Positions 1-64,000 of a stretch of DNA of 64,000 nt are shown piece by piece. Each line of letters begins with the position of its first letter. The first letter of the stretch is position 1. Both the position numbers and the translations under genes were made by a program. Where the stretch lies: positions 434,001-498,000 of the forward strand of contig NZ_WNIJ01000001.1 in NCBI RefSeq assembly GCF_009725755.1, given 5' to 3'. The notes below the pieces were generated by a model. The model saw only the letters and a list, made by a program, of their open reading frames with translations, had not been told where the DNA came from and ran no database searches. The stretch is from Bombella sp. ESL0385 (GTDB lineage Bacteria > Pseudomonadota > Alphaproteobacteria > Acetobacterales > Acetobacteraceae).

Positions 1-65
1 CGTAGGCGGCCATTATCATCAAAGCTGCGGACAGAGCCGCTGCGGTCATAAGCGAGGATGGTCAT
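1..65 (-). CDS. Phage protein, N-terminal fragment (probable DUF2213)
   Basis: The minus strand opens a reading frame at an ATG (65-63) that overlaps the portal stop codon in an ATGA arrangement, and it runs off the window edge. The 21 visible residues begin MTILAYDRSGSVRSF. The short N-terminus and the position directly after a DUF1073-type portal fit the DUF2213 phage proteins (putative capsid maturation proteases) that commonly follow this portal. Seen: the overlap and open frame. Inferred: the family, from very few residues plus gene order. Confidence 0.5.
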   Translation of the reverse strand, partial: MTILAYDRSGSVRSFDDNGRL

Positions 66-1513
66 GGGCTCTCTTTGGAAGAAGTTGGCTCTGGCGTGGC
101 GGAGAGGTGCTGCCAAAGGGGGTTGAAGGTGATTTCTAAAGCGGGGTCGGTCGCCCCCCAGAGATTGAGTTGAAGGAGGGTGAGTAACCGCGTGAGAACG
201 GGGCGCATATGAGCTTCTTGAAAGGCGGCGATTTCATCATAAAAAACACGGATTTCTCCTGCTGAGGAGGCGTTTAACCCGTTGGGTGTAATGCCAAAGA
301 GTTTGACTAAGGGGATACCGGGGATGGAGGCCATGGCCTCCATAGCTTGTGCTTGGAGGTCTGCCAGCCCGGTGAGGGGCGTGGCAATGATGGAGATGTC
401 CTCATTTTGGTGGTCGGCTACGATGATGTCTTGGCCTTCCGATATCTTCTGCATAAAGGAGGCGCGGCCTGTGATGGAGGTTGTGGGGTCTGCTTCATCA
501 CTGGTGCCGGTGGCCATGAGGCCGCCCATGTCGGTTTTTAAAACCAGTTTGGAGAAGTTGGCGGTGATGTTGCTGATGCTGTTCCGTGTTCGTAAGAAAT
601 TATGAACATACGGACGTAGCTGTTGGGTGAGGCTCATACCGCCAAAATTGAAGGAAGGTTTAAAAAGGTCTGACACGCCGTAGGGGATCATGCTGATGAG
701 ACGGTCGCGATGGACGAGGCAGCCTTGCACCCACCAATTACGGGGGCGGTAATAATCATCTTGTAGGGGGGAGTCTGCATTATAGGCGTTGGGGGTTGTC
801 CAAATGGGCTCGATTGTTTTTAGCCCGGCGAGTGTGCCTTTGCGGACGCCGTTGGAGGTGAGGGGGAGGGGGAGGGTTTGGCCGTATGTTGTGCGGGGTG
901 TGTCAGCCATATTTAGCCAAATATGGCCGATGCCGTAGAGTAGGCTATCAAGGATTTGTTGGTGGAGGAGTTCGCGAATATTGAGTCGTTTCATTTCGAC
1001 TTCAAGCGCGTGGAGGCGGGTTGTAGGGTCTTGGGGGATTCCGGGAGGGGGACAATCGGCAGGATTATGTGTGCTAAGGCTAATCCATTCTCGCGTAGCT
1101 TCACGGGCGATGACATCGCAAGGTTTGCGGAATTCGGCGCGTTGGGCCATTTGAGCGAGGGTTGGGTAGCCAAGAAAGCCCAAACCATCGGCCATCCAAG
1201 AGGGTTGGGAGGTGGTTTGGCCCATAGCCCAACTGGTGATGTCTGCTGTGGTGCTAGGCGCGGCATCGGAGCCAAGAGGGGTGGGGCGGTTATAACCTTC
1301 TGGCACGATACCCGGTGGTGGTTGGTAGGGCATGAAGTGTGAGGTTGTGTTGGGGGAGAGGGTGGGTGGCTCGGTGCGTCTTAGGCGTTTGAGCCATGAG
1401 ACAGGCGTTTTATGAGGGGTAGTAGGGTGGCGTGGTGGAAGGGGGTCTTGCCTGTTATGAGAGGGGGTGGGCTGCTTCTTGGTAAAGAGGCGTGTTAGGG
1501 AGAAGCCGGACAT
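62..1513 (-). CDS. Phage portal protein, DUF1073 (Phage_portal_3) type
   Basis: The 483-residue protein resembles DUF1073-type portals, which form the dodecameric DNA-entry channel at one capsid vertex. The first 90 residues are Pro/Thr-rich and basic. The core starts near residue 95 with a region containing RKPCDVIAREATREW, typical of the family, followed by a segment with LLDSLLYGIGHIWLN-like character. The C-terminal helical part (SSAGEIRVFYDEIAAFQ) is also typical of portals. Some relatives carry an Acb1 anti-CBASS phosphodiesterase domain; here I see no paired HxT motifs and the protein ends soon after the portal fold, so no anti-defence activity is claimed. It lies downstream of the terminase genes on the same strand, separated by a 184-base gap that holds a small opposite-strand frame. 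Confidence 0.85.
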   Translation of the reverse strand: MSGFSLTRLFTKKQPTPSHNRQDPLPPRHPTTPHKTPVSWLKRLRRTEPPTLSPNTTSHFMPYQPPPGIVPEGYNRPTPLGSDAAPSTTADITSWAMGQTTSQPSWMADGLGFLGYPTLAQMAQRAEFRKPCDVIAREATREWISLSTHNPADCPPPGIPQDPTTRLHALEVEMKRLNIRELLHQQILDSLLYGIGHIWLNMADTPRTTYGQTLPLPLTSNGVRKGTLAGLKTIEPIWTTPNAYNADSPLQDDYYRPRNWWVQGCLVHRDRLISMIPYGVSDLFKPSFNFGGMSLTQQLRPYVHNFLRTRNSISNITANFSKLVLKTDMGGLMATGTSDEADPTTSITGRASFMQKISEGQDIIVADHQNEDISIIATPLTGLADLQAQAMEAMASIPGIPLVKLFGITPNGLNASSAGEIRVFYDEIAAFQEAHMRPVLTRLLTLLQLNLWGATDPALEITFNPLWQHLSATPEPTSSKESP

Positions 1514-1550
1514 GAGAAAGACCTATCTTTAACGGGGAGGACGTTGGTTT

Positions 1551-1685
1551 ATGGGATGGTTAGATTGGAAAGCGCCGCCGCAACGCATTGCAGCACGGAT
1601 GTTATGGTTGGCTGTTTGTGCTGGTGTGGTGTTGGGTGGGGCTGTGGGTGGTTTTATTTTATGGGGGATAATGGCTGGGCAGTGA
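1551..1685 (+). CDS. Small single-pass membrane protein, unknown (44 aa)
   Basis: An ATG at 1551 opens a 44-codon frame ending with TGA at 1685. A strong Shine-Dalgarno (GGGGAGG, 1534-1540) sits ten bases upstream. The peptide has a hydrophilic amphipathic start (WLDWKAPPQRIAARM) followed by one glycine-rich hydrophobic segment (about residues 17-42, including GVVLGGAVGG), which should span the membrane. It lies on the opposite strand to all surrounding packaging genes and fills the gap between portal and large terminase without overlapping either. The minus strand of the same stretch gives only proline-rich low-complexity translation. Expression is inferred. A phage lysis or membrane-modifying peptide is possible but nothing in the sequence shows this. 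Confidence 0.45.
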   Translation: MGWLDWKAPPQRIAARMLWLAVCAGVVLGGAVGGFILWGIMAGQ

Positions 1686-1697
1686 GGATTAGTGTGG

Positions 1698-2921
1698 CTA
1701 GGCAAAACGTGAGAAGTCCGGCAGGGGGGTGTGGTTGGTAATGAGGCCGTCCAACGCGTAGCGAAGCGCATCGATATAATGGTTATTGGCGTCTTCAATA
1801 TGGGGGAGGATGTCGCCGGTGAGAGGGTCAGTTTTATAGCGATAGAGGCGGAACTCCCGTGCGGTTTCTACGCAGCGTGGATGGATATGGATGGCGCGGA
1901 ATGATTTGAGACGCTCTATGCCGTCTTGCACGCTGCCGGGCCATTTTTTGGCGGATGTGATACGGAAGTGATGGCGGTTTTTGAGGTAATTGATGGTTTC
2001 GGGACGGGCATTATCGGCGCGGATAGGCCAATGACGGATGGCGGGGAGTGTCTCGAAGAGGGAGGGGAGTTGGTCTAAGGGGATGTTTGTGCCGCCAGCC
2101 TCATAGTCGATATGGAGGATATCGTCATGGATGAAGCAGCGGACCAGAGCGGTGGGGTCCCGTGAGAAGCCCCAATCTACACCGAAATAGAAGCGGCAAG
2201 TTTCGGGAGCGGTGAATGATTTTATGCTGATGCGGTCGGGGAAGATGAGGGCATCATGATGCTGTTGGTAATCTCCTTCCCAAATATGGTCGTAATCTTG
2301 TGGGCGTAATGTTTGGTCGCGTTTTCGTTCCTCATTCAAAACATTTGGGAACCAAGGGTTGTCGGACCAGCGTGCGTGGATGGTGATGATGGAGGGGTCA
2401 TCCTCATGGGAGGGGTTACGCATGAAGGCATCGACAGGGTCGGAAGGGTGGTTGGGGTTCCAGCTGAACCAGATTTCTGAACCGGGCTTGCGGATGGTGG
2501 GGCGGAGGAGTTTGAGGGAGTGGGCGGAGAGGGATTGGGCTTCTTCCACCCATGCGATGTCCATGCCTTCGAGTGATTTAATGGTTTCGGCGTTATGGGT
2601 TTGCATGCCTTGGAACAAGATGACGCCTCCGCCGGGGGTGATGATTTCTCTCTCTTTAATGGTGAAGTGGTGGTGTAATCCTAGCCGGTTGATTGTGTCG
2701 CAAAGTAACTGATGAACAGATGTTGCGAGGGATTTTTGGATTTCGCGAATGCAGACAGCGCGGAGGCCGGGGTGGAGTGTGGCTTGTTCGATTAATAAGC
2801 CGGCGAAGAAGTGCGATTTGCCGGAGCCGCGGCCGCCCCAGATGCCTTTATAGCGTGATGGTTTGAGCAAGGGAGCAAAGGCACGTGGGGTGGTGATGGT
2901 GAGGTGGGTCTGAGGCGGCAT
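1698..2921 (-). CDS. Phage terminase large subunit (Terminase_3/PBSX type)
   Basis: This is the packaging ATPase and nuclease that cuts concatemeric DNA and drives it into the prohead. The 407-residue length suits the family. An N-terminal P-loop is visible as GGRGSGKS (about 29-36). A Walker B-like segment reads MDIAWVEEAQ, and a coupling-type motif follows in IWFSWNPN. The C-terminal RNase H-like nuclease is marked by FGVDWGFSRDPTAL, a middle acidic motif in RADNARPE, and a final acidic stretch with NNHYIDALRYA. It begins six bases after the small terminase stop, with AAGGGG as ribosome site. All motifs look intact, so this enzyme is probably functional. Confidence 0.93.
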   Translation of the reverse strand: MPPQTHLTITTPRAFAPLLKPSRYKGIWGGRGSGKSHFFAGLLIEQATLHPGLRAVCIREIQKSLATSVHQLLCDTINRLGLHHHFTIKEREIITPGGGVILFQGMQTHNAETIKSLEGMDIAWVEEAQSLSAHSLKLLRPTIRKPGSEIWFSWNPNHPSDPVDAFMRNPSHEDDPSIITIHARWSDNPWFPNVLNEERKRDQTLRPQDYDHIWEGDYQQHHDALIFPDRISIKSFTAPETCRFYFGVDWGFSRDPTALVRCFIHDDILHIDYEAGGTNIPLDQLPSLFETLPAIRHWPIRADNARPETINYLKNRHHFRITSAKKWPGSVQDGIERLKSFRAIHIHPRCVETAREFRLYRYKTDPLTGDILPHIEDANNHYIDALRYALDGLITNHTPLPDFSRFA

Positions 2922-2927
2922 GAGGGT

Positions 2928-3386
2928 TTACCCCTTCATTAAGGTATCAGTTTTATTATCTGGAGGAGGGGTGTTGGGGTCGATAATGACGCGTTGGATA
3001 GTGTGAAGGGGGCCGCCCTCTTGGCCAGTATGTTCGACTGTTTGTCGTTCACCATAGCGTTTGGGCGCGCGCCGGGCCATAAGCCAGCGAAGTGTGTCGA
3101 ACCGGAGTTTAAAGAGGTTGACGGTGGCGGTGTCGGCTTTGTCGGGCAGGGTTGCAAGATGAGAGAGGATTTTGGCCTCTAAGCTATCAGCTGAGAGGTC
3201 TCTTGCATGGCGGTAGCGGGGAAGGAGGGCTGGTTTTTTGTATAGCCAGCGATAGAAGCTGCGGAGGGTAGGGCGATGTGTGCCAGAGCAGATGTCATGC
3301 AAGGGGTGGCCGAGCATGAGGTCCTCCATCATTTCATCAAAGAGAGATTGTGAGAACGTGACGGGCTTTTTGCGCTGTGTCTTCAT
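2928..3386 (-). CDS. Phage terminase small subunit
   Basis: This 152-residue basic protein is the likely DNA-recognition partner of the large terminase encoded immediately downstream. The N-terminal third looks like a helix-turn-helix segment (MLGHPLHDICSG followed by TLRSFYRWL). The middle is a long helical part with LFKLRFDTLRWLMARRAPKRYGE, characteristic of this small-terminase family, and the C-terminus ends in a short VIIDPN-type tail. Its ATG overlaps the stop of the preceding gene by four bases, so the two are probably translationally coupled. Confidence 0.85.
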   Translation of the reverse strand: MKTQRKKPVTFSQSLFDEMMEDLMLGHPLHDICSGTHRPTLRSFYRWLYKKPALLPRYRHARDLSADSLEAKILSHLATLPDKADTATVNLFKLRFDTLRWLMARRAPKRYGERQTVEHTGQEGGPLHTIQRVIIDPNTPPPDNKTDTLMKG

Positions 3387-3793
3387 GTAAGGTGTCTGAG
3401 ATGTGCAGAGTGGCGAATGGGCCGACCAGAGAAAAGGGGGAGGCGTTTGCTCTCTAGCGTGCTGATTTGTAGCTCCCTATGGGTGCGGAGGCGGAGCTGG
3501 GTGAGTGTTAGAGCGGAGATATAGGCGTCCTCTGCTATGACGGCATTGCGTTGTTTGAGGAAGGGGATGGCTCTAATGACAGCATTTTGTTTCAGGCCCA
3601 AAATAAGTTCATCGCGCCAGCTAAGGGGAATGTCAGCTCTATGATGGAGGTCTGGTGCTTCATAGAGGGGGCAGAGAACGAGGCGGGGGCCGTCCTCGGC
3701 TAAAACGACGCAGCGGCCGCGTTTGGTTGTGACAATGCGACCGCGTCCGAGCGGCTGCTCGGCGGTAGAGAGGGCCTGTGCCATAAGAGACAT
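3383..3793 (-). CDS. Phage-associated hypothetical protein (136 aa)
   Basis: I do not recognise this gene with confidence. It is the first gene of the packaging transcription unit after the terminator at 3875-3909, and it overlaps the small terminase by four bases. The protein has a basic, strand-rich N-terminal half (GRGRIVTTKRGRCVVL, then LVLCPLY) and a helical second half (ALTLTQLRLRTHREL). The pattern of a basic beta-strand start, a conserved proline in the middle and a GLKQNAVI segment faintly recalls PemK/MazF-type growth inhibitors, but no diagnostic residue set can be confirmed by eye. The start may be ATG 3793 or the ATG three codons later; neither has a strong ribosome site. Confidence 0.6.
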   Translation of the reverse strand: MSLMAQALSTAEQPLGRGRIVTTKRGRCVVLAEDGPRLVLCPLYEAPDLHHRADIPLSWRDELILGLKQNAVIRAIPFLKQRNAVIAEDAYISALTLTQLRLRTHRELQISTLESKRLPLFSGRPIRHSAHLRHLT

Positions 3794-3874
3794 CCGTTTT
3801 TTAGAGAAGGAATATGTGGGATGAGCCGTATGAAAGGGGCTCTATCGACCAGATTCTAGGTGCCGGGTTGCGGC

Positions 3875-3909
3875 AATAAAAAAGCCGTATGCCTTATTGG
3901 CACACGGCT
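3875..3909 (-). terminator. Rho-independent terminator between regulator and packaging genes
   Basis: On the minus strand an 11-base stem with one mismatch (arms 3909-3899 and 3893-3883, loop of five) is followed by a run of six T residues. It lies 70 bases beyond the stop of the 215-residue regulator gene and before the unknown/terminase genes, so minus-strand transcription would have to read through it to reach the packaging genes. Confidence 0.75.
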
Positions 3910-3981
3910 CGCGATGATGAGGTTTTTATAGGGGAAAGCGGGCGGGCTGTCAATGAGAAAATGAGGTGGTGGTGATTTTAT

Positions 3982-4629
3982 TTAGGAGCGTAGTTCAACA
4001 GCGGTGATTTTCTGCGGTTTGTTGAGGATATGCTCGCCATGTTGGATGATTTTTTGCATGCCTTTAGGGGCGATATTATAGGTTTTGGAGAGGGTGGGAA
4101 TATCTAACCCTTGGCGGTGTTGTCGGGCGATATGGACGGCTTGGCGGGCTTTGGCGCGCCGTTGTTCTAGCCAAAAATCAGCGAGCATCTCTAGCGTGGT
4201 GGCGCAGTCATCGGCGGCTTTTTTGCGGGCGCGATCGGGGTGGAGATTAGGGTAGAGTTTGGAGCCGAGTGAGGTAAAGGACCATCCCAACCCAAGTAAA
4301 TTGACGAGGAGTTGATGCCGCTCGCGCCCTGCATGGCGGCGGAATGCTTTAAGGCGGCCCCACGCTTTGCCTTGTAGGGCGTTAAAGGTGAGGACATTTC
4401 CTGCGAGGGCAGGGGCTCCGCCATCTTTCATGATGTCGAGATAGCCATGCTCGGCCAACATCCAATCTTTAACCCATTGTTCTGCCTCCGAAATTACTTC
4501 AGCTTTGAGGCGTGAAGAAAGCGCGCCTAGGGTATTGGCGCGGCGGCGGCGGCGGCCAAGGGTCTCATAATCGACCTTGCGTGTGCGTTCCCGTGTGGGG
4601 GTGGTGATAAGATGGGTGGTGCGTGACAA
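3982..4629 (-). CDS. Putative phage regulator with C-terminal HTH-like segment
   Basis: This 215-residue basic protein has no recognised family. I chose TTG 4629 as start because GAGGAG precedes it by seven bases. The frame stays open to a TTG at 4776, but that codon lies inside the presumed promoter -35 box, so it is unlikely to be translated. The N-terminus is rich in Arg/Thr (a GRRRRRAN stretch), the middle holds a helical segment (RERHQLLVNLLGLGWSF), and the C-terminus has a helix-turn-helix-like segment (DIPTLSKTYNIAPKGMQKII). It is the first gene leftward of the repressor operator region and is followed by a terminator. It could be a late-gene activator or antiterminator; this is inference from position. 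Confidence 0.6.
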   Translation of the reverse strand: MSRTTHLITTPTRERTRKVDYETLGRRRRRANTLGALSSRLKAEVISEAEQWVKDWMLAEHGYLDIMKDGGAPALAGNVLTFNALQGKAWGRLKAFRRHAGRERHQLLVNLLGLGWSFTSLGSKLYPNLHPDRARKKAADDCATTLEMLADFWLEQRRAKARQAVHIARQHRQGLDIPTLSKTYNIAPKGMQKIIQHGEHILNKPQKITAVELRS

Positions 4630-4747
4630 AGGACGACTCCTCAAAAATGAATCATGATGGGGTAGAGGCGTGGGTTTTGAGAGGATGGTGTGGGTATTTT
4701 TCCTTATAAAAGATGTGTAAGCGACATCTAGCCGAGGAACAGTTTTA

Positions 4748-4776
4748 AAATGCGGGGAAATATCCTCGAATGTCAA
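4748..4776 (-). promoter_or_regulatory. Leftward promoter of the phage-like unit
   Basis: A perfect TTGACA lies on the minus strand at 4776-4771. The matching -10 region (about 4753-4747, CATTTT/ATTTTA) is poor. The operator-like sequence at 4755-4766 lies in the spacer, as expected for a repressible phage promoter. The -35 box is clear; the -10 assignment is uncertain. Confidence 0.5.
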
Positions 4777-4832
4777 GCTAAATTAGGGGAAAATCCCGTA
4801 TAGACATTTTTTTGGAATTAGGGATAATTCCC
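4755..4832. promoter_or_regulatory. Three operator-like pseudo-palindromes in the divergent control region
   Basis: Three related 12-base sites occur: GGGAAATATCCT (4755-4766), GGGGAAAATCCC (4786-4797) and GGGATAATTCCC (4821-4832). Each fits GGG(A/G)-N4-TCC(C/T). Centres are 31 and 35 bases apart, near three helical turns. The first lies in the leftward promoter spacer and the third overlaps the -10 box of the repressor promoter, which would allow repression of the leftward genes and autoregulation. Binding by the adjacent repressor is inference. Confidence 0.65.
4801..4828 (+). promoter_or_regulatory. Repressor promoter giving a leaderless transcript
   Basis: TAGACA (4801-4806), a 16-base spacer and GATAAT (4823-4828) form a good sigma70-type promoter. 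The expected transcription start, six or seven bases after the -10 box, coincides with the repressor ATG at 4835. There is no Shine-Dalgarno before that ATG. This resembles the leaderless cI mRNA made from lambda PRM. Confidence 0.65.
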
Positions 4833-4834
4833 GC

Positions 4835-5596
4835 ATGTCTATTGAATCGTTATTGAATCTTCTTGATACGCTTTTGGATGAGCAGGGTCTTTCAGATAGA
4901 CGGGCTTGTTTGAAGGCGCGTGAGATTAATCCTGCTGTTGGGGTGGATTTTTTGCGGGATATGCGCCGGAGAAAACATCTACCGCGGACGGATAAATTGG
5001 CGGCTTTGGCGCAAGTGCTTGGTGTGCCGGTGAGTCGTTTGGTAGCGGAAATTAGCCATAAGGGGGAAGAAGACGCAGCGCAGGCCTCTGATGGGGCGTC
5101 TGCGCCTTCTTTGCCAGTAGCGCAGATTCAAGTTTGTGGAGAGGTGCAGGCTGGAGTGTGGAAAGAGGCGCAGGAATGGCCTGTGCTGGACCGTTATGCC
5201 ATTACGATCCCGCAGGATTCGGCATATCCAGGGCTAAAGCGTTATGGGTTGATGGTGAAGGGGCAGTCCATGAATCGGGTGTTTCAAGAAGGTTCGGTGG
5301 TGATTGTCATTAATTTCTCCGAATTGGGGCGTAGGCCGCGGAATGGGGATTATGTGGTGGCGATGCAGCGCTCGGATGTTTCGGATAGTTTTGAAGCAAC
5401 GATTAAGGCGGTGCAGATTAAAGCGAGTGGGCAGATGGTATTATGGCCGCAAAGTACGGAGCCGGAGTTTCAGGCTCCTTTGATTCTACCGGGGCCTGAA
5501 ACGACTGTGTGCCATAGTGCGGCGGAAAGCCCGAATGTAACGATTTTAGCGTTGGTAGTGGGGAGTTATATGCCTATGCCCAAGGCGTCCTTTTAA
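4835..5596 (+). CDS. LexA/CI-like phage repressor with S24 peptidase domain
   Basis: This is a 253-residue transcriptional repressor expected to be inactivated by RecA-stimulated self-cleavage. The N-terminal 75 residues form a DNA-binding domain (the SDRRACLKAREINPAVGVDF region, then KLAALAQVLGVPVSRLVAEI). A linker with acidic and Ala-rich stretches follows. The C-terminal S24 domain shows the Ala-Gly cleavage bond in EVQAGVW (A106-G107), the nucleophilic serine in VKGQSMNRVF (S145) and the catalytic lysine in EATIKAVQ (K191). All three are intact, so it should respond to DNA damage. The start has no ribosome site and fits a leaderless transcript. It diverges from the phage genes and is followed closely by dinB. 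Confidence 0.9.
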   Translation: MSIESLLNLLDTLLDEQGLSDRRACLKAREINPAVGVDFLRDMRRRKHLPRTDKLAALAQVLGVPVSRLVAEISHKGEEDAAQASDGASAPSLPVAQIQVCGEVQAGVWKEAQEWPVLDRYAITIPQDSAYPGLKRYGLMVKGQSMNRVFQEGSVVIVINFSELGRRPRNGDYVVAMQRSDVSDSFEATIKAVQIKASGQMVLWPQSTEPEFQAPLILPGPETTVCHSAAESPNVTILALVVGSYMPMPKASF

Positions 5597-5621
5597 AGGC
5601 GTTATCCCATATTAGGATGGT

Positions 5622-6731
5622 ATGAGGATGAACGCGAAGCCTAAAGGTGATGGGGAGGAGGGGATACGGCGCATCCTGCATGTGGATATGGATGCGTTTT
5701 ATGCGTCTATCGAGCAACGGGATAATCCAGCATTACGGGGGCGGCCTGTGGCGGTGGGGCGTGCTGTGGGACGGGGTGTGGTAGCGGCAGCGAGTTATGA
5801 GGCGCGTGCTTATGGGGTGCGGTCTGCTTTGCCCTCCCATAAAGCGTTGGAGCGGTGCCCGGAATTGATTTTTGTGCCGCCGCGTTTTGAGGTTTATCGG
5901 GCGGTATCGGCCCAGATTCATGACGTTTTTAGGCGTTATACGCTGATGATTCAGCCCCTTGCATTAGATGAAGCTTATTTGGATGTGACGGAACAATGGG
6001 CGGCTTATGGCTCGGCCACGGCGATTGCTGAGGCGATTCGGCGTGAGATTCAGAAAGAAACGGGTTTAACGGCATCAGCGGGGGTGTCGTATAATCGCTT
6101 TTTGGCGAAATTGGCGTCTGGGCAGCGGAAGCCTAATGGGTTGTTTGTGATTCCTCCTCAGCGGGGGGCGGCGTTTGTAGCGGATTTGCCGGTGGAGAGG
6201 TTTCATGGTGTGGGGCCTGCGACAACGGCGCGGATGCATAAGCTTGGGATTTATACGGGAGCGGATTTAAAGACATGGAGTGTGGCGGCGTTGCGTCAAT
6301 ATTTTGGGAGTTCTGCTCAGTTTTATCATGATATTGCGCGGGGGGTGGATTATCGACCGGTTGAGGTGAATAGGCCGCGCAAATCTTTGGGGACGGAGAC
6401 GACCTTTGCGCGTGATGTAGAGGCGTGGGAGAGCCTTGCTGCTACATTGGAGGGGATTGTTGCGAAGTTGATAATGGCGTGTGAGCAGAAGTCCATTGCG
6501 GGGCGAACGGTGACGTTGAAGTTGCGTTATGCGGGGTTTCATACAGTAACGCGGGCGCGTTCGGCTCCGTTTCCGATTGTGGAGGGGGCTGTGTTACGGC
6601 GGATGGCTTTGGAATTATTGCGTAGTTTCTTCCCGTTGGAGCGGCCTATCCGTTTGCTTGGATTAACTATTTCTGCTCTTGGGGTGCGGGATGAGGTAGT
6701 GCCGGTGCAGATGGGGTTATTTGAGGAATAG
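5622..6731 (+). CDS. dinB: DNA polymerase IV (Y-family)
   Basis: This error-prone translesion polymerase is 369 residues long, normal for the family. Catalytic acids are visible in HVDMDAFYASIE (D22, D24) and in PLALDEAYLDV (D116, E117). The residue at the steric-gate position is Tyr27. The finger motif SYEARAYGVRSALP and the helix-hairpin-helix GVGPATTARMHKLGI are present, and the little-finger domain follows. The C-terminus carries QMGLF, a good match to the beta-clamp binding pentapeptide. The gene lies 25 bases after the phage-type repressor on the same strand with no terminator and no GTTC-N7-GTTC LexA box in the gap, so co-transcription with the repressor is likely. Confidence 0.95.
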   Translation: MRMNAKPKGDGEEGIRRILHVDMDAFYASIEQRDNPALRGRPVAVGRAVGRGVVAAASYEARAYGVRSALPSHKALERCPELIFVPPRFEVYRAVSAQIHDVFRRYTLMIQPLALDEAYLDVTEQWAAYGSATAIAEAIRREIQKETGLTASAGVSYNRFLAKLASGQRKPNGLFVIPPQRGAAFVADLPVERFHGVGPATTARMHKLGIYTGADLKTWSVAALRQYFGSSAQFYHDIARGVDYRPVEVNRPRKSLGTETTFARDVEAWESLAATLEGIVAKLIMACEQKSIAGRTVTLKLRYAGFHTVTRARSAPFPIVEGAVLRRMALELLRSFFPLERPIRLLGLTISALGVRDEVVPVQMGLFEE

Positions 6732-6831
6732 AGGTTAAAAAAGGGATAGTTGTTTATGGAGTGGAGAGCGTAGATGATGGGGTGTGCCCCATGGCTAGTC
6801 ATGGTGGCGAATCCTTAGAAGGGAGGGGCTT

Positions 6832-7665
6832 ATGAGTGAGTTCCCAAAAAATGCGGCGGCGCGTGTTACGCTGAATGATGGGCAGACGATGCCGTGGATT
6901 GGCCTTGGTGTGTGGGAAACACCGCCGGATAAAACGGCTGAGGTGGTAAAGACGGCGATTGATGTTGGGTATAAGGCCGTTGATACAGCGCGGCTTTACC
7001 GCAATGAGGCGGGTGTTGGGGATGGTTTGCGTGATCATCCTGATATCTTCGTGACAACGAAAGTATGGAATGATGAGCAGGGTTATGATGCGACCTTGCG
7101 GGCTTTTGATGAGAGTGCGCGTTTATTAAAACGTGATGTCGTGGATTTATATCTCATCCATTGGGCGATGCCGCAGCAGGGTTTATATGTAGAGACATGG
7201 AAGGCTTTGATTGAGCTGAAAAAGCAAGGGCGTGTGCGCTCTATTGGGGTTTCTAATTTTGAGAAAGACCATCTCCAGAAGATTATTGAGGAGACGGGTG
7301 TTGTCCCCGCAGTGAATCAGATTGAGATTCATCCTGTGTTTCAACAAGAGGCGTTGCGGGCTTTCCATAAAGAGGTTGGGATTCAGACAGAGGCATGGCG
7401 GCCCTTGGGGAAGGGGACGGTGTTAGATAATGAGGTGATTGGCCGTATTGCGAAGCGGCATCATAAAAGCCCTGCCCAAGTGATTCTGCGGTGGCATTTG
7501 CAGAATGAGGTTATTGTCATCCCTAAATCGGTGCATCGGGAGCGAATGGCAGAGAATGTGGCGTTGTTTGACTTTGTTTTGACAGCCGATGAAATGGCGG
7601 CGATACGGACGCTTGACCGCTCTGATGGGCGGATGGGAGCGGACCCGGCTCATCCGGTATTTTAA
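6832..7665 (+). CDS. Aldo/keto reductase, 2,5-diketo-D-gluconate reductase-like
   Basis: This 277-residue cytosolic NADPH-dependent carbonyl reductase belongs to the AKR TIM-barrel family. The catalytic tetrad is visible: Asp51 and Tyr56 in VDTARLYRNE, Lys77 in FVTTKVWN and His110 in LYLIHWAMP. The cofactor segments SIGVSNF and IPKSVHRER are present. Sequence style and length match the DkgA/DkgB subgroup, which fits a host rich in ketogluconates and other sugar oxidation products, but the real substrate cannot be read from sequence. A strong GGGAGGGG ribosome site precedes the ATG. It is a single gene closed by the terminator at 7672-7705. Confidence 0.88.
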   Translation: MSEFPKNAAARVTLNDGQTMPWIGLGVWETPPDKTAEVVKTAIDVGYKAVDTARLYRNEAGVGDGLRDHPDIFVTTKVWNDEQGYDATLRAFDESARLLKRDVVDLYLIHWAMPQQGLYVETWKALIELKKQGRVRSIGVSNFEKDHLQKIIEETGVVPAVNQIEIHPVFQQEALRAFHKEVGIQTEAWRPLGKGTVLDNEVIGRIAKRHHKSPAQVILRWHLQNEVIVIPKSVHRERMAENVALFDFVLTADEMAAIRTLDRSDGRMGADPAHPVF

Positions 7666-7671
7666 GCGGGG

Positions 7672-7705
7672 AGGGCGTTCCTTCAATAAGGGGACGCCCT
7701 TTTTA
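7672..7705 (+). terminator. Rho-independent terminator after aldo/keto reductase
   Basis: An AGGGCGT...ACGCCCT stem, extended by weaker pairs around the TTCAATAA loop, is followed by five T residues on the plus strand. It separates this gene from the convergent parE. Confidence 0.8.
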
Positions 7706-7713
7706 GTGAGGAG

Positions 7714-9711
7714 TTAGATGTCCAAAAGCTCGACAGAGCGGGCTTGTTCTTGAATGAACTGGAAGCGAAGTTCCGGCTTGCGACCCATGAGGCTTTCGAT
7801 GCGGTTGCGCGTGAGGAGGTTCTCCTCCGTGGGGACGGTAACGCGCAACAGGGTGCGGCGTGTGGGTGACATGGTGGTTTCTTTAAGGTCGGAGACGGGC
7901 ATTTCTCCAAGGCCTTTAAAGCGAGAGATTTCGACCTTAGCGTTAGGCTTAAAGTCTGTTTTTAGACGGCGGTCGCGGTCGAGATCATCCATGGCGTAGA
8001 TGGTTTTGCTGCCATGAGTGAGGCGATAAAGAGGGGGTTGGGCGAGGTAAAGATGGCCTTGCCGGACGAGGTCGGGCATCTCGCGGAAGAAGAAGGTCAT
8101 CAATAAGGAAGCGATATGGGCACCATCGACATCGGCATCTGTCATGATGATGATGCGGCCATAGCGGAGTTTGGAGAGGTCTAATGTTTTGCCAAAGCCG
8201 CAGCCCATGGCCTCGATGAGGTCGCGTAGCTCGGTATTGGTGCGGAGTTTTTCTTGCGTGGCGGAGGCGACATTGAGAATCTTGCCGCGTAGGGGGAGGA
8301 CGGCTTGTGTTTCTCTATCGCGCGCTTGGCGGGCGGAACCACCGGCGGATTCCCCCTCAACAAGGAAAAGCTCGGTCTCATGGGCGTTGCTGCGGGAGCA
8401 GTCGGTTAATTTGCCGGGGAGGCGTAGGCGGCGCGTGGCGGTTTTGCGTGTTGTCTCACGAGCTTCACGGCGGCGGAGGCGTTCTTCAGCGCGTTCAACA
8501 ATATAGCTGACGAGGTTATCAGCTTGCTGGGGATTGCCACCGAGCCAATGGTCGATGCGGTCGCGCAGGGCACCTTCCACCAAGCGGCTGGCTTCTTGTG
8601 TGGTGAGGCGGTCTTTCGTTTGGCCTTGGAATTGGGGGTTACGGATAAAGACAGAGAGGCGGGCATTGATGGTGCCGAGAATATCCTCGGCTGTAATGGC
8701 GTTGGAGCGGCGGATTTTGCGTTGGTCGCCCCAGTTGCGAAACCCTTTGACAAGGGCAGCGCGGAGGCCATTTTCATGCGTGCCGCCTTGGGGGGTGGGG
8801 ATGGTGTTGCAGTAGGAGATGAGGGTGCTGCTGCCTTGGTCTAAAAAGGCGATGGCCCATTCGACACGGCCGCCGGGTTGGCCATCTGCGGCGATGGGGA
8901 GGTCGGCTTGGCCAGCCCAAAGGGGGGTTAGCAGAGAAGGGGTGGAGCCGAGGTCATCTTTCAGGGCGTCTTCTAGCCCATTAGGGTAGGAGATGACAGT
9001 ATGGGCAGGCGGGGCGTTTTCCCCCTTGAGGAGGTCTGCTGCGCAAGACCATGAGATGCTCACACCATGAAAAAGGGCGGCTTTAACTTGGCATTGGCGG
9101 TAAAGGCGTTGGGGTGAAAAATGGAGGGGGCCGAAAATCTCGCTATCGGGGGTGAAGCGGACCATAGTGCCGCGTTTGATAGCGGGTTTGGTATTTTCTA
9201 GCGTGCTGGTGGTGTGGCCGCGTGAGAAGGTTTGTCGCCAGCCTTTGCGGTTGCGATAGACTTCTACCTCTAAATGGGAGGCGAGGGCATTGACAACAGA
9301 GCTGCCCACACCATGCAAGCCGCCAGAGGTAGCGTAGGATTTACCAGAGAACTTACCACCAGCATGGAGGGTAGTGAAAATGATCTCTAGGGCGGATTTT
9401 TCTGGGAAGCGAGGGTGAGGATCGGTGGGGATGCCGCGTCCATTATCGCGGACCATCAGGGTATGGGCGTCTTCGAGATGGACCTCGATAAGCGTTGCAT
9501 GGCCTGCTACGGCTTCATCCATAGCGTTATCGATGATTTCAGAAGCGAGGTGATGATAGGCGGTATCATCTGTGCCGCCGATATACATGCCGGGGCGACG
9601 GCGGACAGGCTCTAACCCTTCGAGAACTTCAATAGACTCGGCATCATATGTATGAGGAGATGAGGGGTTGGAGGGGCTGGGTAGCTCGTCCTGTCCGAAC
9701 ATATCGGCCAT
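7714..9711 (-). CDS. parE: DNA topoisomerase IV subunit B
   Basis: This ATPase subunit of topoisomerase IV decatenates replicated chromosomes with ParC. The GHKL ATPase domain shows EIIDNAMDEAVAG, the DNGRGIP loop and the GGLHGVGSSVVNAL motif. The C-terminal half has the TOPRIM motifs LVEGESAGGSA and MTDADVDGAHI, then RFKGLGEM. At 665 residues, without the long GyrB insertion, and with the YIGGTDDTAYHHL segment typical of alphaproteobacterial ParE, it is assigned as ParE rather than GyrB. It is transcribed from the minus strand; no parC is in the window. Confidence 0.92.
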   Translation of the reverse strand: MADMFGQDELPSPSNPSSPHTYDAESIEVLEGLEPVRRRPGMYIGGTDDTAYHHLASEIIDNAMDEAVAGHATLIEVHLEDAHTLMVRDNGRGIPTDPHPRFPEKSALEIIFTTLHAGGKFSGKSYATSGGLHGVGSSVVNALASHLEVEVYRNRKGWRQTFSRGHTTSTLENTKPAIKRGTMVRFTPDSEIFGPLHFSPQRLYRQCQVKAALFHGVSISWSCAADLLKGENAPPAHTVISYPNGLEDALKDDLGSTPSLLTPLWAGQADLPIAADGQPGGRVEWAIAFLDQGSSTLISYCNTIPTPQGGTHENGLRAALVKGFRNWGDQRKIRRSNAITAEDILGTINARLSVFIRNPQFQGQTKDRLTTQEASRLVEGALRDRIDHWLGGNPQQADNLVSYIVERAEERLRRREARETTRKTATRRLRLPGKLTDCSRSNAHETELFLVEGESAGGSARQARDRETQAVLPLRGKILNVASATQEKLRTNTELRDLIEAMGCGFGKTLDLSKLRYGRIIIMTDADVDGAHIASLLMTFFFREMPDLVRQGHLYLAQPPLYRLTHGSKTIYAMDDLDRDRRLKTDFKPNAKVEISRFKGLGEMPVSDLKETTMSPTRRTLLRVTVPTEENLLTRNRIESLMGRKPELRFQFIQEQARSVELLDI

Positions 9712-9747
9712 TCTGTGGTCCTGTTTTAGATGATGTGTGTGGATGTC

Positions 9748-10275
9748 CTAGCGGCGGCGGGTGCGGGTACGATGAGGGGCACTGGGGGCGGTGCAACTCT
9801 CGTAAGAGGCAGGTTGGGCGATGTCTTTAGCCTCGGCATAATGGGCGAGATCGGAGCTTGAATCGTCTAGGGCATCAACCTCATCATACATAGGGACGCG
9901 CTGGGCGCAGAAGGCTGTGCCTGATTTGAGGCCGCCGAGTGATTGTACATCAGCAAGCTGGGTGATGTAATCATCGTGCTTTCTTTGAGCTTGGCTGCCA
10001 AAGGTACGGCGGAAATAGGAATCGAGGTGTTTTTCTGATTCAGTAAGGATGGGGAGGAAGCGGGTGATGAATTGGTTATAGCGATCTTGCGTATGGCAGG
10101 AGAGAGCTGTGACCATGAGCTCGGATTTGAGGCCAGCAAGATTAAAGGCTGAGTGGTCTGCCTCTGATGTGTGGCAGGCAGCCCCATAAGCTGCGGGCAA
10201 GCCGGAACAGAGTAACGCAGTAGAAAGAGCTAGCCCTGTTTTAAGAAAGGCTAGGCGGCGAAACAGAAGAGACAT
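9748..10275 (-). CDS. Exported protein of unknown function (175 aa)
   Basis: I do not recognise a family. The protein starts with a classical signal peptide (MSLLFRRLAFLKTG, a hydrophobic core, then LPAAYGAAC), predicting export to the periplasm with cleavage near residue 31. The mature part is helical with several cysteines (near the N-terminus, in LSCHTQDR, AFCAQRV and YESCTAP) that could form disulfides. The C-terminal tail is basic (HRTRTRRR). It lies upstream of parE on the same strand, 36 bases away, so the two might be co-transcribed. Its role is unknown. Confidence 0.7.
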   Translation of the reverse strand: MSLLFRRLAFLKTGLALSTALLCSGLPAAYGAACHTSEADHSAFNLAGLKSELMVTALSCHTQDRYNQFITRFLPILTESEKHLDSYFRRTFGSQAQRKHDDYITQLADVQSLGGLKSGTAFCAQRVPMYDEVDALDDSSSDLAHYAEAKDIAQPASYESCTAPSAPHRTRTRRR

Positions 10276-10483
10276 TTAGAAAACTCCCGCAAACAGGTCT
10301 TTCGCCTCTTATCATGCTCTTGGGGGAAAGTCTGCCCCTTTGGTGGTAGGAGGGAGGAAAGAAATATACGAGATTGCATTCTCATGAGTGCGTTGAGAGC
10401 GTATCGTGCCGGTGCGAATCTGCCACATGAGGGGATATCTCTGATGGGGCCTTGGATAGTGATGTGTTTTGAAGGAGTGTGCT

Positions 10484-11056
10484 GTGCAGCGTAATAGCGT
10501 TTTATTAAAAGGATTGATGGGGGCGGCTTTGCTCGCTTTTAGTGGATGTGCGGGGAATCAATCACGGACATCAGAGACGGCGATGCTACCGAATCCTTTT
10601 GCGAATGAGAAACGGGCGGCGCGGTGTGAGGTGTCGCCTTTACAGACAGATGCTACAGGGCGGATGAGTGTGACGATGACCGTGCTGGCAGGTGATGGGG
10701 GTATGTGCCCCTTTGCTGTCAGTAAAGGTGGTGGTGGGAGCTATGTTTCCTTTGGGGTAGTGCCGGCCCCAGAGCATGGGAAGGTTTTTCTCTATAGCTA
10801 TGATAACCGGACTTATGTCGAATATACGCCTGCGGTGGATTATAAGGGGGATGATTCCTTCTCTGTGGAGTTAATCCCTGCTCATGCACAACCGCGCCGT
10901 ATGGTGGCAGTGCAGGTGCATGTTGAGCAACCTGCTGGTGTTGCCGCTGTAGCTGCTGGGGAGGTGAGTAAAAAATCTGTGGTTGTCGCGCATAAGAGGC
11001 GCGTTGTGGCCCATAAAGCGGTCACTAAGGCAGCACAACCTAACGTGAAGAAGTAA
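10484..11056 (+). CDS. Lipoprotein with Ig-like domain, unknown role
   Basis: I chose GTG 10484, which is preceded by AAGGAG at a six-base spacing; an in-frame TTG lies five codons upstream. The 190-residue product has a lipoprotein signal ending in LLAFSGCAG, so it should be acylated at the cysteine and anchored in the outer membrane. The mature region contains a beta-rich stretch with HGKVFLYSYDNRTYVEYTP and DYKGDDSFSVEL, the pattern of a bacterial Ig/cadherin-like domain. The last 45 residues are basic and Ala/Val/Lys-rich, and could contact peptidoglycan or LPS. No specific function is claimed. Confidence 0.7.
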   Translation: MQRNSVLLKGLMGAALLAFSGCAGNQSRTSETAMLPNPFANEKRAARCEVSPLQTDATGRMSVTMTVLAGDGGMCPFAVSKGGGGSYVSFGVVPAPEHGKVFLYSYDNRTYVEYTPAVDYKGDDSFSVELIPAHAQPRRMVAVQVHVEQPAGVAAVAAGEVSKKSVVVAHKRRVVAHKAVTKAAQPNVKK

Positions 11057-11062
11057 GAGATT

Positions 11063-11096
11063 ATGCGGATGGAGGTTTGTAGGGCTTCATCCGCAT
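11063..11096. repeat. Inverted repeat after the lipoprotein gene
   Basis: ATGCGGATG (11063-11071) pairs perfectly with CATCCGCAT (11088-11096) across a 16-base loop. No T run follows, so it is a possible mRNA-stabilising hairpin rather than a terminator. The true terminator follows at 11118. Confidence 0.55.
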
Positions 11097-11117
11097 ATAA
11101 ATTAGTTAGGTGACTAT

Positions 11118-11156
11118 AAAGAAACCGGCATAGTGTGTGGCTATGCCGGTTTCTTT
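11118..11156. terminator. Strong bidirectional terminator
   Basis: A perfect 16-base inverted repeat (AAAGAAACCGGCATAG and its complement) with a 7-base loop has A-rich and T-rich ends on both strands. It lies between the convergent lipoprotein and OmpA-family genes and should terminate both. Confidence 0.85.
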
Positions 11157-11182
11157 GTTAGAGAGAATATTGATAGGGAATG

Positions 11183-12328
11183 TTACTGGAAGTCGATTTC
11201 CACACGGCGGTTTTGTGGTTCTGCTTTACCGGGACGTGTGGAGACGAGCGGTTGGGTATCGCCATAGCCATGGATGTCGATTACCCCAGAGGGAACACCA
11301 TCACGAATCAGCTCCGCTTTGACGCTTTGGGCACGGCGTAGCGAAAGGGCCATGTTGTAGCTGCTCGCTTTTTTGCTGCCGGGGTGAACGGCAGAGGAAT
11401 CGGCATGGCCATTTACTTGGATGCGAGTAAATTGCGCGGAAGTAGAGTTACGCGCGGCGGTCTCTACGATTGAGCGGGCGCGGTCGGATAATGTATCGCG
11501 GTCCCAATCGAAAAAGACAAGATAGGTGCGAATGGGGGCAGGGGCTGGGGCAGCAATGGTTTGTGTTGGTTTGGGCGGTGGGGGGGCCGGGTTGAACTCA
11601 TACCGCAAGCCAAGCATTAAAGAGTGGTTGAAGTCAGTCCGGCTGCTACGGCGGCCGCCTACAGGACCGCTATTTGTATTGGCGATGTTATAGCTCGCTT
11701 CTGCATAATGACGGTGATGGCCCGTAATAGTGTAGAAGCGATATTCCATCGTGGTGGAAAGGCCAACGACCCACGGGATAGGGAGGGATGTCCCGAAGAT
11801 ACCTTGGTAAGCAAAGCCGTTAGCACCATCATCTACACGCTGACGGAAGCCTTTATTGGCTCCTGTCCCTTGGATGGTGGTGTTTGTGAATTGCCGTGCA
11901 TAGCCAATACCAAAGCCGAAATAGGGGTAAATCCAATTCTGGCCGATATCCATATCAAATAAGGCGTTCGCCATGCCGCCATATTTTTGCTGATGGCCGT
12001 GAGCGGTGGAGCTGAAGCCGGGGGAGTGGAAGCGGGAGAGACGGTTATTACGGTAGTTCCCTTCGACTTCCACACGGAAACCGTTGCCTAGCCCCCAGCC
12101 GATGCTACCGAGGCCGGTGATGCCTGTCGTATAATCATCACGACCATGGGGAAAGAGCTTTGTATGTGGGTTGACTGTCTGTGATTGGTTGAAGCTTGCT
12201 CCAGCGGCTCCAGCAACATAGAGGCCGCGGACGGGTTGCGCTTTTGCCGCACCAAACGCCATGGCTGACAGGCAGGCGGCACAGGCACCACGGGCCAGCA
12301 GTGATGTAATGGAGGTGCGTGCAGTCAT
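11183..12328 (-). CDS. OmpA-family outer membrane protein
   Basis: This 381-residue protein is predicted to be an outer-membrane beta-barrel linked to peptidoglycan. ATG 12328 is chosen because GGAGAG precedes it by seven bases. A signal peptide (ending AKAQP) is followed by an eight-strand-like barrel region with alternating aromatic residues (LGSIGWGLGNGFRVEVEGNY and later strands). A proline-rich hinge (NPAPPPPKPTQ) leads into a C-terminal OmpA domain with YLVFFDWDRDTLS, the peptidoglycan-binding NGHADSS and SLRRAQSVK, and a final NRRVEIDF. It is a single gene sharing a terminator with the convergent lipoprotein gene. Confidence 0.88.
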   Translation of the reverse strand: MTARTSITSLLARGACAACLSAMAFGAAKAQPVRGLYVAGAAGASFNQSQTVNPHTKLFPHGRDDYTTGITGLGSIGWGLGNGFRVEVEGNYRNNRLSRFHSPGFSSTAHGHQQKYGGMANALFDMDIGQNWIYPYFGFGIGYARQFTNTTIQGTGANKGFRQRVDDGANGFAYQGIFGTSLPIPWVVGLSTTMEYRFYTITGHHRHYAEASYNIANTNSGPVGGRRSSRTDFNHSLMLGLRYEFNPAPPPPKPTQTIAAPAPAPIRTYLVFFDWDRDTLSDRARSIVETAARNSTSAQFTRIQVNGHADSSAVHPGSKKASSYNMALSLRRAQSVKAELIRDGVPSGVIDIHGYGDTQPLVSTRPGKAEPQNRRVEIDFQ

Positions 12329-12493
12329 GTAATTACTCTCCAACCAGACAGATGGTTATTCTTTTCTCTGAAAATGGAGGCAAAAGCAATGGAGGAACTG
12401 GCCATAGTAGCATTTGGCCGCATCGAATGAGAGGAAATGTGGCCTATTGGTTACAGGTTGGTGGCTGTGGCGTTTGTGAACAAGGTTGTTTGT

Positions 12494-12838
12494 TTAGTGG
12501 ATACGCCGGGTGCCGAGTTCTTTTTCTAGGGGGTGGGTGATGTCGGGGACATCAATCTCGATAATCCAGAGGTCAGGGTCAAAGCGTTTTTGGCGTTCGA
12601 GATAGTGCATTGCTTGTTGTAGGGTAGATTCTGTGGCGGTGGCTGTGAAATTATGGCGATGCCAACTTGTATCATCTTCTTGTAAAATGGCGGTTTGGCC
12701 GTCCCTGGCGGTGAGGATGATAAAGATGCTGCCAGCATCTTCATCGCCTTTATGGGCAATAACGGCGATGAGGCCATTTTGGTTGAGGCGGCGTAATGTG
12801 GCGCGTATCCAAAAGCCGGATTTAAGACCGTGGACCAT
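12494..12838 (-). CDS. DUF1491 family protein
   Basis: This small cytosolic protein of 114 residues matches the alphaproteobacterial DUF1491 family in length and pattern: an N-terminal basic strand (SGFWIRATLRRLNQNG), a central GSIFIILTARDGQ segment and a C-terminal RFDPDLWIIEIDV. The family has no established function. It starts 28 bases after the S41 protease gene ends on the same strand and is probably co-transcribed with it. Confidence 0.8.
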   Translation of the reverse strand: MVHGLKSGFWIRATLRRLNQNGLIAVIAHKGDEDAGSIFIILTARDGQTAILQEDDTSWHRHNFTATATESTLQQAMHYLERQKRFDPDLWIIEIDVPDITHPLEKELGTRRIH

Positions 12839-12866
12839 GGGGAGTTTCTTTCTGCAATGGAGGGGG

Positions 12867-14666
12867 TTAGGGAGCGTTTATGGTGGGGGTGCTGAATAGG
12901 GCAGCCTGATAAAAATGCGGCTTAGAGAGTACAGTGAGGGCGGTGGAGAGGTCGGTTATTGTGGGGGGAGAGGGGGGGCAAATAGCGCGGAGGGCAAGGC
13001 GTGTATCGGCTGGACTATCCTCATGGATGAGATGTGCTTGTTGTAGGGTCGTGGCCATTAGGGAGTGCCCTTCTTGCAAAGCAGAGAATTGGGCTTTGAG
13101 AGAATAATGGCTTTGTGGGGTGGTGCAGATAGAGGGAATGACCCCAAGCCCTTGTAAACTCCACCCTTGGGGGGCGTTCAGCCGTGCCCATGAGAGGGCA
13201 AGATGGCCCCCATTAGGTAGTGTGGTGGAAATCTGAACCATACCTTTGCCAAAGCTTGAGCTGCCAATAATGATGGCACGGTGGTGGTCTGCCAAGGCGG
13301 CGGCGAGGACCTCGGCCGCACTGCCTGTATTTTTATCGACTAAAAGGGCGAGGGCTGTGTTGTTGGTGAGGTCTCCGCCTTGGATGCTCCATACATGGTT
13401 GGATTCAGGAGCGCGGCCGTCCGTTGTGGTAATAACGCCGTGATCTAAAAAGAGGGCGGCGGTCATAACGGCTTGTTGGAGGATGCCGCCGTGATTTCCT
13501 CTCAGGTCTAGCACAAGGCCGGGATGGGAGGGGATGTGTGTTTTTGGCGGGGAGGCGTGGGGAAGGTCACCCTCTAAGGTTGTCGGAGGGAAAAAGGCGG
13601 AGAGATATTGGCTGATTTCCTCGGCGGTGTGAGGCAAAAACTGCGTTACATGCAGGAGGGGAAGGTGGCCGATATGGTCTGGGAAGACGCTTTCTTCCCC
13701 CATAAGAGAGAGGGTGAAATTACGGGTGAGTTTTTGGCCATCTTGGAGGCGGAAGCTTAGCTGTATGGTGCTCCCTTTTGGCCCGGTAAGGGCTTTTTGA
13801 AGGTCTTTTAATGGGGTGTTGCGGGTGCTGTGATGGTTGATGCTGATGAGCCTATCGCCGGGTGTGATGCCAGCATCCCATAGCGGGCTATTGAGGTTGA
13901 TAGCCGCAACAGCGGGGAAGTGTGCGTGTGATTGACGGAGTGTGAGGCCCACGCTGGCTATAATGGTTTGGGGAGGTGTTGGAGGAGATGTGGTGTGTGT
14001 AGGCGGTTGGTAGCGAGAATAGGGGTCTAGTTGGGTGAGCAGCCCATTGAGGAAAAGGGTTAGGCAGGCTTCATCCTTATAAGGATAGAGATTGGGGAGG
14101 CTATGACGTAGGGTCGCGATGAAGCGCGTGCTGAGTTGGCTCCAGCCGAGGATGTCATCTTCATGGGGAGTAGGCTCGTCTAATAGTCGTTGAGAGCCAT
14201 AAAAGAGCGTGAGATGGGAGGGGGTTGTGTGGGAGGTAGGCTCTATCGTGAGGGTGAGATTGATGTGAGCTGTAAGAGGAGAGGAGGCTTTAACAAGGGC
14301 GTGCATTCCCCAGAGGCATAGATTCTGTGGGGTTTGAGGTGTGAGTAGCCGCGGCATCATGAAGGTAAGGGCAGCGGCGAGTGTTTGTTGTGTTTGTTGG
14401 TCTTCCGCATCCAGAGTGATGGGAGGAGGGGGTGGTGTTATAGCAGGCGCGGGGGAGCTTAGAGGGGACGAAGGCGTTTTTTGTGAGGATATATGTGGGT
14501 GTGTCTGGGCGTCTGGTGTGAGGCGTTGGATGAAGTGACGCCAAAAATTAGAGGATGCCGCCTGTGCAGAGGCTGAGCTTGTTAATCCTGCTGTGAATAA
14601 AGTCCCGCACAGGGTAAGCAGTGCCGGGGGCATCAAAAGGGAGCGCAGGCAACGGGCTGACATCAT
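12867..14666 (-). CDS. S41 family C-terminal processing protease
   Basis: This is a periplasmic serine protease with a PDZ domain, related to CtpA/Prc. I place the start at the ATG (14666) that directly opens a signal peptide (MMSARCLRSLLMPPA and onward to SASAQ); an in-frame TTG lies 24 codons upstream. A Pro/Ser-rich linker follows. The PDZ domain contains NSPLWDAGITPGDRLISI. The S41 core has LVLDLRGNHGG, the catalytic serine in KNTGSAAEVLA (S449) and the lysine 25 residues later in SFGKGMVQ (K474). The dyad is intact. About 599 residues is longer than simple CtpA because of the N-terminal extension. The substrate is unknown. Confidence 0.85.
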   Translation of the reverse strand: MMSARCLRSLLMPPALLTLCGTLFTAGLTSSASAQAASSNFWRHFIQRLTPDAQTHPHISSQKTPSSPLSSPAPAITPPPPPITLDAEDQQTQQTLAAALTFMMPRLLTPQTPQNLCLWGMHALVKASSPLTAHINLTLTIEPTSHTTPSHLTLFYGSQRLLDEPTPHEDDILGWSQLSTRFIATLRHSLPNLYPYKDEACLTLFLNGLLTQLDPYSRYQPPTHTTSPPTPPQTIIASVGLTLRQSHAHFPAVAAINLNSPLWDAGITPGDRLISINHHSTRNTPLKDLQKALTGPKGSTIQLSFRLQDGQKLTRNFTLSLMGEESVFPDHIGHLPLLHVTQFLPHTAEEISQYLSAFFPPTTLEGDLPHASPPKTHIPSHPGLVLDLRGNHGGILQQAVMTAALFLDHGVITTTDGRAPESNHVWSIQGGDLTNNTALALLVDKNTGSAAEVLAAALADHHRAIIIGSSSFGKGMVQISTTLPNGGHLALSWARLNAPQGWSLQGLGVIPSICTTPQSHYSLKAQFSALQEGHSLMATTLQQAHLIHEDSPADTRLALRAICPPSPPTITDLSTALTVLSKPHFYQAALFSTPTINAP

Positions 14667-14757
14667 ATGAGGCGATGCTACATAAGGGTGAAAGGGGGCT
14701 GGAGGTGAGGGATACGCTGCAGCCTGCAAGAGGCGCAACAGATGAGGCCTACTAAGT

Positions 14758-14803
14758 AGGGAGAGAGGGTTTCTCCAAGGGGTACTTAGAGGGTCTCTCT
14801 CCT
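14758..14803. repeat. Imperfect inverted repeat between topA and the S41 protease gene
   Basis: AGGGAGAGAG (from 14758) can pair with TCTCTCTCCT (to 14803) across a long loop. No T run adjoins either side. It may be a weak termination or mRNA-stability structure downstream of topA. Confidence 0.35.
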
Positions 14804-14832
14804 ATTATGCGGTATTCTTTATAGAAGGAAAG

Positions 14833-17535
14833 TTAAAAAGGCATATCGTCTTCGCTTAGGGGTGTTGTGGGGGTTTTGGTTTTAGGCGTACTTGCCTTGC
14901 GTTTTGTCGTTGTACTAGAAGCACTCGCTTTTTTGGCGGGTGCTTTTTTCTTAGCGGTTGTTGTGGTTTTTTTCGTGGTTGTTTTTTTGGTGGTAGTCTT
15001 TTTTGTAGCTGTTTTGCGCCCGCCCTTTAGGGGTTTGCCTTTTTCATCCAATAAGGCGAGGGCTTCTTCTAGGGTAATATCATCCATTGAATCCCCTTTA
15101 GGGAGGGTGGCGATGAGTTGCCCATGCTGTACATAGGGGCCGAATCGGCCTTTGCGGACTATAACAGCCTCGCCATCCTTGGGGTGTGTGCCTAATGTAC
15201 GGATAGAGGCGAGTTTTTTGGCTAAGGCATCGACAGCGCGATTGAGCCCAATGGTGAGGACGTCATCATCTTTGCTGAGCGTGCCATAAATGCTGCCCAT
15301 TTTTACGAAAGGTCCGAAGCGGCCTAAGCCTGCGGTGATCATTTCGCCTGTTTCTGGATGGGGGCCAACCTCGCGAGGGAGGGAGAGGAGGCCGATGGCT
15401 TCTTTAAGGGTGAGTTCCTCTCCGTTGCGGTCTTTGGGGATGGTGGCGCGTTTAGGTTTGGCTTTTTTATCCTCTGGGTCGGGTTCGCCACGTTGGACAT
15501 AAAGACCGTAAGGGCCACGGCGGAGGGTGATGTCCTCCCCAGTGGCGGGGTCATGGCCGAGCAGGCGCATCCCATCGGGGAGGGCGGTGTCCTCGCCATT
15601 ATCAACGGTGAGAGGCCGTGTGGTGCGACATTCTGGATAGTTGGAGCAGCCAAGGAAGGCCCCATGACGCCCTAATTTGAGGCCGAGCCGCCCATCCGTG
15701 CAGGAAGGGCAATGGCGCGGGTCGCTGCCATCTGGGCGGGGGGGGAAGAAATGATTGCCGAGGTCTTGATCCAACGCATCAATTACATCGGAGATTTTGA
15801 GGTCTTTTGTTTTGGCAACGGTTGCGGAGAAGTCCTGCCAGAACGCGGACATGACATCATGCCAATCGGCTCGACCATCGGAAATATCATCAAGTTGCGT
15901 CTCAAGCGAGGCGGTGAAGCCTGTATCGACATAGCGTTGGAAGAAGGAGGTGAGGAAGGCGGTAACGAGCCGACCGCGATCCTCTGGGATAAAGCGGCGG
16001 GCCTCGAGACGGACATAGTTGCGGTCGCGCAGGACGCTGAGGATGGACGCATAGGTGGAAGGGCGACCGATGCCGATTTCTTCCATTTTTTTAACGAGAG
16101 AGGCCTCGGAGTAGCGCGGTGGTGGTTGGGTGAAATGTTGCTCGGCTTTGACGTCTTTTGTGTTTAGCGAGTCGCCTTCTGCCATCGCGGGGAGGAGGCG
16201 ATTTTGGTCGTCATCGTTGTTTTTGTCTTTATCGTCATGGCCTTCGATATAGAGTTTTAAAAAACCATCAAAGGCGATGATGGAGCCTGTAGCACGCAGG
16301 AGGGTTTGGTCGGTATTATCGCCGATGGTAATGGCTGTTTGGTCGAGTTCTGCCGATTGCATTTGAGAGGCGACAGAACGCTTCCAAATCAGCTCATAAA
16401 GGCGTTTTTGGTCCGCTGTGAGGACGGCAGCAACGGCATCGGGCGTGCGAGATACATCGGTGGGGCGGATGGCCTCGTGGGCTTCCTGTGCGTTTTTGGC
16501 TTTTGTGGCGTAAGAGCGGGGTTTGGCGGGGCAGTAATCCTTGCCGAAAGCTGTGTTGATATGGGAGCGGATGGCTTGTACTGCCTCTGTGGCCATTGTA
16601 ACGCCATCGGTACGCATATAGGTGATAAGGCCGACCGTCTCGCCATTGAGGTCCACCCCTTCATAAAGCTGTTGAGCGGTGCGCATGGTGGTTTGTGCGC
16701 TCATGCCCAGCTTGCGGGAGGCTTCTTGCTGGAGGGTGGAGGTGGTGAAGGGAGGGGCGGGGTTGCGGCGTGTGCGTTTGCGCTCAATCTTGCGGACGCT
16801 GAGAGCCGAGGCGCGGACGAGGTCACGCGCTTTATGGGCTGTAGCTTCATCAGGAAGGGCGAATTGGTCGAGCTTTTTGCCTTCAAGATGGGTTAATTTG
16901 GCGGAAAAATCGGCCTTTTTAGGTGTAGTAAAGAGGCCTTCTACGCTCCAATATTCTTTTGCTTTAAAGACTTCAATCTCTGCTTCTCGTTCGCAGATGA
17001 GGCGTAGGGCCACAGATTGGACGCGCCCTGCACTGCGGCTGCCGGGTAGCTTGCGCCAGAGGACGGGGGAGAGGGTGAAGCCAACGAGATAATCTAGCGC
17101 ACGGCGGGCGAGATAAGCATCAATAAGGGGGCGGTCTAGCGTGCGGGGGGCCTTCATGGCCGCGGCGATGGCGTTTTTGGTGATTTCGTTAAACGTGACG
17201 CGCTCGACCTCAATGCCTTTAAGGAGTTTCTTTTCCTCTAGTGCGCTGCGGACATGCCATGAGATGGCCTCGCCCTCTCTATCAGGGTCGGTAGCGAGAA
17301 TGAGTTTGCTCGCCCCTTTGAGGGCTTTGGCAATGGCGGTGATTTGCTTGGAGCCGCGCTCATCAGTTTGCCACGACATAGCGAAGTTCTCGTCCGGGCG
17401 GACGCTGCCATCTTTTGGAGGGAGGTCCCGCACATGGCCAAATGAGGCGATGACAGTATAGTCGCTGCCGAGATAACGGTTGATGGTTTTTGCCTTGGCG
17501 GGGCTTTCGACAACCACAACATTCTTCACGGCCAT
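14833..17535 (-). CDS. topA: DNA topoisomerase I
   Basis: This type IA topoisomerase of 900 residues relaxes negative supercoils. The TOPRIM domain shows VVVESPAKAKTINRYLG and LATDPDREGEAISWH. The catalytic tyrosine is Y306 in GLITYMRTDGV. A four-cysteine zinc ribbon lies near residue 610 (HCPSCTDG and GCSNYPEC). It is followed by three topoisomerase C-terminal repeats, each with an RxGxxGxYVQ/FV-type motif. The extreme C-terminus is a low-complexity Lys/Thr tail built of repeated KKTTT units and ending DDMPF, probably a nonspecific DNA-binding arm. It lies 57 bases after dprA on the same strand and may be read from the gltX operon. Confidence 0.95.
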   Translation of the reverse strand: MAVKNVVVVESPAKAKTINRYLGSDYTVIASFGHVRDLPPKDGSVRPDENFAMSWQTDERGSKQITAIAKALKGASKLILATDPDREGEAISWHVRSALEEKKLLKGIEVERVTFNEITKNAIAAAMKAPRTLDRPLIDAYLARRALDYLVGFTLSPVLWRKLPGSRSAGRVQSVALRLICEREAEIEVFKAKEYWSVEGLFTTPKKADFSAKLTHLEGKKLDQFALPDEATAHKARDLVRASALSVRKIERKRTRRNPAPPFTTSTLQQEASRKLGMSAQTTMRTAQQLYEGVDLNGETVGLITYMRTDGVTMATEAVQAIRSHINTAFGKDYCPAKPRSYATKAKNAQEAHEAIRPTDVSRTPDAVAAVLTADQKRLYELIWKRSVASQMQSAELDQTAITIGDNTDQTLLRATGSIIAFDGFLKLYIEGHDDKDKNNDDDQNRLLPAMAEGDSLNTKDVKAEQHFTQPPPRYSEASLVKKMEEIGIGRPSTYASILSVLRDRNYVRLEARRFIPEDRGRLVTAFLTSFFQRYVDTGFTASLETQLDDISDGRADWHDVMSAFWQDFSATVAKTKDLKISDVIDALDQDLGNHFFPPRPDGSDPRHCPSCTDGRLGLKLGRHGAFLGCSNYPECRTTRPLTVDNGEDTALPDGMRLLGHDPATGEDITLRRGPYGLYVQRGEPDPEDKKAKPKRATIPKDRNGEELTLKEAIGLLSLPREVGPHPETGEMITAGLGRFGPFVKMGSIYGTLSKDDDVLTIGLNRAVDALAKKLASIRTLGTHPKDGEAVIVRKGRFGPYVQHGQLIATLPKGDSMDDITLEEALALLDEKGKPLKGGRKTATKKTTTKKTTTKKTTTTAKKKAPAKKASASSTTTKRKASTPKTKTPTTPLSEDDMPF

Positions 17536-17592
17536 GAGTTTTTCCCGGTCTTTGATGTCTTAACTGACGATTCGGCAGTTGGGCGTTGCCCG

Positions 17593-18834
17593 TTAGCTGA
17601 GAGTGGTCAGGGTGCCGTCCTCGTGGCGTTGGATGGCACCATTTATCTCCAGCTCAATGAGTATGGCTGCAACTGCTGAGATGGACAACTGACAGCGTGA
17701 GGCAATCTCGTCAACCGTGGAGGGGGTATGCGCGAGGAGGGAGAGTATATTTTTTTTATCGGAATCGTTGTTTTTATCGTTCGGCATGGTGGGGGATGGC
17801 GATTGGGGCGGGGAGGTGGGCGGCGTTGATACAAGTGATGTTGATACTGCTGCTGCCGGTGGTAGCGGTGCCGGTGGGGGTGGTGCAAAGAGGGAGGCTT
17901 GCCGTGCGGGTGGTCGCTCCCATGCGGCGGGATTATGGGCTGATAAGGGGGTATTATTGAGGTGGGTTAGGATATCTTGGTAACGCTCCACCAAGAGGGC
18001 TTTATTGTGGCGGAGCAGGTCGTTCCCCCCGCGGGAGCGTGGGTCCTGCGGGAAGCCGGGGATGGCAAAAAGAAGGCGTTTATAGTTTAGGGCGAGTCGG
18101 GCTGTGATGAGGGTGCCGGAGCGATGGGCGGCCTCAACTAACAAGCAGCCGCGTGATAGGCCGGCGATGAGGTGGTTACGGCGTGGGAAATGGCGGGCAT
18201 TGGCTGCAGTGCCGGGGGGATATTCCGTAATTAAGCAGCCTTGTTGGGCGATGTCTGCTTGGAGGGCGGCATGTTCGGGCGGGTAGGTAACATCTAGCCC
18301 GCCGGGGAGGGCGGCGATTGTCCGTCTGAAGGGTAAGGCCCCGCGATGGGCGGCACCATCAATCCCGCGGGCGAGGCCGGAGATAATCGTGATGCCAGAT
18401 TCTGCTAAGCCTGTTGCGAATTGCTCGGTGAGTTTTAGGGCGGGGTTAGAGGCATTACGCGCGCCCACAATGGCGACTGATTGGGAGGAGAGGAGGGCTG
18501 TGTTGCCTTGGGCAAAAAGGAGAATCGGGGCGTTGGGAAGAAGGGTAAGGAGGTGTGGATAGGCGGAGTCGGAACGGAGGAGATGGGCACCACCGCGCTG
18601 GGCAAGCCATGCAATTTCATCCTCTATGGCGGTTTGCGAAGGGATGAGGGGGGCGGGGCGGCCTGCCAGACGGGCACGAGTGGGGAGGGCCTCTATCGCT
18701 TGTGTGGCGGAGCTATACAGGCCCATCAATTTGCTAAAGGTGGCGGTGCCGATTCCTTTAGTGCGGGCGAGGCGGATTTGGGCGAGTCGTTCTGCTGCTG
18801 TGGGGGCCGCCAGAAGGGGGCTAGATGTGGTCAT
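17593..18834 (-). CDS. dprA: DNA processing protein DprA
   Basis: This 413-residue protein binds incoming single-stranded DNA and loads RecA during natural transformation. A N-terminal helix-hairpin-helix/SAM-like part precedes the Rossmann domain, which shows VAIVGARNAS, SGLARGIDGAAH and ALPGGLDVTYPPEH. A long proline-rich linker (about residues 305-350) connects to a C-terminal winged-helix domain (STVDEIASRCQLSISAVAA). Its ATG overlaps the plsY stop by four bases. Together with comEC nearby it suggests a capacity for DNA uptake, but both genes are widespread and competence itself is not shown. Confidence 0.93.
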   Translation of the reverse strand: MTTSSPLLAAPTAAERLAQIRLARTKGIGTATFSKLMGLYSSATQAIEALPTRARLAGRPAPLIPSQTAIEDEIAWLAQRGGAHLLRSDSAYPHLLTLLPNAPILLFAQGNTALLSSQSVAIVGARNASNPALKLTEQFATGLAESGITIISGLARGIDGAAHRGALPFRRTIAALPGGLDVTYPPEHAALQADIAQQGCLITEYPPGTAANARHFPRRNHLIAGLSRGCLLVEAAHRSGTLITARLALNYKRLLFAIPGFPQDPRSRGGNDLLRHNKALLVERYQDILTHLNNTPLSAHNPAAWERPPARQASLFAPPPPAPLPPAAAVSTSLVSTPPTSPPQSPSPTMPNDKNNDSDKKNILSLLAHTPSTVDEIASRCQLSISAVAAILIELEINGAIQRHEDGTLTTLS

Positions 18835-19466
18835 TTTTGGCCGATGCGTGGCTCTGTCCCGTTAATGAGGCGGGCGATGTTACCATGATGCCGCAAGAGG
18901 ATAAGAATGGTGATGAAGGTTGCTGCAATAGGGCGGGCGGAGAGGATGGGGGCTAGCGAGAAAGCAACCATCAGAAATGGCGCAGATAAAAAGGCAAGCA
19001 ACGCACCGACAGAGGAAATCCTGCTCAGCCGTACCCCCGCTAGCCATAGGATGGTACAGAGCAGCCCGACCGGCCAGCACATGCCCCAAAAGACGCCGAT
19101 GCCCGTTGCAACGCCCTTCCCGCCGCGGAAGCCGAGCCAGAGGGGGAAACAATGGCCAAGCACAGCAGCACACCCAGCCACGGAGAGGCAAAGGGCGGTG
19201 TTAAGGGGGGAGAGGGCTTGGGCAAGTAGGACGGCGAGTAACCCTTTTAGGGCATCAAGCAGAAGGGTTGCGGCGGCGAGGCCTTTGCGACCTGTGCGTA
19301 GGACATTGGTAGCCCCGATATTGCCGGAGCCGATTTTGCGAATGTCGCCTTGGCCACTTAAGGCGGTTAGGAGGAGGCCGAAGGGGATGCTGCCTATCCC
19401 GTAAGCAGCAAGAGCGATAACGAGGAGGCTAGGGGGCATGAGGGACCAGTGGAATAGGCTGCTCAT
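18831..19466 (-). CDS. plsY: Glycerol-3-phosphate acyltransferase PlsY
   Basis: This integral membrane enzyme transfers the acyl group from acyl-phosphate to glycerol-3-phosphate, the first step of phospholipid synthesis. The 211 residues form about five membrane segments. The three conserved motifs are visible: GSIPFG, then KIGSGNIGATNVLR, then HCFPLWLGFRGGKGVATGIG. It overlaps its neighbours on both sides by four bases, so it sits inside the gltX-pyrB-pyrC'-plsY-dprA operon. Confidence 0.94.
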   Translation of the reverse strand: MSSLFHWSLMPPSLLVIALAAYGIGSIPFGLLLTALSGQGDIRKIGSGNIGATNVLRTGRKGLAAATLLLDALKGLLAVLLAQALSPLNTALCLSVAGCAAVLGHCFPLWLGFRGGKGVATGIGVFWGMCWPVGLLCTILWLAGVRLSRISSVGALLAFLSAPFLMVAFSLAPILSARPIAATFITILILLRHHGNIARLINGTEPRIGQK

Positions 19467-20740
19467 GCTGAAAGCCCCTCTGCGGTAAAGACCTCTCGCC
19501 CGTGATAGAAGGTGCGGTGGATTCGTCCTTTGAGGGTTTGGCCATCAAAGGGGGTATTTTGGGCACGGCCGGGTAAGTTGCCGGCTGTAACGACCCATTC
19601 TTCCTCTGGGGCGAAAAGGCAGAGGTCCGCTGCTGCGCCGATGCTGAGAGTGCCTGCTGGCAGTCCTAAGAGGCGGGCGGGGGCGATGGTGAGAAGGCGT
19701 AGCGCATCCAGCAATGGCAAGCCCGCTTGTAGGGTGACGCCGAGCAAGGTGACGAGGCCGGTCCCCCCTGCGCGGGCTTGGGCGAAGGGGAGACGTTTAT
19801 CATCAGCATCTGCGGGGCTGTGGTCGGAGGCGATGGCATCAATCGTGCCATCTGCGAGGCCTGCGAGGATGGCGCGCCGGTCAGCCTCTTGCCGGAGGGG
19901 TGGGGAGAGTTTGGCGTAGGTGCGGAAGTCCCCAATATCGGCTTCTGTCATGGCGAAATAGGGCGGGGCGGTATCGCAGGTGACGCGGATGCCTTGTTGT
20001 TTGGCTGCGGCAATGAGGCTGAGGGCTTCACCTGTGGAGATGTGGCTAAAATGGATACGCGCCCCGGTGAGGGCGGCAAGGCGAAGGTCGCGTGCGACCA
20101 TCATAGCCTCGGCACAGGCGGGGATTTGCGGTAGGCCCATTTTGACCGCTTGTGGGCTGGCAGTGGCACAGCCTCCCTTGGCGAGAGAGGGATCCTCTGG
20201 ATGTAAGATGATGACCGTGTCTAAAAAGCCAGAATAGGCGAGTAGGTTGCGCATTTGCTTTGTATCGGCAATCGCGCGGGCTCCATCGGTGAAGCCAATG
20301 GCCCCAGCTTGTTTGAGCAAGCCAATCTCGGCCATATCGCCCCCAGCGCAGCCTTTGGTGAGGGCCCCGTAGGGATGGATGGAGACAAGGCCTGTCTCCT
20401 CACCCCGGCGGCGGATGTAATGGACGAGAGCGGGGTTATCAATAGCGGGGTCGGTATCGGGGAGGAGGGCGAGGGTGGTAATGCCCCCGGCAACGGCTGC
20501 CTGGGCACCGGAGTCGATATTCTCGCGATATTCTGCCCCCGGCTCATCAAAACGAGCGCGCATATCGACAAGGCCGGGACAGAGGACGGCACCATTGCCC
20601 TCTATGAGGCGGGCATTTTTGGGAGGATCTTTGGGGTCGATGGCGGTGATGAGGCCGTCCTCGACGAGTAGGCTGCCCATGCTATCGCGCCCGGAGGCGG
20701 GGTCTATTAGCCGAACATTTTGGAAAAAGATGCTGCTCAT
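19463..20740 (-). CDS. pyrC': Dihydroorotase-like protein, probably non-catalytic (PyrC')
   Basis: This 425-residue amidohydrolase-fold protein is encoded directly after pyrB with a four-base overlap. In active dihydroorotase the first strand carries a metal-binding HxH; here the corresponding segment is [13 protein letters not shown], with Arg61 and Arg63 replacing both histidines. The rest of the fold is kept ([31 protein letters not shown]). In Pseudomonas-type pyrB-pyrC' systems an inactive homologue is required for assembly of aspartate transcarbamoylase, and alphaproteobacterial versions with this sequence style are common. I infer that role. A true pyrC should then exist elsewhere in the genome. 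Confidence 0.85.
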
Positions 20741-21675
20741 GCGGGATTCTTCATGCGGGAGAGACGATCAAGAACAGCCATGCGGACGGCAACGCCCATC
20801 TCGACTTGTTCAGAGATAACGCTTTGTGGAGAGTCGGCAACAGCGGAGGCGATTTCTACCCCGCGATTCATGGGGCCGGGATGCATGACCAGTGCGCCGG
20901 GTTTGGCTAGAGCAAGGCGGCGGCGGTCTAACCCAAAGAGGGAGAAATATTCCCGTGCGCTGGGCACAAGCCCACTGCCCATGCGTTCCCGCTGGACGCG
21001 GAGGCACATTGCTACATCAGCATCTTTTAGGGCGTCATCAATATTATGGTGGAGGGTTATGCCTTCCAACGTGCCGAGGGCATTGGGAAGCAGAGTTGGG
21101 GGACCAGCGAGGTGAATATCATTACCCATAGCGCGGAGGAGGTGAATGTCTGAGCGGGCTACGCGGCTATGGGCGATGTCGCCGCAAATGGCGATTTTTA
21201 AGCCGCTAAGGCGACCAAAATGCCGCCGGATGGTTAGGCCATCAAGCAGGGCTTGGGTGGGATGCTCATGCATGCCATCACCGGCATTGACGACACTGGC
21301 CTCGACCTTTTGCGAGAGCAACGCTGGGGCCCCGCTTTGAGCATGGCGGATGACGAGGAGGTCGCAATGCATGGCATTGAGGGTGGAAGCGGTATCGAGC
21401 AGGGTTTCCCCTTTATTGACCGAGCTTGTGGCGACGGTCATGTTCACCACATCGGCCCCTAATCGTTTAGCGGCAAGCTCAAAGCTAGTGCGCGTGCGGG
21501 TACTATCCTCAAAGAAGAGATTGATGACGGTACGGCCTTGGAGCACATCGCGCGGTGCGTTGCGGGAGCGACTAAGCAGGGCATAGCTCTCGGCGAGGTC
21601 GAGAAAGGGGGTGATGTCCTTCTCTGTCATGCCCTCAATGCCGAGAAGATGGGGGATGTGGTGTGTGGGGCTCAT
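20737..21675 (-). CDS. pyrB: Aspartate carbamoyltransferase catalytic subunit
   Basis: This cytosolic enzyme of pyrimidine synthesis makes N-carbamoyl-aspartate. The 312-residue length is typical. The carbamoyl-phosphate site reads [13 protein letters not shown], the central loop HPTQALLDG is present, and the C-terminal part has [13 protein letters not shown]. It overlaps gltX upstream and pyrC' downstream by four bases each. No pyrI-like regulatory gene is visible, consistent with a PyrB-PyrC' complex. Confidence 0.96.
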
Positions 21676-23078
21676 GCGGATAGGGCACTCCGAATACGGG
21701 CGAGGACTTCCTCCCGCCCTAAGGCGGCGAGTGTGAGGTCGATTCCCGGTGAGGTTGTGGTGCCTGTCATCGCGGCACGGAGCGGCTGGGCTACAGCACC
21801 GAGCTTTAGCTCATGCTCAGTGGCGAAGGCGCGTAAGGTGCTATCGATTCCCTCTGGGGTGAAAGGCTCTAGTGCAGCGAGTCTTGTCTCTAACCCTGCG
21901 AGAACCTTCTTGCCCTCCTCACCTAAATGTTTTTCCGCCTTTGGGGTGAGGGTGAGCGGCAGGCGCAGGCCAGCAAAAGCGGCGTTATCGGCAAGCTCTA
22001 CCACGGTTTTGGCGCGTTCTTTTAGCCCCGGCATGAGGGCGAGGACACGGGCACGGACAGTCTCATCATGATTGAGGTCGTCTCGTTGTGCTAAACGCTG
22101 CATAACGAGGGCTGTTAGACGCTCATCATTTGCGCGGCGCATCCAAATGCCATTGAGATGGCTGAGTTTGACGTAATCCATACGGGAGGGGGAGCGGCCA
22201 ATCCCATCAATATCAAAGAGTTTGATTTGCTCCTCGCGGTCCAATATTTCCGCATCGCCATGGCCCCAGCCGAGGCGGAGCAGATAATTGCAGAGGGCTT
22301 CTGGCAGGATGCCTTCCTCCCGGAACTCCACAACCGATTGTGCGCCGTGACGTTTGGAGAGTTTGGCACCATCTGGCCCGTGGATGAGGGGGAGATGGGC
22401 GAATTCTGGCAGGTTCCAGCCCATGGCGCGGTAGATCATGGCTTGGCGGAAGGTGTTGGTGAGATGGTCATCGCCGCGCATAACATGGGTGATGTCCATA
22501 TCGTGGTCATCCACCACCACGGCGAGCAGATAGGTTGGTGTCCCATCGGAGCGTAAGAGGATGAGGTCATCCATCTCCGCATTGGCTACGCGGACCTCCT
22601 CCCCTTGGACGAGGTCTTTAATGATGGTTTCGCCTTCTTTGGGGGCTTTAAGGCGGATGGCGTAAGGTACGCCCTCTGGGGCGTCGGCAGGGTCGCGGTC
22701 GCGCCATGTGCCGTCATAGCGGGGGGGGCGTTTTTCGGCACGGGCTTTTTCGCGCATGGCGGCGAGTTCTTCAGCTGTGCAATAGCAGCGATAGGCCATG
22801 CCCTTTTCCATCAGTTGGGCGACGACTTCTGCATGGCGGTCTTGGCGGCTGGCTTGGAAGGTCGGTTCGCCGTTCCAGTCTAGCCCCATCCATTTTAGAC
22901 CCTCAAAGATAACATCTACAGCCTGTTGGGTGGAGCGTTCGCGGTCTGTATCTTCGATACGGAGGACGAACTCCCCGCCATGATGGCGGGCGAAAAGATA
23001 GTTAAACAGGGCAGCACGGGCATTGCCGATATGGAGCAGCCCGGTGGGCGAGGGAGCAAAACGGGTACGGATCTTCAT
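21672..23078 (-). CDS. gltX: Glutamyl-tRNA synthetase
   Basis: This class I aminoacyl-tRNA synthetase of 468 residues charges tRNA-Glu. The HIGH-type motif appears as [13 protein letters not shown] and the KMSKS-type motif as [11 protein letters not shown] take ATG 23078 as start because AAGG lies seven bases before it; a TTG two codons upstream is also in frame. The gene heads the minus-strand operon that continues into pyrB with a four-base overlap. It diverges from comEC. A second GltX elsewhere is possible in this lineage, and whether this one is discriminating cannot be told. Confidence 0.94.
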
Positions 23079-23175
23079 GAGCAAGCCTTATAACATGCTG
23101 GGCGGTGTCGGGCTATGACCTTCGATGTGTCATTATGGGCTTTAGTGCAAGTTTAATCATGAGAAAAGGGAGGTT

Positions 23176-25407
23176 ATGGCAAAGAGGCAGGGCGGTACGG
23201 GCGCGATGATGGTGACGGGCTTGGCCCGGCAGGGGAGTCGTCTTGCTTGTTGGCTCCCTGTCGGGGTGGCTCTGGGTATTGCGGCCTATTTTGCTTTGCC
23301 AGAGGAGCCGCCTTGGTGGCTGTGTGTGGCCATAATGGGGGGTGTGGCTGTTGGGTTGGCCCTTTTGGTGGGTAGCCGTTGGGTGGTGGCGGTTACGGAG
23401 CGGGCTGCGCGGTGGCAGCTGTTGGGCTGTTGTGTGGGCAGTGCTGTATGTGCGTTAGGAATGGGATTTCTGTTAGCTTTCGCTCAAGCGAGGCGGCAAC
23501 CACCCATGCCGCTTTTGCCGTTGGAATCTATGGTGGTTGAGGGGCGTTTAGCCGCCTTAGAGCCTGTGATAGGGCGTCATGTGGAGGGTGGGGCGTCATG
23601 GCGGGTGACGATTAAAGGGGCGGTCTTTCGTTCCCCTTGGTGGGAGGGGATGGCCCCGTTGTCGCGCTCTTTAGTGATTACCTTACCGGCAAAAGATATA
23701 CCGGTTGTGGAGCATATGAATCCGGGGGAGGTTGTCCGGGTGCGGGCATTGTTGCGCGCGCCAACGGCACCTTCATGGCCGGGGGGGTATGATGGGCAGC
23801 GGGCGGCGTGGTTTTCTGGCCGAGCGGGAACGGGGACGGCGTTGTCGCCAGTGGAGCGCGTAGATGATGCACAGGCCGATAGAGGGCGTTGGGGGGCGAT
23901 ACGGGGGCAAGTGGCGCGGCAGATTGAACATTATTTACCCGGTCAGGTTGGGGCGATTGCTGCGGCGGTGTTGTGTGGGGAGACGGGGTTAATTTCCACC
24001 CAGACACGGCAGGATTATGCGGCTTCTGGTCTTGCGCATCTATTGGCAGTGGCGGGGTTGCATCTTGGGTTTGTGATGGGGTTTGTGTTTGTTTTGCTGC
24101 GCCGGGGGATGAGTTTGTCGCAGCGTCTTTCAGCCCATTGGCCGTGCCGAGAGATAGCCCTTGTGGCGTCTTTGGGGGCGGGTGTGGCTTATGTGCTGCT
24201 GACGGGGTGCCATATACCGGGGTTGCGGGCTTTGGGGATGGCAGGGCTTGGGGTTGTGGCCTTTTTATTGGGGCGGCGGGTGATTTCGTTGCGGGGGCTT
24301 GCCTTGGTGGCTTTAGCGTTGGAGGTGGCCTCGCCTGTTGTGGTCTTGGATGTGTCTTTTCAGATGTCCTTTGCCGCTGTGATGGCGTTGATTGCCGGGT
24401 ATGAGCCGTTGCGTGGGGTTTTGGCACGTTTGGGAGGGTATGGGGCGAGGCCGGTAGGGCGGTCTTGGGGGCAGCGTCCCCCTTGGTGGCGGCGCATGGC
24501 AGTTGGGGTTGTTATGTTGGTGATAACCTCATTGTTAGCGGGGTTGGCGACTTTGCCGTTAAGCATGGCGTATTTTGGGGCGTTTCAGCCTTGGTTTGTT
24601 TTAGCCAATATTCTGGCGGTGCCGTTGATGGGTTTGTGGGTGATGCCTGCGGGGTTGATCGCTTTGGCTCTTATGCCTCTGGGGCTGTCGGCTGTGGCAT
24701 TACGTGTGATGGGCTGGGGAATTGAGGTTATCTCTTGGTTGGCACGGCATGTGGCGGCGATGCCGTTTGCCTCATGGCCGGTGCCTTCCTTTCCTGCGTG
24801 GGATGTGGGGTTATTTCTGCTGGGACTAGCGGTGCTATGTTTATGGCGTGGGATGGCGCGTTTTTGTGGGCTGGGGATGATAGGGGCAGCCCTTGTTTTG
24901 GTATGGGTGGTGCCGCGCCCGGTGATGGTGATTACAACGTTGGAGCATGCTCTTGCTGTGCGGCAAGAGGGGGAGATGCGCCTTGTGGAGGGACGGTTAG
25001 GGATGCCCCTTGTGCGGCAGGAGGTGCAACGGGCTTTGGGATGGCAAGCGCGTGGGGTGGGGGTGCCGTTTTGTCAGGCGGGAATATGTCGTGTTCCTCT
25101 CAAAGCGGGGCAGGTCATTTTATGGCGTATGCTGGAAGGGGCAGATGAGGTGCTGCAGCCTCAGCAATCTCAGCTCTGTGCGCATGTAGCGTTGGAGGTG
25201 AATGTGAGGGAGCAAAAGCCACTTTGTATGGCTGCGCAGCATGTGAGCATAGAGGATATAAAGCGTGAGGGAAGCTGGGCTGTTTATGATGATGGGCGTG
25301 GTGGTGTGCGGTTCATCTCAGCGCGGATGTGGCAGGGGGAGCGGTTATGGGTTGGGCCGATGGGGTTTCATGGTGTGCCCCCTCTCCCATTTGCGAAGGC
25401 AGAATAG
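23176..25407 (+). CDS. ComEC/Rec2 family competence channel protein
   Basis: This inner-membrane protein of 743 residues is related to ComEC, the channel that moves single-stranded DNA into the cytoplasm. Two N-terminal membrane segments precede an OB-like soluble region (MVVEGRLAALEPV onwards). The competence domain has the signature SGLAHLLAVAGLHLG and DVSFQMSFAAVMALI, with many membrane segments up to about residue 590. The last 150 residues show no HxHxDH-type metallo-beta-lactamase motif, so the extracellular nuclease-like domain of Bacillus ComEC is absent. It diverges from gltX and stops four bases before the convergent GT8 gene. Confidence 0.88.
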   Translation: MAKRQGGTGAMMVTGLARQGSRLACWLPVGVALGIAAYFALPEEPPWWLCVAIMGGVAVGLALLVGSRWVVAVTERAARWQLLGCCVGSAVCALGMGFLLAFAQARRQPPMPLLPLESMVVEGRLAALEPVIGRHVEGGASWRVTIKGAVFRSPWWEGMAPLSRSLVITLPAKDIPVVEHMNPGEVVRVRALLRAPTAPSWPGGYDGQRAAWFSGRAGTGTALSPVERVDDAQADRGRWGAIRGQVARQIEHYLPGQVGAIAAAVLCGETGLISTQTRQDYAASGLAHLLAVAGLHLGFVMGFVFVLLRRGMSLSQRLSAHWPCREIALVASLGAGVAYVLLTGCHIPGLRALGMAGLGVVAFLLGRRVISLRGLALVALALEVASPVVVLDVSFQMSFAAVMALIAGYEPLRGVLARLGGYGARPVGRSWGQRPPWWRRMAVGVVMLVITSLLAGLATLPLSMAYFGAFQPWFVLANILAVPLMGLWVMPAGLIALALMPLGLSAVALRVMGWGIEVISWLARHVAAMPFASWPVPSFPAWDVGLFLLGLAVLCLWRGMARFCGLGMIGAALVLVWVVPRPVMVITTLEHALAVRQEGEMRLVEGRLGMPLVRQEVQRALGWQARGVGVPFCQAGICRVPLKAGQVILWRMLEGADEVLQPQQSQLCAHVALEVNVREQKPLCMAAQHVSIEDIKREGSWAVYDDGRGGVRFISARMWQGERLWVGPMGFHGVPPLPFAKAE

Positions 25408-25411
25408 CGGG

Positions 25412-26356
25412 TTAGCCGCTGCATAAGGTGCGGATGAGGGTAGGGGCGAGGCGGCTGAGGCGGTCTTCAAGCTGTGTGGAGAGGCGTTGATAATGGCTGG
25501 CACCGGGGAGGGCAGGGTCTTGCCATGGTTTTGCGCCTTCGGGGAAGTTGAGGATGCAGCGATGGAGCCGCTCTGTCTCACGTTGTTTTTTCCATGATTC
25601 GGGGAGATGCAGGCAGAGATTTTCTGTGAGTTTGCCGGTCATGAAGTTCCATCGTTCGGGGAGAAGGTGGACATGATTGTGAAAGACTTGATTAAGAATA
25701 TCTGTGCCGGGGCAAAGGTAAGGCCGTGTTGCGAGGGTAAAGCAGCGATTGATTTGTGAGGGCGAGATTAAGCGGGGGCGGAGGAGGAGCATATTGCTGT
25801 TAAAGTAATGCTCCGGTTGAGTGAGGCTAAGATGGTCTTTGGTGTAATGGGCGAGGGTCGTATCAGGGAGGCCCGCAGCGGGGGCATCGCCCAACAGGGT
25901 ATGGAGGGGGACATTATTACGCTGAAGCATGTAAGCGAGAGGGTCAACGACAGCACCGAGGCTTGCTTCTTGGGGAAAGCGATGGAGGAGAGGGGCGAGT
26001 GAGCCGGTGACGAGGAGGGCGTTATCAAGCCAAAGGACGAAGCGTTTCTCACGGAATAAAACAGGGAGATAGCACCGATAGAAACAGCTTGCTTGCCAAC
26101 GCGGGTGCGTATGTGTGCGTAGGGCTTGTGCTTTTTGGGCGACATCAAGGAAGGTGAGCTGGCTGCTCTCTGTTTGGAAAAGAGCTGTGATGAGGTGCTG
26201 AAGGGTTGTGGGAATAGCGGTGTGGAGGATGTAAAAATCGAGCTTTGTGTGGGGGTTATGTGTGATGACGGATTGGATAGCACAGAGCGTAGGCCAGAGG
26301 TCGTTGCCGTCTGCACCGAATATGATGGCCGTTTCTTCCAACAAGGGCGGGGTCAT
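25412..26356 (-). CDS. Glycosyltransferase family 8 protein with altered DxD motif
   Basis: This 314-residue protein has the layout of GT8 lipopolysaccharide hexosyltransferases: IIFGADGNDLWP at the start, SCFYRCYLPVLF, a FNSNMLLLRP segment and a C-terminal NFPEGAKPWQ resembling the family HxxGxxKPW end. The metal/nucleotide-sugar DxD motif, normally YLDxD, reads WLDNALLV (D111, N112, A113), so the second aspartate is lost. It may use another acidic residue, have reduced activity or be a pseudoenzyme. It may act on cell-surface polysaccharide, but no neighbouring LPS genes support this. It is convergent with comEC. Confidence 0.78.
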   Translation of the reverse strand: MTPPLLEETAIIFGADGNDLWPTLCAIQSVITHNPHTKLDFYILHTAIPTTLQHLITALFQTESSQLTFLDVAQKAQALRTHTHPRWQASCFYRCYLPVLFREKRFVLWLDNALLVTGSLAPLLHRFPQEASLGAVVDPLAYMLQRNNVPLHTLLGDAPAAGLPDTTLAHYTKDHLSLTQPEHYFNSNMLLLRPRLISPSQINRCFTLATRPYLCPGTDILNQVFHNHVHLLPERWNFMTGKLTENLCLHLPESWKKQRETERLHRCILNFPEGAKPWQDPALPGASHYQRLSTQLEDRLSRLAPTLIRTLCSG

Positions 26357-26460
26357 GCTCTAGCTCGTGCTATAAGGCTTTAATTGGGAGAAGAAAATCC
26401 TTTCTACAGTGTTATGCTATAAAATAAAGCCATTATAAGGCGAGATGGCGTATTTGCCCT

Positions 26461-27159
26461 TTATGGGGTTGTTTTGGATTTGGGAGGAATCTTATTCTTT
26501 TCCTTATAAAGGCACCATTCTGTTACGGGGCAACGCCAACATTCTGGCGTGCGGGCTTTGCAGACATAGCGGCCATGGAGGATGAGCCAATGATGAGCAG
26601 GGCGGAGCATCTCTTTGGGGATGCGGGCGATGAGGGCATCCTCCACAGCGCGGACGGTTTTGCCGGGGGCAAGGCCGGTGCGGTTGCCAAGGCGAAAGAT
26701 GTGCGTATCCACCGCCATGGTGGGTTGGTCAAAAGCGATATTCAGGACGACATTGGCGGTTTTACGGCCTACACCGGGGAGGGCTTCTAACGCTTCGCGG
26801 TTATTGGGTACATGGCCGTTGTGTTTTTCTAGTAATTGTTGGCAGAGAAGGGCGACATTATGCGCTTTAGACCGCCATAGGCCGATAGTGCGGATATAAT
26901 GGGCAATGCCGTCTTCCCCTAAAGCGGCCATGCTGGCAGGGTCGGGGGCTTTCTCATATAAAGCGCGGGTGGCTTTATTGACAGATACATCCGTGGCTTG
27001 AGCGGAGAGGACGACGCTGACGAGGAGCTCGAAATGATTATGGTAGATGAGCTCGCTGCGTGCATCAGGGTGGGCTTTGTCTAAGGCGTTGAGGAATGCG
27101 CGGACGGCTTTTAGGCTCATCTTTGGTGTTGTGGTGGGCTTTGTGCGGGATGTGGCCAT
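26461..27159 (-). CDS. nth: Endonuclease III
   Basis: This base-excision repair glycosylase/AP lyase removes oxidised pyrimidines. The 232 residues contain the helix-hairpin-helix with catalytic lysine (LPGVGRKTANVVL), the catalytic aspartate in AVDTHIFRL and a C-terminal 4Fe-4S loop with C-X6-C-X2-C-X5-C spacing (CKARTPECWRCPVTEWC). It is a single gene facing away from the ABC transporter gene that diverges at 27290. Confidence 0.95.
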   Translation of the reverse strand: MATSRTKPTTTPKMSLKAVRAFLNALDKAHPDARSELIYHNHFELLVSVVLSAQATDVSVNKATRALYEKAPDPASMAALGEDGIAHYIRTIGLWRSKAHNVALLCQQLLEKHNGHVPNNREALEALPGVGRKTANVVLNIAFDQPTMAVDTHIFRLGNRTGLAPGKTVRAVEDALIARIPKEMLRPAHHWLILHGRYVCKARTPECWRCPVTEWCLYKEKNKIPPKSKTTP

Positions 27160-27289
27160 GAGGGGTCAGGTTAGTCCGTGGTGAGAATGATGGGTCTGTT
27201 CCTAAGCTGTGTTGCGTTGTTCTTCAAGCGGGTGATAGGAGCAAGGATAACGCTTAGGGATGACGTAAGGGTGAGGGAGGCGGTGGCCA

Positions 27290-29107
27290 ATGGCAGAGGT
27301 AAATAGCAAGCCCCATAAGGGGATGAAGCTCTCTTTTACCGAGGTGCTGCGCTTTGTGATGGTACGGTGGGTGCAGCATCCGGCCATGTTAGCGCGGACA
27401 TTGGGGGGTGTGGGGCTGGCTACATTGGCCGACATTTGCACGCCGCTTTTAGCAGGGCGTTTAGTGGGGGATATTTCCACCACGGTGCTGCCATCCCCGG
27501 CAGAAGGGGGCCGTGCGGCTTTGCTGCATGATGCTTTATTGATGGTTAGTGGGCTATTGGTCCTAGGGCTTGTGGGGGTGATGGGCCGGCGTTCCTCCTA
27601 TTTGGGGATAAGCAAGCTTAGTTTAGCGGTGATGCGTCAGGTATTAGATGATGCCTTTGCCCGTGTGCAGCGTTTCTCTTCCGACTGGCATGCTAATAGT
27701 TTTGCAGGCTCGGTTGTGCGGCGTGTGACGCGGGGGATTTGGGCCATTGATACGCTGGATGACACGTTGCTTTTGTTGATTGCCCCGGAGCTTTTGGTGT
27801 TGGTGGGCACAACGCTTGTTCTGCTGGTGCGGGCCCCGCTATTGGGGTTAGTGTTGGCGGTGATGGTCGTGCTGTTTGCGTGCCTCTCCATTTGGTTGGC
27901 CTTGCGGTATGTAGCCCCAACGGCGCGGGTCTCGAATGAGTGGGATTCCAAAATGGGGGCCCTGTTAGGTGATGCGATTACCTGCAATGCTGTGGTGAAA
28001 AGCTTTGGGGCGGAGCAGCGTGAGGAGCAACATTTACATTCTGTAGCCCGGACATGGGCGGAGAAGACCTATTATAGTTGGTATAGGGGAACCAATAGTG
28101 CCAATCTTCAGGCGTCCTATACGCTTTTGATGCGTGTGGTGATGATTGGCCTTGCGGTTCTCTTTTGGTGGCGTGGGGCGGCAGGGCCGGGAGATGTGGC
28201 TTATGTGTTGACGATGATGTTCCTCATCCAAGGCTATTTGCGGGATTTGGGGCAGCAAGTCAGCCAAGTGCAACGCTCGGTGAATGAGATGGAGGAGCTT
28301 GTTGGGCTTTTTGCTACAGCACCGGGCGTGCAGGATGCTGATGGGGCGGTACCGTTGGTCGTGACGGATGGGGCGATTGAGCTACGGGATGTCAGCTTTT
28401 GTTATCCTTCGCAATCGACGCCGATTTATCGGGATTTTTCATTGAAGATTGCGGCGGGGAGCCGTGTGGCGTTAGTGGGGGCGTCTGGTTCTGGCAAAAC
28501 GACTTTAACGCGGCTATTGCAACGGCTTTATGATGTGCAGAATGGGGCCATTTTGATTGATGGGCAGGATATTGCCCATGTCACGCAACAAAGTTTGCGC
28601 CGGCAGATTGCTCTTGTGCCGCAGGAGCCGATGTTATTCCACCGCACATTGGCTGAGAATATCGCCTATGGGCAGCCTGATGCCCCGCGTGAGGCGATTG
28701 AGGAGGCGGCCCGTTTAGCTAATGCTGATGGGTTCATCACGCAGTTGCCGGATGGTTATGATACATTAGTGGGTGAACGCGGGGTGAAACTCTCTGGTGG
28801 GGAGCGGCAGCGTGTGGCTATTGCGCGTGCCTTTTTAACAAACGCGCCAATTGTGATTTTTGATGAAGCAACGGCGAGCTTGGATTCTGAATCGGAGCGG
28901 TTGGTGCAAGAGGCTATGGCCCGGTTAATGACTGAACGCACGGTGCTTGTGGTGGCTCATCGCCTAGCAACCGTGCGGGATTTGGACCGTATTTTAGTCT
29001 TTGAGGGGGGGCAGATTATTGAGGATGGCACCCATACGACATTAATGGCCCGCCCAGAGGGGGCGTATCATCGTCTCGTGACGTTACAGTCTTTAGAACA
29101 CGGCTAA
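27290..29107 (+). CDS. ABC exporter, fused permease and ATPase
   Basis: This 605-residue half-transporter should homodimerise in the inner membrane. Residues about 35-330 hold a six-helix ABC-type-1 membrane domain. The nucleotide-binding domain shows Walker A (VGASGSGKTTL), the Q loop VPQEPMLF, the signature LSGGERQR and Walker B with catalytic Glu (IVIFDEATASLD), then the switch histidine in VVAHRLATV. All are intact. GGGAGG precedes the ATG by nine bases. Sequence style is of the lipid/drug exporter group; the substrate is not readable. Its stop codon overlaps the stop of the convergent decarboxylase gene. Confidence 0.88.
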   Translation: MAEVNSKPHKGMKLSFTEVLRFVMVRWVQHPAMLARTLGGVGLATLADICTPLLAGRLVGDISTTVLPSPAEGGRAALLHDALLMVSGLLVLGLVGVMGRRSSYLGISKLSLAVMRQVLDDAFARVQRFSSDWHANSFAGSVVRRVTRGIWAIDTLDDTLLLLIAPELLVLVGTTLVLLVRAPLLGLVLAVMVVLFACLSIWLALRYVAPTARVSNEWDSKMGALLGDAITCNAVVKSFGAEQREEQHLHSVARTWAEKTYYSWYRGTNSANLQASYTLLMRVVMIGLAVLFWWRGAAGPGDVAYVLTMMFLIQGYLRDLGQQVSQVQRSVNEMEELVGLFATAPGVQDADGAVPLVVTDGAIELRDVSFCYPSQSTPIYRDFSLKIAAGSRVALVGASGSGKTTLTRLLQRLYDVQNGAILIDGQDIAHVTQQSLRRQIALVPQEPMLFHRTLAENIAYGQPDAPREAIEEAARLANADGFITQLPDGYDTLVGERGVKLSGGERQRVAIARAFLTNAPIVIFDEATASLDSESERLVQEAMARLMTERTVLVVAHRLATVRDLDRILVFEGGQIIEDGTHTTLMARPEGAYHRLVTLQSLEHG

Positions 29108-30246
29108 AGATAATATTCTTTGAGAGGGGGAAAGCCGTTAAAGCCCGTGGAGCAATAGGTGGAGACATAAGCCCCTGTTGAGAGAATGATGAGTTTATCC
29201 CCTGTTTTGAGTTCATCGGGCAGAGGGACGGGGTTTTTCTCGTAAAGGACATCCATACTATCGCAGCTGGGGCCAGCGAGGATGCAGGGGGAGTAGTGGG
29301 TGCTGGTCTTATCATAAGGGGTTTGGAAGGCATAACGAATCGCCTCGCCTTCTGTCTCGGCTAAGCCGCCAAAACGGCCAATATCAAGATACACCCAGCG
29401 AGGTTCATCCTCTCGGTTACCGCGATGGCTGGCGAGGACGACTTCTGTTTGGACAATCCCGGCACTGCCGACCATATACCGCCCCGGCTCTAAGAGAATC
29501 TGCGGGGCGTGACGGGGGAAGTGCGTTTGCATGGCGGTTGTGATGGCCTGCCCGAATTGGTCGATAGCGGGAATGGGGGTGCGGTAATAGGTGGGGAAGC
29601 CGCCCCCCATATTGATGAAATCCAGAGTGATATTCTGCTCTTTGTCGAGGCGATGATAAAGCTCTGCGGCTTGGGCAATGGCCTCAGCATAAGCCTCGAT
29701 ATGGGTCTGTTGGCTGCCGACATGAAAGGATAAGCCAGCGGGTTTTAAACCAAGGGCATGGGCTTTGGTGAGGAGGGTAAAAGCATGCTCTACCGTTGTG
29801 CCAAACTTGCGGGATAAGGGCCATTCTGCCCCGGTATTGAGGACGCCGAGGCGGCAAAAGACAGAGCAGCCGGGGGCGTGCTGTGCTAATTTCTCTAGCT
29901 CTTCAAGGCAATCAAAGGCAAAGAGGGTGAGGCCTTTTTGGTGTGCATAAGCGATGGAGCGGGCTGTTTTTACGGTATGGCCGAAGGAGAGCTTCGCTGC
30001 GGGAATGCCCGCTTGGAGGCAGAGGTCAATTTCCCCCGGCGAGGCAATGTCGAAGTAAGAGCCAAGTTGGTGCAAGCATGTAAGAATCGCAGAGGCAGGA
30101 TTGGCTTTTACCGCGTAATGGATGCGTCCTGTCGGTAGGGCGTTATGGAGGGCTTGGTATTGCTCTGCCACAATGGAGAGGTCCACAACCAGGCACGGTG
30201 TGGCAGGCTGTTGGTCAGCGAGGAAGCGGGCGATTTTTGGGGTCAT
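29104..30246 (-). CDS. Ornithine/lysine decarboxylase, PLP fold type III
   Basis: This 380-residue cytosolic enzyme belongs to the eukaryote-like ornithine decarboxylase family that makes putrescine (or cadaverine). The PLP lysine lies in HYAVKANP. Further family motifs are SFHVGSQQ, NMGGGFPTYY, LLEPGRYMVG and the dimer-interface active-site cysteine in GPSCDSMDVLYE. Substrate preference between ornithine and lysine cannot be fixed by eye. I use ATG 30246; a GTG three codons upstream is almost on top of the GAGG and is less likely. The gene is convergent with the ABC exporter. Confidence 0.88.
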   Translation of the reverse strand: MTPKIARFLADQQPATPCLVVDLSIVAEQYQALHNALPTGRIHYAVKANPASAILTCLHQLGSYFDIASPGEIDLCLQAGIPAAKLSFGHTVKTARSIAYAHQKGLTLFAFDCLEELEKLAQHAPGCSVFCRLGVLNTGAEWPLSRKFGTTVEHAFTLLTKAHALGLKPAGLSFHVGSQQTHIEAYAEAIAQAAELYHRLDKEQNITLDFINMGGGFPTYYRTPIPAIDQFGQAITTAMQTHFPRHAPQILLEPGRYMVGSAGIVQTEVVLASHRGNREDEPRWVYLDIGRFGGLAETEGEAIRYAFQTPYDKTSTHYSPCILAGPSCDSMDVLYEKNPVPLPDELKTGDKLIILSTGAYVSTYCSTGFNGFPPLKEYYL

Positions 30247-30588
30247 AAGACACACATCCTCTTAGGAAGGGGGAGCTGCGTCAAAAGCGCAGATTGCGCC
30301 TTAATGCAAGGGGAAAGGGTAAAGGAGGGATGAAAAGATGCTTCTTAATCACAAAAAAGTGATAATAAGCTGGCTGCTATAATGCTCTTTTTAAGTGAGG
30401 GGAGATGCAGGGCAGGAAAGTTTCATATTTTTAGGATGTTAACGACTTTTTGATTGCTTAGCCTCTTGCATGACATGTTTGTAATGAAGAGCAGCTAGAC
30501 GGAAGACCTCCTTCCCGTTTGCGAAGGGATTTTGGTAGAAAATTAATCGGTTTTAATGTGTGAATCATTTGTTGGGAGGCAGGCTATT
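30247..30588. other. Intergenic region between divergent genes
   Basis: About 340 bases separate the decarboxylase and hydroxylase genes. It is AT-richer than its surroundings and should hold both promoters. I see a small hairpin (ATCAC, A6, GTGAT, near 30348-30363) and a TATAAT at 30378-30383, but no convincing -35 box at the right distance. No gene or RNA is recognised here. Confidence 0.5.
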
Positions 30589-31344
30589 ATGGCGGCGAAT
30601 CAGCAAGATAAGAAAAAACGGCCTTTATTAGTGCGGGTTGGTAAAGCCCTGCGGCCTTGGTTTAATAATTTCATTGCAAAAGATTCTTTAGTACCGAACA
30701 CCCCCAATTTGGATAATAAGCTTTTCCCGTGGGTTGCGGCGTTGGAGGCGGCGGCACCTTTAATGATAAAGGAGTTCCAAGCCGTTATGGCAGAGCGTGA
30801 GCGTGTGCCAGCTTTGCGTGATTTATCCCCTGACCATCGGCGGATTGCACCTGATAACCGTTGGAAGTCCTTTTTTCTTTACGGATATGGGATTGCAGTG
30901 CCGGAGAATTGTGCAAAAGCTCCAGTAACAGCTCAACTTGTGGCGGGGATACCCGGTTTATGCTCGGCTTTATTCTCTATTTTGGAGCCCGGAGGTGAGA
31001 TTCCACCGCATAAAGGGGTTACAAAAGGGATGTTGAATGCGCATATGGGCTTGGGTGTTCCACGAGATCGTGATAATTGCTGGATCCAAGTCGCAGATGA
31101 CAAGTTGCATTGGGATGAGGGGAAGGTTTTCGTCTTTGACGATACGTATCGCCACACAGTGCAGAATAATACGGATGATGTACGCGGTATTTTGTTCATC
31201 CAGTTTGAGAGGCCAACGCGTGGCCTAGGGCGGTTGATGCAGCGCATCTTCCTCGATGGGGTGAAGAAATCCGCTTTTGTGAAGGATGCAAAAGATAATA
31301 TTGAGCGTTGGAATCGGATCCAAGCAGAGTTGGAGAAAGCCTAA
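30589..31344 (+). CDS. Aspartyl/asparaginyl beta-hydroxylase family protein (LpxO-like)
   Basis: This 251-residue protein belongs to the Fe(II)/2-oxoglutarate dioxygenase family that includes LpxO, which 2-hydroxylates lipid A acyl chains. The iron ligands are visible as the histidine in EIPPHKGVTKG and the histidine in DDTYRHTVQNN, and the 2-oxoglutarate-binding region contains RGILFIQFERP. I chose ATG 30589 because GGGAGG lies nine bases before it; an in-frame ATG eleven codons upstream has no ribosome site. Unlike classical LpxO there is no obvious N-terminal membrane segment. Lipid A modification is inference from family. Confidence 0.8.
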   Translation: MAANQQDKKKRPLLVRVGKALRPWFNNFIAKDSLVPNTPNLDNKLFPWVAALEAAAPLMIKEFQAVMAERERVPALRDLSPDHRRIAPDNRWKSFFLYGYGIAVPENCAKAPVTAQLVAGIPGLCSALFSILEPGGEIPPHKGVTKGMLNAHMGLGVPRDRDNCWIQVADDKLHWDEGKVFVFDDTYRHTVQNNTDDVRGILFIQFERPTRGLGRLMQRIFLDGVKKSAFVKDAKDNIERWNRIQAELEKA

Positions 31345-31382
31345 ACTCTACGCCCCTGAGGTGGGGTGTGGCGGTGTGAGAA

Positions 31383-32372
31383 GTGAGAGTGTGTTCCGTG
31401 CCTGATATGACCGAAATGCAAGAGGATGCTCTCCCACCGCCACCGCAAGGCTGGAAGGCTGTTTTTCTTCAAGTTCTCAATAATAGTGGGGATAGTCAAA
31501 CGTCCCTTAGTGCAGCAGGGTGCGCGTTTTATGCGACATTGTCGTTGTTCCCTGCTCTTACGGCGTTAATCTCCCTTTATGGGTTGGCTTTTGATGTGCA
31601 AACAGCCGAGGGGCAGTTGCATGTTATTAAGCATATTTTGCCACCTGCTGCGTATGATATGATCTTTGACCGGATCCATGCGCTTGTTACGCAACCTCAT
31701 TCGTCTTTAACATTAGGGCTCGTTTTTTCGGTTTTGGTGGCGTTATGGTCGGTGACGGCAAGTAGCAAATCCATTCTTTCGGCCTTGAATCTGGTTTATC
31801 ATGCTCAGGAGACGCGTGGTTTTTTTGAGTTCCAGTGTCTTGCGTTTGTGACGACCCTTATGGCGGTGATTGGGGCGTGTTTAACGCTGGCTCTTATGGT
31901 GGCTGCCCCAGCTTTAGTGGATTATTTACCGCATTATTTGGCGTATGTAGGGATTGGGATGGAAACCCTTCCATCTTCTATGCATTTTCTGCTTGAGCAA
32001 TGGACACCTACAGTAGTGCATTGGTTAGCCCCCGCCATTATGCTGTTCTTTGTCTTTACGGCGGTGATGGTGCTTTATCGCATCGCCCCATGCCGTGAGC
32101 GGGAGACGGCGTGGCGATGGATTTTCCCCGGTGCTTTTTTGGCGACTATCTTGTGGGTGGCTGTTTCAATAGCGTTCTCATGGTATGTGGCGCATTTTGC
32201 AAGCTATAACGCAACTTATGGCCCATTAGGGGCTGTTGCTGCGGTGATGATGTGGCTTTTTGTTAGTGCGTATGTTGTACTTTTTGGGGCGGTCTTAAAT
32301 GCCGAGTTAGAGGAGCGCGGCTATCGGAAGATGGTTCACCAAGAGCAAGAGGAGTTAGAGGTGGCAGATTAG
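31383..32372 (+). CDS. YihY/BrkB family inner membrane protein
   Basis: This 329-residue protein of the YihY (UPF0761) family has about six membrane segments. Typical features include the N-terminal SLSAAGCAFYATLSLFPALT segment, SVTASSKSILSALN, a loop with YRIAPCRERETAWRWIFPGA, and the final membrane part with NATYGPLGAVAAVMMWLFVSAY. Older annotations call these ribonuclease BN, which is incorrect for the family. The start is uncertain: GTG 31383 is used, ATG 31407 is an alternative. The gene follows the hydroxylase by 38 bases on the same strand and may be co-transcribed. Confidence 0.85.
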   Translation: MRVCSVPDMTEMQEDALPPPPQGWKAVFLQVLNNSGDSQTSLSAAGCAFYATLSLFPALTALISLYGLAFDVQTAEGQLHVIKHILPPAAYDMIFDRIHALVTQPHSSLTLGLVFSVLVALWSVTASSKSILSALNLVYHAQETRGFFEFQCLAFVTTLMAVIGACLTLALMVAAPALVDYLPHYLAYVGIGMETLPSSMHFLLEQWTPTVVHWLAPAIMLFFVFTAVMVLYRIAPCRERETAWRWIFPGAFLATILWVAVSIAFSWYVAHFASYNATYGPLGAVAAVMMWLFVSAYVVLFGAVLNAELEERGYRKMVHQEQEELEVAD

Positions 32373-32398
32373 AAGGAGGGTGTTCTCTCGTTATCTTG

Positions 32399-32809
32399 CT
32401 ATTCTCGCTTTTTTCTCTCGTCGTCTGGCAATGTGGTGATTGTAACAGGGCCAACGCCGTTATGGAGGATGCCGATTTTCCTAGCGGCTCCTTTGGAGAG
32501 GTCGATGATTCGATCACTATTATAGGGGCCGCGATCATTAACCCGAACAATGACGGAGCGGCCGGTTACGGATGAGGTGACGCGTATTTTAGTGCCTAAG
32601 GGTAATGTAGGGTGAGCGGCTGTCATGGCGTCTGGGCGTAATCGCTCTCCGCTTGCGGTCCGTTTACCGACGAATTTTTTGCCGCCATACCAGCTTGCAT
32701 CGCCGCTTTCTGTAAAAGGGGCGGCGATAGCAGTCGAGATGAGGGGGAGAAAGGCTAGGCAGAGGCAAAGGGTGGTTTTGGGTAAAAAATTGTGTTGTAT
32801 AGTTGGCAT
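32399..32809 (-). CDS. RlpA-like septal ring lytic transglycosylase
   Basis: This 136-residue exported protein has a signal peptide (ending ISTAIAA) and a double-psi beta-barrel domain with ASWYGGKKFVGKRTASGE, HPTLPLGTKIRVT, VRVNDRGPY and IIDLSKGAA. The conserved aspartate of the RlpA active centre is present. There is no SPOR domain, so septal targeting through denuded glycan is not expected from this protein alone. ATG 32809 is preferred because it opens the signal peptide and has AAGG six bases before it; an upstream start 18 codons earlier is possible. Confidence 0.85.
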   Translation of the reverse strand: MPTIQHNFLPKTTLCLCLAFLPLISTAIAAPFTESGDASWYGGKKFVGKRTASGERLRPDAMTAAHPTLPLGTKIRVTSSVTGRSVIVRVNDRGPYNSDRIIDLSKGAARKIGILHNGVGPVTITTLPDDERKKRE

Positions 32810-32939
32810 TATAAGCCTTGTGGCTGTTGAAGATGGCGTGTTTTTCTCACAAATGAAGGCCAAGGGCTAGGTTTGCGATATAGGGTTGGGTATTTTGCCT
32901 TTAGGGTAATATGGAAAAGAGTGTCTTTACCTAGGGAAT

Positions 32940-33413
32940 ATGAAGATGCTATCAGCCGTCCGGATGAAGCGACCTCTTATTGTTGTCCTAAATGGACCGA
33001 ACCTAAATATGCTAGGGCTGAGACAGCCTGAGATATATGGTGCTGCAACACTGGATGATGTGGAGCAGCTCTGCTTACAAGCAGCGGAACGGCTGGATGT
33101 AACGATTGATTTTCGCCAGACCAATGGTGAGGGGGAGCTAGTATCGTGGGTGCAGGAGTGTCGTGGCCGTGCAAGTGGCATAGTCATCAATCCTGCGGCT
33201 TATGGGCATACGTCAATTGCTTTACTTGATGCGCTTTTAGCCGTTGAGTTGCCGGTGATTGAGGTGCATATGTCTAACATTCATCGCCGGGAAGCATTTC
33301 GTCATCAAACGTATGTTTCTCAGGCAGCCCGTGGCGTTATCTGCGGGTTGGGGATACGTGGTTATGCCCATGCCCTGCAGGCGGTGGCAGATATAATTGA
33401 GGATGAAGGATGA
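32940..33413 (+). CDS. aroQ: Type II 3-dehydroquinate dehydratase
   Basis: This cytosolic shikimate-pathway enzyme of about 157 residues forms dodecamers. The N-terminal motif VLNGPNLNMLGLRQPEIYG carries the catalytic tyrosine (Y33), INPAAYGHTS gives the conserved His region, and VIEVHMSNIHRRE carries the catalytic histidine. ATG 32946 is also possible as start, with better spacing to AGGG. It is translationally coupled to accB by a four-base overlap; the aroQ-accB-accC order is common in Proteobacteria. Confidence 0.94.
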   Translation: MKMLSAVRMKRPLIVVLNGPNLNMLGLRQPEIYGAATLDDVEQLCLQAAERLDVTIDFRQTNGEGELVSWVQECRGRASGIVINPAAYGHTSIALLDALLAVELPVIEVHMSNIHRREAFRHQTYVSQAARGVICGLGIRGYAHALQAVADIIEDEG

Positions 33414-33868
33414 GCCGTATGCTCGTGGATAAGGAGGCCATTCGGGCACTTGCTGATATCTTAACTGATACAGGCCTGACTGAAATTGAAGTGTCCGAGG
33501 GTGATAGCCGCCTTCGTGTTGCGCGTAATGTAAGCGTGCAGGCTGCGGCCCCCGCGGCTGTGGGAGCCCCGGCAGCGGTAGCGGCCCCTGCGGCGGAGAA
33601 GGCCGAGGCCCCGCCTGCGGATTTATCCTCTCATCCTGGCGCGGTGCCTAGCCCGATGGTGGGTGTGGCTTATCTTACGCCAGATCCATCCTCCCCGCCT
33701 TTTGTACAAGAGGGCGCGCAGGTTGCTGCGGGGCAGACCATTATGCTCATTGAAGCTATGAAAACCTTTAACCAGATTAAGGCTCCGCGTGCCGGTAAGC
33801 TAGTCCGTTACTGTGTGGCATCTGGGGAGCCGGTTGAGTTTGGGGCTGCATTGGCGATTATTGAGTAA
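33410..33868 (+). CDS. accB: Biotin carboxyl carrier protein of acetyl-CoA carboxylase
   Basis: This carrier of 152 residues shuttles the carboxyl group between biotin carboxylase and carboxyltransferase in fatty-acid synthesis. The N-terminal domain is followed by an Ala/Pro-rich hinge (about residues 44-70). The biotinyl domain has the thumb-like [13 protein letters not shown] segment and the biotinylation site [10 protein letters not shown] (K118). It overlaps aroQ by four bases and accC by one base (TAATG). Confidence 0.95.
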
Positions 33869-35220
33869 TGTTTTCCAAGATTCTAATCGCCAATCGTGGC
33901 GAGATCGCGTTGCGTGTATTGCGTGCCTGTCGGGAGATGGGCATCAAGACGGTGGCGGTACATTCCACAGCTGATGCCGATGCTATGCATGTCCGTTTGG
34001 CGGATGAGGCTGTCTGCATTGGCCCGCCGAGCTCTCGTGATTCCTATCTGAATGTGGCGGCGATTCTTTCTGCAGCGACGATTACTGGGGCGGAGGCGAT
34101 TCACCCCGGTTATGGCTTCCTCTCTGAGAATGCTGAGTTTGCGGAAACGGTGGAGGAGCATGGTATTGCCTTCATCGGTCCAACGGCTGAGCATATTCGC
34201 ATGATGGGGGATAAAATCACCGCTAAGACCACGATGGAGGCCCTTGGTGTGCCGCTTGTGCCGGGGTCTGATGGGGCGTTGGCTAGCCTTGAGGAAGCGC
34301 GTGAGGTGGCTGAGCGTGTGGGGTATCCTGTCCTCATCAAAGCCGCAGCAGGCGGTGGTGGCCGAGGGATGAAAGTTGCCCAAACGGCTGATGAGATTGA
34401 AGAAGCATGGAGTGTTGCCCGGACAGAAGCACGGGCCGCTTTTGGCAATGATGAGGTTTATTTAGAGAAATATCTCGATAAGCCGCGTCATATTGAGCTT
34501 CAGATTATGGGTGATACGCACGGCAATGTTGTGCATTTTGGGGAGCGTGATTGTTCCTTGCAGCGGCGTCACCAAAAATTGCTGGAAGAAGCAGGCTCGC
34601 CCGTCATTACACCAGAGCAACGTAATGAGATTGGTAAGACCGTTACCGATGCACTCTCGCGTATGAGGTATCGCAATGCGGGGACGTTGGAGTTCCTTTA
34701 TCAAGATGGGCAATTTTGCTTTATTGAGATGAATACCCGTCTGCAGGTGGAGCATCCTGTTACAGAGATGGTGTGTGATGTGGATTTGGTAAGAGAGCAA
34801 ATCCGCGTTGCAGCGGGAGAAAAGCTCGGGTACCGGCAAGAGGACATTGTAATGTCCGGCCATGCGATTGAATGTCGCATCAATGCTGAGGACCCGATGA
34901 GCTTTGTGCCGAATCCAGGTAAAGTGAAGGTCTTTCACGCGCCTGGTGGGTTAGGGGTACGCATGGATAGTGCTATCTTCTCCGGCTATAAGGTTCCGCC
35001 TTATTACGATAGCATGATTGCGAAATTGATCGTCCATGCCCCAACGCGGGAGCAAGCGATTGCTCGTATGAAGCGCGCTTTGACAGAGTGTGTTGTAGAA
35101 GGGGTGAAAACGGTCATTCCACTGCATCAGAAGATATTAGCGGACCCGGAGTTCCAAAAAGGGGATTATACCATCCACTGGCTGGAGAACTTTGTCGATA
35201 AGATGCAGAATAACCACTAA
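33868..35220 (+). CDS. accC: Biotin carboxylase subunit of acetyl-CoA carboxylase
   Basis: This ATP-dependent enzyme carboxylates biotin on AccB. The 450 residues show the start motif [16 protein letters not shown], the ATP-grasp glycine-rich loop [14 protein letters not shown], the [15 protein letters not shown] segment, [16 protein letters not shown] and the catalytic [14 protein letters not shown]. The carboxyltransferase genes accA/accD are not in the window. A terminator follows at 35243. Confidence 0.97.
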
Positions 35221-35242
35221 TTTTGCAGTGTATTATGTTGGA

Positions 35243-35275
35243 AAGGCCGTTCCTTTATGAGGGACGGCCTTTTTT
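35243..35275 (+). terminator. Rho-independent terminator after accC
   Basis: A stem of AAGGCCGTTCC with GGGACGGCCTT around a TTTATGA loop is followed by a T run. It lies between accC and the convergent ccmAB fusion gene and may work for both strands. Confidence 0.85.
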
Positions 35276-35279
35276 ATGC

Positions 35280-36605
35280 TTAAGATTGAGCATCGCGTAA
35301 GCTTAACCCCGCGATAAAAGGGCAGAGGGGGACGCTGAGGAGGAAGAAGGCTGCCAAAAGGCTTAACGTGGCATGGTTGGCAGGTCCCGGTGGCATTGTG
35401 CAAGCTAACGTGCCGAAAATGAGGCTTGGGGCCATAAGCGGGAGGGTGAGGATGGGTAGGAGAAGGCTGTTCTGCCGTGCCCCTAGGGTGATAGCCGCTG
35501 TCATGCCACCGAGGAAGGCTAAGGTGAGGCTGCCGAGGGTCATGCTGAGGATAAGGCGGGGCAGGGATGAGAGCGAGAGCTGGAAGAAAAGGGCCATTAA
35601 AGGTGTGATAAGCAGCAGGGGAAGGCTGCTGGTGACCCAATGGCTGATGATTTTACCAAGGGCAATAAAAGTAGGGGAGAGGCGCATGCGTAAGAGGTCT
35701 AAAGAGCCATCTTCCGCATCAGCGTTATAAAGACGTTCCAGCGGTAAGAGGCTTGCGAGCAAGAGGCAGACCCATAAAATGCCCGGCCCAACCTGTTGGA
35801 GGCGCGCTGGGGCGGGGCCGAGTGCGAGCGCAAAGAGCATGCAGCATATGATGAGAAAGCCCAGCCCAGCAATGCCGTCCCGCCGATGAGAGAGAGCCAG
35901 CCAGAACTCGCGGCGGAGATGGTGTAGAAAAGGATGAACGGGGTGTTTTGGCCCCTCATGAATATGTTGCGGCAGGAGTGGTGCAATATGAAGGCGGGAG
36001 GAGAGTGGGGCGGGTGTTATGCTGTGTGTTGCTGTACCGAGTGTGAGTATGTGGCTATGGGGGAGGAGGAGCGGATTATGTGAGGCAGCCATCACGCAGC
36101 CCCCTTGGGCGCGATGTGTGGCGATGATGGTGTTAAAGAGGGCGAGGCTTTGGGCATCCAGCCCATGAGTGGGTTCATCAAGGAGCCAAAGGGGCGCGTT
36201 AGTGAGTAAGAGTCGGGCGAGTCCCACCCGGCGTTTTTGCCCGTATGAAAGCAAACGTACCGGGCAGTTGAGCAAAGGGGTTAAGGCTAAGTGTGTGAGG
36301 GCCTCATGCAGGGCTGTTATTGGGTGGGGGGTAAAGAGGCGGAGATTTTGCTCTACAGTAAGGGTGGGTTTGAGGGCATTGTCCGTCCCTAGCCATGCGA
36401 TATTGGCTGTGCGGGTGAGTGTCCCTTGTGTGGGTGGGCAAAGCCCAGCAATCAGCCGTAGAAAGGAGGATTTACCAACGCCATTAGGCCCGATAAGGGT
36501 AAGGGCATCACCGGGGTATAGCTGACCAGAGAGGTCGTTGATGAGGCACCGCCCTGCACGGGTCAGTTGGATATGGTCTAATGATAAGAGGGGTGTAGGG
36601 TGCAT
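35280..36605 (-). CDS. ccmAB: CcmA-CcmB fusion, heme/cytochrome c maturation ABC exporter
   Basis: A single 441-residue frame joins two normally separate subunits. Residues 1-205 are the CcmA ATPase: Walker A GPNGVGKSS (39-47), the CcmA-style signature LLSYGQKRRVGLARLLL (about 118-134), Walker B LWLLDEPTHGLD and the switch histidine in AASHNPL. A short linker (about 206-225) leads into CcmB, with LRREFWLALSHRRDG, FALALGP and six membrane segments. No frameshift or internal stop is present. The complex energises heme handling for cytochrome c biogenesis (CcmABCD). No other ccm gene lies nearby. The fused subunits would fix ATPase:permease stoichiometry at 1:1. Confidence 0.9.
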   Translation of the reverse strand: MHPTPLLSLDHIQLTRAGRCLINDLSGQLYPGDALTLIGPNGVGKSSFLRLIAGLCPPTQGTLTRTANIAWLGTDNALKPTLTVEQNLRLFTPHPITALHEALTHLALTPLLNCPVRLLSYGQKRRVGLARLLLTNAPLWLLDEPTHGLDAQSLALFNTIIATHRAQGGCVMAASHNPLLLPHSHILTLGTATHSITPAPLSSRLHIAPLLPQHIHEGPKHPVHPFLHHLRREFWLALSHRRDGIAGLGFLIICCMLFALALGPAPARLQQVGPGILWVCLLLASLLPLERLYNADAEDGSLDLLRMRLSPTFIALGKIISHWVTSSLPLLLITPLMALFFQLSLSSLPRLILSMTLGSLTLAFLGGMTAAITLGARQNSLLLPILTLPLMAPSLIFGTLACTMPPGPANHATLSLLAAFFLLSVPLCPFIAGLSLRDAQS

Positions 36606-36790
36606 GAGGGTGTTTCATGTGGAGCGTGTACCCAGAGGGTAGGAAGAAAATGATGCTGATCGATGAAAAATATAGGAAAGCCTGTTTTGCTGGAAGGGCT
36701 CTTATGGTTATGAAGGCACATGATGAATGACTACAAGGCGGTAACGCCACAATGTAGCGTGGGGAAGGACGTTCTGAACTGACTGATTGG

Positions 36791-37534
36791 GTGTTAAAGG
36801 CGAGTAATATCGTCAAATCCTTTAGCGGGAATGAGATTCTGCGGGGGATTTCGCTAGAGGTGGAGCGTGGGGAGTTGATTTCCATCATCGGGCCATCCGG
36901 TTGTGGAAAATCGACCTTTTTGCGATGCCTGAACTTTTTAGAACATCCTGATGCGGGCGATGTGCAGGTGGAGAATGTGAAGCTTGCCAGCCATGGGGCA
37001 TGGCGGCGGGCGGATGAGGCGCAAGCTCATCGGTTGCGGAGCCATGTGGGGATGGTGTTTCAGTCCTTCAATTTATTCCCCCACCGTACGGTGTTGGAGA
37101 ATGTCATGCTCGCACCGATGCAGGTGAAAGGATTAGAGGAAGGCACGGCTCATAAAATTGCCTGCGAGTTGTTGGAGAAAGTGGGTCTATCCGCTGTGAA
37201 GGGGCGGTATCCTGATCGTCTCTCTGGTGGGCAGCAGCAGCGTGCTGCCATTGCGCGGGCTTTGGCTATGAAGCCTTCTGTCATGCTCTATGATGAGCCA
37301 ACCTCTGCGTTGGACCCGGAACTCTCAGAGGAGGTGTTGTCGGTCATGCGGGCATTGGATGCAGAGGGAATGACTCAGCTTGTTGTAACGCATGATATGC
37401 GCTTTGCCCGTGCTGCCTCTGATAGGGTGTTATTTATGGAGGCTGGGCAGATTGTTGAGAGTGGCGACCCGGATGTGATTTTCGCTAATCCGCGTGAGGC
37501 GGGGACGCGGCGTTTTCTGCGAACATTATTGTGA
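36791..37534 (+). CDS. Amino-acid ABC transporter ATPase (GlnQ-like)
   Basis: This 247-residue ATPase of the polar amino-acid uptake family energises the permease encoded immediately downstream. It shows Walker A GPSGCGKSTF, the Q loop VFQSFNLFPH typical of this family, the signature LSGGQQQRAAIARAL, Walker B MLYDEPTSALDPE and the switch HDM. The start is a GTG at 36791 with only a distant AAGGA. The stop overlaps the start of the binding protein-permease gene by four bases. Confidence 0.9.
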   Translation: MLKASNIVKSFSGNEILRGISLEVERGELISIIGPSGCGKSTFLRCLNFLEHPDAGDVQVENVKLASHGAWRRADEAQAHRLRSHVGMVFQSFNLFPHRTVLENVMLAPMQVKGLEEGTAHKIACELLEKVGLSAVKGRYPDRLSGGQQQRAAIARALAMKPSVMLYDEPTSALDPELSEEVLSVMRALDAEGMTQLVVTHDMRFARAASDRVLFMEAGQIVESGDPDVIFANPREAGTRRFLRTLL

Positions 37535-39141
37535 AGGATAAGGGCGTGGTGCGCATGAAACGCGTCTTATTATGGGCAGCTGGCCTTGTGCTATGGACTG
37601 GGCTGTTCGTTGGTGGCTCTGTAGCGTGGGCAGATGGGGCAGCAGCAACAGCGACAGAGCAGCCATCTGTTGCAGGGCTGCATGTGCCGGGGGCACGTAA
37701 TGAGCAGGACTTGCCTTGGGCCTCGGACGGGGAGGCGAATGTCCCTTATGTGTTCCACGACCCTGCGCATGAAGGGCGGATGACAGGGTTTGAATATGAT
37801 CTGATGCAGGCTTTGGCCCCTCGGCTAGGCCGCCAGGGGCGGTTTGTGCAAAATGGGTGGGATGGGCTTATTCCCGGCCTTGGGCGTGACCTTTATGCGT
37901 TGGTTATAGATGGGATTGAGATGACGCCGGAGCATAAGGAGGCGGTGTTATTTTCACGCCCTTATTACGTGACGGTGGACCGGATTGTCCTACGGAAGAG
38001 TGAGACGGGGTTGGAGAGTGTGGCGGCCCTTAAAGGGCATGTTGTTGGCACAATTAAGAGTACTGCGGCGGAGCGGTTATTGCTGGACCACGACCCGGCG
38101 AATGTGCGCTCTTATGATGAGGAGACTAATCTTTTCTCCGACCTGAAGAATGGGCGGCTTGATGCGATTTTGATTGATGAGCCGATAGCCCTTTATTATT
38201 GCTCTGATGATTTAAAGCTCGTAGGGCCGCCGATTGGCCGTGTGGCGTATGGGATTGCGTTTGCCAAGGATAATCCTGGCTTGCGTGATGCTGTTGATGC
38301 CGCTTTAGGCACATTGATGAGCGATGGGACGTTGCATCAGATTCTCGCGCGTTGGAATCTGTGGACGCCACAAATGGCCGATTATACGGGAGACCATAGT
38401 GTCTCCTCTACCCAGCCAACGGCATGGACGGGGTATCGTCAGACGATGGAGCGTATGTCTGGCAGTGGTCTCCAAGCGATGGTGCAGCGTTATAGCAGCT
38501 TCTTGCCCCTTATTGCGCGTGGGGCTTTGATGACGCTTGCCGTATCGGCCCTTGCGATGGTGTTAGCGGTCGCTTTTGGGTTGGTTTTGGCTCTAGCCCG
38601 TGCCTATGGTCTGGCCCCTTTGCGGTGGGTCGCGGGTGTGTATGTGGAGGTTGTGCGTGGCACGCCGCTTTTGATCCAAGTTTTATTTATCTTTTATGGC
38701 CTGCCTGCGTTTGGTGTGAAATTATCGCCCTTCGCGGCGGGTGTGTTGGCTTTGGGGCTGAATTACGCTGCGTATGAGGCAGAGAATTACCGTGCGGGCT
38801 TGCTCTCTGTGCCGCGTGGGCAGATGGAAGCGGCCATTGCGCTGAATATGACCCATCGGCAAGCGTTGCGTTTGGTGATTGTTCCGCAGGCTTTTCGCAC
38901 GGTTGTCCCGGTCATGACGAATGATTTTATCGCGCTCTTAAAGGATAGTTCGCTCGTCTCGGTCATTACTCTAACGGAGTTGAGCCAGACTTATATCCGG
39001 CTCTCCTCGACCTATTATGATTATATTGGGACGGGGCTTTTGGTCGCTCTAGCGTATTTGTTGGTCGGGTTACCTTTTGTCCGCCTCGCCCGCATGGCGG
39101 AAAAGCGCATGGGGCGGGTGGTGTCTAAAGGGCATCATTAA
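37531..39141 (+). CDS. Fused amino-acid binding protein and ABC permease
   Basis: One 536-residue protein combines a signal peptide (MKRVLLWAAGLVL and onward to AWA), a periplasmic solute-binding domain (about residues 55-285; GFEYDLMQALA, SRPYYVTVDRIVL, LKNGRLDAILIDEP) and a membrane permease domain (about 315-530) with the EAA loop LSVPRGQMEAAIALNMTHRQAL. Related fusions occur in GlnP-type uptake systems. The GTG start overlaps the ATPase stop in a GTGA arrangement; an ATG eight codons later is possible. With the ATPase it forms a complete two-gene importer, probably for a polar amino acid; the ligand is not readable. Confidence 0.88.
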   Translation: MKDKGVVRMKRVLLWAAGLVLWTGLFVGGSVAWADGAAATATEQPSVAGLHVPGARNEQDLPWASDGEANVPYVFHDPAHEGRMTGFEYDLMQALAPRLGRQGRFVQNGWDGLIPGLGRDLYALVIDGIEMTPEHKEAVLFSRPYYVTVDRIVLRKSETGLESVAALKGHVVGTIKSTAAERLLLDHDPANVRSYDEETNLFSDLKNGRLDAILIDEPIALYYCSDDLKLVGPPIGRVAYGIAFAKDNPGLRDAVDAALGTLMSDGTLHQILARWNLWTPQMADYTGDHSVSSTQPTAWTGYRQTMERMSGSGLQAMVQRYSSFLPLIARGALMTLAVSALAMVLAVAFGLVLALARAYGLAPLRWVAGVYVEVVRGTPLLIQVLFIFYGLPAFGVKLSPFAAGVLALGLNYAAYEAENYRAGLLSVPRGQMEAAIALNMTHRQALRLVIVPQAFRTVVPVMTNDFIALLKDSSLVSVITLTELSQTYIRLSSTYYDYIGTGLLVALAYLLVGLPFVRLARMAEKRMGRVVSKGHH

Positions 39142-39162
39142 GCTTTTACGGCGAGAGGGAAT

Positions 39163-40122
39163 CTAATGCTCATTGCCCGCCATGGGGTCTCGTAAGGCCC
39201 CAGCGGGGAGGGCCGTATCATCTAGTTGGTCTTCAAAACTGGCTTGTAAGATGTTCTGCCATTGTGGGAGCCATTTTTTCATTCGTGCGACAAAATGGGC
39301 TGATACAGGGTGGGAGGGCAACGCATCCTTCAACCAAGCGGGCGGTGGAGCAAGGAGTTGATGTGTTTGTGGGTTTAAGGGCGGGATGAGGAAATCTATC
39401 GTGCCGACTTGGGCCCTGCCGTCATTTGTTGCTTCGATATGCCGCCATTGCGCCGTCACAAAGAGGGGCGGAATTGGAAAACCCATGACGTTAAGCCGTG
39501 CAATCGCCTCGTTGGTGAAAGGGCTGTCGCTGGGTGTGGGGCCGTGCAAAGTGATGAGACGCAGGGCGGCGCAATCCTCTACGGCTTGTGCTGTGGTGAG
39601 TGTGTTATTGAGGTAGTTGCGGTCATCATGACACACATCAGTCTCCGCCATAACTTGCTCTAGCGGGATGGGTTGCTCGGTTGCTTGGGCGATGAGGATC
39701 CCCGTCACTGCCCCTAGCTCTGTGCGGATTAAAGCGAGAAAGGAATAAGGGGAATTATCGGTGATTTGGGCAGCTAGAACAGGATGCCATGCCCCATGGG
39801 GGAGTAAAAGTGTGTGATTACCGAGTGTAATATGGCCTGTGATAGTTTCTGCTAAGTCAGGATATTGTAGATGAACAGGCATAGGGTGGGATGCGGCTGA
39901 CCCGGAGTTAGAGGCTTGCGGTCTCAAGGCGGTGTTATGTGTGTTGTTGGGCTGAGATGCTGTCTCTAGGGCATGGTTGGGCAGCCATGGGGCGAGCTTT
40001 GTAAGGGTATGAGTGGGGAAGAAAACAGCCAAAGCGATGCTAATACCGCATAAGCATACACAAAGCCGCCATAGGGGAGCATGACGCCATAGGGCAGAAA
40101 AAGCAGAGCAAAAGCGGGTCAT
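39163..40122 (-). CDS. Membrane-anchored protein of unknown function (319 aa)
   Basis: I do not recognise a family. One N-terminal membrane segment (about residues 14-36) is followed by an Ala/Ser/Asn-rich stretch and a soluble domain (about 85-310) with DLAETITGHITLGNHTL, RTELGAVTGILIAQ and AQVGTIDFLIPPLN. Cysteines in ETDVCHDD and VEDCAAL might pair. Positive charge before the segment suggests that the domain faces the periplasm. The ATG overlaps the stop of the AAA+ gene upstream by four bases, so the two are probably made together and may form one complex. Confidence 0.7.
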   Translation of the reverse strand: MTRFCSAFSALWRHAPLWRLCVCLCGISIALAVFFPTHTLTKLAPWLPNHALETASQPNNTHNTALRPQASNSGSAASHPMPVHLQYPDLAETITGHITLGNHTLLLPHGAWHPVLAAQITDNSPYSFLALIRTELGAVTGILIAQATEQPIPLEQVMAETDVCHDDRNYLNNTLTTAQAVEDCAALRLITLHGPTPSDSPFTNEAIARLNVMGFPIPPLFVTAQWRHIEATNDGRAQVGTIDFLIPPLNPQTHQLLAPPPAWLKDALPSHPVSAHFVARMKKWLPQWQNILQASFEDQLDDTALPAGALRDPMAGNEH

Positions 40123-41360
40123 AAACGAGCCTTGTTCATACGGGTTTGCGGGCCGTTGCTGGGGTGGATGCTTAAAGCCCCTGTTGGGCTGGAGAGGAGA
40201 TGAATATGGGTGTAATTTTGTTGCTGAGCGGTGATGAGGGCATCGCTTAACATATCTTCGATAAGGCGGCGGACGCCATGGGCATTGGTTATCTCTTGGG
40301 CATTATAGTGCTTTTGTAAGGGCTGGCTGAAAAGGGATGGGTCAATCCCGCCCGCTTCCACCGTGAGGCCATAATTGCGGATGAGCCTTTCGGCCTCCAA
40401 GGCGGCAATGCGTGTAAGGCTGGCGCGTGTAAGGGGGTGGAAGGTGAAGCTACGGTCCACATGCCCGAGTAGGAGTGGGGGAATTACCTGCTCTGTGGGT
40501 GTGGGAGAGGGATTTGCAGGCTCCAACGCGCTATGAAGCGAGGTTGTGAGGATAAAGATAGATTGTGTTGTCGGGATATGTTTGCCCGTGATGGGGTCAG
40601 GGATGTATCCATCCATCCATGCTGAGATAAGAGCATTGCCGATTTCCGGAGGGGTATATTCGACCCCATTGAGGAGGATGAGGGCATCGGGTTGTGCCCT
40701 GAGGGTGGTGGCGAGGTCATTTAAAAAAGTCAGCCCATAAGTGGGGGGCTGTGCGATGGGAGGCTCTGCCCCCGTGGGGGTGAGTTTTTGCATATCAAAC
40801 GGCACGAGGGGGCGCGCTGTTTGGAGAGCAAGTTGGCGGGCAAGATGTGTTTTGCCTGTACTGGGCGGGCCACTAAACAGAAAAACGCCGACAGGTTGTG
40901 TTCTATTATGGAGGCTAAGACGCCGGCGTAATTGCTGGCTAATCTCCTCACAAATATCATCATGGCCAATGACGCGCGTTTGCAGCGTTGTTGCGAGTTC
41001 CTCTGCATTAAAGCTAGAATCTTGCTGCAAGCGGATGGCGGTTTTCTCATAGGCTTTGGTATTGATTAAATACCCAAGGAGAAGGGTTAGCGGTGTTTTG
41101 CGATGGAATAGGCCATGCTGGGCTAACCGCTCGACAGACAGATAATAGAGTATCCCCCCTAAAGAGAGGGCCAAGGTAATGCAGGCTAGAGGGCTATAAA
41201 AGGGGCGGCCATGGTCGAGTATTTTATAGCCTGTATGGATAATGGCTAAGGGTGCGGTGTGGAATAGAAGGCCAAGCTGTATGAGAGCCAGTAGCAGGAA
41301 AAGGGCCATCATAAGCGGCATCATGCGCGAAAGCCAAAGGAGGAGAGATTTCATCATATG
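40119..41360 (-). CDS. Membrane-anchored Clp-like AAA+ protein with degenerate Walker B
   Basis: The product (413 residues from ATG 41360; a TTG with AGGA at 41393 is an alternative) has two N-terminal membrane segments (about 8-33 and 53-75) and a ClpA/ClpB-type AAA+ module. Walker A is intact (GPPSTGKTHLA, about 164-174). The Walker B position, normally LLDEIE, reads LLNGVEY, replacing the metal-binding Asp by Asn and the catalytic Glu by Gly. A possible arginine finger (GHVDRSFTFHPL) and a sensor-2 arginine (HGVRRLIEDML) remain. It may bind ATP but hydrolyse poorly. Coupled by a four-base overlap to the unknown membrane protein. Function unknown. Confidence 0.75.
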   Translation of the reverse strand, partial: HMMKSLLLWLSRMMPLMMALFLLLALIQLGLLFHTAPLAIIHTGYKILDHGRPFYSPLACITLALSLGGILYYLSVERLAQHGLFHRKTPLTLLLGYLINTKAYEKTAIRLQQDSSFNAEELATTLQTRVIGHDDICEEISQQLRRRLSLHNRTQPVGVFLFSGPPSTGKTHLARQLALQTARPLVPFDMQKLTPTGAEPPIAQPPTYGLTFLNDLATTLRAQPDALILLNGVEYTPPEIGNALISAWMDGYIPDPITGKHIPTTQSIFILTTSLHSALEPANPSPTPTEQVIPPLLLGHVDRSFTFHPLTRASLTRIAALEAERLIRNYGLTVEAGGIDPSLFSQPLQKHYNAQEITNAHGVRRLIEDMLSDALITAQQQNYTHIHLLSSPTGALSIHPSNGPQTRMNKARL

Positions 41361-41528
41361 CTTATATCGCTCACGCTTATTCTTTAAGGCCAAGTATATT
41401 CCTACAGCCTATGGTTTTATGGGAAGCGTGAGAAAGAGGAAAGGGGGGAGGAGGGTATGAGAAAAGCTTGCATCACTTGTGGCTCTGTCGTATCTAGAGA
41501 GATGTTATCACTTTCCGTTCTTTTGGGG

Positions 41529-41554
41529 GGTGGCCCGGTTGGGCCGCCTTTTTT
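41529..41554 (+). terminator. Terminator-like hairpin in the rimP leader
   Basis: GGTGGCCC (41529-41536) pairs with GGGCCGCC (41541-41548), one G-U pair, loop GGTT, followed by six T residues. It ends four bases before the rimP TTG. A complete intrinsic terminator at the head of an essential operon suggests attenuation; a rimP-leader terminator class is known from alphaproteobacteria. It could also end an unseen upstream transcript. Confidence 0.7.
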
Positions 41555-41557
41555 GTT

Positions 41558-42214
41558 TTGGATCATTTTTCCACATCGCCGGAGATTGCCGGCCAAGCAG
41601 CCCCATCATATGAGGGGGAATCCACGCACGGGATTCGCCGTCTTAGTGGGTTAGAGGCGCGTATTGCCGAACGTATCGCCCCGACTTTGCTGGATATGGG
41701 CTATGAGCTCGTGCGGCTTTCCGTCCTAGGGCATGAGACGCCAACCGTGCAGGTTATGGCTGATCGTGCTGATGGTTCGCTCATCAGCGTTGATGATTGT
41801 GAGCAAATCAGCCATGCAGTTGGTGCGGTGCTGGATGTGGATGACCCCATACCGGGGGCATGGATGTTAGAGGTCTCCTCCGCAGGGATAGACCGCCCAC
41901 TCACCCGTGCGAAGGATTGGGAGCGTTTTGCTGGTCATCTTGCTAAGGTGGAGCTTGATACCCCGATAGAGGGGCGGAAGCGTTTTGCGGGTATTGTGCT
42001 TGGCATGCAAGATGAGTGTGGTTTGCTCCGTCTTGATGATGGGCAGGATGTTGCCTTGCCGTTAGACGATATGCGTAAAGCACGCCTCGTTTTGACCGAT
42101 GAGTTAATTGAGGCAAGTGCCGCACTTGCTGGTATAGTGCCGGAAGATGAGGCGGGCAGTAAGCCCCGCCGCGCACCGAAGTTGAAACCCAAAAAGCCGG
42201 GGAGAAAGAGCTGA
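41558..42214 (+). CDS. rimP: Ribosome maturation factor RimP
   Basis: This protein assists maturation of the 30S subunit. The 218 residues contain the two RimP domains with [35 protein letters not shown] and the signature [14 protein letters not shown], plus a basic C-terminal tail ([11 protein letters not shown]). The only standard in-frame start before the conserved region is TTG 41558, which has no ribosome site and adjoins the terminator-like hairpin, so the true start is uncertain and the first 30 residues may be untranslated. It heads the rimP-nusA-infB operon. Confidence 0.9.
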
Positions 42215-42248
42215 TGACCCGTCTTATGCTGGCTGGAGGTCCGACCTG

Positions 42249-43817
42249 ATGGACACATCTGTTACCCGTCCCGAATTGCTGTTAGTTGCTGATGCTGTCT
42301 CGCGAGAGAAGAATATCGATCGTGAGCAAGTGCTAGAGGCTATGGAGCAAGCCATCCAAAAGGCTGGCCGTGCGAAATATGGGCATGAGAAAGATATTCG
42401 TGCCACGATCGACCGTAAAAGCGGTGAGGTGCGCCTAAGCCGATGGACGGAAGTTGTTGAGACGGTCGAGAATGAAGATGCGCAAATCCCCTTGCGGATT
42501 GCTCAAAAGATTAAGCCGGAAATCCAGGTAGGGGAGTTTATTGTTGACCCACTCCCGCCGATTGATTTTGGGCGTATTGCTGCGCAGACAGCCAAGCAGG
42601 TTATTGTTCAGCGTGTGCGGGAATATGAGCGCAAACGCCAATATGATGAGTTTAAAGACCGCGTTGGCGAGGTTGTTAACGGGACGGTTAAGCAGACAGA
42701 ATATGGGAATCTGATGGTCGAGCTTGGCGGTCATGCGGAAGGGCTTTTGCGCCGGGATGAGCTGATTCAGCGCGAATCTTTTCATAATTCCGACCGGATT
42801 CGCGCTTATATTTATGATGTGCGCGATGAGCCACGCGGGCCACAGATTTTCCTCTCTCGGACGCATCCGGGTTTCTTAGCAAAGCTTTTTGCTCAGGAAG
42901 TGCCGGAGATTTATGACGGGATTATCGAGATTAAAGCCGTAGCGCGTGATCCGGGGTCCCGTGCTAAGATGGCTGTTGAATCACGCGATGCCTCAATTGA
43001 CCCGGTGGGGGCATGTGTTGGGATGCGTGGCTCGCGCGTGCAGGCCGTTGTGGCGGAATTGCAGGGCGAGAAGATTGACATCATCCCTTGGAGCGCACAG
43101 GCAGCGACATTTGTTGTGAATGCTCTTGCCCCTGCGGAAGTAACCAAGGTGGTGATGGATGAAGATGCTGGGCGCGTAGAGGTTGTCGTGCCGGATGAGC
43201 AGCTCTCTCTCGCTATTGGGCGGCGTGGGCAGAATGTGCGTCTGGCTAGCCAGTTGACCCGGTGGGATATCGACATCCTTACAGAGGCTGAAGAATCGGA
43301 GCGCAGGCAAGAGGAGTTCCGTAAGCGCAGCAGCCAGTTTGTTGATGAGCTTGATGTAGATGATGTGATTGCTGGCTTGTTGGTGACGGAGGGTTATCAT
43401 TCGGTTGAGGACCTCGCCTATGCTGACCCTGCGGAGCTTCATGATATTGAAGGCTTTGATGAATCGGTCGCTGAGGAGCTGATGGCGCGTGCGAATGATT
43501 ATCTTGCAGGGCGCGAGCGTGCCTTGGATGAACGCCGCCGTGAGCTTGGTGTTACAGATGATCTCGTTGCGCTGAATGTATTCTCCCTTCAGGTCCTTGT
43601 GGAGCTGGGGGAGAAAGGCATCAAAACATTGGATGATCTTGCCGACCTCGCTGCTGATGAGTTGATCGAACTTCTAGGTGGTGATGAGCCGCTGGAGGAA
43701 GCCGAGGCTAACGAGATTATCATGGCAGCGCGTGCGCATTGGTTTGATGATGAAGGGGCTTCTACGCATGAGGCCGGAGACGGAGCCAAGGCTGAAGGAG
43801 CGTCCGATCACGGCTGA
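42249..43817 (+). CDS. nusA: Transcription termination/antitermination factor NusA
   Basis: This RNA polymerase-binding factor controls pausing, termination and antitermination. The 522 residues show the N-terminal polymerase-binding domain, an S1 domain (about 133-200; VGEVVNGTVKQTEYGNLMVEL), two KH domains (about 230-350; VGACVGMRGSRVQAV and LAIGRRGQNVRLA) and C-terminal acidic helix-hairpin-helix repeats (about 365-500) as in other Proteobacteria. It lies 34 bases after rimP. Confidence 0.97.
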   Translation: MDTSVTRPELLLVADAVSREKNIDREQVLEAMEQAIQKAGRAKYGHEKDIRATIDRKSGEVRLSRWTEVVETVENEDAQIPLRIAQKIKPEIQVGEFIVDPLPPIDFGRIAAQTAKQVIVQRVREYERKRQYDEFKDRVGEVVNGTVKQTEYGNLMVELGGHAEGLLRRDELIQRESFHNSDRIRAYIYDVRDEPRGPQIFLSRTHPGFLAKLFAQEVPEIYDGIIEIKAVARDPGSRAKMAVESRDASIDPVGACVGMRGSRVQAVVAELQGEKIDIIPWSAQAATFVVNALAPAEVTKVVMDEDAGRVEVVVPDEQLSLAIGRRGQNVRLASQLTRWDIDILTEAEESERRQEEFRKRSSQFVDELDVDDVIAGLLVTEGYHSVEDLAYADPAELHDIEGFDESVAEELMARANDYLAGRERALDERRRELGVTDDLVALNVFSLQVLVELGEKGIKTLDDLADLAADELIELLGGDEPLEEAEANEIIMAARAHWFDDEGASTHEAGDGAKAEGASDHG

Positions 43818-44457
43818 GGAACATAACTTTGATGATGTTGATGACGGCCCTATTGGGAAGGGGCGGCGTGCCCCTTCCCAGCGGCGTTGTCTAGTAACGC
43901 GCACCCATGATGAGCCGCAACATATGGTACGGTTTGTCATCGGGCCGGAGGGGCAAATCGTAGCGGACCTCGCTGCGCGCTTGCCGGGGCGGGGGATGTG
44001 GCTGCGTGCAGAGCGTGCCGTGTTGGAGGACCCGCAATTACCGCGTTTTTTTGCGCGGGCGGCTCGGCAAAAGGTGGACGTGCCCGCATCTCTTATAGAA
44101 TCTGTAAGGGATGGTTTGGCAAAGCGTCTTCTGGATGGTATCAGTCTGGGGCGACGTGCTGGTGAATCGGTGTGTGGATTTCAGAAATGCCGGGAACGTA
44201 TAGTCGCCGGTAGAGTCGGGGTAGTTATTTGTGCAGCAGGTGCGAGTCAGGATGAGGTGGCCCGTCTGCTTTCAGGGCATCGGGAGCTTCCGGTGGTCTG
44301 GGTGCCGGGCCATGTTTTGGCAGCGTCATTTGGGCGGGAGCGTGCCGTTTATGCGGTGATGTCCCCCGGTGCGCTGGCGGAGCGGGTGAAGGCGGAATAT
44401 AAGAGATTTGCGGGGGTGGCAGAATGTACACCTCCCGGCCCTGAGATAGGGCAGTAA
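43768..44457 (+). CDS. YlxR (DUF448) and L7Ae-like RNA-binding fusion protein
   Basis: This 229-residue protein has an N-terminal YlxR/DUF448 domain ([35 protein letters not shown]) and a C-terminal L7Ae/YlxQ-like domain ([16 protein letters not shown]). Both are RNA-binding folds usually encoded between nusA and infB; the fused form is frequent in alphaproteobacteria. The only plausible start (ATG 43768, with AAGGGG before it) lies inside the last codons of nusA, giving a 50-base overlap in another frame. Role in ribosome or RNA metabolism is inferred from operon position. Confidence 0.85.
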
Positions 44458-44473
44458 GGGACAGGCAGAGACT

Positions 44474-47200
44474 ATGAGCGACGGCAACGAGCGCAACCAG
44501 AATGACACTCCAAAAGGGGCAACCCCTAAAGAAGGGCAGAGCAAGAGCTCTGGTCGCCTTTCCCTGCGTCCTGCGGGCCGTAAGGAAGTTGGGCGGACGG
44601 TAGAGGCAGGCTCTGTTAGGCAGAGTTTTAGCCATGGACGCTCTAAGGAGGTCCGTGTTGAGGTGCGTAAGCCTAAACGCAGTAATGCCAGTGGCGGGCG
44701 TGGTGGCCGCGGCGCGACTGGTGTGCGGGGCCTGACAGCCTCCGAGCAAGAGAAGCGGCAGCGCGTTCTAGCTGAAGCAGCGGCACGGCGTGAGGCGGAA
44801 GAAGAAGCTCGTCGCGAAGCAGAGAAGATTCGTATTCGCTCCGCTGCTGAGGAAGAAGCTCGTAAGAAAGCTGAGGCCGAAAGCCAACGCGCTGCAGCGG
44901 AGCAAGAAGCACGGGCGCGTGCGGAAGAAGAAAAAGCACGCAAGGCCGAGGCGGCTGCACGGCGTAAGGAAGCGGCGGAGCAAGTTCCCCCTCCTTTAAC
45001 AAGCTCTACAGCGGGTGGCGTTCAACTAGCAGAGCCGACGAAGCGGCTGCGGCCTTTGGCAGAGCGTGCCATTATGCCGAGTCGTCCGGTGAATACTCCG
45101 GCGGCGTCTTCGCGGTCTGCGGCGGCCCGGCCGAGTGGTAATGAGACATTGCATCTGCGTGGTCGGGCCGCTGCGGCGGCAGCTGGGGACGATGAGGCTG
45201 CTACGCCTTCACGTCGCGGTGGCGGCGGGGGTGGTGCGCGGCGTTCGACCACGCAATCCCGTCGTTCTTCTTCACCGCGTCGTGGTGGGGCAGGGCAGGA
45301 TCGTCGCTCTGGTCGGATTGATGTGCGGGCTGCCATTGAGGGTGATGATGGTAAGACACGTTCTCTGGCCTCTGTTCGCCGTCAGCGGGACCGGGAACGG
45401 CGGCAGGCGGAGTTGGAGCGTTTGCGCTCTGACCAAGTGCGTGTTGTGCGCGATGTGACGGTGCCGGAGACTATCACAGTAGGTGAGCTAGCAAACCGTA
45501 TGGCTGCTCGTCAGGGTGAAGTTATCAAGACGCTTATGAAGATGGGCGTGATGGCTACTGCGGCTCAGAGCATTGATGGTGATACCGCTGAGCTTGTTGT
45601 GAGTGAGTTCGGGCATCGCATTAAGCGTGTGGCTGATAGCGATGTTGAGCTTGGCATTGAGGGCATTGAGGATAAACCAGAGGACATGAAGCCGCGTCCG
45701 CCGGTTGTGACGGTGATGGGCCATGTTGACCATGGGAAGACCTCCTTGCTGGATGCGTTGCGGACCACGGATGTGGCTCATGGTGAGGCTGGGGGGATTA
45801 CTCAGCATATCGGGGCGTATCAGGTAACGGTGCCTTCTGGGCAGAAGGTGACCTTCATCGACACGCCGGGCCATGAAGCCTTTACCTCCATGCGGGCGCG
45901 TGGTGCCTCTGTGACGGATATTGTGGTGTTGGTTGTAGCCGCGGATGATGGCGTGATGCCGCAGACGATTGAGGCTATCAAGCATGCCAAGGCTGCTAAT
46001 GCGCCGATTATTGTGGCGATTAACAAGATTGATAAGCCTGGTGCGAATCCAGACCGTGTGCGGACTGAGCTGCTAAACCACGAGATTGTGCTTGAGAGCA
46101 TGAGCGGTGATACGCAGGAGGTTGAGGTTTCTGCGCTTAAGCGGGAGGGGTTGGATAAACTCTTAGAGGCTATCCTTCTGCAAGCTGAGATTTTGGACCT
46201 GAAGGCGAACCCGAATCGCATTGCAGAGGGTGCCGTGATTGAGAGCCGTTTGGACCGTGGTCGTGGCTCTGTTGCGACTGTTCTCGTGCAGAAGGGGACG
46301 CTCAACCGGACGGATATTGTGGTTGCCGGTGCGCATTGGGGCCGTGTTCGTGCCTTGTTGGATGACCACGGCAAGCAGATTAAAAAGGCTGGTCCGTCTG
46401 TCCCTGTAGAGATTTTGGGGATGAGCGGTGTGCCTGATGCCGGGGCACCTTTTGTTGTTGTCGATAGTGAGAATCGGGCGCGTGAGATTAGCGCGTTCCG
46501 CCAGCGTAAGGCGCAAGAGAAGGTTGCGGCGATGCAGGTGGCAGCGCGTGGCACGCTGGACCAGATGTTGGCGCGGATTCAAGCAGGCGAGCAGAAGGAA
46601 GTGGCTTTGGTCGTCAAAGCCGATGTGCAAGGCTCTGCTGAGGCGATTCAAGCAACGGTCGAGAAGTTGTCTCATGAGGAAGTGGCTGTGCGTGTGCTGA
46701 ATGCCACTGTGGGGCAAATCACCGAGAGTGACGTGCAGCTTGCTAAAGCCTCCAATGCTGTGATTATTGCCTTCAATGTGCGTGCTACAGTGCAGGCGCG
46801 TGAGCTGGCCCAGCGTGATGGTGTGGATATTCGCTATTACTCCATCATTTATCAGGTGGCTGATGATGTGGAGACGCTGGTTAAAGGCCGCATCGCGCCG
46901 AAACATCGTGAGAAGTTCCTTGGTTATGCGGAGATTCGTCAGGTCTTTAATATTACCAAGGTGGGTAAGGTCGCTGGTTGTTATGTGACGGAAGGTGTTG
47001 TCAAGCGCGGCTGTGGCGTGCGGCTGTTGCGCGACAATGTGGTCATCCATGAGGGTGAGCTAAGCCAGCTGAAACGCTTTAAGGATGATGTCCGCGAAGT
47101 GGCTCATAACTATGAGTGTGGTCTTTCCTTCGCAGGGTATAATGACCTGCGCGAGGGTGATGTTGTGGAATGTTTTGAGATGGAAGAGATTCCCGCTTGA
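44474..47200 (+). CDS. infB: Translation initiation factor IF-2
   Basis: This GTPase places initiator tRNA on the 30S subunit. The 908 residues comprise a long charged N-terminal region with Glu/Ala/Arg-rich coiled coil (about 80-170) and Gly/Arg/Ser-rich stretches, an IF2_N domain (about 330-380), then the G domain beginning near residue 410 with G1 [17 protein letters not shown]3 [10 protein letters not shown] and G4 [10 protein letters not shown]. Domains II-IV follow, with the C-terminal fMet-tRNA-binding part near the end. Its stop overlaps the rbfA start. Confidence 0.97.
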
Positions 47201-47652
47201 AGAAACGATCATCCTTTGATTTGTTAACCCCGGCAGGTGAAAATCCTGTCGGGCCGAGTACGCGCCAACTTCGCGTTGCGGAGGAGGTGCGACATGTCTT
47301 GGCGGATGTGTTCGCGCGGACGGAGTTCCGGGACCCGGAGCTTTACGGCGTTACCATCACGGTGACGGAAGTGCGTGTCTCGCCGGATTTTCGTCATGCA
47401 ACGGTGTTTGTAACCCGGTTGGGGCGTGATGATGTCGAGGCTGTTTTGCCTGCGTTAAAACGTGTCGCGCCCTTTTTGCGTAAGCGTCTTGCCACTGCGT
47501 TGCGGTTGCGGACTGTGCCGGAACTGCATTTTCAGCCTGATATATCGTTAGAGCATGCTATGGAGGTGGAAACGATTCTGCGTTCTCCAGAGGTTCAGCG
47601 TGATTTAAAGGCTGGGGGCCGTGGTTCGTCTAATTCTGATGATGCAGAATAA
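47197..47652 (+). CDS. rbfA: Ribosome-binding factor A
   Basis: This 151-residue 30S maturation factor has the single KH-like RbfA domain: [34 protein letters not shown] and [18 protein letters not shown]. The TTG start overlaps the infB stop in a TTGA arrangement, so it is translationally coupled. Short basic/Ser-rich tails flank the domain. Confidence 0.93.
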
Positions 47653-47660
47653 GGCGCGTT

Positions 47661-48635
47661 ATGGCGCGTAAGACAGGGCGCGATATACATGGCTGGTTGA
47701 TTCTTGATAAGCCATTAGGGCCGAGCTCTACAGCGATGGTAAGCCGGGTGTTACGCCTTTTTGATGGGCGTAAAGCCGGGCATGGGGGGACGCTGGACCC
47801 GTTGGCTTCTGGCGTTTTGCCTATTGCTTTTGGTAAGGCCACGAGCACGATTCCTTATATTATGGATGCGACAAAGCGGTATCGCTTTACGTTATCTTTT
47901 GGGGAAAGCCGTACAACGGATGACCGTGAGGGCGAGGTCCTTGCGCGCTCTGATAAACGGCCATCTGATGAGGAGATACGGGCTGTTCTTCCTGCATTAT
48001 GTGGGGATGTGATGCAGGTGCCGCCTGTGTTTTCTGCCCTGCGTGTGGGGGGGCAACGTGCTTACGACCTAGCCCGTGCAGGTCGCCCACCAGATTTGCC
48101 GCCTCGCCCAGCGCGGATCGATTCGATTACGCTGATTGAGCGGCCAGATGCGGATACAGCTGTGTTCGAGGTGCAGTCGGGCAAGGGTGTTTATATGCGC
48201 TCTTTAGCACGGGATATTGCTCTAGCTTGTGGCACGGTAGGGCATATCTCGGTCTTGCGGCGGACGAAATGTGGGCCGTTTGATCTCTCTCATGCTTATG
48301 AGATTGAGCAGTTAGCACTAGACAAATCGGCCAAAACTAGAGACAAGGCATATGCCCTTCCGGTTCCTTTGCTGGATGCGGCGACCGCGCTGGTCGACAT
48401 CCCGGCGTTGGCCGTTACAGAAGCAGAGGGGAAGGCCCTGATTTGTGGGCAAGCGGTGACGTTGGTTCATCTTGAAGGGGACGTGCCTGCTAATATGGAG
48501 GATGTTCCATTGTGGCGGGTTACGGTAGGGGGGCATGTTATCGGGCTGTGCCGGGCGGCTGAAGGGCGGTTACGGGCAGTCAGAATGTTGGAAAACCATT
48601 TGTTTTTTGGAGAACACGATGTCGATCACTGCTGA
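47661..48635 (+). CDS. truB: tRNA pseudouridine(55) synthase
   Basis: This enzyme makes pseudouridine at position 55 in the T loop of tRNAs. The 324-residue length is typical. The catalytic aspartate lies in [15 protein letters not shown]. Other motifs are [34 protein letters not shown] and [15 protein letters not shown]. It starts eight bases after rbfA, and its last 17 bases overlap rpsO. Confidence 0.96.
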
Positions 48636-48888
48636 ACGCCGCAGCCAGCTTATTGCTGAATATCGCCGTGCTGAGGATGATACAGGCTCCCCGGAAGTGC
48701 AGGTTGCCTTGCTGACCGAGCGGATTGTGAATCTTACCGAGCATATGAAGACCCATAAAAAGGACTTCCACTCCCGCCGTGGGTTGTTGATGCTTGTTGG
48801 TCGCCGCCGCGCGCTGTTGGATTATCTAAAGCGTAAGAGTGATGAGCGTTATAAGACGCTGATTGAACGTCTCGGCCTGCGCCGCTGA
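48619..48888 (+). CDS. rpsO: 30S ribosomal protein S15
   Basis: This 89-residue 16S rRNA-binding protein has the expected sequence ([50 protein letters not shown]). ATG 48619 is chosen because GGAG lies six bases upstream and the product has exactly the family length; upstream in-frame codons lie in truB. It overlaps the truB end by 17 bases. Confidence 0.96.
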
Positions 48889-48902
48889 GATTTCATCCAT
48901 GG

Positions 48903-48929
48903 CCCGGAGGGGAACTCTCTCCGGGTTTT
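48903..48929 (+). terminator. Rho-independent terminator between rpsO and pnp
   Basis: CCCGGAG (48903-48909) pairs with CTCCGGG (48919-48925), followed by TTTT. It should reduce transcription from rpsO into pnp, as at the rpsO-pnp junction of enteric bacteria. Confidence 0.75.
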
Positions 48930-49085
48930 GGCCTTGCATTATAGCCGCCAGGGAACGTTTTTTCGGCGTTTCAGGCCACATGGTGTCATGGTGCGTTGGT
49001 GCATCATCTCCGCCATGCCGTCCGAAACGCTGTTCAAGACTGGGGCGAGCAGGGCTTTTTAGAATTGCTTCCGGAGGAAGACAGA

Positions 49086-51236
49086 ATGTTTGATAATTAT
49101 TTCCGCAAAGAGATTGAGTGGGCGGGCCGTCCGCTAGTGTTCGAGACGGGGAAGATTGCTCGTCAGGCTGATGGTGCGGTCATGGTTACTTATGGCGATA
49201 CAGTCGTGTTATGTACCGCTGTAGGGGCTAAGACGGTAAAGCCGGGGCAGGATTTCTTCCCTCTGACAGTGAATTATCAGGAGAAAGCTTACGCCGCGGG
49301 GAAGATTCCGGGTGGGTTCTTCAAGCGGGAGGGGCGTCCTTCTGAGAATGAAGTGCTGACATCGCGCTTAATCGATCGTCCGATTCGTCCGCTTTTCCCG
49401 GATAATTTCCGTAACGAAGTACAGGTCGTGGCGACTGTTTTAAGCCATGATATGGAGAATGATCCGGCTCTGGTTTCGCTCATCGGTTGTTCTGCGGCAT
49501 TGACATTGTCGGGTATTCCTTTCTTTGGTCCGGTTGGGGCTGCGCGCATTGGTCGTCTTGATGGCAAATTTGTTGTCAATCCGACCCTGAGCGAGGTGAC
49601 TGATAGCAGTTTGGACCTCGTTGTAGCAGGGACGGCTGAAGGCGTGTTGATGGTTGAGTCTGAGGCGCAAGAGCTCTCCGAGGAGGAGATGCTTGAGGCC
49701 GTCATGCTGGGCCATACGGCCTTCCAACCTGTGATTGACGCGATTATTGACCTTGCCGAGCATGCGGCACGCGCACCGTGGGATTTGCCGGAGATTTCCA
49801 AAGAGGAAGTGGCTCTGCGCAAGCGTGTTGATAAGGTAGGTAATAAGCTGATTGCCGAAGCCTATAAGGAGCGCAGCAAGCAAGCGCGTGTGGAGAAGGT
49901 CTCTGCGGCGCGTGAGAAGATTGTTGCAACGCTGGAGGAAGAAGGCTTCGACCCCGAGCTTGCTAAACCGATGATTAAGGATTTGGAAGCGCAGGTGGTG
50001 CGTGGTGCCATCTTAAAGACCGGCATCCGTATTGATGGTCGCGATACAAAGACAGTGCGTCCTATCATGGCGGAAGTTGGTGTGCTGCCGCGCTCTCATG
50101 GGTCGGCTCTCTTTACCCGTGGGGAGACGCAGGCTCTTGTTGTGGCGACCTTGGGCACGGGCCAAGATGAGCAGGTGATTGATGCGTTGGAGGGGGAATA
50201 TCGCTCCCGTTTTATGCTGCATTACAACTTCCCGCCTTTCTCCGTTGGGGAATGTGGTCGTATGGGTTCACCGGGGCGGCGCGAGATTGGCCATGGTAAG
50301 TTGGCATGGCGTGCGATTAATCCGCTTCTTCCTTCTAAGGAGGAGTTCCCTTATACATTGCGTGTTGTCTCTGAAATTACAGAGAGTAACGGCTCCTCCT
50401 CCATGGCGACTGTGTGCGGGACCTCTCTCTCCCTGATGGATGCGGGTGTGCCGATGCCGCGCCCTGTGGCAGGGATTGCGATGGGTCTGATTAAAGAAGA
50501 GCGCGGCCATGCTGTGCTGACGGACATTTTGGGTGATGAGGATCATCTTGGGGATATGGACTTCAAGGTGGCAGGGACGTCTGAGGGTGTGACAGCCTTG
50601 CAGATGGACATCAAGATTACCTCCATTACGCCAGAGATTATGAAGGTTGCCTTGGAGCAGGCGCGGGAAGGGCGATTGCATATTCTCGGCGAAATGAGCA
50701 AGGCTCTGGCTGAAGGCCGGACAGATGTTGCCGGTAATGCGCCGAAAATTACCACGATGACGGTGCCTGTGGCGAAGATTCGCGATGTAATCGGCTCGGG
50801 TGGAAAAGTTATTCGCGAGATTGTTGAATATTCCGGTGCGAAGGTCGATATCGGGGATGATGGCGTCATTAAGATCGCCGCTGCCAATGATGAGCAGGCG
50901 CAAAAAGCCATTAGCCGGATTGAGGGCATTGTAGCAGAGCCAGAAATTGGCCGGATTTATGACGGTAAAGTTGTTAAGACGGCTGATTTTGGCGCGTTTG
51001 TTAACTTCCTTGGTCCTAAAGATGGTTTAGTACATATTTCTGAGCTTGCTGAGGGGCGCGTAGGGCGGACGACGGATGTCGTCAAGCAAGGTGATGCTGT
51101 TAAGGTCAAGGTGATTGGCTTTGATGACCGTGGTAAGGTAAAGCTCTCCATGCGGGTTGTGGACCAAGAGACTGGTGAGGATATTACCGAGACTGTCGGT
51201 GCTAAGCCGGGTCGTCCACGCCGTGATGCGGAGTGA
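49086..51236 (+). CDS. pnp: Polyribonucleotide nucleotidyltransferase (PNPase)
   Basis: This 3'-5' phosphorolytic exoribonuclease works in RNA decay. The 716 residues contain two RNase PH domains (first with [24 protein letters not shown], second with [17 protein letters not shown] and the SDxxD-like [15 protein letters not shown] region), then a KH domain ([15 protein letters not shown]) and an S1 domain ([18 protein letters not shown]). ATG 49086 has GGAGGA eight bases before it and starts the conserved [12 protein letters not shown]. Autoregulation by RNase III cleavage of the leader is known for enteric pnp; here only the terminator hairpin upstream is seen. Confidence 0.96.
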
Positions 51237-51247
51237 GTTTTGTGTGG

Positions 51248-51278
51248 GAGGGGGTGTGCCCCCTCTCGTGGTTTTTTT
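51248..51278 (+). terminator. Rho-independent terminator after pnp
   Basis: GAGGGGG (51248-51254), loop TGTG, CCCCCTC (51259-51265), then a seven-T run at 51272-51278. It closes the rimP-pnp operon. Confidence 0.82.
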
Positions 51279-51308
51279 GTGGTTGCATAGCGGGGACGTC
51301 TGACCTCT

Positions 51309-52736
51309 ATGAAGTCGATCAATGCCGTCCGTTTTGGTGGTCAGGAGGTTTTGCCTCTGATTGAAGGGGGCAAGGGTGTTTCTGTCTCCAATGGTATTTC
51401 TGCCGGTTACTGGGCTGCGGCGGGAGGAGTCGGGACGATTTCTGCCGTTAATGCTGATAGTTATGATGAGCAGGGGCGTCCCGTTCCGCAGCTTTACCAT
51501 GGCAAGACGCGCCGCGAACGGCAGGGCGAGTTGGTGCGCTATGCTATTGAGGGCGGCATTGCTCAAGCAAAGATAGCGCACGATATCTCTGGCGGTCGTG
51601 GTCGTATCCATGCCAATTTCTTGTGGGAGATGGGCGCGGCAGAGGATGTTATTACGGGGATTTTGGAGGGGGCACCGGGGCTGATTCATGGTCTGACATG
51701 CGGTGCGGGGATGCCCTATCGCCTCTCGGAGATTGCTGCGCGTTTTGGGGTGCCTTATTACCCGATTGTATCTTCCGGTCGGGCATTTAGTGCACTTTGG
51801 AAACGCTCTTATGTCCGTTCAGCGGAGCTGCTTGGTGGGGTCGTGTATGAGGACCCATGGCGGGCTGGGGGGCATAATGGCCTCTCCAATACTGAGAACC
51901 CTCTCGCCCCGGAGGAGCCTTATCATCGTGTGGTTGCTCTACGGAAGGTCTTGAATGGCTTTGGCCTACAGCATGTGCCCATTATCATGGCAGGTGGTGT
52001 GTGGCATCTGGAAGAGTGGAATGATTGGCTTGATAACCCAGAGATTGGCCTGATCGCCTTCCAGTTTGGGACGCGCCCACTTTTAACAAAAGAAAGTCCC
52101 ATCCCAGAGGCATGGAAGCAGCTGCTCCTTACGCTAAAGGAGGGGGATGTTTACCTAAATCGCTTCTCGCCAACGGGTTTTTATTCTTCTGCGGTGCAGA
52201 ACAGCTTTTTGCGTGGTTTGCGGGAACGGTCTGAGCGTCAGGTTGCATTTAAGAGCGCAGCAGAAGGCGTGTTTGATACGCCTGTTTGTTTAGGTGGGCG
52301 GGGCCGTGAGGTTTTTGTCCAAGCTGAGGATGTAGAGCGCATCGCACGATGGAAAGAGGCGGGTTATACCCAGCCGATGCGTACACCTGATGATACGGTG
52401 GTGTTTGAGACTTTAGAGACAGCGCGGCAGGTTTTGGCTGACCAAGCGGCCTGTATGGGGTGCCTCTCGCAATGTCGCTTCTCAAATTGGAGCCAGAAAG
52501 GCCCCGCCTTTAATACGGGGCAGCGGGCGGATCCGCGTTCTTTCTGCATCCAAAAGACCTTGCAGGAGATTTCTCATATTCAGGATGTGCCTTTGGAAGA
52601 ACAACGGCAGATTGTGGATCATAATCTCGTTTTTGGTGGGACGAATGCGTGGCGTTTTGCGACAGACCCATTCTATGCCAATGGGCATATCCCGACAGTG
52701 AAGGAGCTGGTCGAGCGGATTATGACAGGCCGGTAA
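51309..52736 (+). CDS. Nitronate monooxygenase-like flavoprotein
   Basis: This 475-residue protein resembles the long alphaproteobacterial branch of NAD(P)H-dependent flavin oxidoreductases annotated as nitronate monooxygenases. The TIM-barrel features are GGKGVSVSNGISAGYWAAAGG at the start, GLTCGAGMPYRL, YYPIVSSGRAF, VPIIMAGGVWHLEEW and FQFGTRPLLT in the FMN phosphate region. The C-terminal extension carries clustered cysteines (CMGCLSQCRF), which could bind metal or an iron-sulfur centre. Activity on nitronates is not shown by sequence; the physiological substrate is unknown. It starts 30 bases after the pnp terminator. Confidence 0.8.
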   Translation: MKSINAVRFGGQEVLPLIEGGKGVSVSNGISAGYWAAAGGVGTISAVNADSYDEQGRPVPQLYHGKTRRERQGELVRYAIEGGIAQAKIAHDISGGRGRIHANFLWEMGAAEDVITGILEGAPGLIHGLTCGAGMPYRLSEIAARFGVPYYPIVSSGRAFSALWKRSYVRSAELLGGVVYEDPWRAGGHNGLSNTENPLAPEEPYHRVVALRKVLNGFGLQHVPIIMAGGVWHLEEWNDWLDNPEIGLIAFQFGTRPLLTKESPIPEAWKQLLLTLKEGDVYLNRFSPTGFYSSAVQNSFLRGLRERSERQVAFKSAAEGVFDTPVCLGGRGREVFVQAEDVERIARWKEAGYTQPMRTPDDTVVFETLETARQVLADQAACMGCLSQCRFSNWSQKGPAFNTGQRADPRSFCIQKTLQEISHIQDVPLEEQRQIVDHNLVFGGTNAWRFATDPFYANGHIPTVKELVERIMTGR

Positions 52737-52765
52737 AAGCCCGTCATATCCTTTGAGGCCGCCTC

Positions 52766-53422
52766 TTAGGGGAAGAGACGTTGGGTTGTCCAGTCTTTCC
52801 CATCTGGGCTGCGGGTAAAGAGAACGCGGTCATGTAAGCGGAAGGGTTTATCCATCCAGAACTCAATAGTGGAGGGGCGGACGCGATAGCCATTCCAATA
52901 AGGGGGGCGGGGGATGCTCCCAATAGCGAAATGGGCGGCCTCTTTTGTCACCACCTGCCAGAGGGCTTTGCGGCTCTCAATAGGGCGGGATTGCTGGCTA
53001 GCCCATGCGCCAATGCGGCTTGCACGCGGGCGGGATTGGAAATAGACGTCCGCCTCTGCTGCTGGTAAGAGCGAGACCGTCCCTCGGATGCGCACTTGCC
53101 GCCGCAGGGACTTCCAGTGGAAAAGTAGAGCGGCCTGCATATTATGGTCTAACTCGCGCCCTTTGGCGGATTCGCTATTGGTGTAAAAGACGAAGCCTTC
53201 ATCATCAAAGCCTTTGAGCAACACCATACGCGCATCGGGCAGGCCGGTGGCATCAACCGTGGCGAGGGCCATGGCGTTAGGGTCGTTAGGTTCTTTTGCC
53301 TCGGCTAAGTTCATCCAATCCTGAAAGAGAAGGAAGGGATTTTCACCGCTGATAGTGTGATTATCCTCTTCAAAAGCGGTCTCAATTTCATGATGAGGGG
53401 GGATGCGTGGGGCGTCCGTCAT
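52766..53422 (-). CDS. pdxH: Pyridoxamine 5'-phosphate oxidase
   Basis: This FMN enzyme makes pyridoxal 5'-phosphate. The 218-residue product starts at ATG 53422, which has AAGGA seven bases upstream; an in-frame start 14 codons earlier lacks one. Motifs include [34 protein letters not shown], the substrate-contacting [15 protein letters not shown] and the C-terminal [20 protein letters not shown]. It diverges from the TIM-barrel gene at 53510. Confidence 0.95.
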
Positions 53423-53509
53423 GGGGGTATCCTTGGCATAGTGATAAGGGGGTGAGATAATCATGAAAGCGCGACGCTTGGATGTCCAGCTTTATGGAGG
53501 GTGTGTGTG

Positions 53510-54202
53510 ATGGAGAGTTTTCGGTTTATTTTCATGCTCACAAAGGATGACCGCACGGTAGAGCATGCTCTCACTGTGGTGGAGACGGCGTTGCGCCTGG
53601 GGATAAAAGACATCGGCTTTAAAGATATTGGTTTACCTATCCCCGCCTTGCAGCGTTTGGCTGAGGTTATTCGCTCTGCTGGGGCGCGTGTGTATTTGGA
53701 GGTTGTCTCGCCTGATCGTCAGCGAGAATTGGACTCGGTGAAGGCGGGGTTAGCGTTAGGGGTGGATTGTCTGATGGGCGGGACGCATGTGCCTGATGTT
53801 CTGCCCCTGCTAGAGGGGCATAATGTCGCCTATTATCCCTTTGCGGGGCATGTGGTGGGGCATCCTAGCGTGTTGAAAGGCACACCGGAGGAGATTGCCC
53901 GTAATGCGGCTGAATGGGCGGCTCATTCCGCTGTGGCAGGGCTGGACCTGCTCGCTTACCGCAATGATGGGGATGTGCCAGAGGTCATCCGGGCGAGTTG
54001 TGCTGCGGTGGAAAAACCAGTGATTGTTGCAGGGTCCATCAGCACGCCGGAGCAAATTGAGGTGGTACGGCGTGCTGGGGCAGCGGGGTTTACTGTGGGG
54101 ACAGCGGTTTTTGAGGGCGTCTTCCCGGCCAAGAGTGCGCAGTTAGAGGACCAATTACGCGCCGTTATGGCCTGTTGTGAGACAGTAGCGGCATTAAAGT
54201 AA
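53510..54202 (+). CDS. TIM-barrel protein of unknown function (230 aa)
   Basis: I do not recognise a named family. The 230-residue protein has the pattern of a phosphate-binding TIM barrel: repeating strand-helix units (KDIGFKDIGLPIPAL, ARVYLEVVSPD, DCLMGGTHVPDV, LDLLAYRNDGD) and a C-terminal phosphate-loop motif VIVAGSISTPEQIE then AAGFTVGTAVFEG, as seen in HisA/NanE-like enzymes. ATG 53510 is preceded by GGAGGG at eight bases. It diverges from pdxH and its last nine bases overlap the convergent DUF1489 gene. A sugar-phosphate or hydroxy-acid substrate is possible but unproven. Confidence 0.75.
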   Translation: MESFRFIFMLTKDDRTVEHALTVVETALRLGIKDIGFKDIGLPIPALQRLAEVIRSAGARVYLEVVSPDRQRELDSVKAGLALGVDCLMGGTHVPDVLPLLEGHNVAYYPFAGHVVGHPSVLKGTPEEIARNAAEWAAHSAVAGLDLLAYRNDGDVPEVIRASCAAVEKPVIVAGSISTPEQIEVVRRAGAAGFTVGTAVFEGVFPAKSAQLEDQLRAVMACCETVAALK

Positions 54203-54646
54203 TCCCAGCTCCGAGAGGCGGTTGCGTAAGGCGATAGGGAGGGAGCTGACCCCGTCATCCGCCACGCCTGTTGCAGTGTGGTTGAGGTCAGGCGGGGCGT
54301 CCTCTGCTTTGAAGTAACGCCAGCCTTGGAAGGGGCGCATCGGGCGTGGTTGGGTAGGGATGACCTCATCAGAGACGAGGATGAGCGTGCCTTGGTGACC
54401 ATCATCACGCGTGTAGGTATCAAAGCCAATAATGGGTTGTCGGCACATAATGAGGCCGTTTATGACGCGATAAATCGATCCTTTCGTTTGGAGAATCTCC
54501 TCTGCGCGTTTGGGCATAGTGCGGGTGCGGACATAAGCAATGCCGTTATGACGCTCTATAGCGACCCAGTCTTGCAGCATCTCCGGTGATGTGCAGCCGA
54601 CAATCAATTTGATGAGATGGAGCGGCGTTGAAGCTTGGTTGGGCAT
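54194..54646 (-). CDS. DUF1489 family protein
   Basis: This 150-residue cytosolic protein matches the alphaproteobacterial DUF1489 family: LHLIKLIVGCTSPEML, RTRTMPKRAEEIL, GSIYRVINGLIMCRQPIIGF and FQGWRYFKAEDAPPDL. The family function is unknown. It follows hemW by 44 bases on the same strand and overlaps the convergent TIM-barrel gene at its stop. Confidence 0.85.
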   Translation of the reverse strand: MPNQASTPLHLIKLIVGCTSPEMLQDWVAIERHNGIAYVRTRTMPKRAEEILQTKGSIYRVINGLIMCRQPIIGFDTYTRDDGHQGTLILVSDEVIPTQPRPMRPFQGWRYFKAEDAPPDLNHTATGVADDGVSSLPIALRNRLSELGLL

Positions 54647-54690
54647 AGCTTTAAAGATAAGGCTGCGCTGCGTGTGTGTGAAGCCCCGTT

Positions 54691-55857
54691 TTAGAGGACG
54701 AGTTGGCTGAGCATGGCCTCTAGCAGGAGACGCCCGGATTCTGTGGCGCGGAGTGTATGTTCATCCTGCTGTAGATAGTCTTCCTCCAAGCAGGCTTGTA
54801 GAATTACAGGCTCGAGACAGTCTTGGAGAGGGAGGCCCGTACGCTGGGCGAAATGGGCTTTGTTAATACCCTCGCGGAGGCGTAAGCCCATGAGGAGAGC
54901 CTCTCGTGCTTTCATCTCCGGGGTGAGGGTTTCTTGTATGCGTGTGCCATGGCCATAATGGGCAACACGCTCCGCCCATGGCTCTGGGGCGCGATGGCGG
55001 CGTGTTGCGTAGAGCTGGCCTTGGCGGGTAAGGCGGCTATGGGCACCGGGGCCAATACCGAGATAATCATTATAATGCCAATAGGTAAGGTTATGGCGGC
55101 TCTCGGCACCGGGGATAGCGTAGTTGGAGATTTCATAATCGCGCAAGCCATAGGTGGCGGCCTCATGACGCGTCATTTCATAGAGGCGGGCGGCGAGGTC
55201 ATCTTCTGGGAGGGTAAGGGCACCGCGCCGATGACGGGTCTCAAATACCGTGCCGGGCTCGATGGTGAGTTGATACAGGGAGAGATGGTCCGCGGCGAGG
55301 GCGAGGGCTGTGCGGAGCTCTGCTTGCCAGTGAGCTTCTGTTTGGCCGGGGCGGGCATAGATGAGGTCGAAAGAGAGGCGCGGGAATAAGCGACGTCCAA
55401 GCTCTAGCGCGGTAAGTGCTTGCTGTGCGGAATGTTGGCGGCCAAGCGTGGCGAGGTCTGCATCATGTAGGCTCTGCACGCCGAGGGAGAGGCGATTAAC
55501 CCCGGCTTGGGCAAAAGCACGGAACTTATCAGCTTCCACACTGGTGGGGTTGGCCTCTAACGTGACCTCTAGGTCATTCACGCTAGGGAAAAGCTGGCGC
55601 GCATCCTCAATAAGTTGATGAACAGCTTCTGGCTGCATGAGGGAGGGCGTCCCCCCGCCGAAGAAGATGGAGACAAGATGGCGGGGAGCATCTTGTGTTA
55701 AAAGAGCGGCTTCATAGCGTAATTCATCCCGCAGGGCTTGTGTAAAACGCTCCTGCGGGATGGTCTCCCGTACATGGGAGTTGAAGTCACAATACGGGCA
55801 TTTAGAGAGGCAAAAAGGCCAATGAATATAAAGGGCGAGGGGTAAGGGTGAGGTCAC
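54691..55857 (-). CDS. hemW: Heme chaperone HemW (radical SAM)
   Basis: This 388-residue radical SAM protein of the HemN-like family is thought to deliver heme to respiratory enzymes rather than oxidise coproporphyrinogen. The cluster motif is FCLSKCPYC (C16, C20, C23). SAM-binding features are IFFGGGTPSLM and LTLEANPTS, with RLSLGVQS in the core and a C-terminal HemN-type domain. It lies two bases after the kup stop and may be co-transcribed with it and the DUF1489 gene. Confidence 0.88.
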   Translation of the reverse strand: MTSPLPLALYIHWPFCLSKCPYCDFNSHVRETIPQERFTQALRDELRYEAALLTQDAPRHLVSIFFGGGTPSLMQPEAVHQLIEDARQLFPSVNDLEVTLEANPTSVEADKFRAFAQAGVNRLSLGVQSLHDADLATLGRQHSAQQALTALELGRRLFPRLSFDLIYARPGQTEAHWQAELRTALALAADHLSLYQLTIEPGTVFETRHRRGALTLPEDDLAARLYEMTRHEAATYGLRDYEISNYAIPGAESRHNLTYWHYNDYLGIGPGAHSRLTRQGQLYATRRHRAPEPWAERVAHYGHGTRIQETLTPEMKAREALLMGLRLREGINKAHFAQRTGLPLQDCLEPVILQACLEEDYLQQDEHTLRATESGRLLLEAMLSQLVL

Positions 55858-55859
55858 GC

Positions 55860-57827
55860 TTAAATCGCGACCCGCACCCCGAACTCCATAACGCGCTCTG
55901 GTGGAATACGGAAGAACTCCGAAATAGAGGTCGCGTTATTGAGCAAATAAAGGAAAATCCACATCCGCCAGAGCGACATCTTCGGCACTTTGGAGCGAAA
56001 GACGAGGTCATGAGAGGTGAAGTAAGAGGCCTGAATGGGGTCGAAGTCCATTTCAGTCATCTGGGCGAGGGTAACGGGGAGATTTGGCATCTCCATAAAC
56101 CCATAACGCAGGATAACACGGCGGATGCCCGGTGAGAGCTCCTTAACAGTCATGCGCTCGGCAGCTTCAACCTCTGGTTGGTCAAGTGTTTGGACCGTTA
56201 CAAACAAGACCGTTTGATGAAGAACCTTGTTATGGCGCAGGTTATAAAGGAGGGCATCGGGGACCATCTCTGGGTCGGAGGTCAGAAAGACTGCAAGACC
56301 AGGCACGCGGATGGTACGAGATTGGGTAAGGCGTGTGATGAAGGAGCCCATCGGCACGGCGTCGCGTTTCTTTGTATTACGGATGAGCTGACGGCCCCGC
56401 TGCCATGTGGTCATGATGAGTGTGCTTCCCGCTGCGATGCTGAGCGGCACCCATCCGCCCTCTGGAATCTTCATCACATTGGCGGAGAAGAACACGCCAT
56501 CAAGGAGGAAGAAGAAGCCGAACACAACTCCCACAGCGTAGCTTTTCCATTGGAAGACGCGGTGGAACACGACCATGGCAAGCACACAGGTGCAGAGGAA
56601 GGTCCCCGTCACAGCGATACCATAAGCAGATGCCAAGGCAGAGGAGGAGCGGAAGGCAAGCACAAGGACAACAGCCCCAAAGGCCAACATCCAGTTGAAG
56701 GAAGGCAGGTAGATTTGCGCTTCCTCATGCGGGTTGGTGTGAATAATGCGTGTACGAGGCAAGTATCCCAGTTGAATGAGTTGCCGGCAGAGTGAGAAGC
56801 TGCCCGAAATACCAGCCTGACTAGCAATAATGGTAGCGCATGTAGCCAGCAGCAGCATTGGGATTTGCATCCAATGCGGAGCAAGGTAGTAGAAGGGGTT
56901 CGCCAAGGTCGTGGGGTTATGGATAATCATGGCCGCTTGCCCAAAGTAATTGAGCGTCAAAGCCGGTAGTACGAGGAATATCCAGACATAACGAATAGGG
57001 GAGCGACCAAAATGCCCCATATCCGCATAAAGGGCCTCCGCACCTGTAACGGACAGCACAACAGAGCCGAGTGCAATGAAGGAAAGCTTCCCGTGTGTGA
57101 CGATGAAGCGAATAGCCTCTAGGGGGGAGAGAGCGAGTATAATCCCCGGATGCAGCGTAATGGCGCGCGCGCCTAAGAGGGCGATGGTAATAAACCAGAC
57201 CAACATAATCGGGCCAAAGGCACGCCCAATCTTCCCGGTACCGAGGGCTTGGGCTGCAAATAAGCCCAGTAGCACCATAATCGCGGCGGGAATGATGAAG
57301 GGTGAGGCCTCAGGGACGGAGACTTCCACCCCTTCCACGGCAGAGAGAACGGAGATAGCGGGTGTAATAATGCCATCACCAAAAAAGAGGCAGGCCCCGG
57401 CAATCCCAATTAAACCAAACACCCAGCGGAAATAGGTGGATTTGCAAACGCGTTGTGCCAAGGCCATGAGGGCAATAATCCCACCCTCTTTATTATGGTC
57501 GGCCCGCATAACGAGCATAACGTATTTGATGGTCACAATGAGCATCAAAGCCCAGAAGGTCAGGCTGGTAAGACCGATAACCTCCCATGTTTGGGCGGGG
57601 TGGGTTTCTGTCCCCACGGTGCGGATAGAGGATTGCAGAGCATAGAGCGGGCTGGTCCCGATATCACCATACACCACGCCCAACGCTGCGAGCATAGCTC
57701 CAAAGCCTTTGGGCCGCGCATGGCCTCCTTCTGCTGGGGGAGGAACGGCTGTCGGCTGGCCCGTAGAATCGGGATAGCGTGCATCGGCTGATGAATCCTT
57801 GAGGGATATGCCATCTTGTTCAGACAT
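55860..57827 (-). CDS. kup: Kup family potassium uptake protein
   Basis: This proton-coupled low-affinity potassium importer has 655 residues with about twelve membrane segments followed by a cytoplasmic C-terminal domain. Family motifs are LGVVYGDIGTSPLYAL at the first segment, DHNKEGGIIALMAL, FFGDGIITPAISVLSAVEG and SVTGAEALYADMGHFG. The N-terminal 40 residues are a Pro-rich cytoplasmic extension. About 155 bases separate it from yggS upstream. Confidence 0.95.
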   Translation of the reverse strand: MSEQDGISLKDSSADARYPDSTGQPTAVPPPAEGGHARPKGFGAMLAALGVVYGDIGTSPLYALQSSIRTVGTETHPAQTWEVIGLTSLTFWALMLIVTIKYVMLVMRADHNKEGGIIALMALAQRVCKSTYFRWVFGLIGIAGACLFFGDGIITPAISVLSAVEGVEVSVPEASPFIIPAAIMVLLGLFAAQALGTGKIGRAFGPIMLVWFITIALLGARAITLHPGIILALSPLEAIRFIVTHGKLSFIALGSVVLSVTGAEALYADMGHFGRSPIRYVWIFLVLPALTLNYFGQAAMIIHNPTTLANPFYYLAPHWMQIPMLLLATCATIIASQAGISGSFSLCRQLIQLGYLPRTRIIHTNPHEEAQIYLPSFNWMLAFGAVVLVLAFRSSSALASAYGIAVTGTFLCTCVLAMVVFHRVFQWKSYAVGVVFGFFFLLDGVFFSANVMKIPEGGWVPLSIAAGSTLIMTTWQRGRQLIRNTKKRDAVPMGSFITRLTQSRTIRVPGLAVFLTSDPEMVPDALLYNLRHNKVLHQTVLFVTVQTLDQPEVEAAERMTVKELSPGIRRVILRYGFMEMPNLPVTLAQMTEMDFDPIQASYFTSHDLVFRSKVPKMSLWRMWIFLYLLNNATSISEFFRIPPERVMEFGVRVAI

Positions 57828-57982
57828 GGAGAAATCATCCTGTTTGACTGATAGACACCCATCCCCCGCAGGAAGACAGGCAGTAACGCCCCGCTAGAGG
57901 CACTGACTATGATTCTGGCTTCATGACAGTTTTTTTATGTAAAATGCAAGACGGAAAGGGCAAAAAACTCTCTTTTATGTCG

Positions 57983-58666
57983 TTATGGGCTGGCGGGACG
58001 GTCTCCAAAAATGGCGGTGCCAACACGGATGATTGTAGCCCCTTCAGCAATGGCGATTTCAAAATCAGCCGACATTCCCATAGAGAGTGCTGGTAGGCCA
58101 TGGCGGTGATTGAGGCGAGCAAGCTTTTGGAAGAAAGGCCGTGGGTCCGCATGGAGAGGCGGGATGGCCATCAACCCTTTAATGCGGCTCCCAAAACGTG
58201 AGAGAGCATCTTCGATAAATCGGTCAGCCTCTAAGGGGCTAATGCCGGATTTTTGTGGCTCATCGCCAATATTGACCTGAACAAAAAGCTCCGGTAAGCG
58301 ACCCGTTTTTTGGGCCGCTTTTTCCAGTGCGGTGCTGAGGGAGGGGCGGTCTAGGCTTTCAATCACATCGGCGAGAGCGCAGGCTTCAACGGCTTTATTT
58401 GTTTGTAAGCTGCCGATGAGATGGAGCTTAAGCTCCGGCCATTCCTCTCGTAAAGCGGGGAACTTTGCGGCTGCTTCTTGGACGCGATTCTCACCAAAAA
58501 TGCGTTGCCCTGCTTTGAGAGCCTCCCGCACGGCCTCTTGGGGATGGAACTTGCTGACAGCAACAAGCTGAACCTCATCAGCTTGCCTATGCGCGTTATG
58601 GCAGGCCGTGGCCATCTGGTTGCGAATCTCGGTGAGGGCTTGGGCGATGGAGTGATTCTGCGTCAT
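57983..58666 (-). CDS. YggS family pyridoxal phosphate homeostasis protein
   Basis: This 227-residue single-domain PLP-binding protein (alanine-racemase-like barrel without catalytic activity) helps balance vitamin B6 and amino-acid pools. The PLP lysine is K39 in LVAVSKFHPQE. Other motifs are GENRVQEAAAK, LIGSLQTNK, VNIGDEPQKSGI, LSMGMSADFEIAI and the phosphate loop TIIRVGTAIFG. It is transcribed alone, divergent from rsmB. Confidence 0.93.
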   Translation of the reverse strand: MTQNHSIAQALTEIRNQMATACHNAHRQADEVQLVAVSKFHPQEAVREALKAGQRIFGENRVQEAAAKFPALREEWPELKLHLIGSLQTNKAVEACALADVIESLDRPSLSTALEKAAQKTGRLPELFVQVNIGDEPQKSGISPLEADRFIEDALSRFGSRIKGLMAIPPLHADPRPFFQKLARLNHRHGLPALSMGMSADFEIAIAEGATIIRVGTAIFGDRPASP

Positions 58667-58767
58667 GGGGGGATTGCACTCTCTTTAAGGGGAGGGGTCA
58701 AGAGCTTCTTGAGGTCGCTATAAAAACCCTCTTGACTTTTCTATATGTAACTCCCGAAAACGGGCGC

Positions 58768-60096
58768 ATGACACATGCTTCTTCTCCTCGTCCTGCCTCT
58801 GCACGCCCTAAAGGGGGGCGAGGCCGCCGTAAAACGGTACGTCCTGCCTCTATATCGCGCCATGAAGACCCGGTGCGGGATTTAGCCTTCGATATTGTCT
58901 GCGGTGTGGTGGAGCATCGCCGGATGCTGGAGACGACCTTAGAGCGTAGTCCATGTGAAGGGCGCGATAGGGCCGCAGCGCACCGGCTTGCCGCAGCGAC
59001 TTTGCGGCATTTGGGCAGTATGACGGAGCTGCTCCAGCCGCTTTTGCGGCGTCAACCGCCAGAGCCTGTACGCTGTGCATTGTTACTAGGTGTGGCACAG
59101 CTTTTGCCGCTCCAAACGCCGCCTCATGCGGCAGTCGGCACGATTGTGGATTTGCTGCATCGGCGGGGGCTGTCGCCTTTTGCGGGGCTTGCAAATGCTG
59201 TGTTGCGCCGTGTGGCGCGGGAAGCGGACACGCTAAAGGAAGGGCTGGATGATGCGCGGTTAGATGTGCCGCCGTGGTTATGGAGCGCATGGGGGCGGCG
59301 CGCGCGGTCTATTACGCAAGGTTTTTATCAAGAAGCCCCTCTTGATGTGACGCTCAAACCCGGTTGTGAGGCCCCAGAAGGGGGTAAGACCTTACCAACG
59401 GGGAGCGTGCGTTACCCTGCGGGGACGAAACTTTCTGCCTTACCCGGTTTTGAGGAAGGGCAGTTTTGGGCGCAAGATATGGCGGCGGCTATGCCGGTGC
59501 GATTGATGGGCGATATGAGCGGCAAGTGCGTGGCGGATTTATGCGCAGCTCCGGGGGGCAAGACAGCGCAGCTCCTTTGTGCAGGGGCTGAGGTGGTGGC
59601 TGTAGAGCGTGAAAAACCACGTGCCCAGAGGCTGCGCGACAATCTGGCCCGTCTGCGTTTAAAAGCGGAGATTGTGGTGGGGGATGCGCTGCGCTGGCGT
59701 CCATCAGCCCCCTTGGATGCTGTGTTGTTGGATGCGCCTTGCTCGGCCACGGGGACGTTGCGGCGGCATCCTGATGTGTTGTGGATTAAACGGCCACGCG
59801 ATATTGCCACGCTGGCTGCTGGGCAAGACCGTTTTATTGATGCGGCCTATGAGATGCTCAAGCCCGGTGGGATGTTGCTTTACGCTGTTTGTTCATTACA
59901 GGATGAAGAAGGCCCCCAGCGCATTGCCCATGCGTTAGAAGATGGGCGGTGGGAGTTATCTCCCTTTACGGAGGAGGAGCTTGCTGCCCTACCGCGCGCA
60001 CGGACGGAGGAAGGTTATTTCCGCACTCATCCGGGGATGAATGTTGCAGAAGGGGGCATGGATGGCTTCTTTGCCGCGCGTTTGCTTCGCCGGTGA
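58768..60096 (+). CDS. rsmB: 16S rRNA m5C methyltransferase (RsmB/NOL1 family)
   Basis: This is a 442-residue SAM-dependent RNA cytosine-5 methyltransferase, most like RsmB (C967 of 16S rRNA). A N-terminal NusB-like RNA-binding domain (about 35-160) precedes the catalytic domain with the SAM site ADLCAAPGGKTAQLL, motif IV LLDAPCSATGTLRRHPD and the nucleophile region YAVCSLQDEE; both cysteines are present. ATG 58768 opens the basic N-terminal extension; an in-frame TTG at 58732 is an alternative start with no ribosome site. Confidence 0.88.
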   Translation: MTHASSPRPASARPKGGRGRRKTVRPASISRHEDPVRDLAFDIVCGVVEHRRMLETTLERSPCEGRDRAAAHRLAAATLRHLGSMTELLQPLLRRQPPEPVRCALLLGVAQLLPLQTPPHAAVGTIVDLLHRRGLSPFAGLANAVLRRVAREADTLKEGLDDARLDVPPWLWSAWGRRARSITQGFYQEAPLDVTLKPGCEAPEGGKTLPTGSVRYPAGTKLSALPGFEEGQFWAQDMAAAMPVRLMGDMSGKCVADLCAAPGGKTAQLLCAGAEVVAVEREKPRAQRLRDNLARLRLKAEIVVGDALRWRPSAPLDAVLLDAPCSATGTLRRHPDVLWIKRPRDIATLAAGQDRFIDAAYEMLKPGGMLLYAVCSLQDEEGPQRIAHALEDGRWELSPFTEEELAALPRARTEEGYFRTHPGMNVAEGGMDGFFAARLLRR

Positions 60097-60115
60097 GGGC
60101 GGAGCGTGAAGCGGT

Positions 60116-60145
60116 TTATGACATCCAAAGTTATGACATCCAAGG
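60116..60145. repeat. Tandem 15-base duplication at the cysteine synthase gene end
   Basis: TTATGACATCCAAAG (60116-60130) is followed directly by TTATGACATCCAAGG (60131-60145), 14 of 15 identical. The second copy contains the stop codon and last codons of the minus-strand cysteine synthase gene; the first copy is just beyond the stop. It looks like a replication-slippage duplication. Confidence 0.75.
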
Positions 60146-61138
60146 TGGGGTAGGGAGGTTCTTACTGCGGAGGAAATCCGGGTTGAAAAGCTTGGATTGA
60201 TAACGCGCCCCGCCATCGCTGAGGATAGTGACGATGTTATGCCCCGGCCCTAACCGGCGGGCTATGCGGATAGCCGCAGCAATATTAATGCCTGATGACC
60301 CCCCAACGGAGAGTCCTTCCTCCATTGTGAGATGATAGATTTGTTCCAAAGCTTCCGCATCGGGGATGCGTTCAGCATGATCAGGGGCGCAACCTTCTAG
60401 GTTTGCTGTAACGCGGGATTGGCCAATCCCTTCGGTAATGGAGCCCCCGCTTATGCTGAGGTCATTTGCCGTGACCCACCCATAAAGGCCGGAGCCTTCT
60501 GGGTCGGCAAGGACGATGTCGGGGGTTTTTGCACCATCACGTTGGGCGAGTTCGCGCAGGCCGAAGGCCATACCGGCTAATGTTCCACCAGAGCCGCAGG
60601 AGCAGGTAAATGCATCGACTTTACCCTGTAATTGGGACCAAATCTCTGGTGCGGTGGTGGTGCGATGGGCCTCACGGTTGGCGGTATTATCAAATTGATT
60701 CGCCCAGAAGGCCCCTGTTTCTTCGGCTAAACGGCGGGAGACATGCACATAATTGCCGGGGTCGCGATAAGGTTTAGCGGGGACGAGGCGGAGGTCTGCC
60801 CCGATCATCCGCAGGAAGTCTAGCTTCTCCCGGCTTTGGGTTTCTGGCACCACAATAACGGCTTTGCAGCCGAGTGCATGGGCAACGAGTGTGATGCCGA
60901 TGCCTGTATTACCTGCCGTACCTTCGACAATCGTACCGCCTTTTTGCAGCACGCCACGGGCAAAACCATCCTGAATGATGGAGAGAGCGGCTCTGTCCTT
61001 TACCGAGCCACCAGGATTCATGAACTCTGCTTTGCCGTAGATGTTACAGCCCGTACTCTCCGAGGCATGGCGGAGGCGAATGAGTGGCGTATTGCCGATG
61101 GCCTGAATCAAAGAGGGGCAAGGTGACGTGAGAGGCAT
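60131..61138 (-). CDS. Cysteine synthase A-like PLP enzyme
   Basis: This enzyme is expected to form cysteine from O-acetylserine and sulfide. The PLP lysine lies in NPGGSVKDRAA (K47 from the chosen start). Other features are the substrate loop EGTAGNTGIGITLV, the PLP phosphate loop CGSGGTLAG and SVGGSSGINIAAA. ATG 61138 places the family start (LIQAIGNTPLIRL) near residue 10, as usual; an in-frame GTG 26 codons upstream would add an atypical extension. Neither start has a strong ribosome site. It diverges from the rhodanese gene, which may link both to sulfur metabolism. A cystathionine beta-synthase-like activity cannot be excluded. Confidence 0.88.
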   Translation of the reverse strand: MPLTSPCPSLIQAIGNTPLIRLRHASESTGCNIYGKAEFMNPGGSVKDRAALSIIQDGFARGVLQKGGTIVEGTAGNTGIGITLVAHALGCKAVIVVPETQSREKLDFLRMIGADLRLVPAKPYRDPGNYVHVSRRLAEETGAFWANQFDNTANREAHRTTTAPEIWSQLQGKVDAFTCSCGSGGTLAGMAFGLRELAQRDGAKTPDIVLADPEGSGLYGWVTANDLSISGGSITEGIGQSRVTANLEGCAPDHAERIPDAEALEQIYHLTMEEGLSVGGSSGINIAAAIRIARRLGPGHNIVTILSDGGARYQSKLFNPDFLRSKNLPTPPWMS

Positions 61139-61226
61139 GAGAGAATCCGGTTGTTTCTGATCGACGGAATGAATCGCTTTTAACGTGTGAAATAGGGTAT
61201 CATCATTATGAACCACGTTAAATAGC

Positions 61227-61255
61227 GTGGAAGGGTATTATAACCCATATATAAT
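61227..61255 (+). promoter_or_regulatory. Possible promoter of the rhodanese gene
   Basis: A perfect TATAAT at 61250-61255 lies 17 bases after a weak GTGGAA (-35). Initiation near 61262 would give a short leader before ATG 61288. A small palindrome with CCACG/CGTGG arms (61213-61230) overlaps the -35 region. Confidence 0.4.
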
Positions 61256-61287
61256 CGTGAATTTTAGATTCAACAGCAGGAAGTAGG

Positions 61288-61659
61288 ATGAAACAAAGCA
61301 CTGCAAAAGAGGTATGGTCCAGCTTGCAAAATGAGGCGCAAGCCGTATTGGTTGATGTCCGTACGCCAGAGGAATGGGCACAGGTGGGCATGCCAGAGCT
61401 TGGTAACATAGGCAGGAAGCTTGTCGCTTTAACATGGGGAGCGGGGAGCGAGGCAGAGTTTATTCATGCCTTAGAGCAAGCGGTGCCAGATAAGGCCACG
61501 CCGCTTTTCTTCATTTGTCGCTCTGGTGTGCGCTCGCAAAAGGCGGCGACATTAGCTGCACAGGCTGGGTACCAAACGCTCACTAATGTCGCTGATGGTT
61601 TTGAGGATAAGCACGGCCCCGGCACGGGGTGGAAGGCCTGTGGCCTCCCTGTAAAATAG
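61288..61659 (+). CDS. Rhodanese-like domain protein
   Basis: This 123-residue single rhodanese domain protein should transfer sulfane sulfur. The N-terminal part has AVLVDVRTPEEWAQVG, and the active-site loop is FICRSGVRSQKAA with the catalytic cysteine followed by basic and Ser/Gly residues, the form found in active sulfurtransferases. C-terminal NVADGFEDKHGPGTGW is typical of small bacterial rhodaneses. It diverges from the cysteine synthase gene; no signal peptide is seen, so it is cytosolic. Confidence 0.88.
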   Translation: MKQSTAKEVWSSLQNEAQAVLVDVRTPEEWAQVGMPELGNIGRKLVALTWGAGSEAEFIHALEQAVPDKATPLFFICRSGVRSQKAATLAAQAGYQTLTNVADGFEDKHGPGTGWKACGLPVK

Positions 61660-61671
61660 GCCTCCTTTGCC

Positions 61672-62613
61672 TTATTGCCCGCTATTAGGGTCTGTCTCGG
61701 CCTCATAGCGGGGGGTAAGGATGACGCACCACGGGTAGCGGCTATCATAGCTTTGGCCTTCTGGGCTGCTGACATGACCGCTTGCATCGGTTGGGACATG
61801 GGTGAGGGCGACAGCATCATCCACATTCCCGCCAATGATGCTGATTTCCCGCCCGAAAGGCTCGGCATTTTGGCCCGTGGCAACAACAATGCCGCAATGG
61901 GCGGGGAAGCCGTAAGGGGTGGGCAGCATAGAGAAGGTGATGCTACTGCTTCGCCCCCGTCCTACGCAGAGTATATCCCCGCGTTGTGGGGCGTAAGAGG
62001 CGGGATTTTGCGCTGTGATGCCCGGATTATTACCAGAAGCAGCAATATTGATATAGGTGGCGTGGTTAGGTGAATATGGGAAGCGAATATTCGCCCCCCC
62101 TACGCGCATAACGTAAGAGATAAAGGCCGCAGACCACGCATAATTACCATCTTTAGCGGCGGAAAAAAGGCGGCCATCACCGTCTGTGCGGCCTGTCCAA
62201 CGGCTCTCTGTCTCCTCAGGGGGTTGGCCTATCCACCAATATTCCCCAATGCGCTGCCATAGGCCGGGGAGGCGTTCAGGCTTGAGGGCGGGGCTGGTTG
62301 GTTCTGGCCGGTCATGGGGGTCTGCATCGGCTACGGGGCTGCCAAACATCCGCCATTCACGCAGGGCGATGGCAGTGACATCTTGGCGGTTAAAAGGGGC
62401 GAAGTTTTCGCTTGCAAAAGCGGGGACGCGATCATCATAGCCTAGCGGGCCTGCACGTCCATCCGCATATTGGCTCATAGGGGTAAGGGCAGGCCGCTTA
62501 GCAGAGCCAGAGCAGGCTGCGAGCATGAGCAGCCCGCATAAAGTGGTTACCCCTGCCAGAGAGCGTGTTGTCCCAAAAGGAGATGAACGGCGATCGGGGG
62601 GAACTGCGTACAT
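61672..62613 (-). CDS. DUF2272 family lipoprotein
   Basis: This 313-residue protein has a lipoprotein signal (LLMLAACSG, cysteine 34) and a C-terminal DUF2272 domain: IGEYWWIGQPPEETESRWTG, DGNYAWSAAFISYVMR, FPYSPNHATYINIA and PAHCGIVVATGQN. The domain resembles NlpC/P60-like or CHAP-type hydrolase folds, and the HCGIVV segment could contribute active-site residues, but activity is not established. It is likely attached to the outer membrane, possibly acting on peptidoglycan. It is convergent with the rhodanese gene, 12 bases apart. Confidence 0.8.
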   Translation of the reverse strand: MYAVPPDRRSSPFGTTRSLAGVTTLCGLLMLAACSGSAKRPALTPMSQYADGRAGPLGYDDRVPAFASENFAPFNRQDVTAIALREWRMFGSPVADADPHDRPEPTSPALKPERLPGLWQRIGEYWWIGQPPEETESRWTGRTDGDGRLFSAAKDGNYAWSAAFISYVMRVGGANIRFPYSPNHATYINIAASGNNPGITAQNPASYAPQRGDILCVGRGRSSSITFSMLPTPYGFPAHCGIVVATGQNAEPFGREISIIGGNVDDAVALTHVPTDASGHVSSPEGQSYDSRYPWCVILTPRYEAETDPNSGQ

Positions 62614-62756
62614 GGTGGGGTCCTGCGTTGTCTTACGAGCTATCTCTGACGGTTATGAGGGTGAGAGTAAACTGTTTTTACGGGGTTAGGACAAGCGTTA
62701 TGTGTGATGTGGTCGCTAAGTTTTAGGGCTACCTTGAGTGAGGGGAAGACTATACG

Positions 62757-62786
62757 AAAAGGGCGGCCGGGAGGTCCGGCCGCCCT
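62757..62786 (-). terminator. Rho-independent terminator of the aldo/keto reductase gene
   Basis: On the minus strand an 11-base perfect stem (arms 62786-62776 and 62770-62760, loop of five) runs into TTTT. It lies 30 bases after the stop of the aldo/keto reductase gene. Confidence 0.85.
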
Positions 62787-62815
62787 GTTGTGCGTTTGGA
62801 TAACGCAGAGGGGGG

Positions 62816-63805
62816 TTAGTCCTTCCGGGCTGGGGGTGCCATAAAGGAAGGCGCGATAGGTGTGGGAACGTGGCGATGAAGGATAGCGTCAATCTCCTTC
62901 TTATCCTGTGCGGTGAGCTGCCAGTTAAAGACATCAGCCACACCGTCAATTTGCTCTGGTTTGCGTGCGCCCCATAGAGCAATGGTTGGGCCTTGGTCTA
63001 ACACCCAGCGAATGGCGAGCACCATGAGCGACTTACCGTGCCGGTCTGCGATTTTCTTTAAATCATCTACAGCGGCGAGATAGTCCTTAAAATGCTCCTT
63101 TTGGAACTTCGGATCACCAGAGCGGAGGTCGCTCTCGGGGAAGGTTTTATCCGCTGTCATTTTGCCAGTCAGTAAGCCACGGCAGAGCGGCCCATAAGCC
63201 AGCAGGGCAAGTTTATGCTCTTTTGCGTAAGGCAGGACGTCTTTTTCAATCTCGCGCTCAAAGAGGTTGTAAGGTGATTGAACGCTTGCCAGCGGCGCAA
63301 CCTCGCGGAAGATGTCCATTTGCTCTGGGGAGTAATTGCTCACCCCGAGTGCGCGAATCTTGCCCTCTTTATGGAGCTTTTGCAGCTCGCGTGCTGTGTC
63401 CTCAATGGGGGTGTTAGGGTCTGGCCAATGGACTTGTTCAAGGTCGATGGTCTCTACCCGTAAGCGGCGGAGGGAATCTTCCACTTCCTTACGGATACGG
63501 GCAGGGCTGGAGTTGCGGAAAGGCTTGTGATCGTCCTTCCAATCTAGGGCTAGTTTGGTGGCAACGCGGGCTCTATGGGGTTTTTCAGCCAAAGCGCGGC
63601 CTACCACTTCTTCGGAGTGACCAAACCCATAAACGGGTGCTGTATCGATGAGGTCCACCCCTTCATCTAACGCGCGATGGATGGTGCGGACGGCATTATC
63701 ATCATCAGGGCCGCCCCACATCCAGCCACCAATGGCCCATGTGCCTAGGGCAACGCGTGATACGGGTTTGTCAAAACCGGGAATGAGAATGGTGTTTTCA
63801 TTCAT
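62816..63805 (-). CDS. Aldo/keto reductase (general stress/AKR11-13 type)
   Basis: This 329-residue NADPH-dependent oxidoreductase of the AKR family differs from the first one in the window. Catalytic residues are visible as Asp and Tyr in DLIDTAPVYGFG, Lys in RVATKLALDW and His in EQVHWPDPN. Cofactor-binding parts include ALGVSNYSPEQM, LLAYGPLCRGLLTGK and IALWGARKPEQI. Sequence style is that of general stress protein/YghZ-like AKRs. It is a single minus-strand gene with its own terminator. Substrate unknown. Confidence 0.9.
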   Translation of the reverse strand: MNENTILIPGFDKPVSRVALGTWAIGGWMWGGPDDDNAVRTIHRALDEGVDLIDTAPVYGFGHSEEVVGRALAEKPHRARVATKLALDWKDDHKPFRNSSPARIRKEVEDSLRRLRVETIDLEQVHWPDPNTPIEDTARELQKLHKEGKIRALGVSNYSPEQMDIFREVAPLASVQSPYNLFEREIEKDVLPYAKEHKLALLAYGPLCRGLLTGKMTADKTFPESDLRSGDPKFQKEHFKDYLAAVDDLKKIADRHGKSLMVLAIRWVLDQGPTIALWGARKPEQIDGVADVFNWQLTAQDKKEIDAILHRHVPTPIAPSFMAPPARKD

Positions 63806-63909
63806 AGGTTTGTCTCCATTAGAAAGTGAGGGCCGTGCTTATGAGGGTAACGGCCTCCTTCCCATATGGGGTGGGGGATGGGGGTGATGCAAGCGTCTGT
63901 TCTTCTTTT

Positions 63910-63938
63910 TGGTATTGCGCGGGAGGAGGCGTATAATG
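63910..63938 (+). promoter_or_regulatory. Promoter of the gene at the right edge
   Basis: TTGGTA (63910-63915), a 17-base spacer and a perfect TATAAT (63933-63938). Initiation near 63945 leaves a leader of about 25 bases with AAGGA before the ATG at 63970. Confidence 0.65.
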
Positions 63939-63969
63939 GCCCTCGTTTTTGGAGAGAAGGATAACCCTC

Positions 63970-64000
63970 ATGGCTGATATGCAGGACCGCAAAATCCCCG
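63970..64000 (+). CDS. Start of an unidentified gene, cut by the window edge
   Basis: ATG 63970, with AAGGA eight bases upstream and a good promoter before that, opens a frame whose first ten residues are MADMQDRKIP. Too little is visible to name it. Confidence 0.55.
   Translation, partial: MADMQDRKIP

Follow-up and report, generated by a model that had tools for sequence, protein, structure and literature searches.

An operon of three genes in the Acetobacteraceae, C-A-B, encodes an AAA+ protein with a membrane anchor (A) and two single-pass membrane proteins (C and B), and in seven small genomes the AAA+ protein has lost its Walker B motif and its pore loop, C is absent, and B is intact. 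One of these is the genome of the window, the stretch of 64,000 nucleotides that was analysed. The degeneration of A arose four to five times, four times according to the B tree and five times according to the InfB tree. Pseudoenzymes tend to be known as isolated, ancient cases; in this family one AAA+ motor has lost Walker B and the pore loop repeatedly, always without the same neighbour, and close relatives still have the canonical form. This allows asking what an AAA+ ring still serves once hydrolysis and threading are gone, and it offers a way towards the client of a so far uncharacterised membrane complex in 26 of 102 sampled genera. If the reading proposed below is true, the seven genomes hold replicated natural experiments in turning an AAA+ motor into a scaffold.

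Genes A and B of the window

The window genome (Acetobacteraceae) is 1.9 Mb in size and carries A and B with the following features.

39163–40122, minus strand: gene B, a single-pass membrane protein of 319 residues
39226–39843, minus strand: predicted alpha/beta domain of B, residues 94–299, with two invariant Cys, probably on the periplasmic side
40021–40077, minus strand: membrane helix of B, residues 16–34, predicted by the structure model
40119–41357, minus strand: gene A, 412 residues with one AAA+ module of the Hsp100-NBD2 type, a putative membrane-anchored pseudo-ATPase
40659–40679, minus strand: degenerate Walker B of A, ILLNGVE, residues 227–233 (canonical VLLDEIE in most relatives)
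40848–40871, minus strand: intact Walker A of A, GPPSTGKT, residues 163–170
41142–41204, minus strand: second hydrophobic (membrane) segment of A, about residues 52–72, by eye
41256–41333, minus strand: first hydrophobic (membrane) segment of A, about residues 9–34, by eye

The AAA+ module of A is of a known kind. It is nearest to the second AAA+ domain of ClpE, ClpC, ClpB, and ClpA in Pfam, NCBIfam, and the PDB; the window protein matches Pfam AAA_2 with 27.4 bits (cut-off 27) and matches the second-domain part of the NCBIfam ClpB, ClpA, and ClpV profiles far below their cut-offs. Both hydrophobic stretches are N-terminal to the module, and the gene has an alternative open TTG start at 41393. 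The initial annotation had described two membrane segments, a module of the ClpA/ClpB type, an intact Walker A, and NG in place of the DE of Walker B, and all of these are seen in the protein. Three further elements have been lost: the GYVG pore loop, the arginine finger, where NR has become GH, and the sensor-2 region, so that of the Hsp100 NBD2-type motif set only Walker A is left.

The end of A, with its stop codon, overlaps the ATG of B at positions 40119–40122. This four-base overlap with a gene for a single-pass protein of no known family had also been pointed out, and the description stands, with no match of the window B in Pfam or NCBIfam at E ≤ 1 and a best PDB match of E 2.2. A Pfam search with 25 B proteins gave a best E of 0.019, which is at chance level. 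An LWxxAPLWR motif precedes the membrane helix, and the structure model from 50 sequences (pLDDT 86.5) predicts the helix at residues 16–34, disorder at residues 48–75, and then the alpha/beta domain. The folded domain, with an LPLPPGEW-like motif, recurs in other Acetobacteraceae proteins, in some together with DUF2061 and in some in tandem, and no Pfam family covers these copies (L249–L255).

Distribution and operon context

A search of 397 Acetobacteraceae genomes at E ≤ 1e-25 found A in 106, including that of the window, from 26 of the 102 genera sampled. B is directly downstream of A in all 105 loci read besides the window, as well as in the window itself, and the suggestion that the two genes are conserved as a pair is thereby confirmed. 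The A proteins comprise 98 with KT in Walker A, DE in Walker B, and NR at the finger, one (G234) with KT, DE, and SR, and seven degenerate copies, which makes 99 of 106 canonical in Walker A, Walker B, and the finger arginine. With these residues A looks like an active ATPase in most species; the canonical protein appears to be an active, membrane-tethered Hsp100-type motor, with B as its constant single-pass partner. The initial annotation had proposed to check whether NG is conserved and had named homologues with a canonical DE as evidence against its reading; for the family as a whole the 99 proteins with DE and an arginine finger overturn NG as a conserved motif. Two of the proteins counted as canonical by their residues, G334, which has one internal TGA in A, and G353, come from less complete genomes.

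The seven degenerate copies are those of the window (G000), of two genomes of one genus (G094 and G168), of G103, of Acetobacteraceae bacterium 868 of PMC6558740 (G149), of Saccharibacter sp. EH611 (G190), and of Saccharibacter floricola DSM 15669 (G232). All seven genomes are of 2.4 Mb or less. The full operon is present in Gluconobacter and Acetobacter records, and the stripped form in Saccharibacter and the window genome. In ten loci that were checked, including seven genera-wide relatives of the window, the operon lies between rimP and an ABC permease, as in the window; we read the permease as of the amino-acid type. G168 has an extra 1.4 kb downstream of the operon, and the downstream neighbours differ in several larger genomes. 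The end of B is in another frame in Parasaccharibacter apium AS1 (G006, L071) and in G413 (L084), which is either a C-terminal frameshift or an assembly error. In G158 (L256) the reading of B runs through several frames, A has evolved faster (dN/dS 0.27 against G079), and the A-B system may be on its way to failure.

Neither the three-gene membrane set, nor the B and C families, nor the repeated conversion of A was found in Pfam, NCBIfam, or PADLOC, and no paper among the literature matches listed describes the locus, the gene set, or the conversion. The main text of PMC6558740 and that of PMC9147383 contain neither 'AAA' nor 'Clp', 'ClpA', or 'ClpB'. A role in anti-phage defence was considered and rejected, as the PADLOC matches of A are AAA+ modules, and the window B, one other B, and one C have none.

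Decay of the AAA+ module

The canonical pore loop of A is SPKGYVGSD, and GY[VIM]G is found in 99 of 99 canonical proteins versus none of the seven degenerate ones. Walker B is altered in all seven. The Thr of Walker A is replaced by K, N, or G in six and is kept in the window, and the finger arginine is lost in four (the window, G094, G103, and G168) and kept in G149 and the two Saccharibacter proteins. The Saccharibacter A is the mildest degenerate form, with the Walker A T changed to K, DE changed to ED, the pore loop lost, and the finger arginine kept.

Changes in conserved columns were counted against a reference drawn from 17 genera, with 85 rows for A and 82 for B; the B counts leave out G353, G314, G212, and G158, whose B is broken over several frames. 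In the seven degenerate genomes 38–58% of the conserved columns of A are changed and 0–9% of those of B, compared with 2–14% for A and 3–21% for B when eight held-out canonical genomes are counted in the same way. The decay is uneven along the degenerate proteins. Around the pore loop, Walker B, and sensor 1, 8–52% of the conserved residues are kept, and 61–83% are kept in ARVIGQDQVCEDIAQQLRRRL; the membrane segments and the region N-terminal to the P-loop are better kept than the motor parts. The end branches of the degenerate A proteins have lengths of 0.64–5.6 versus a median of 0.086, and the length for the Saccharibacter pair lies on its stem (1.83). The B branches of the same genomes are within the range of the others.

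Gene C and its absence

Gene C encodes a protein of about 200 residues and is directly upstream of A, as seen in 78 named loci with long flanks. The profile of C gives matches in 97 of the 106 loci, including a frameshifted copy in Saccharibacter sp. 17.LH.SD (G134) and a divergent copy in G234. The nine loci with no match are those of the seven degenerate genomes, G239, and G249. In the case of G249 only 471 bases upstream were fetched at first, and C was found on a later search; the contig of G239, whose A is canonical, starts within A and has no upstream sequence, and a whole-genome search of this assembly at E ≤ 1 found no C elsewhere. C is thus beside A in 98 of the 99 canonical genomes, with one copy frameshifted, and the 99th (G239) is unreadable. 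A whole-genome search at E ≤ 1 found C in none of the seven degenerate genomes, and among the 78 named loci the two that lack it are those of S. floricola and EH611. The association between the presence of C and the state of A has a Fisher p of 4e-11 with descent disregarded.

The place that C occupies in relatives is a short gap in the window.

41394–41557, no strand: gap next to rimP, the place of C in relatives; neither the gap nor the rest of the genome has a match to C

The distance from rimP to A is 645–895 bases in four C-bearing genomes, among them 17.LH.SD with its broken C, and 216–250 bases in the five degenerate genomes checked that have a resolved start, a count to which G103 does not belong. 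In 17.LH.SD (L072, about 5268–5704, minus strand) C is split over two frames beside a canonical A, which could be an intermediate, the first step towards loss, or an assembly error.

C has one membrane segment, preceded by a short proline-rich tail and followed by a beta-rich domain. The structure model from 51 sequences (pLDDT 72.3) has a helix pair and beta strands, and the first 67 residues are mostly unresolved. Candidate known folds gave weak beta-sandwich matches, none of them firm (best Z 5.6). The last residue of C is Q or E in 94 of 96 sequences, and P.[PA][EQD] precedes the most hydrophobic stretch in 57 of 96, versus 21 expected from shuffling, and is missing in 39. The operon was found here only in Acetobacteraceae; outside the family the search was made with the C profile, which gave four partial matches in 289 genomes of the class; the best, with E 5e-4, spans 48 positions, and all four are regarded as chance hits.

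Repeated origin of the degenerate state

Descent was read from the InfB and B trees, as long branches meet in the A tree. For the window the InfB tree is the tree of the strain and not of the locus, which the B tree covers. G158 was left out of both, the search motif being missing for InfB and B being split over frames. The minimum number of state changes is five on the InfB tree (29 genomes) and four on the B tree (34 rows). The sisters starred on the InfB tree pair the degenerate copy of the window with the canonical one of P. apium AS1, that of G149 with that of Acetobacteraceae bacterium 880 of PMC6558740 (G063), and those of EH611 and S. floricola with that of 17.LH.SD. A single clade of G094, G168, G103, EH611, and S. 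floricola is rejected (p-AU 0.0043). The count falls to four because the B tree joins G103 with G094 and G168, at weak support (87/75). Among independent pairs on supported InfB branches, C agrees with the state of A in three of four and ties in one, with 17.LH.SD scored as C-broken; on the B tree C agrees in two to three of three pairs, with at most one tie. C is never opposite on either tree. Pair counts this small cannot reach significance on either tree.

Selection on the degenerate protein

Between the two degenerate Saccharibacter genomes without C, S. floricola and EH611, A differs by a dS of 0.285 and a dN of 0.016, a dN/dS of 0.056 from stop to stop; from the start codons the ratio is 0.059 for A and 0.058 for B. 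The 78 synonymous and 16 nonsynonymous changes in A give p = 9e-32 against neutrality, and the mildly degenerate A of this pair is therefore still selected. This disfavours a rotting pseudogene in that one lineage. Of seven canonical A pairs, five have a dN/dS of 0.02–0.06, one has identical proteins, and one (G079/G158) has the ratio of 0.27. Changed catalytic residues under continuing purifying selection, which define a functional pseudoenzyme, are found in the Saccharibacter pair only, and, as its changes are mild and its finger arginine is kept, some nucleotide function may persist there. In the other pairs with a degenerate member the synonymous sites are saturated and the ratios, where they can be formed, are a rough 0.13–0.20. 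The window allele has no close relative, and its nearest alleles are saturated at synonymous sites. The A genes of G094 and G168 have a dN of 0.43 at saturated dS, which makes a ratio near 1 unlikely.

These results bear on whether the change seen in the window is a local mutation. Homologues with a canonical DE do exist, as a local mutation would have it; however, the change has four to five origins, is always C-less, and is strongly purified in one lineage.

A mosaic locus in the window

The DNA around the operon of the window is close to that of P. apium, and the operon itself is not.

39142–41458, no strand: tract, read as replaced, inside which DNA identity to P. apium drops

Identity to P. 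apium is 98% to the left of 39142 and 86–89% to the right of 41458, and inside there are short matches of 70–83%. The tract is operon-sized, and its edges are in intergenic DNA. Among the 30 InfB fragments compared, that of P. apium AS1 has 100% identity with the fragment of the window genome, whereas the window A and B are 49% and 45% identical to those of P. apium, whose B tail is frameshifted. The dS to P. apium is 0.03–0.07 in one flank and 0.29–0.72 in the other, and it reaches 2.4 in A and B, where, unlike in the flanks, synonymous sites are saturated, the A value being the clean one because the B values for AS1 include the frameshifted tail. On the B tree the window is inside the Bombella group (100/99) and outside the clade of P. 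apium (100/99). The simplest reading is that the operon of the window is a C-less allele taken in by recombination from an unsampled relative. If the allele arrived already C-less, the loss of C happened in the donor line.

Proposed model and alternatives

The reading that we favour, with roughly even confidence, is that C-A-B is an ATP-driven membrane remodelling complex in which the motor serves C, and that once C is lost A becomes a non-hydrolysing scaffold for B. The motor would face the cytoplasm, with the domains of B and C probably periplasmic. It may grip the tail of C, or something that C delivers, and remodel or extract it; A would remodel rather than degrade, with C as client or client adaptor. 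Loss of C would make threading and hydrolysis useless, and A would persist as a scaffold for B as its pore loop and Walker B decayed, along with the finger arginine in four of the seven copies. The window strain would have acquired its C-less allele by recombination. The link between A and C is drawn from their co-loss rather than from contact. Confidence stays at this level for two reasons: the supported events number only four to five, and the measured case, Saccharibacter, is the mildest. More tentatively, and at somewhat below even chances, C-A-B can be seen as an undescribed membrane Hsp100 machine whose motor acts on C, in which each loss of C led in parallel, at least four times, to a structural pseudo-ATPase that is under selection and sustains the function of B, with finished alleles movable between related bacteria by recombination. 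The earlier suggestion of a scaffold rather than an unfoldase thus suits the window copy and not the family, which is mostly canonical.

Since all seven degenerate genomes are of 2.4 Mb or less, erosion may drive both losses, and small-genome erosion could have removed C and relaxed A independently with no functional link between them. Five small relatives (G073, G154, G204, G244, and G099) in which whole-genome searches found neither A nor B, and which are without the operon altogether, are in line with this. However, among the 23 A-bearing genomes of 2.4 Mb or less the 16 canonical ones all have C (15 intact and one frameshifted) and the seven degenerate ones all lack it, and B is intact in all seven, which leaves independent erosion rather unlikely. 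It is also unlikely, and a little more so, that the degenerate A is a dying gene, carried along through the overlap or close contact of its end with the B start codon, with only B mattering. Four degenerate end branches of 1.8–5.6 changes per column, against the median given above, and changes in 49% of 242 conserved A columns are what such a gene would show; against this, the degenerate Saccharibacter copies have a dN/dS of 0.06, as low as that of B, no stop lies inside any of the seven frames, and for G094 and G168 neutrality fits poorly with the dN found at saturated dS.

The initial annotation had also raised an ATP-gated membrane sensor. A degenerate A that still binds ATP and serves B as a sensor or switch under nucleotide control would account for the GPPSTGKT kept in the window and for the finger arginine kept in three of seven, but the replaced Walker A Thr in six of seven goes against it across the degenerate set, as does a finger arginine lost in four, the window included, and we regard this explanation as quite improbable. 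Activation of another AAA+ protein in trans has a precedent in the membrane-bound inactive AAA+ activators LAP1 and LULL1 of torsins, as described in PMC5425593. These activators, according to the same source, supply an arginine finger, which the window A has lost, and the other matches to A in the window genome are two long frames of 894 and 806 residues, ClpA/ClpB-sized by our reading and not a second small A; a trans activator is therefore very improbable.

Comparison with known systems

The second AAA+ domain of ClpB, ClpA, and ClpC gives the best PDB and NCBIfam matches to A, and its canonical motifs are present in 99 of 106 A proteins. Unlike these proteins, A has one module, is membrane-anchored, and scores far below the family cut-offs (170.6 and 169.7 bits for two canonical A proteins and 60.6 for the window A, against a ClpB equivalog cut-off of 1232.1). 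The ClpP-docking tripeptide sits between sensor 1 and the arginine finger, and [LIV]G[FL] is found at this place in none of the 99 canonical A proteins. FtsH and YME1L resemble A in having an N-terminal membrane anchor and an AAA+ ring; an FtsH-type protease was rejected, with 12.5 bits for the window A and 18 for a canonical A against a cut-off of 600, and the Pfam matches of the window A include no peptidase family. A MoxR/VWA system of the NorQ/NorD type was also rejected, the 25 B proteins giving one vWA-TerF-like match at chance level (E 0.16).

The best structural matches of the B domain are middling, all with Z below 8: Mog1 (Z 7.7 over 153 residues, rmsd 4.6), CyanoP (6.6), PsbP (6.3), and PknH (6.3), and MTC28 is also among them; the best Foldseek E is 0.023. 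B differs from Mog1 and PsbP-like domains in having no sequence match, an extra membrane helix, and an invariant Cys pair.

Torsin with LAP1 or LULL1 is likewise an Hsp100-related AAA+ protein at a membrane with a known inactive AAA+ partner (described in PMC5425593). The torsin system is in a different compartment, however, and in the case of A it is the ATPase itself that appears to have turned inactive. Torsin as an identity for A was rejected, the window A matching Pfam PF06309 with 12.2 bits (cut-off 27), which is at chance level.

Skd3, or human CLPB, shares with canonical A a single AAA+ module similar to the Hsp104 NBD2, complete with both Walker motifs and a Tyr in the pore loop. PMC7343390 describes it as a working ATPase and disaggregase that combines this module with an ankyrin part and needs its Walker and pore-loop residues. 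Skd3 is mitochondrial and requires the ankyrin part for activity (PMC7343390), whereas A carries a pair of membrane segments and shares its operon with two partner genes, and the A of the window has parted with Walker B, the finger, and the pore loop.
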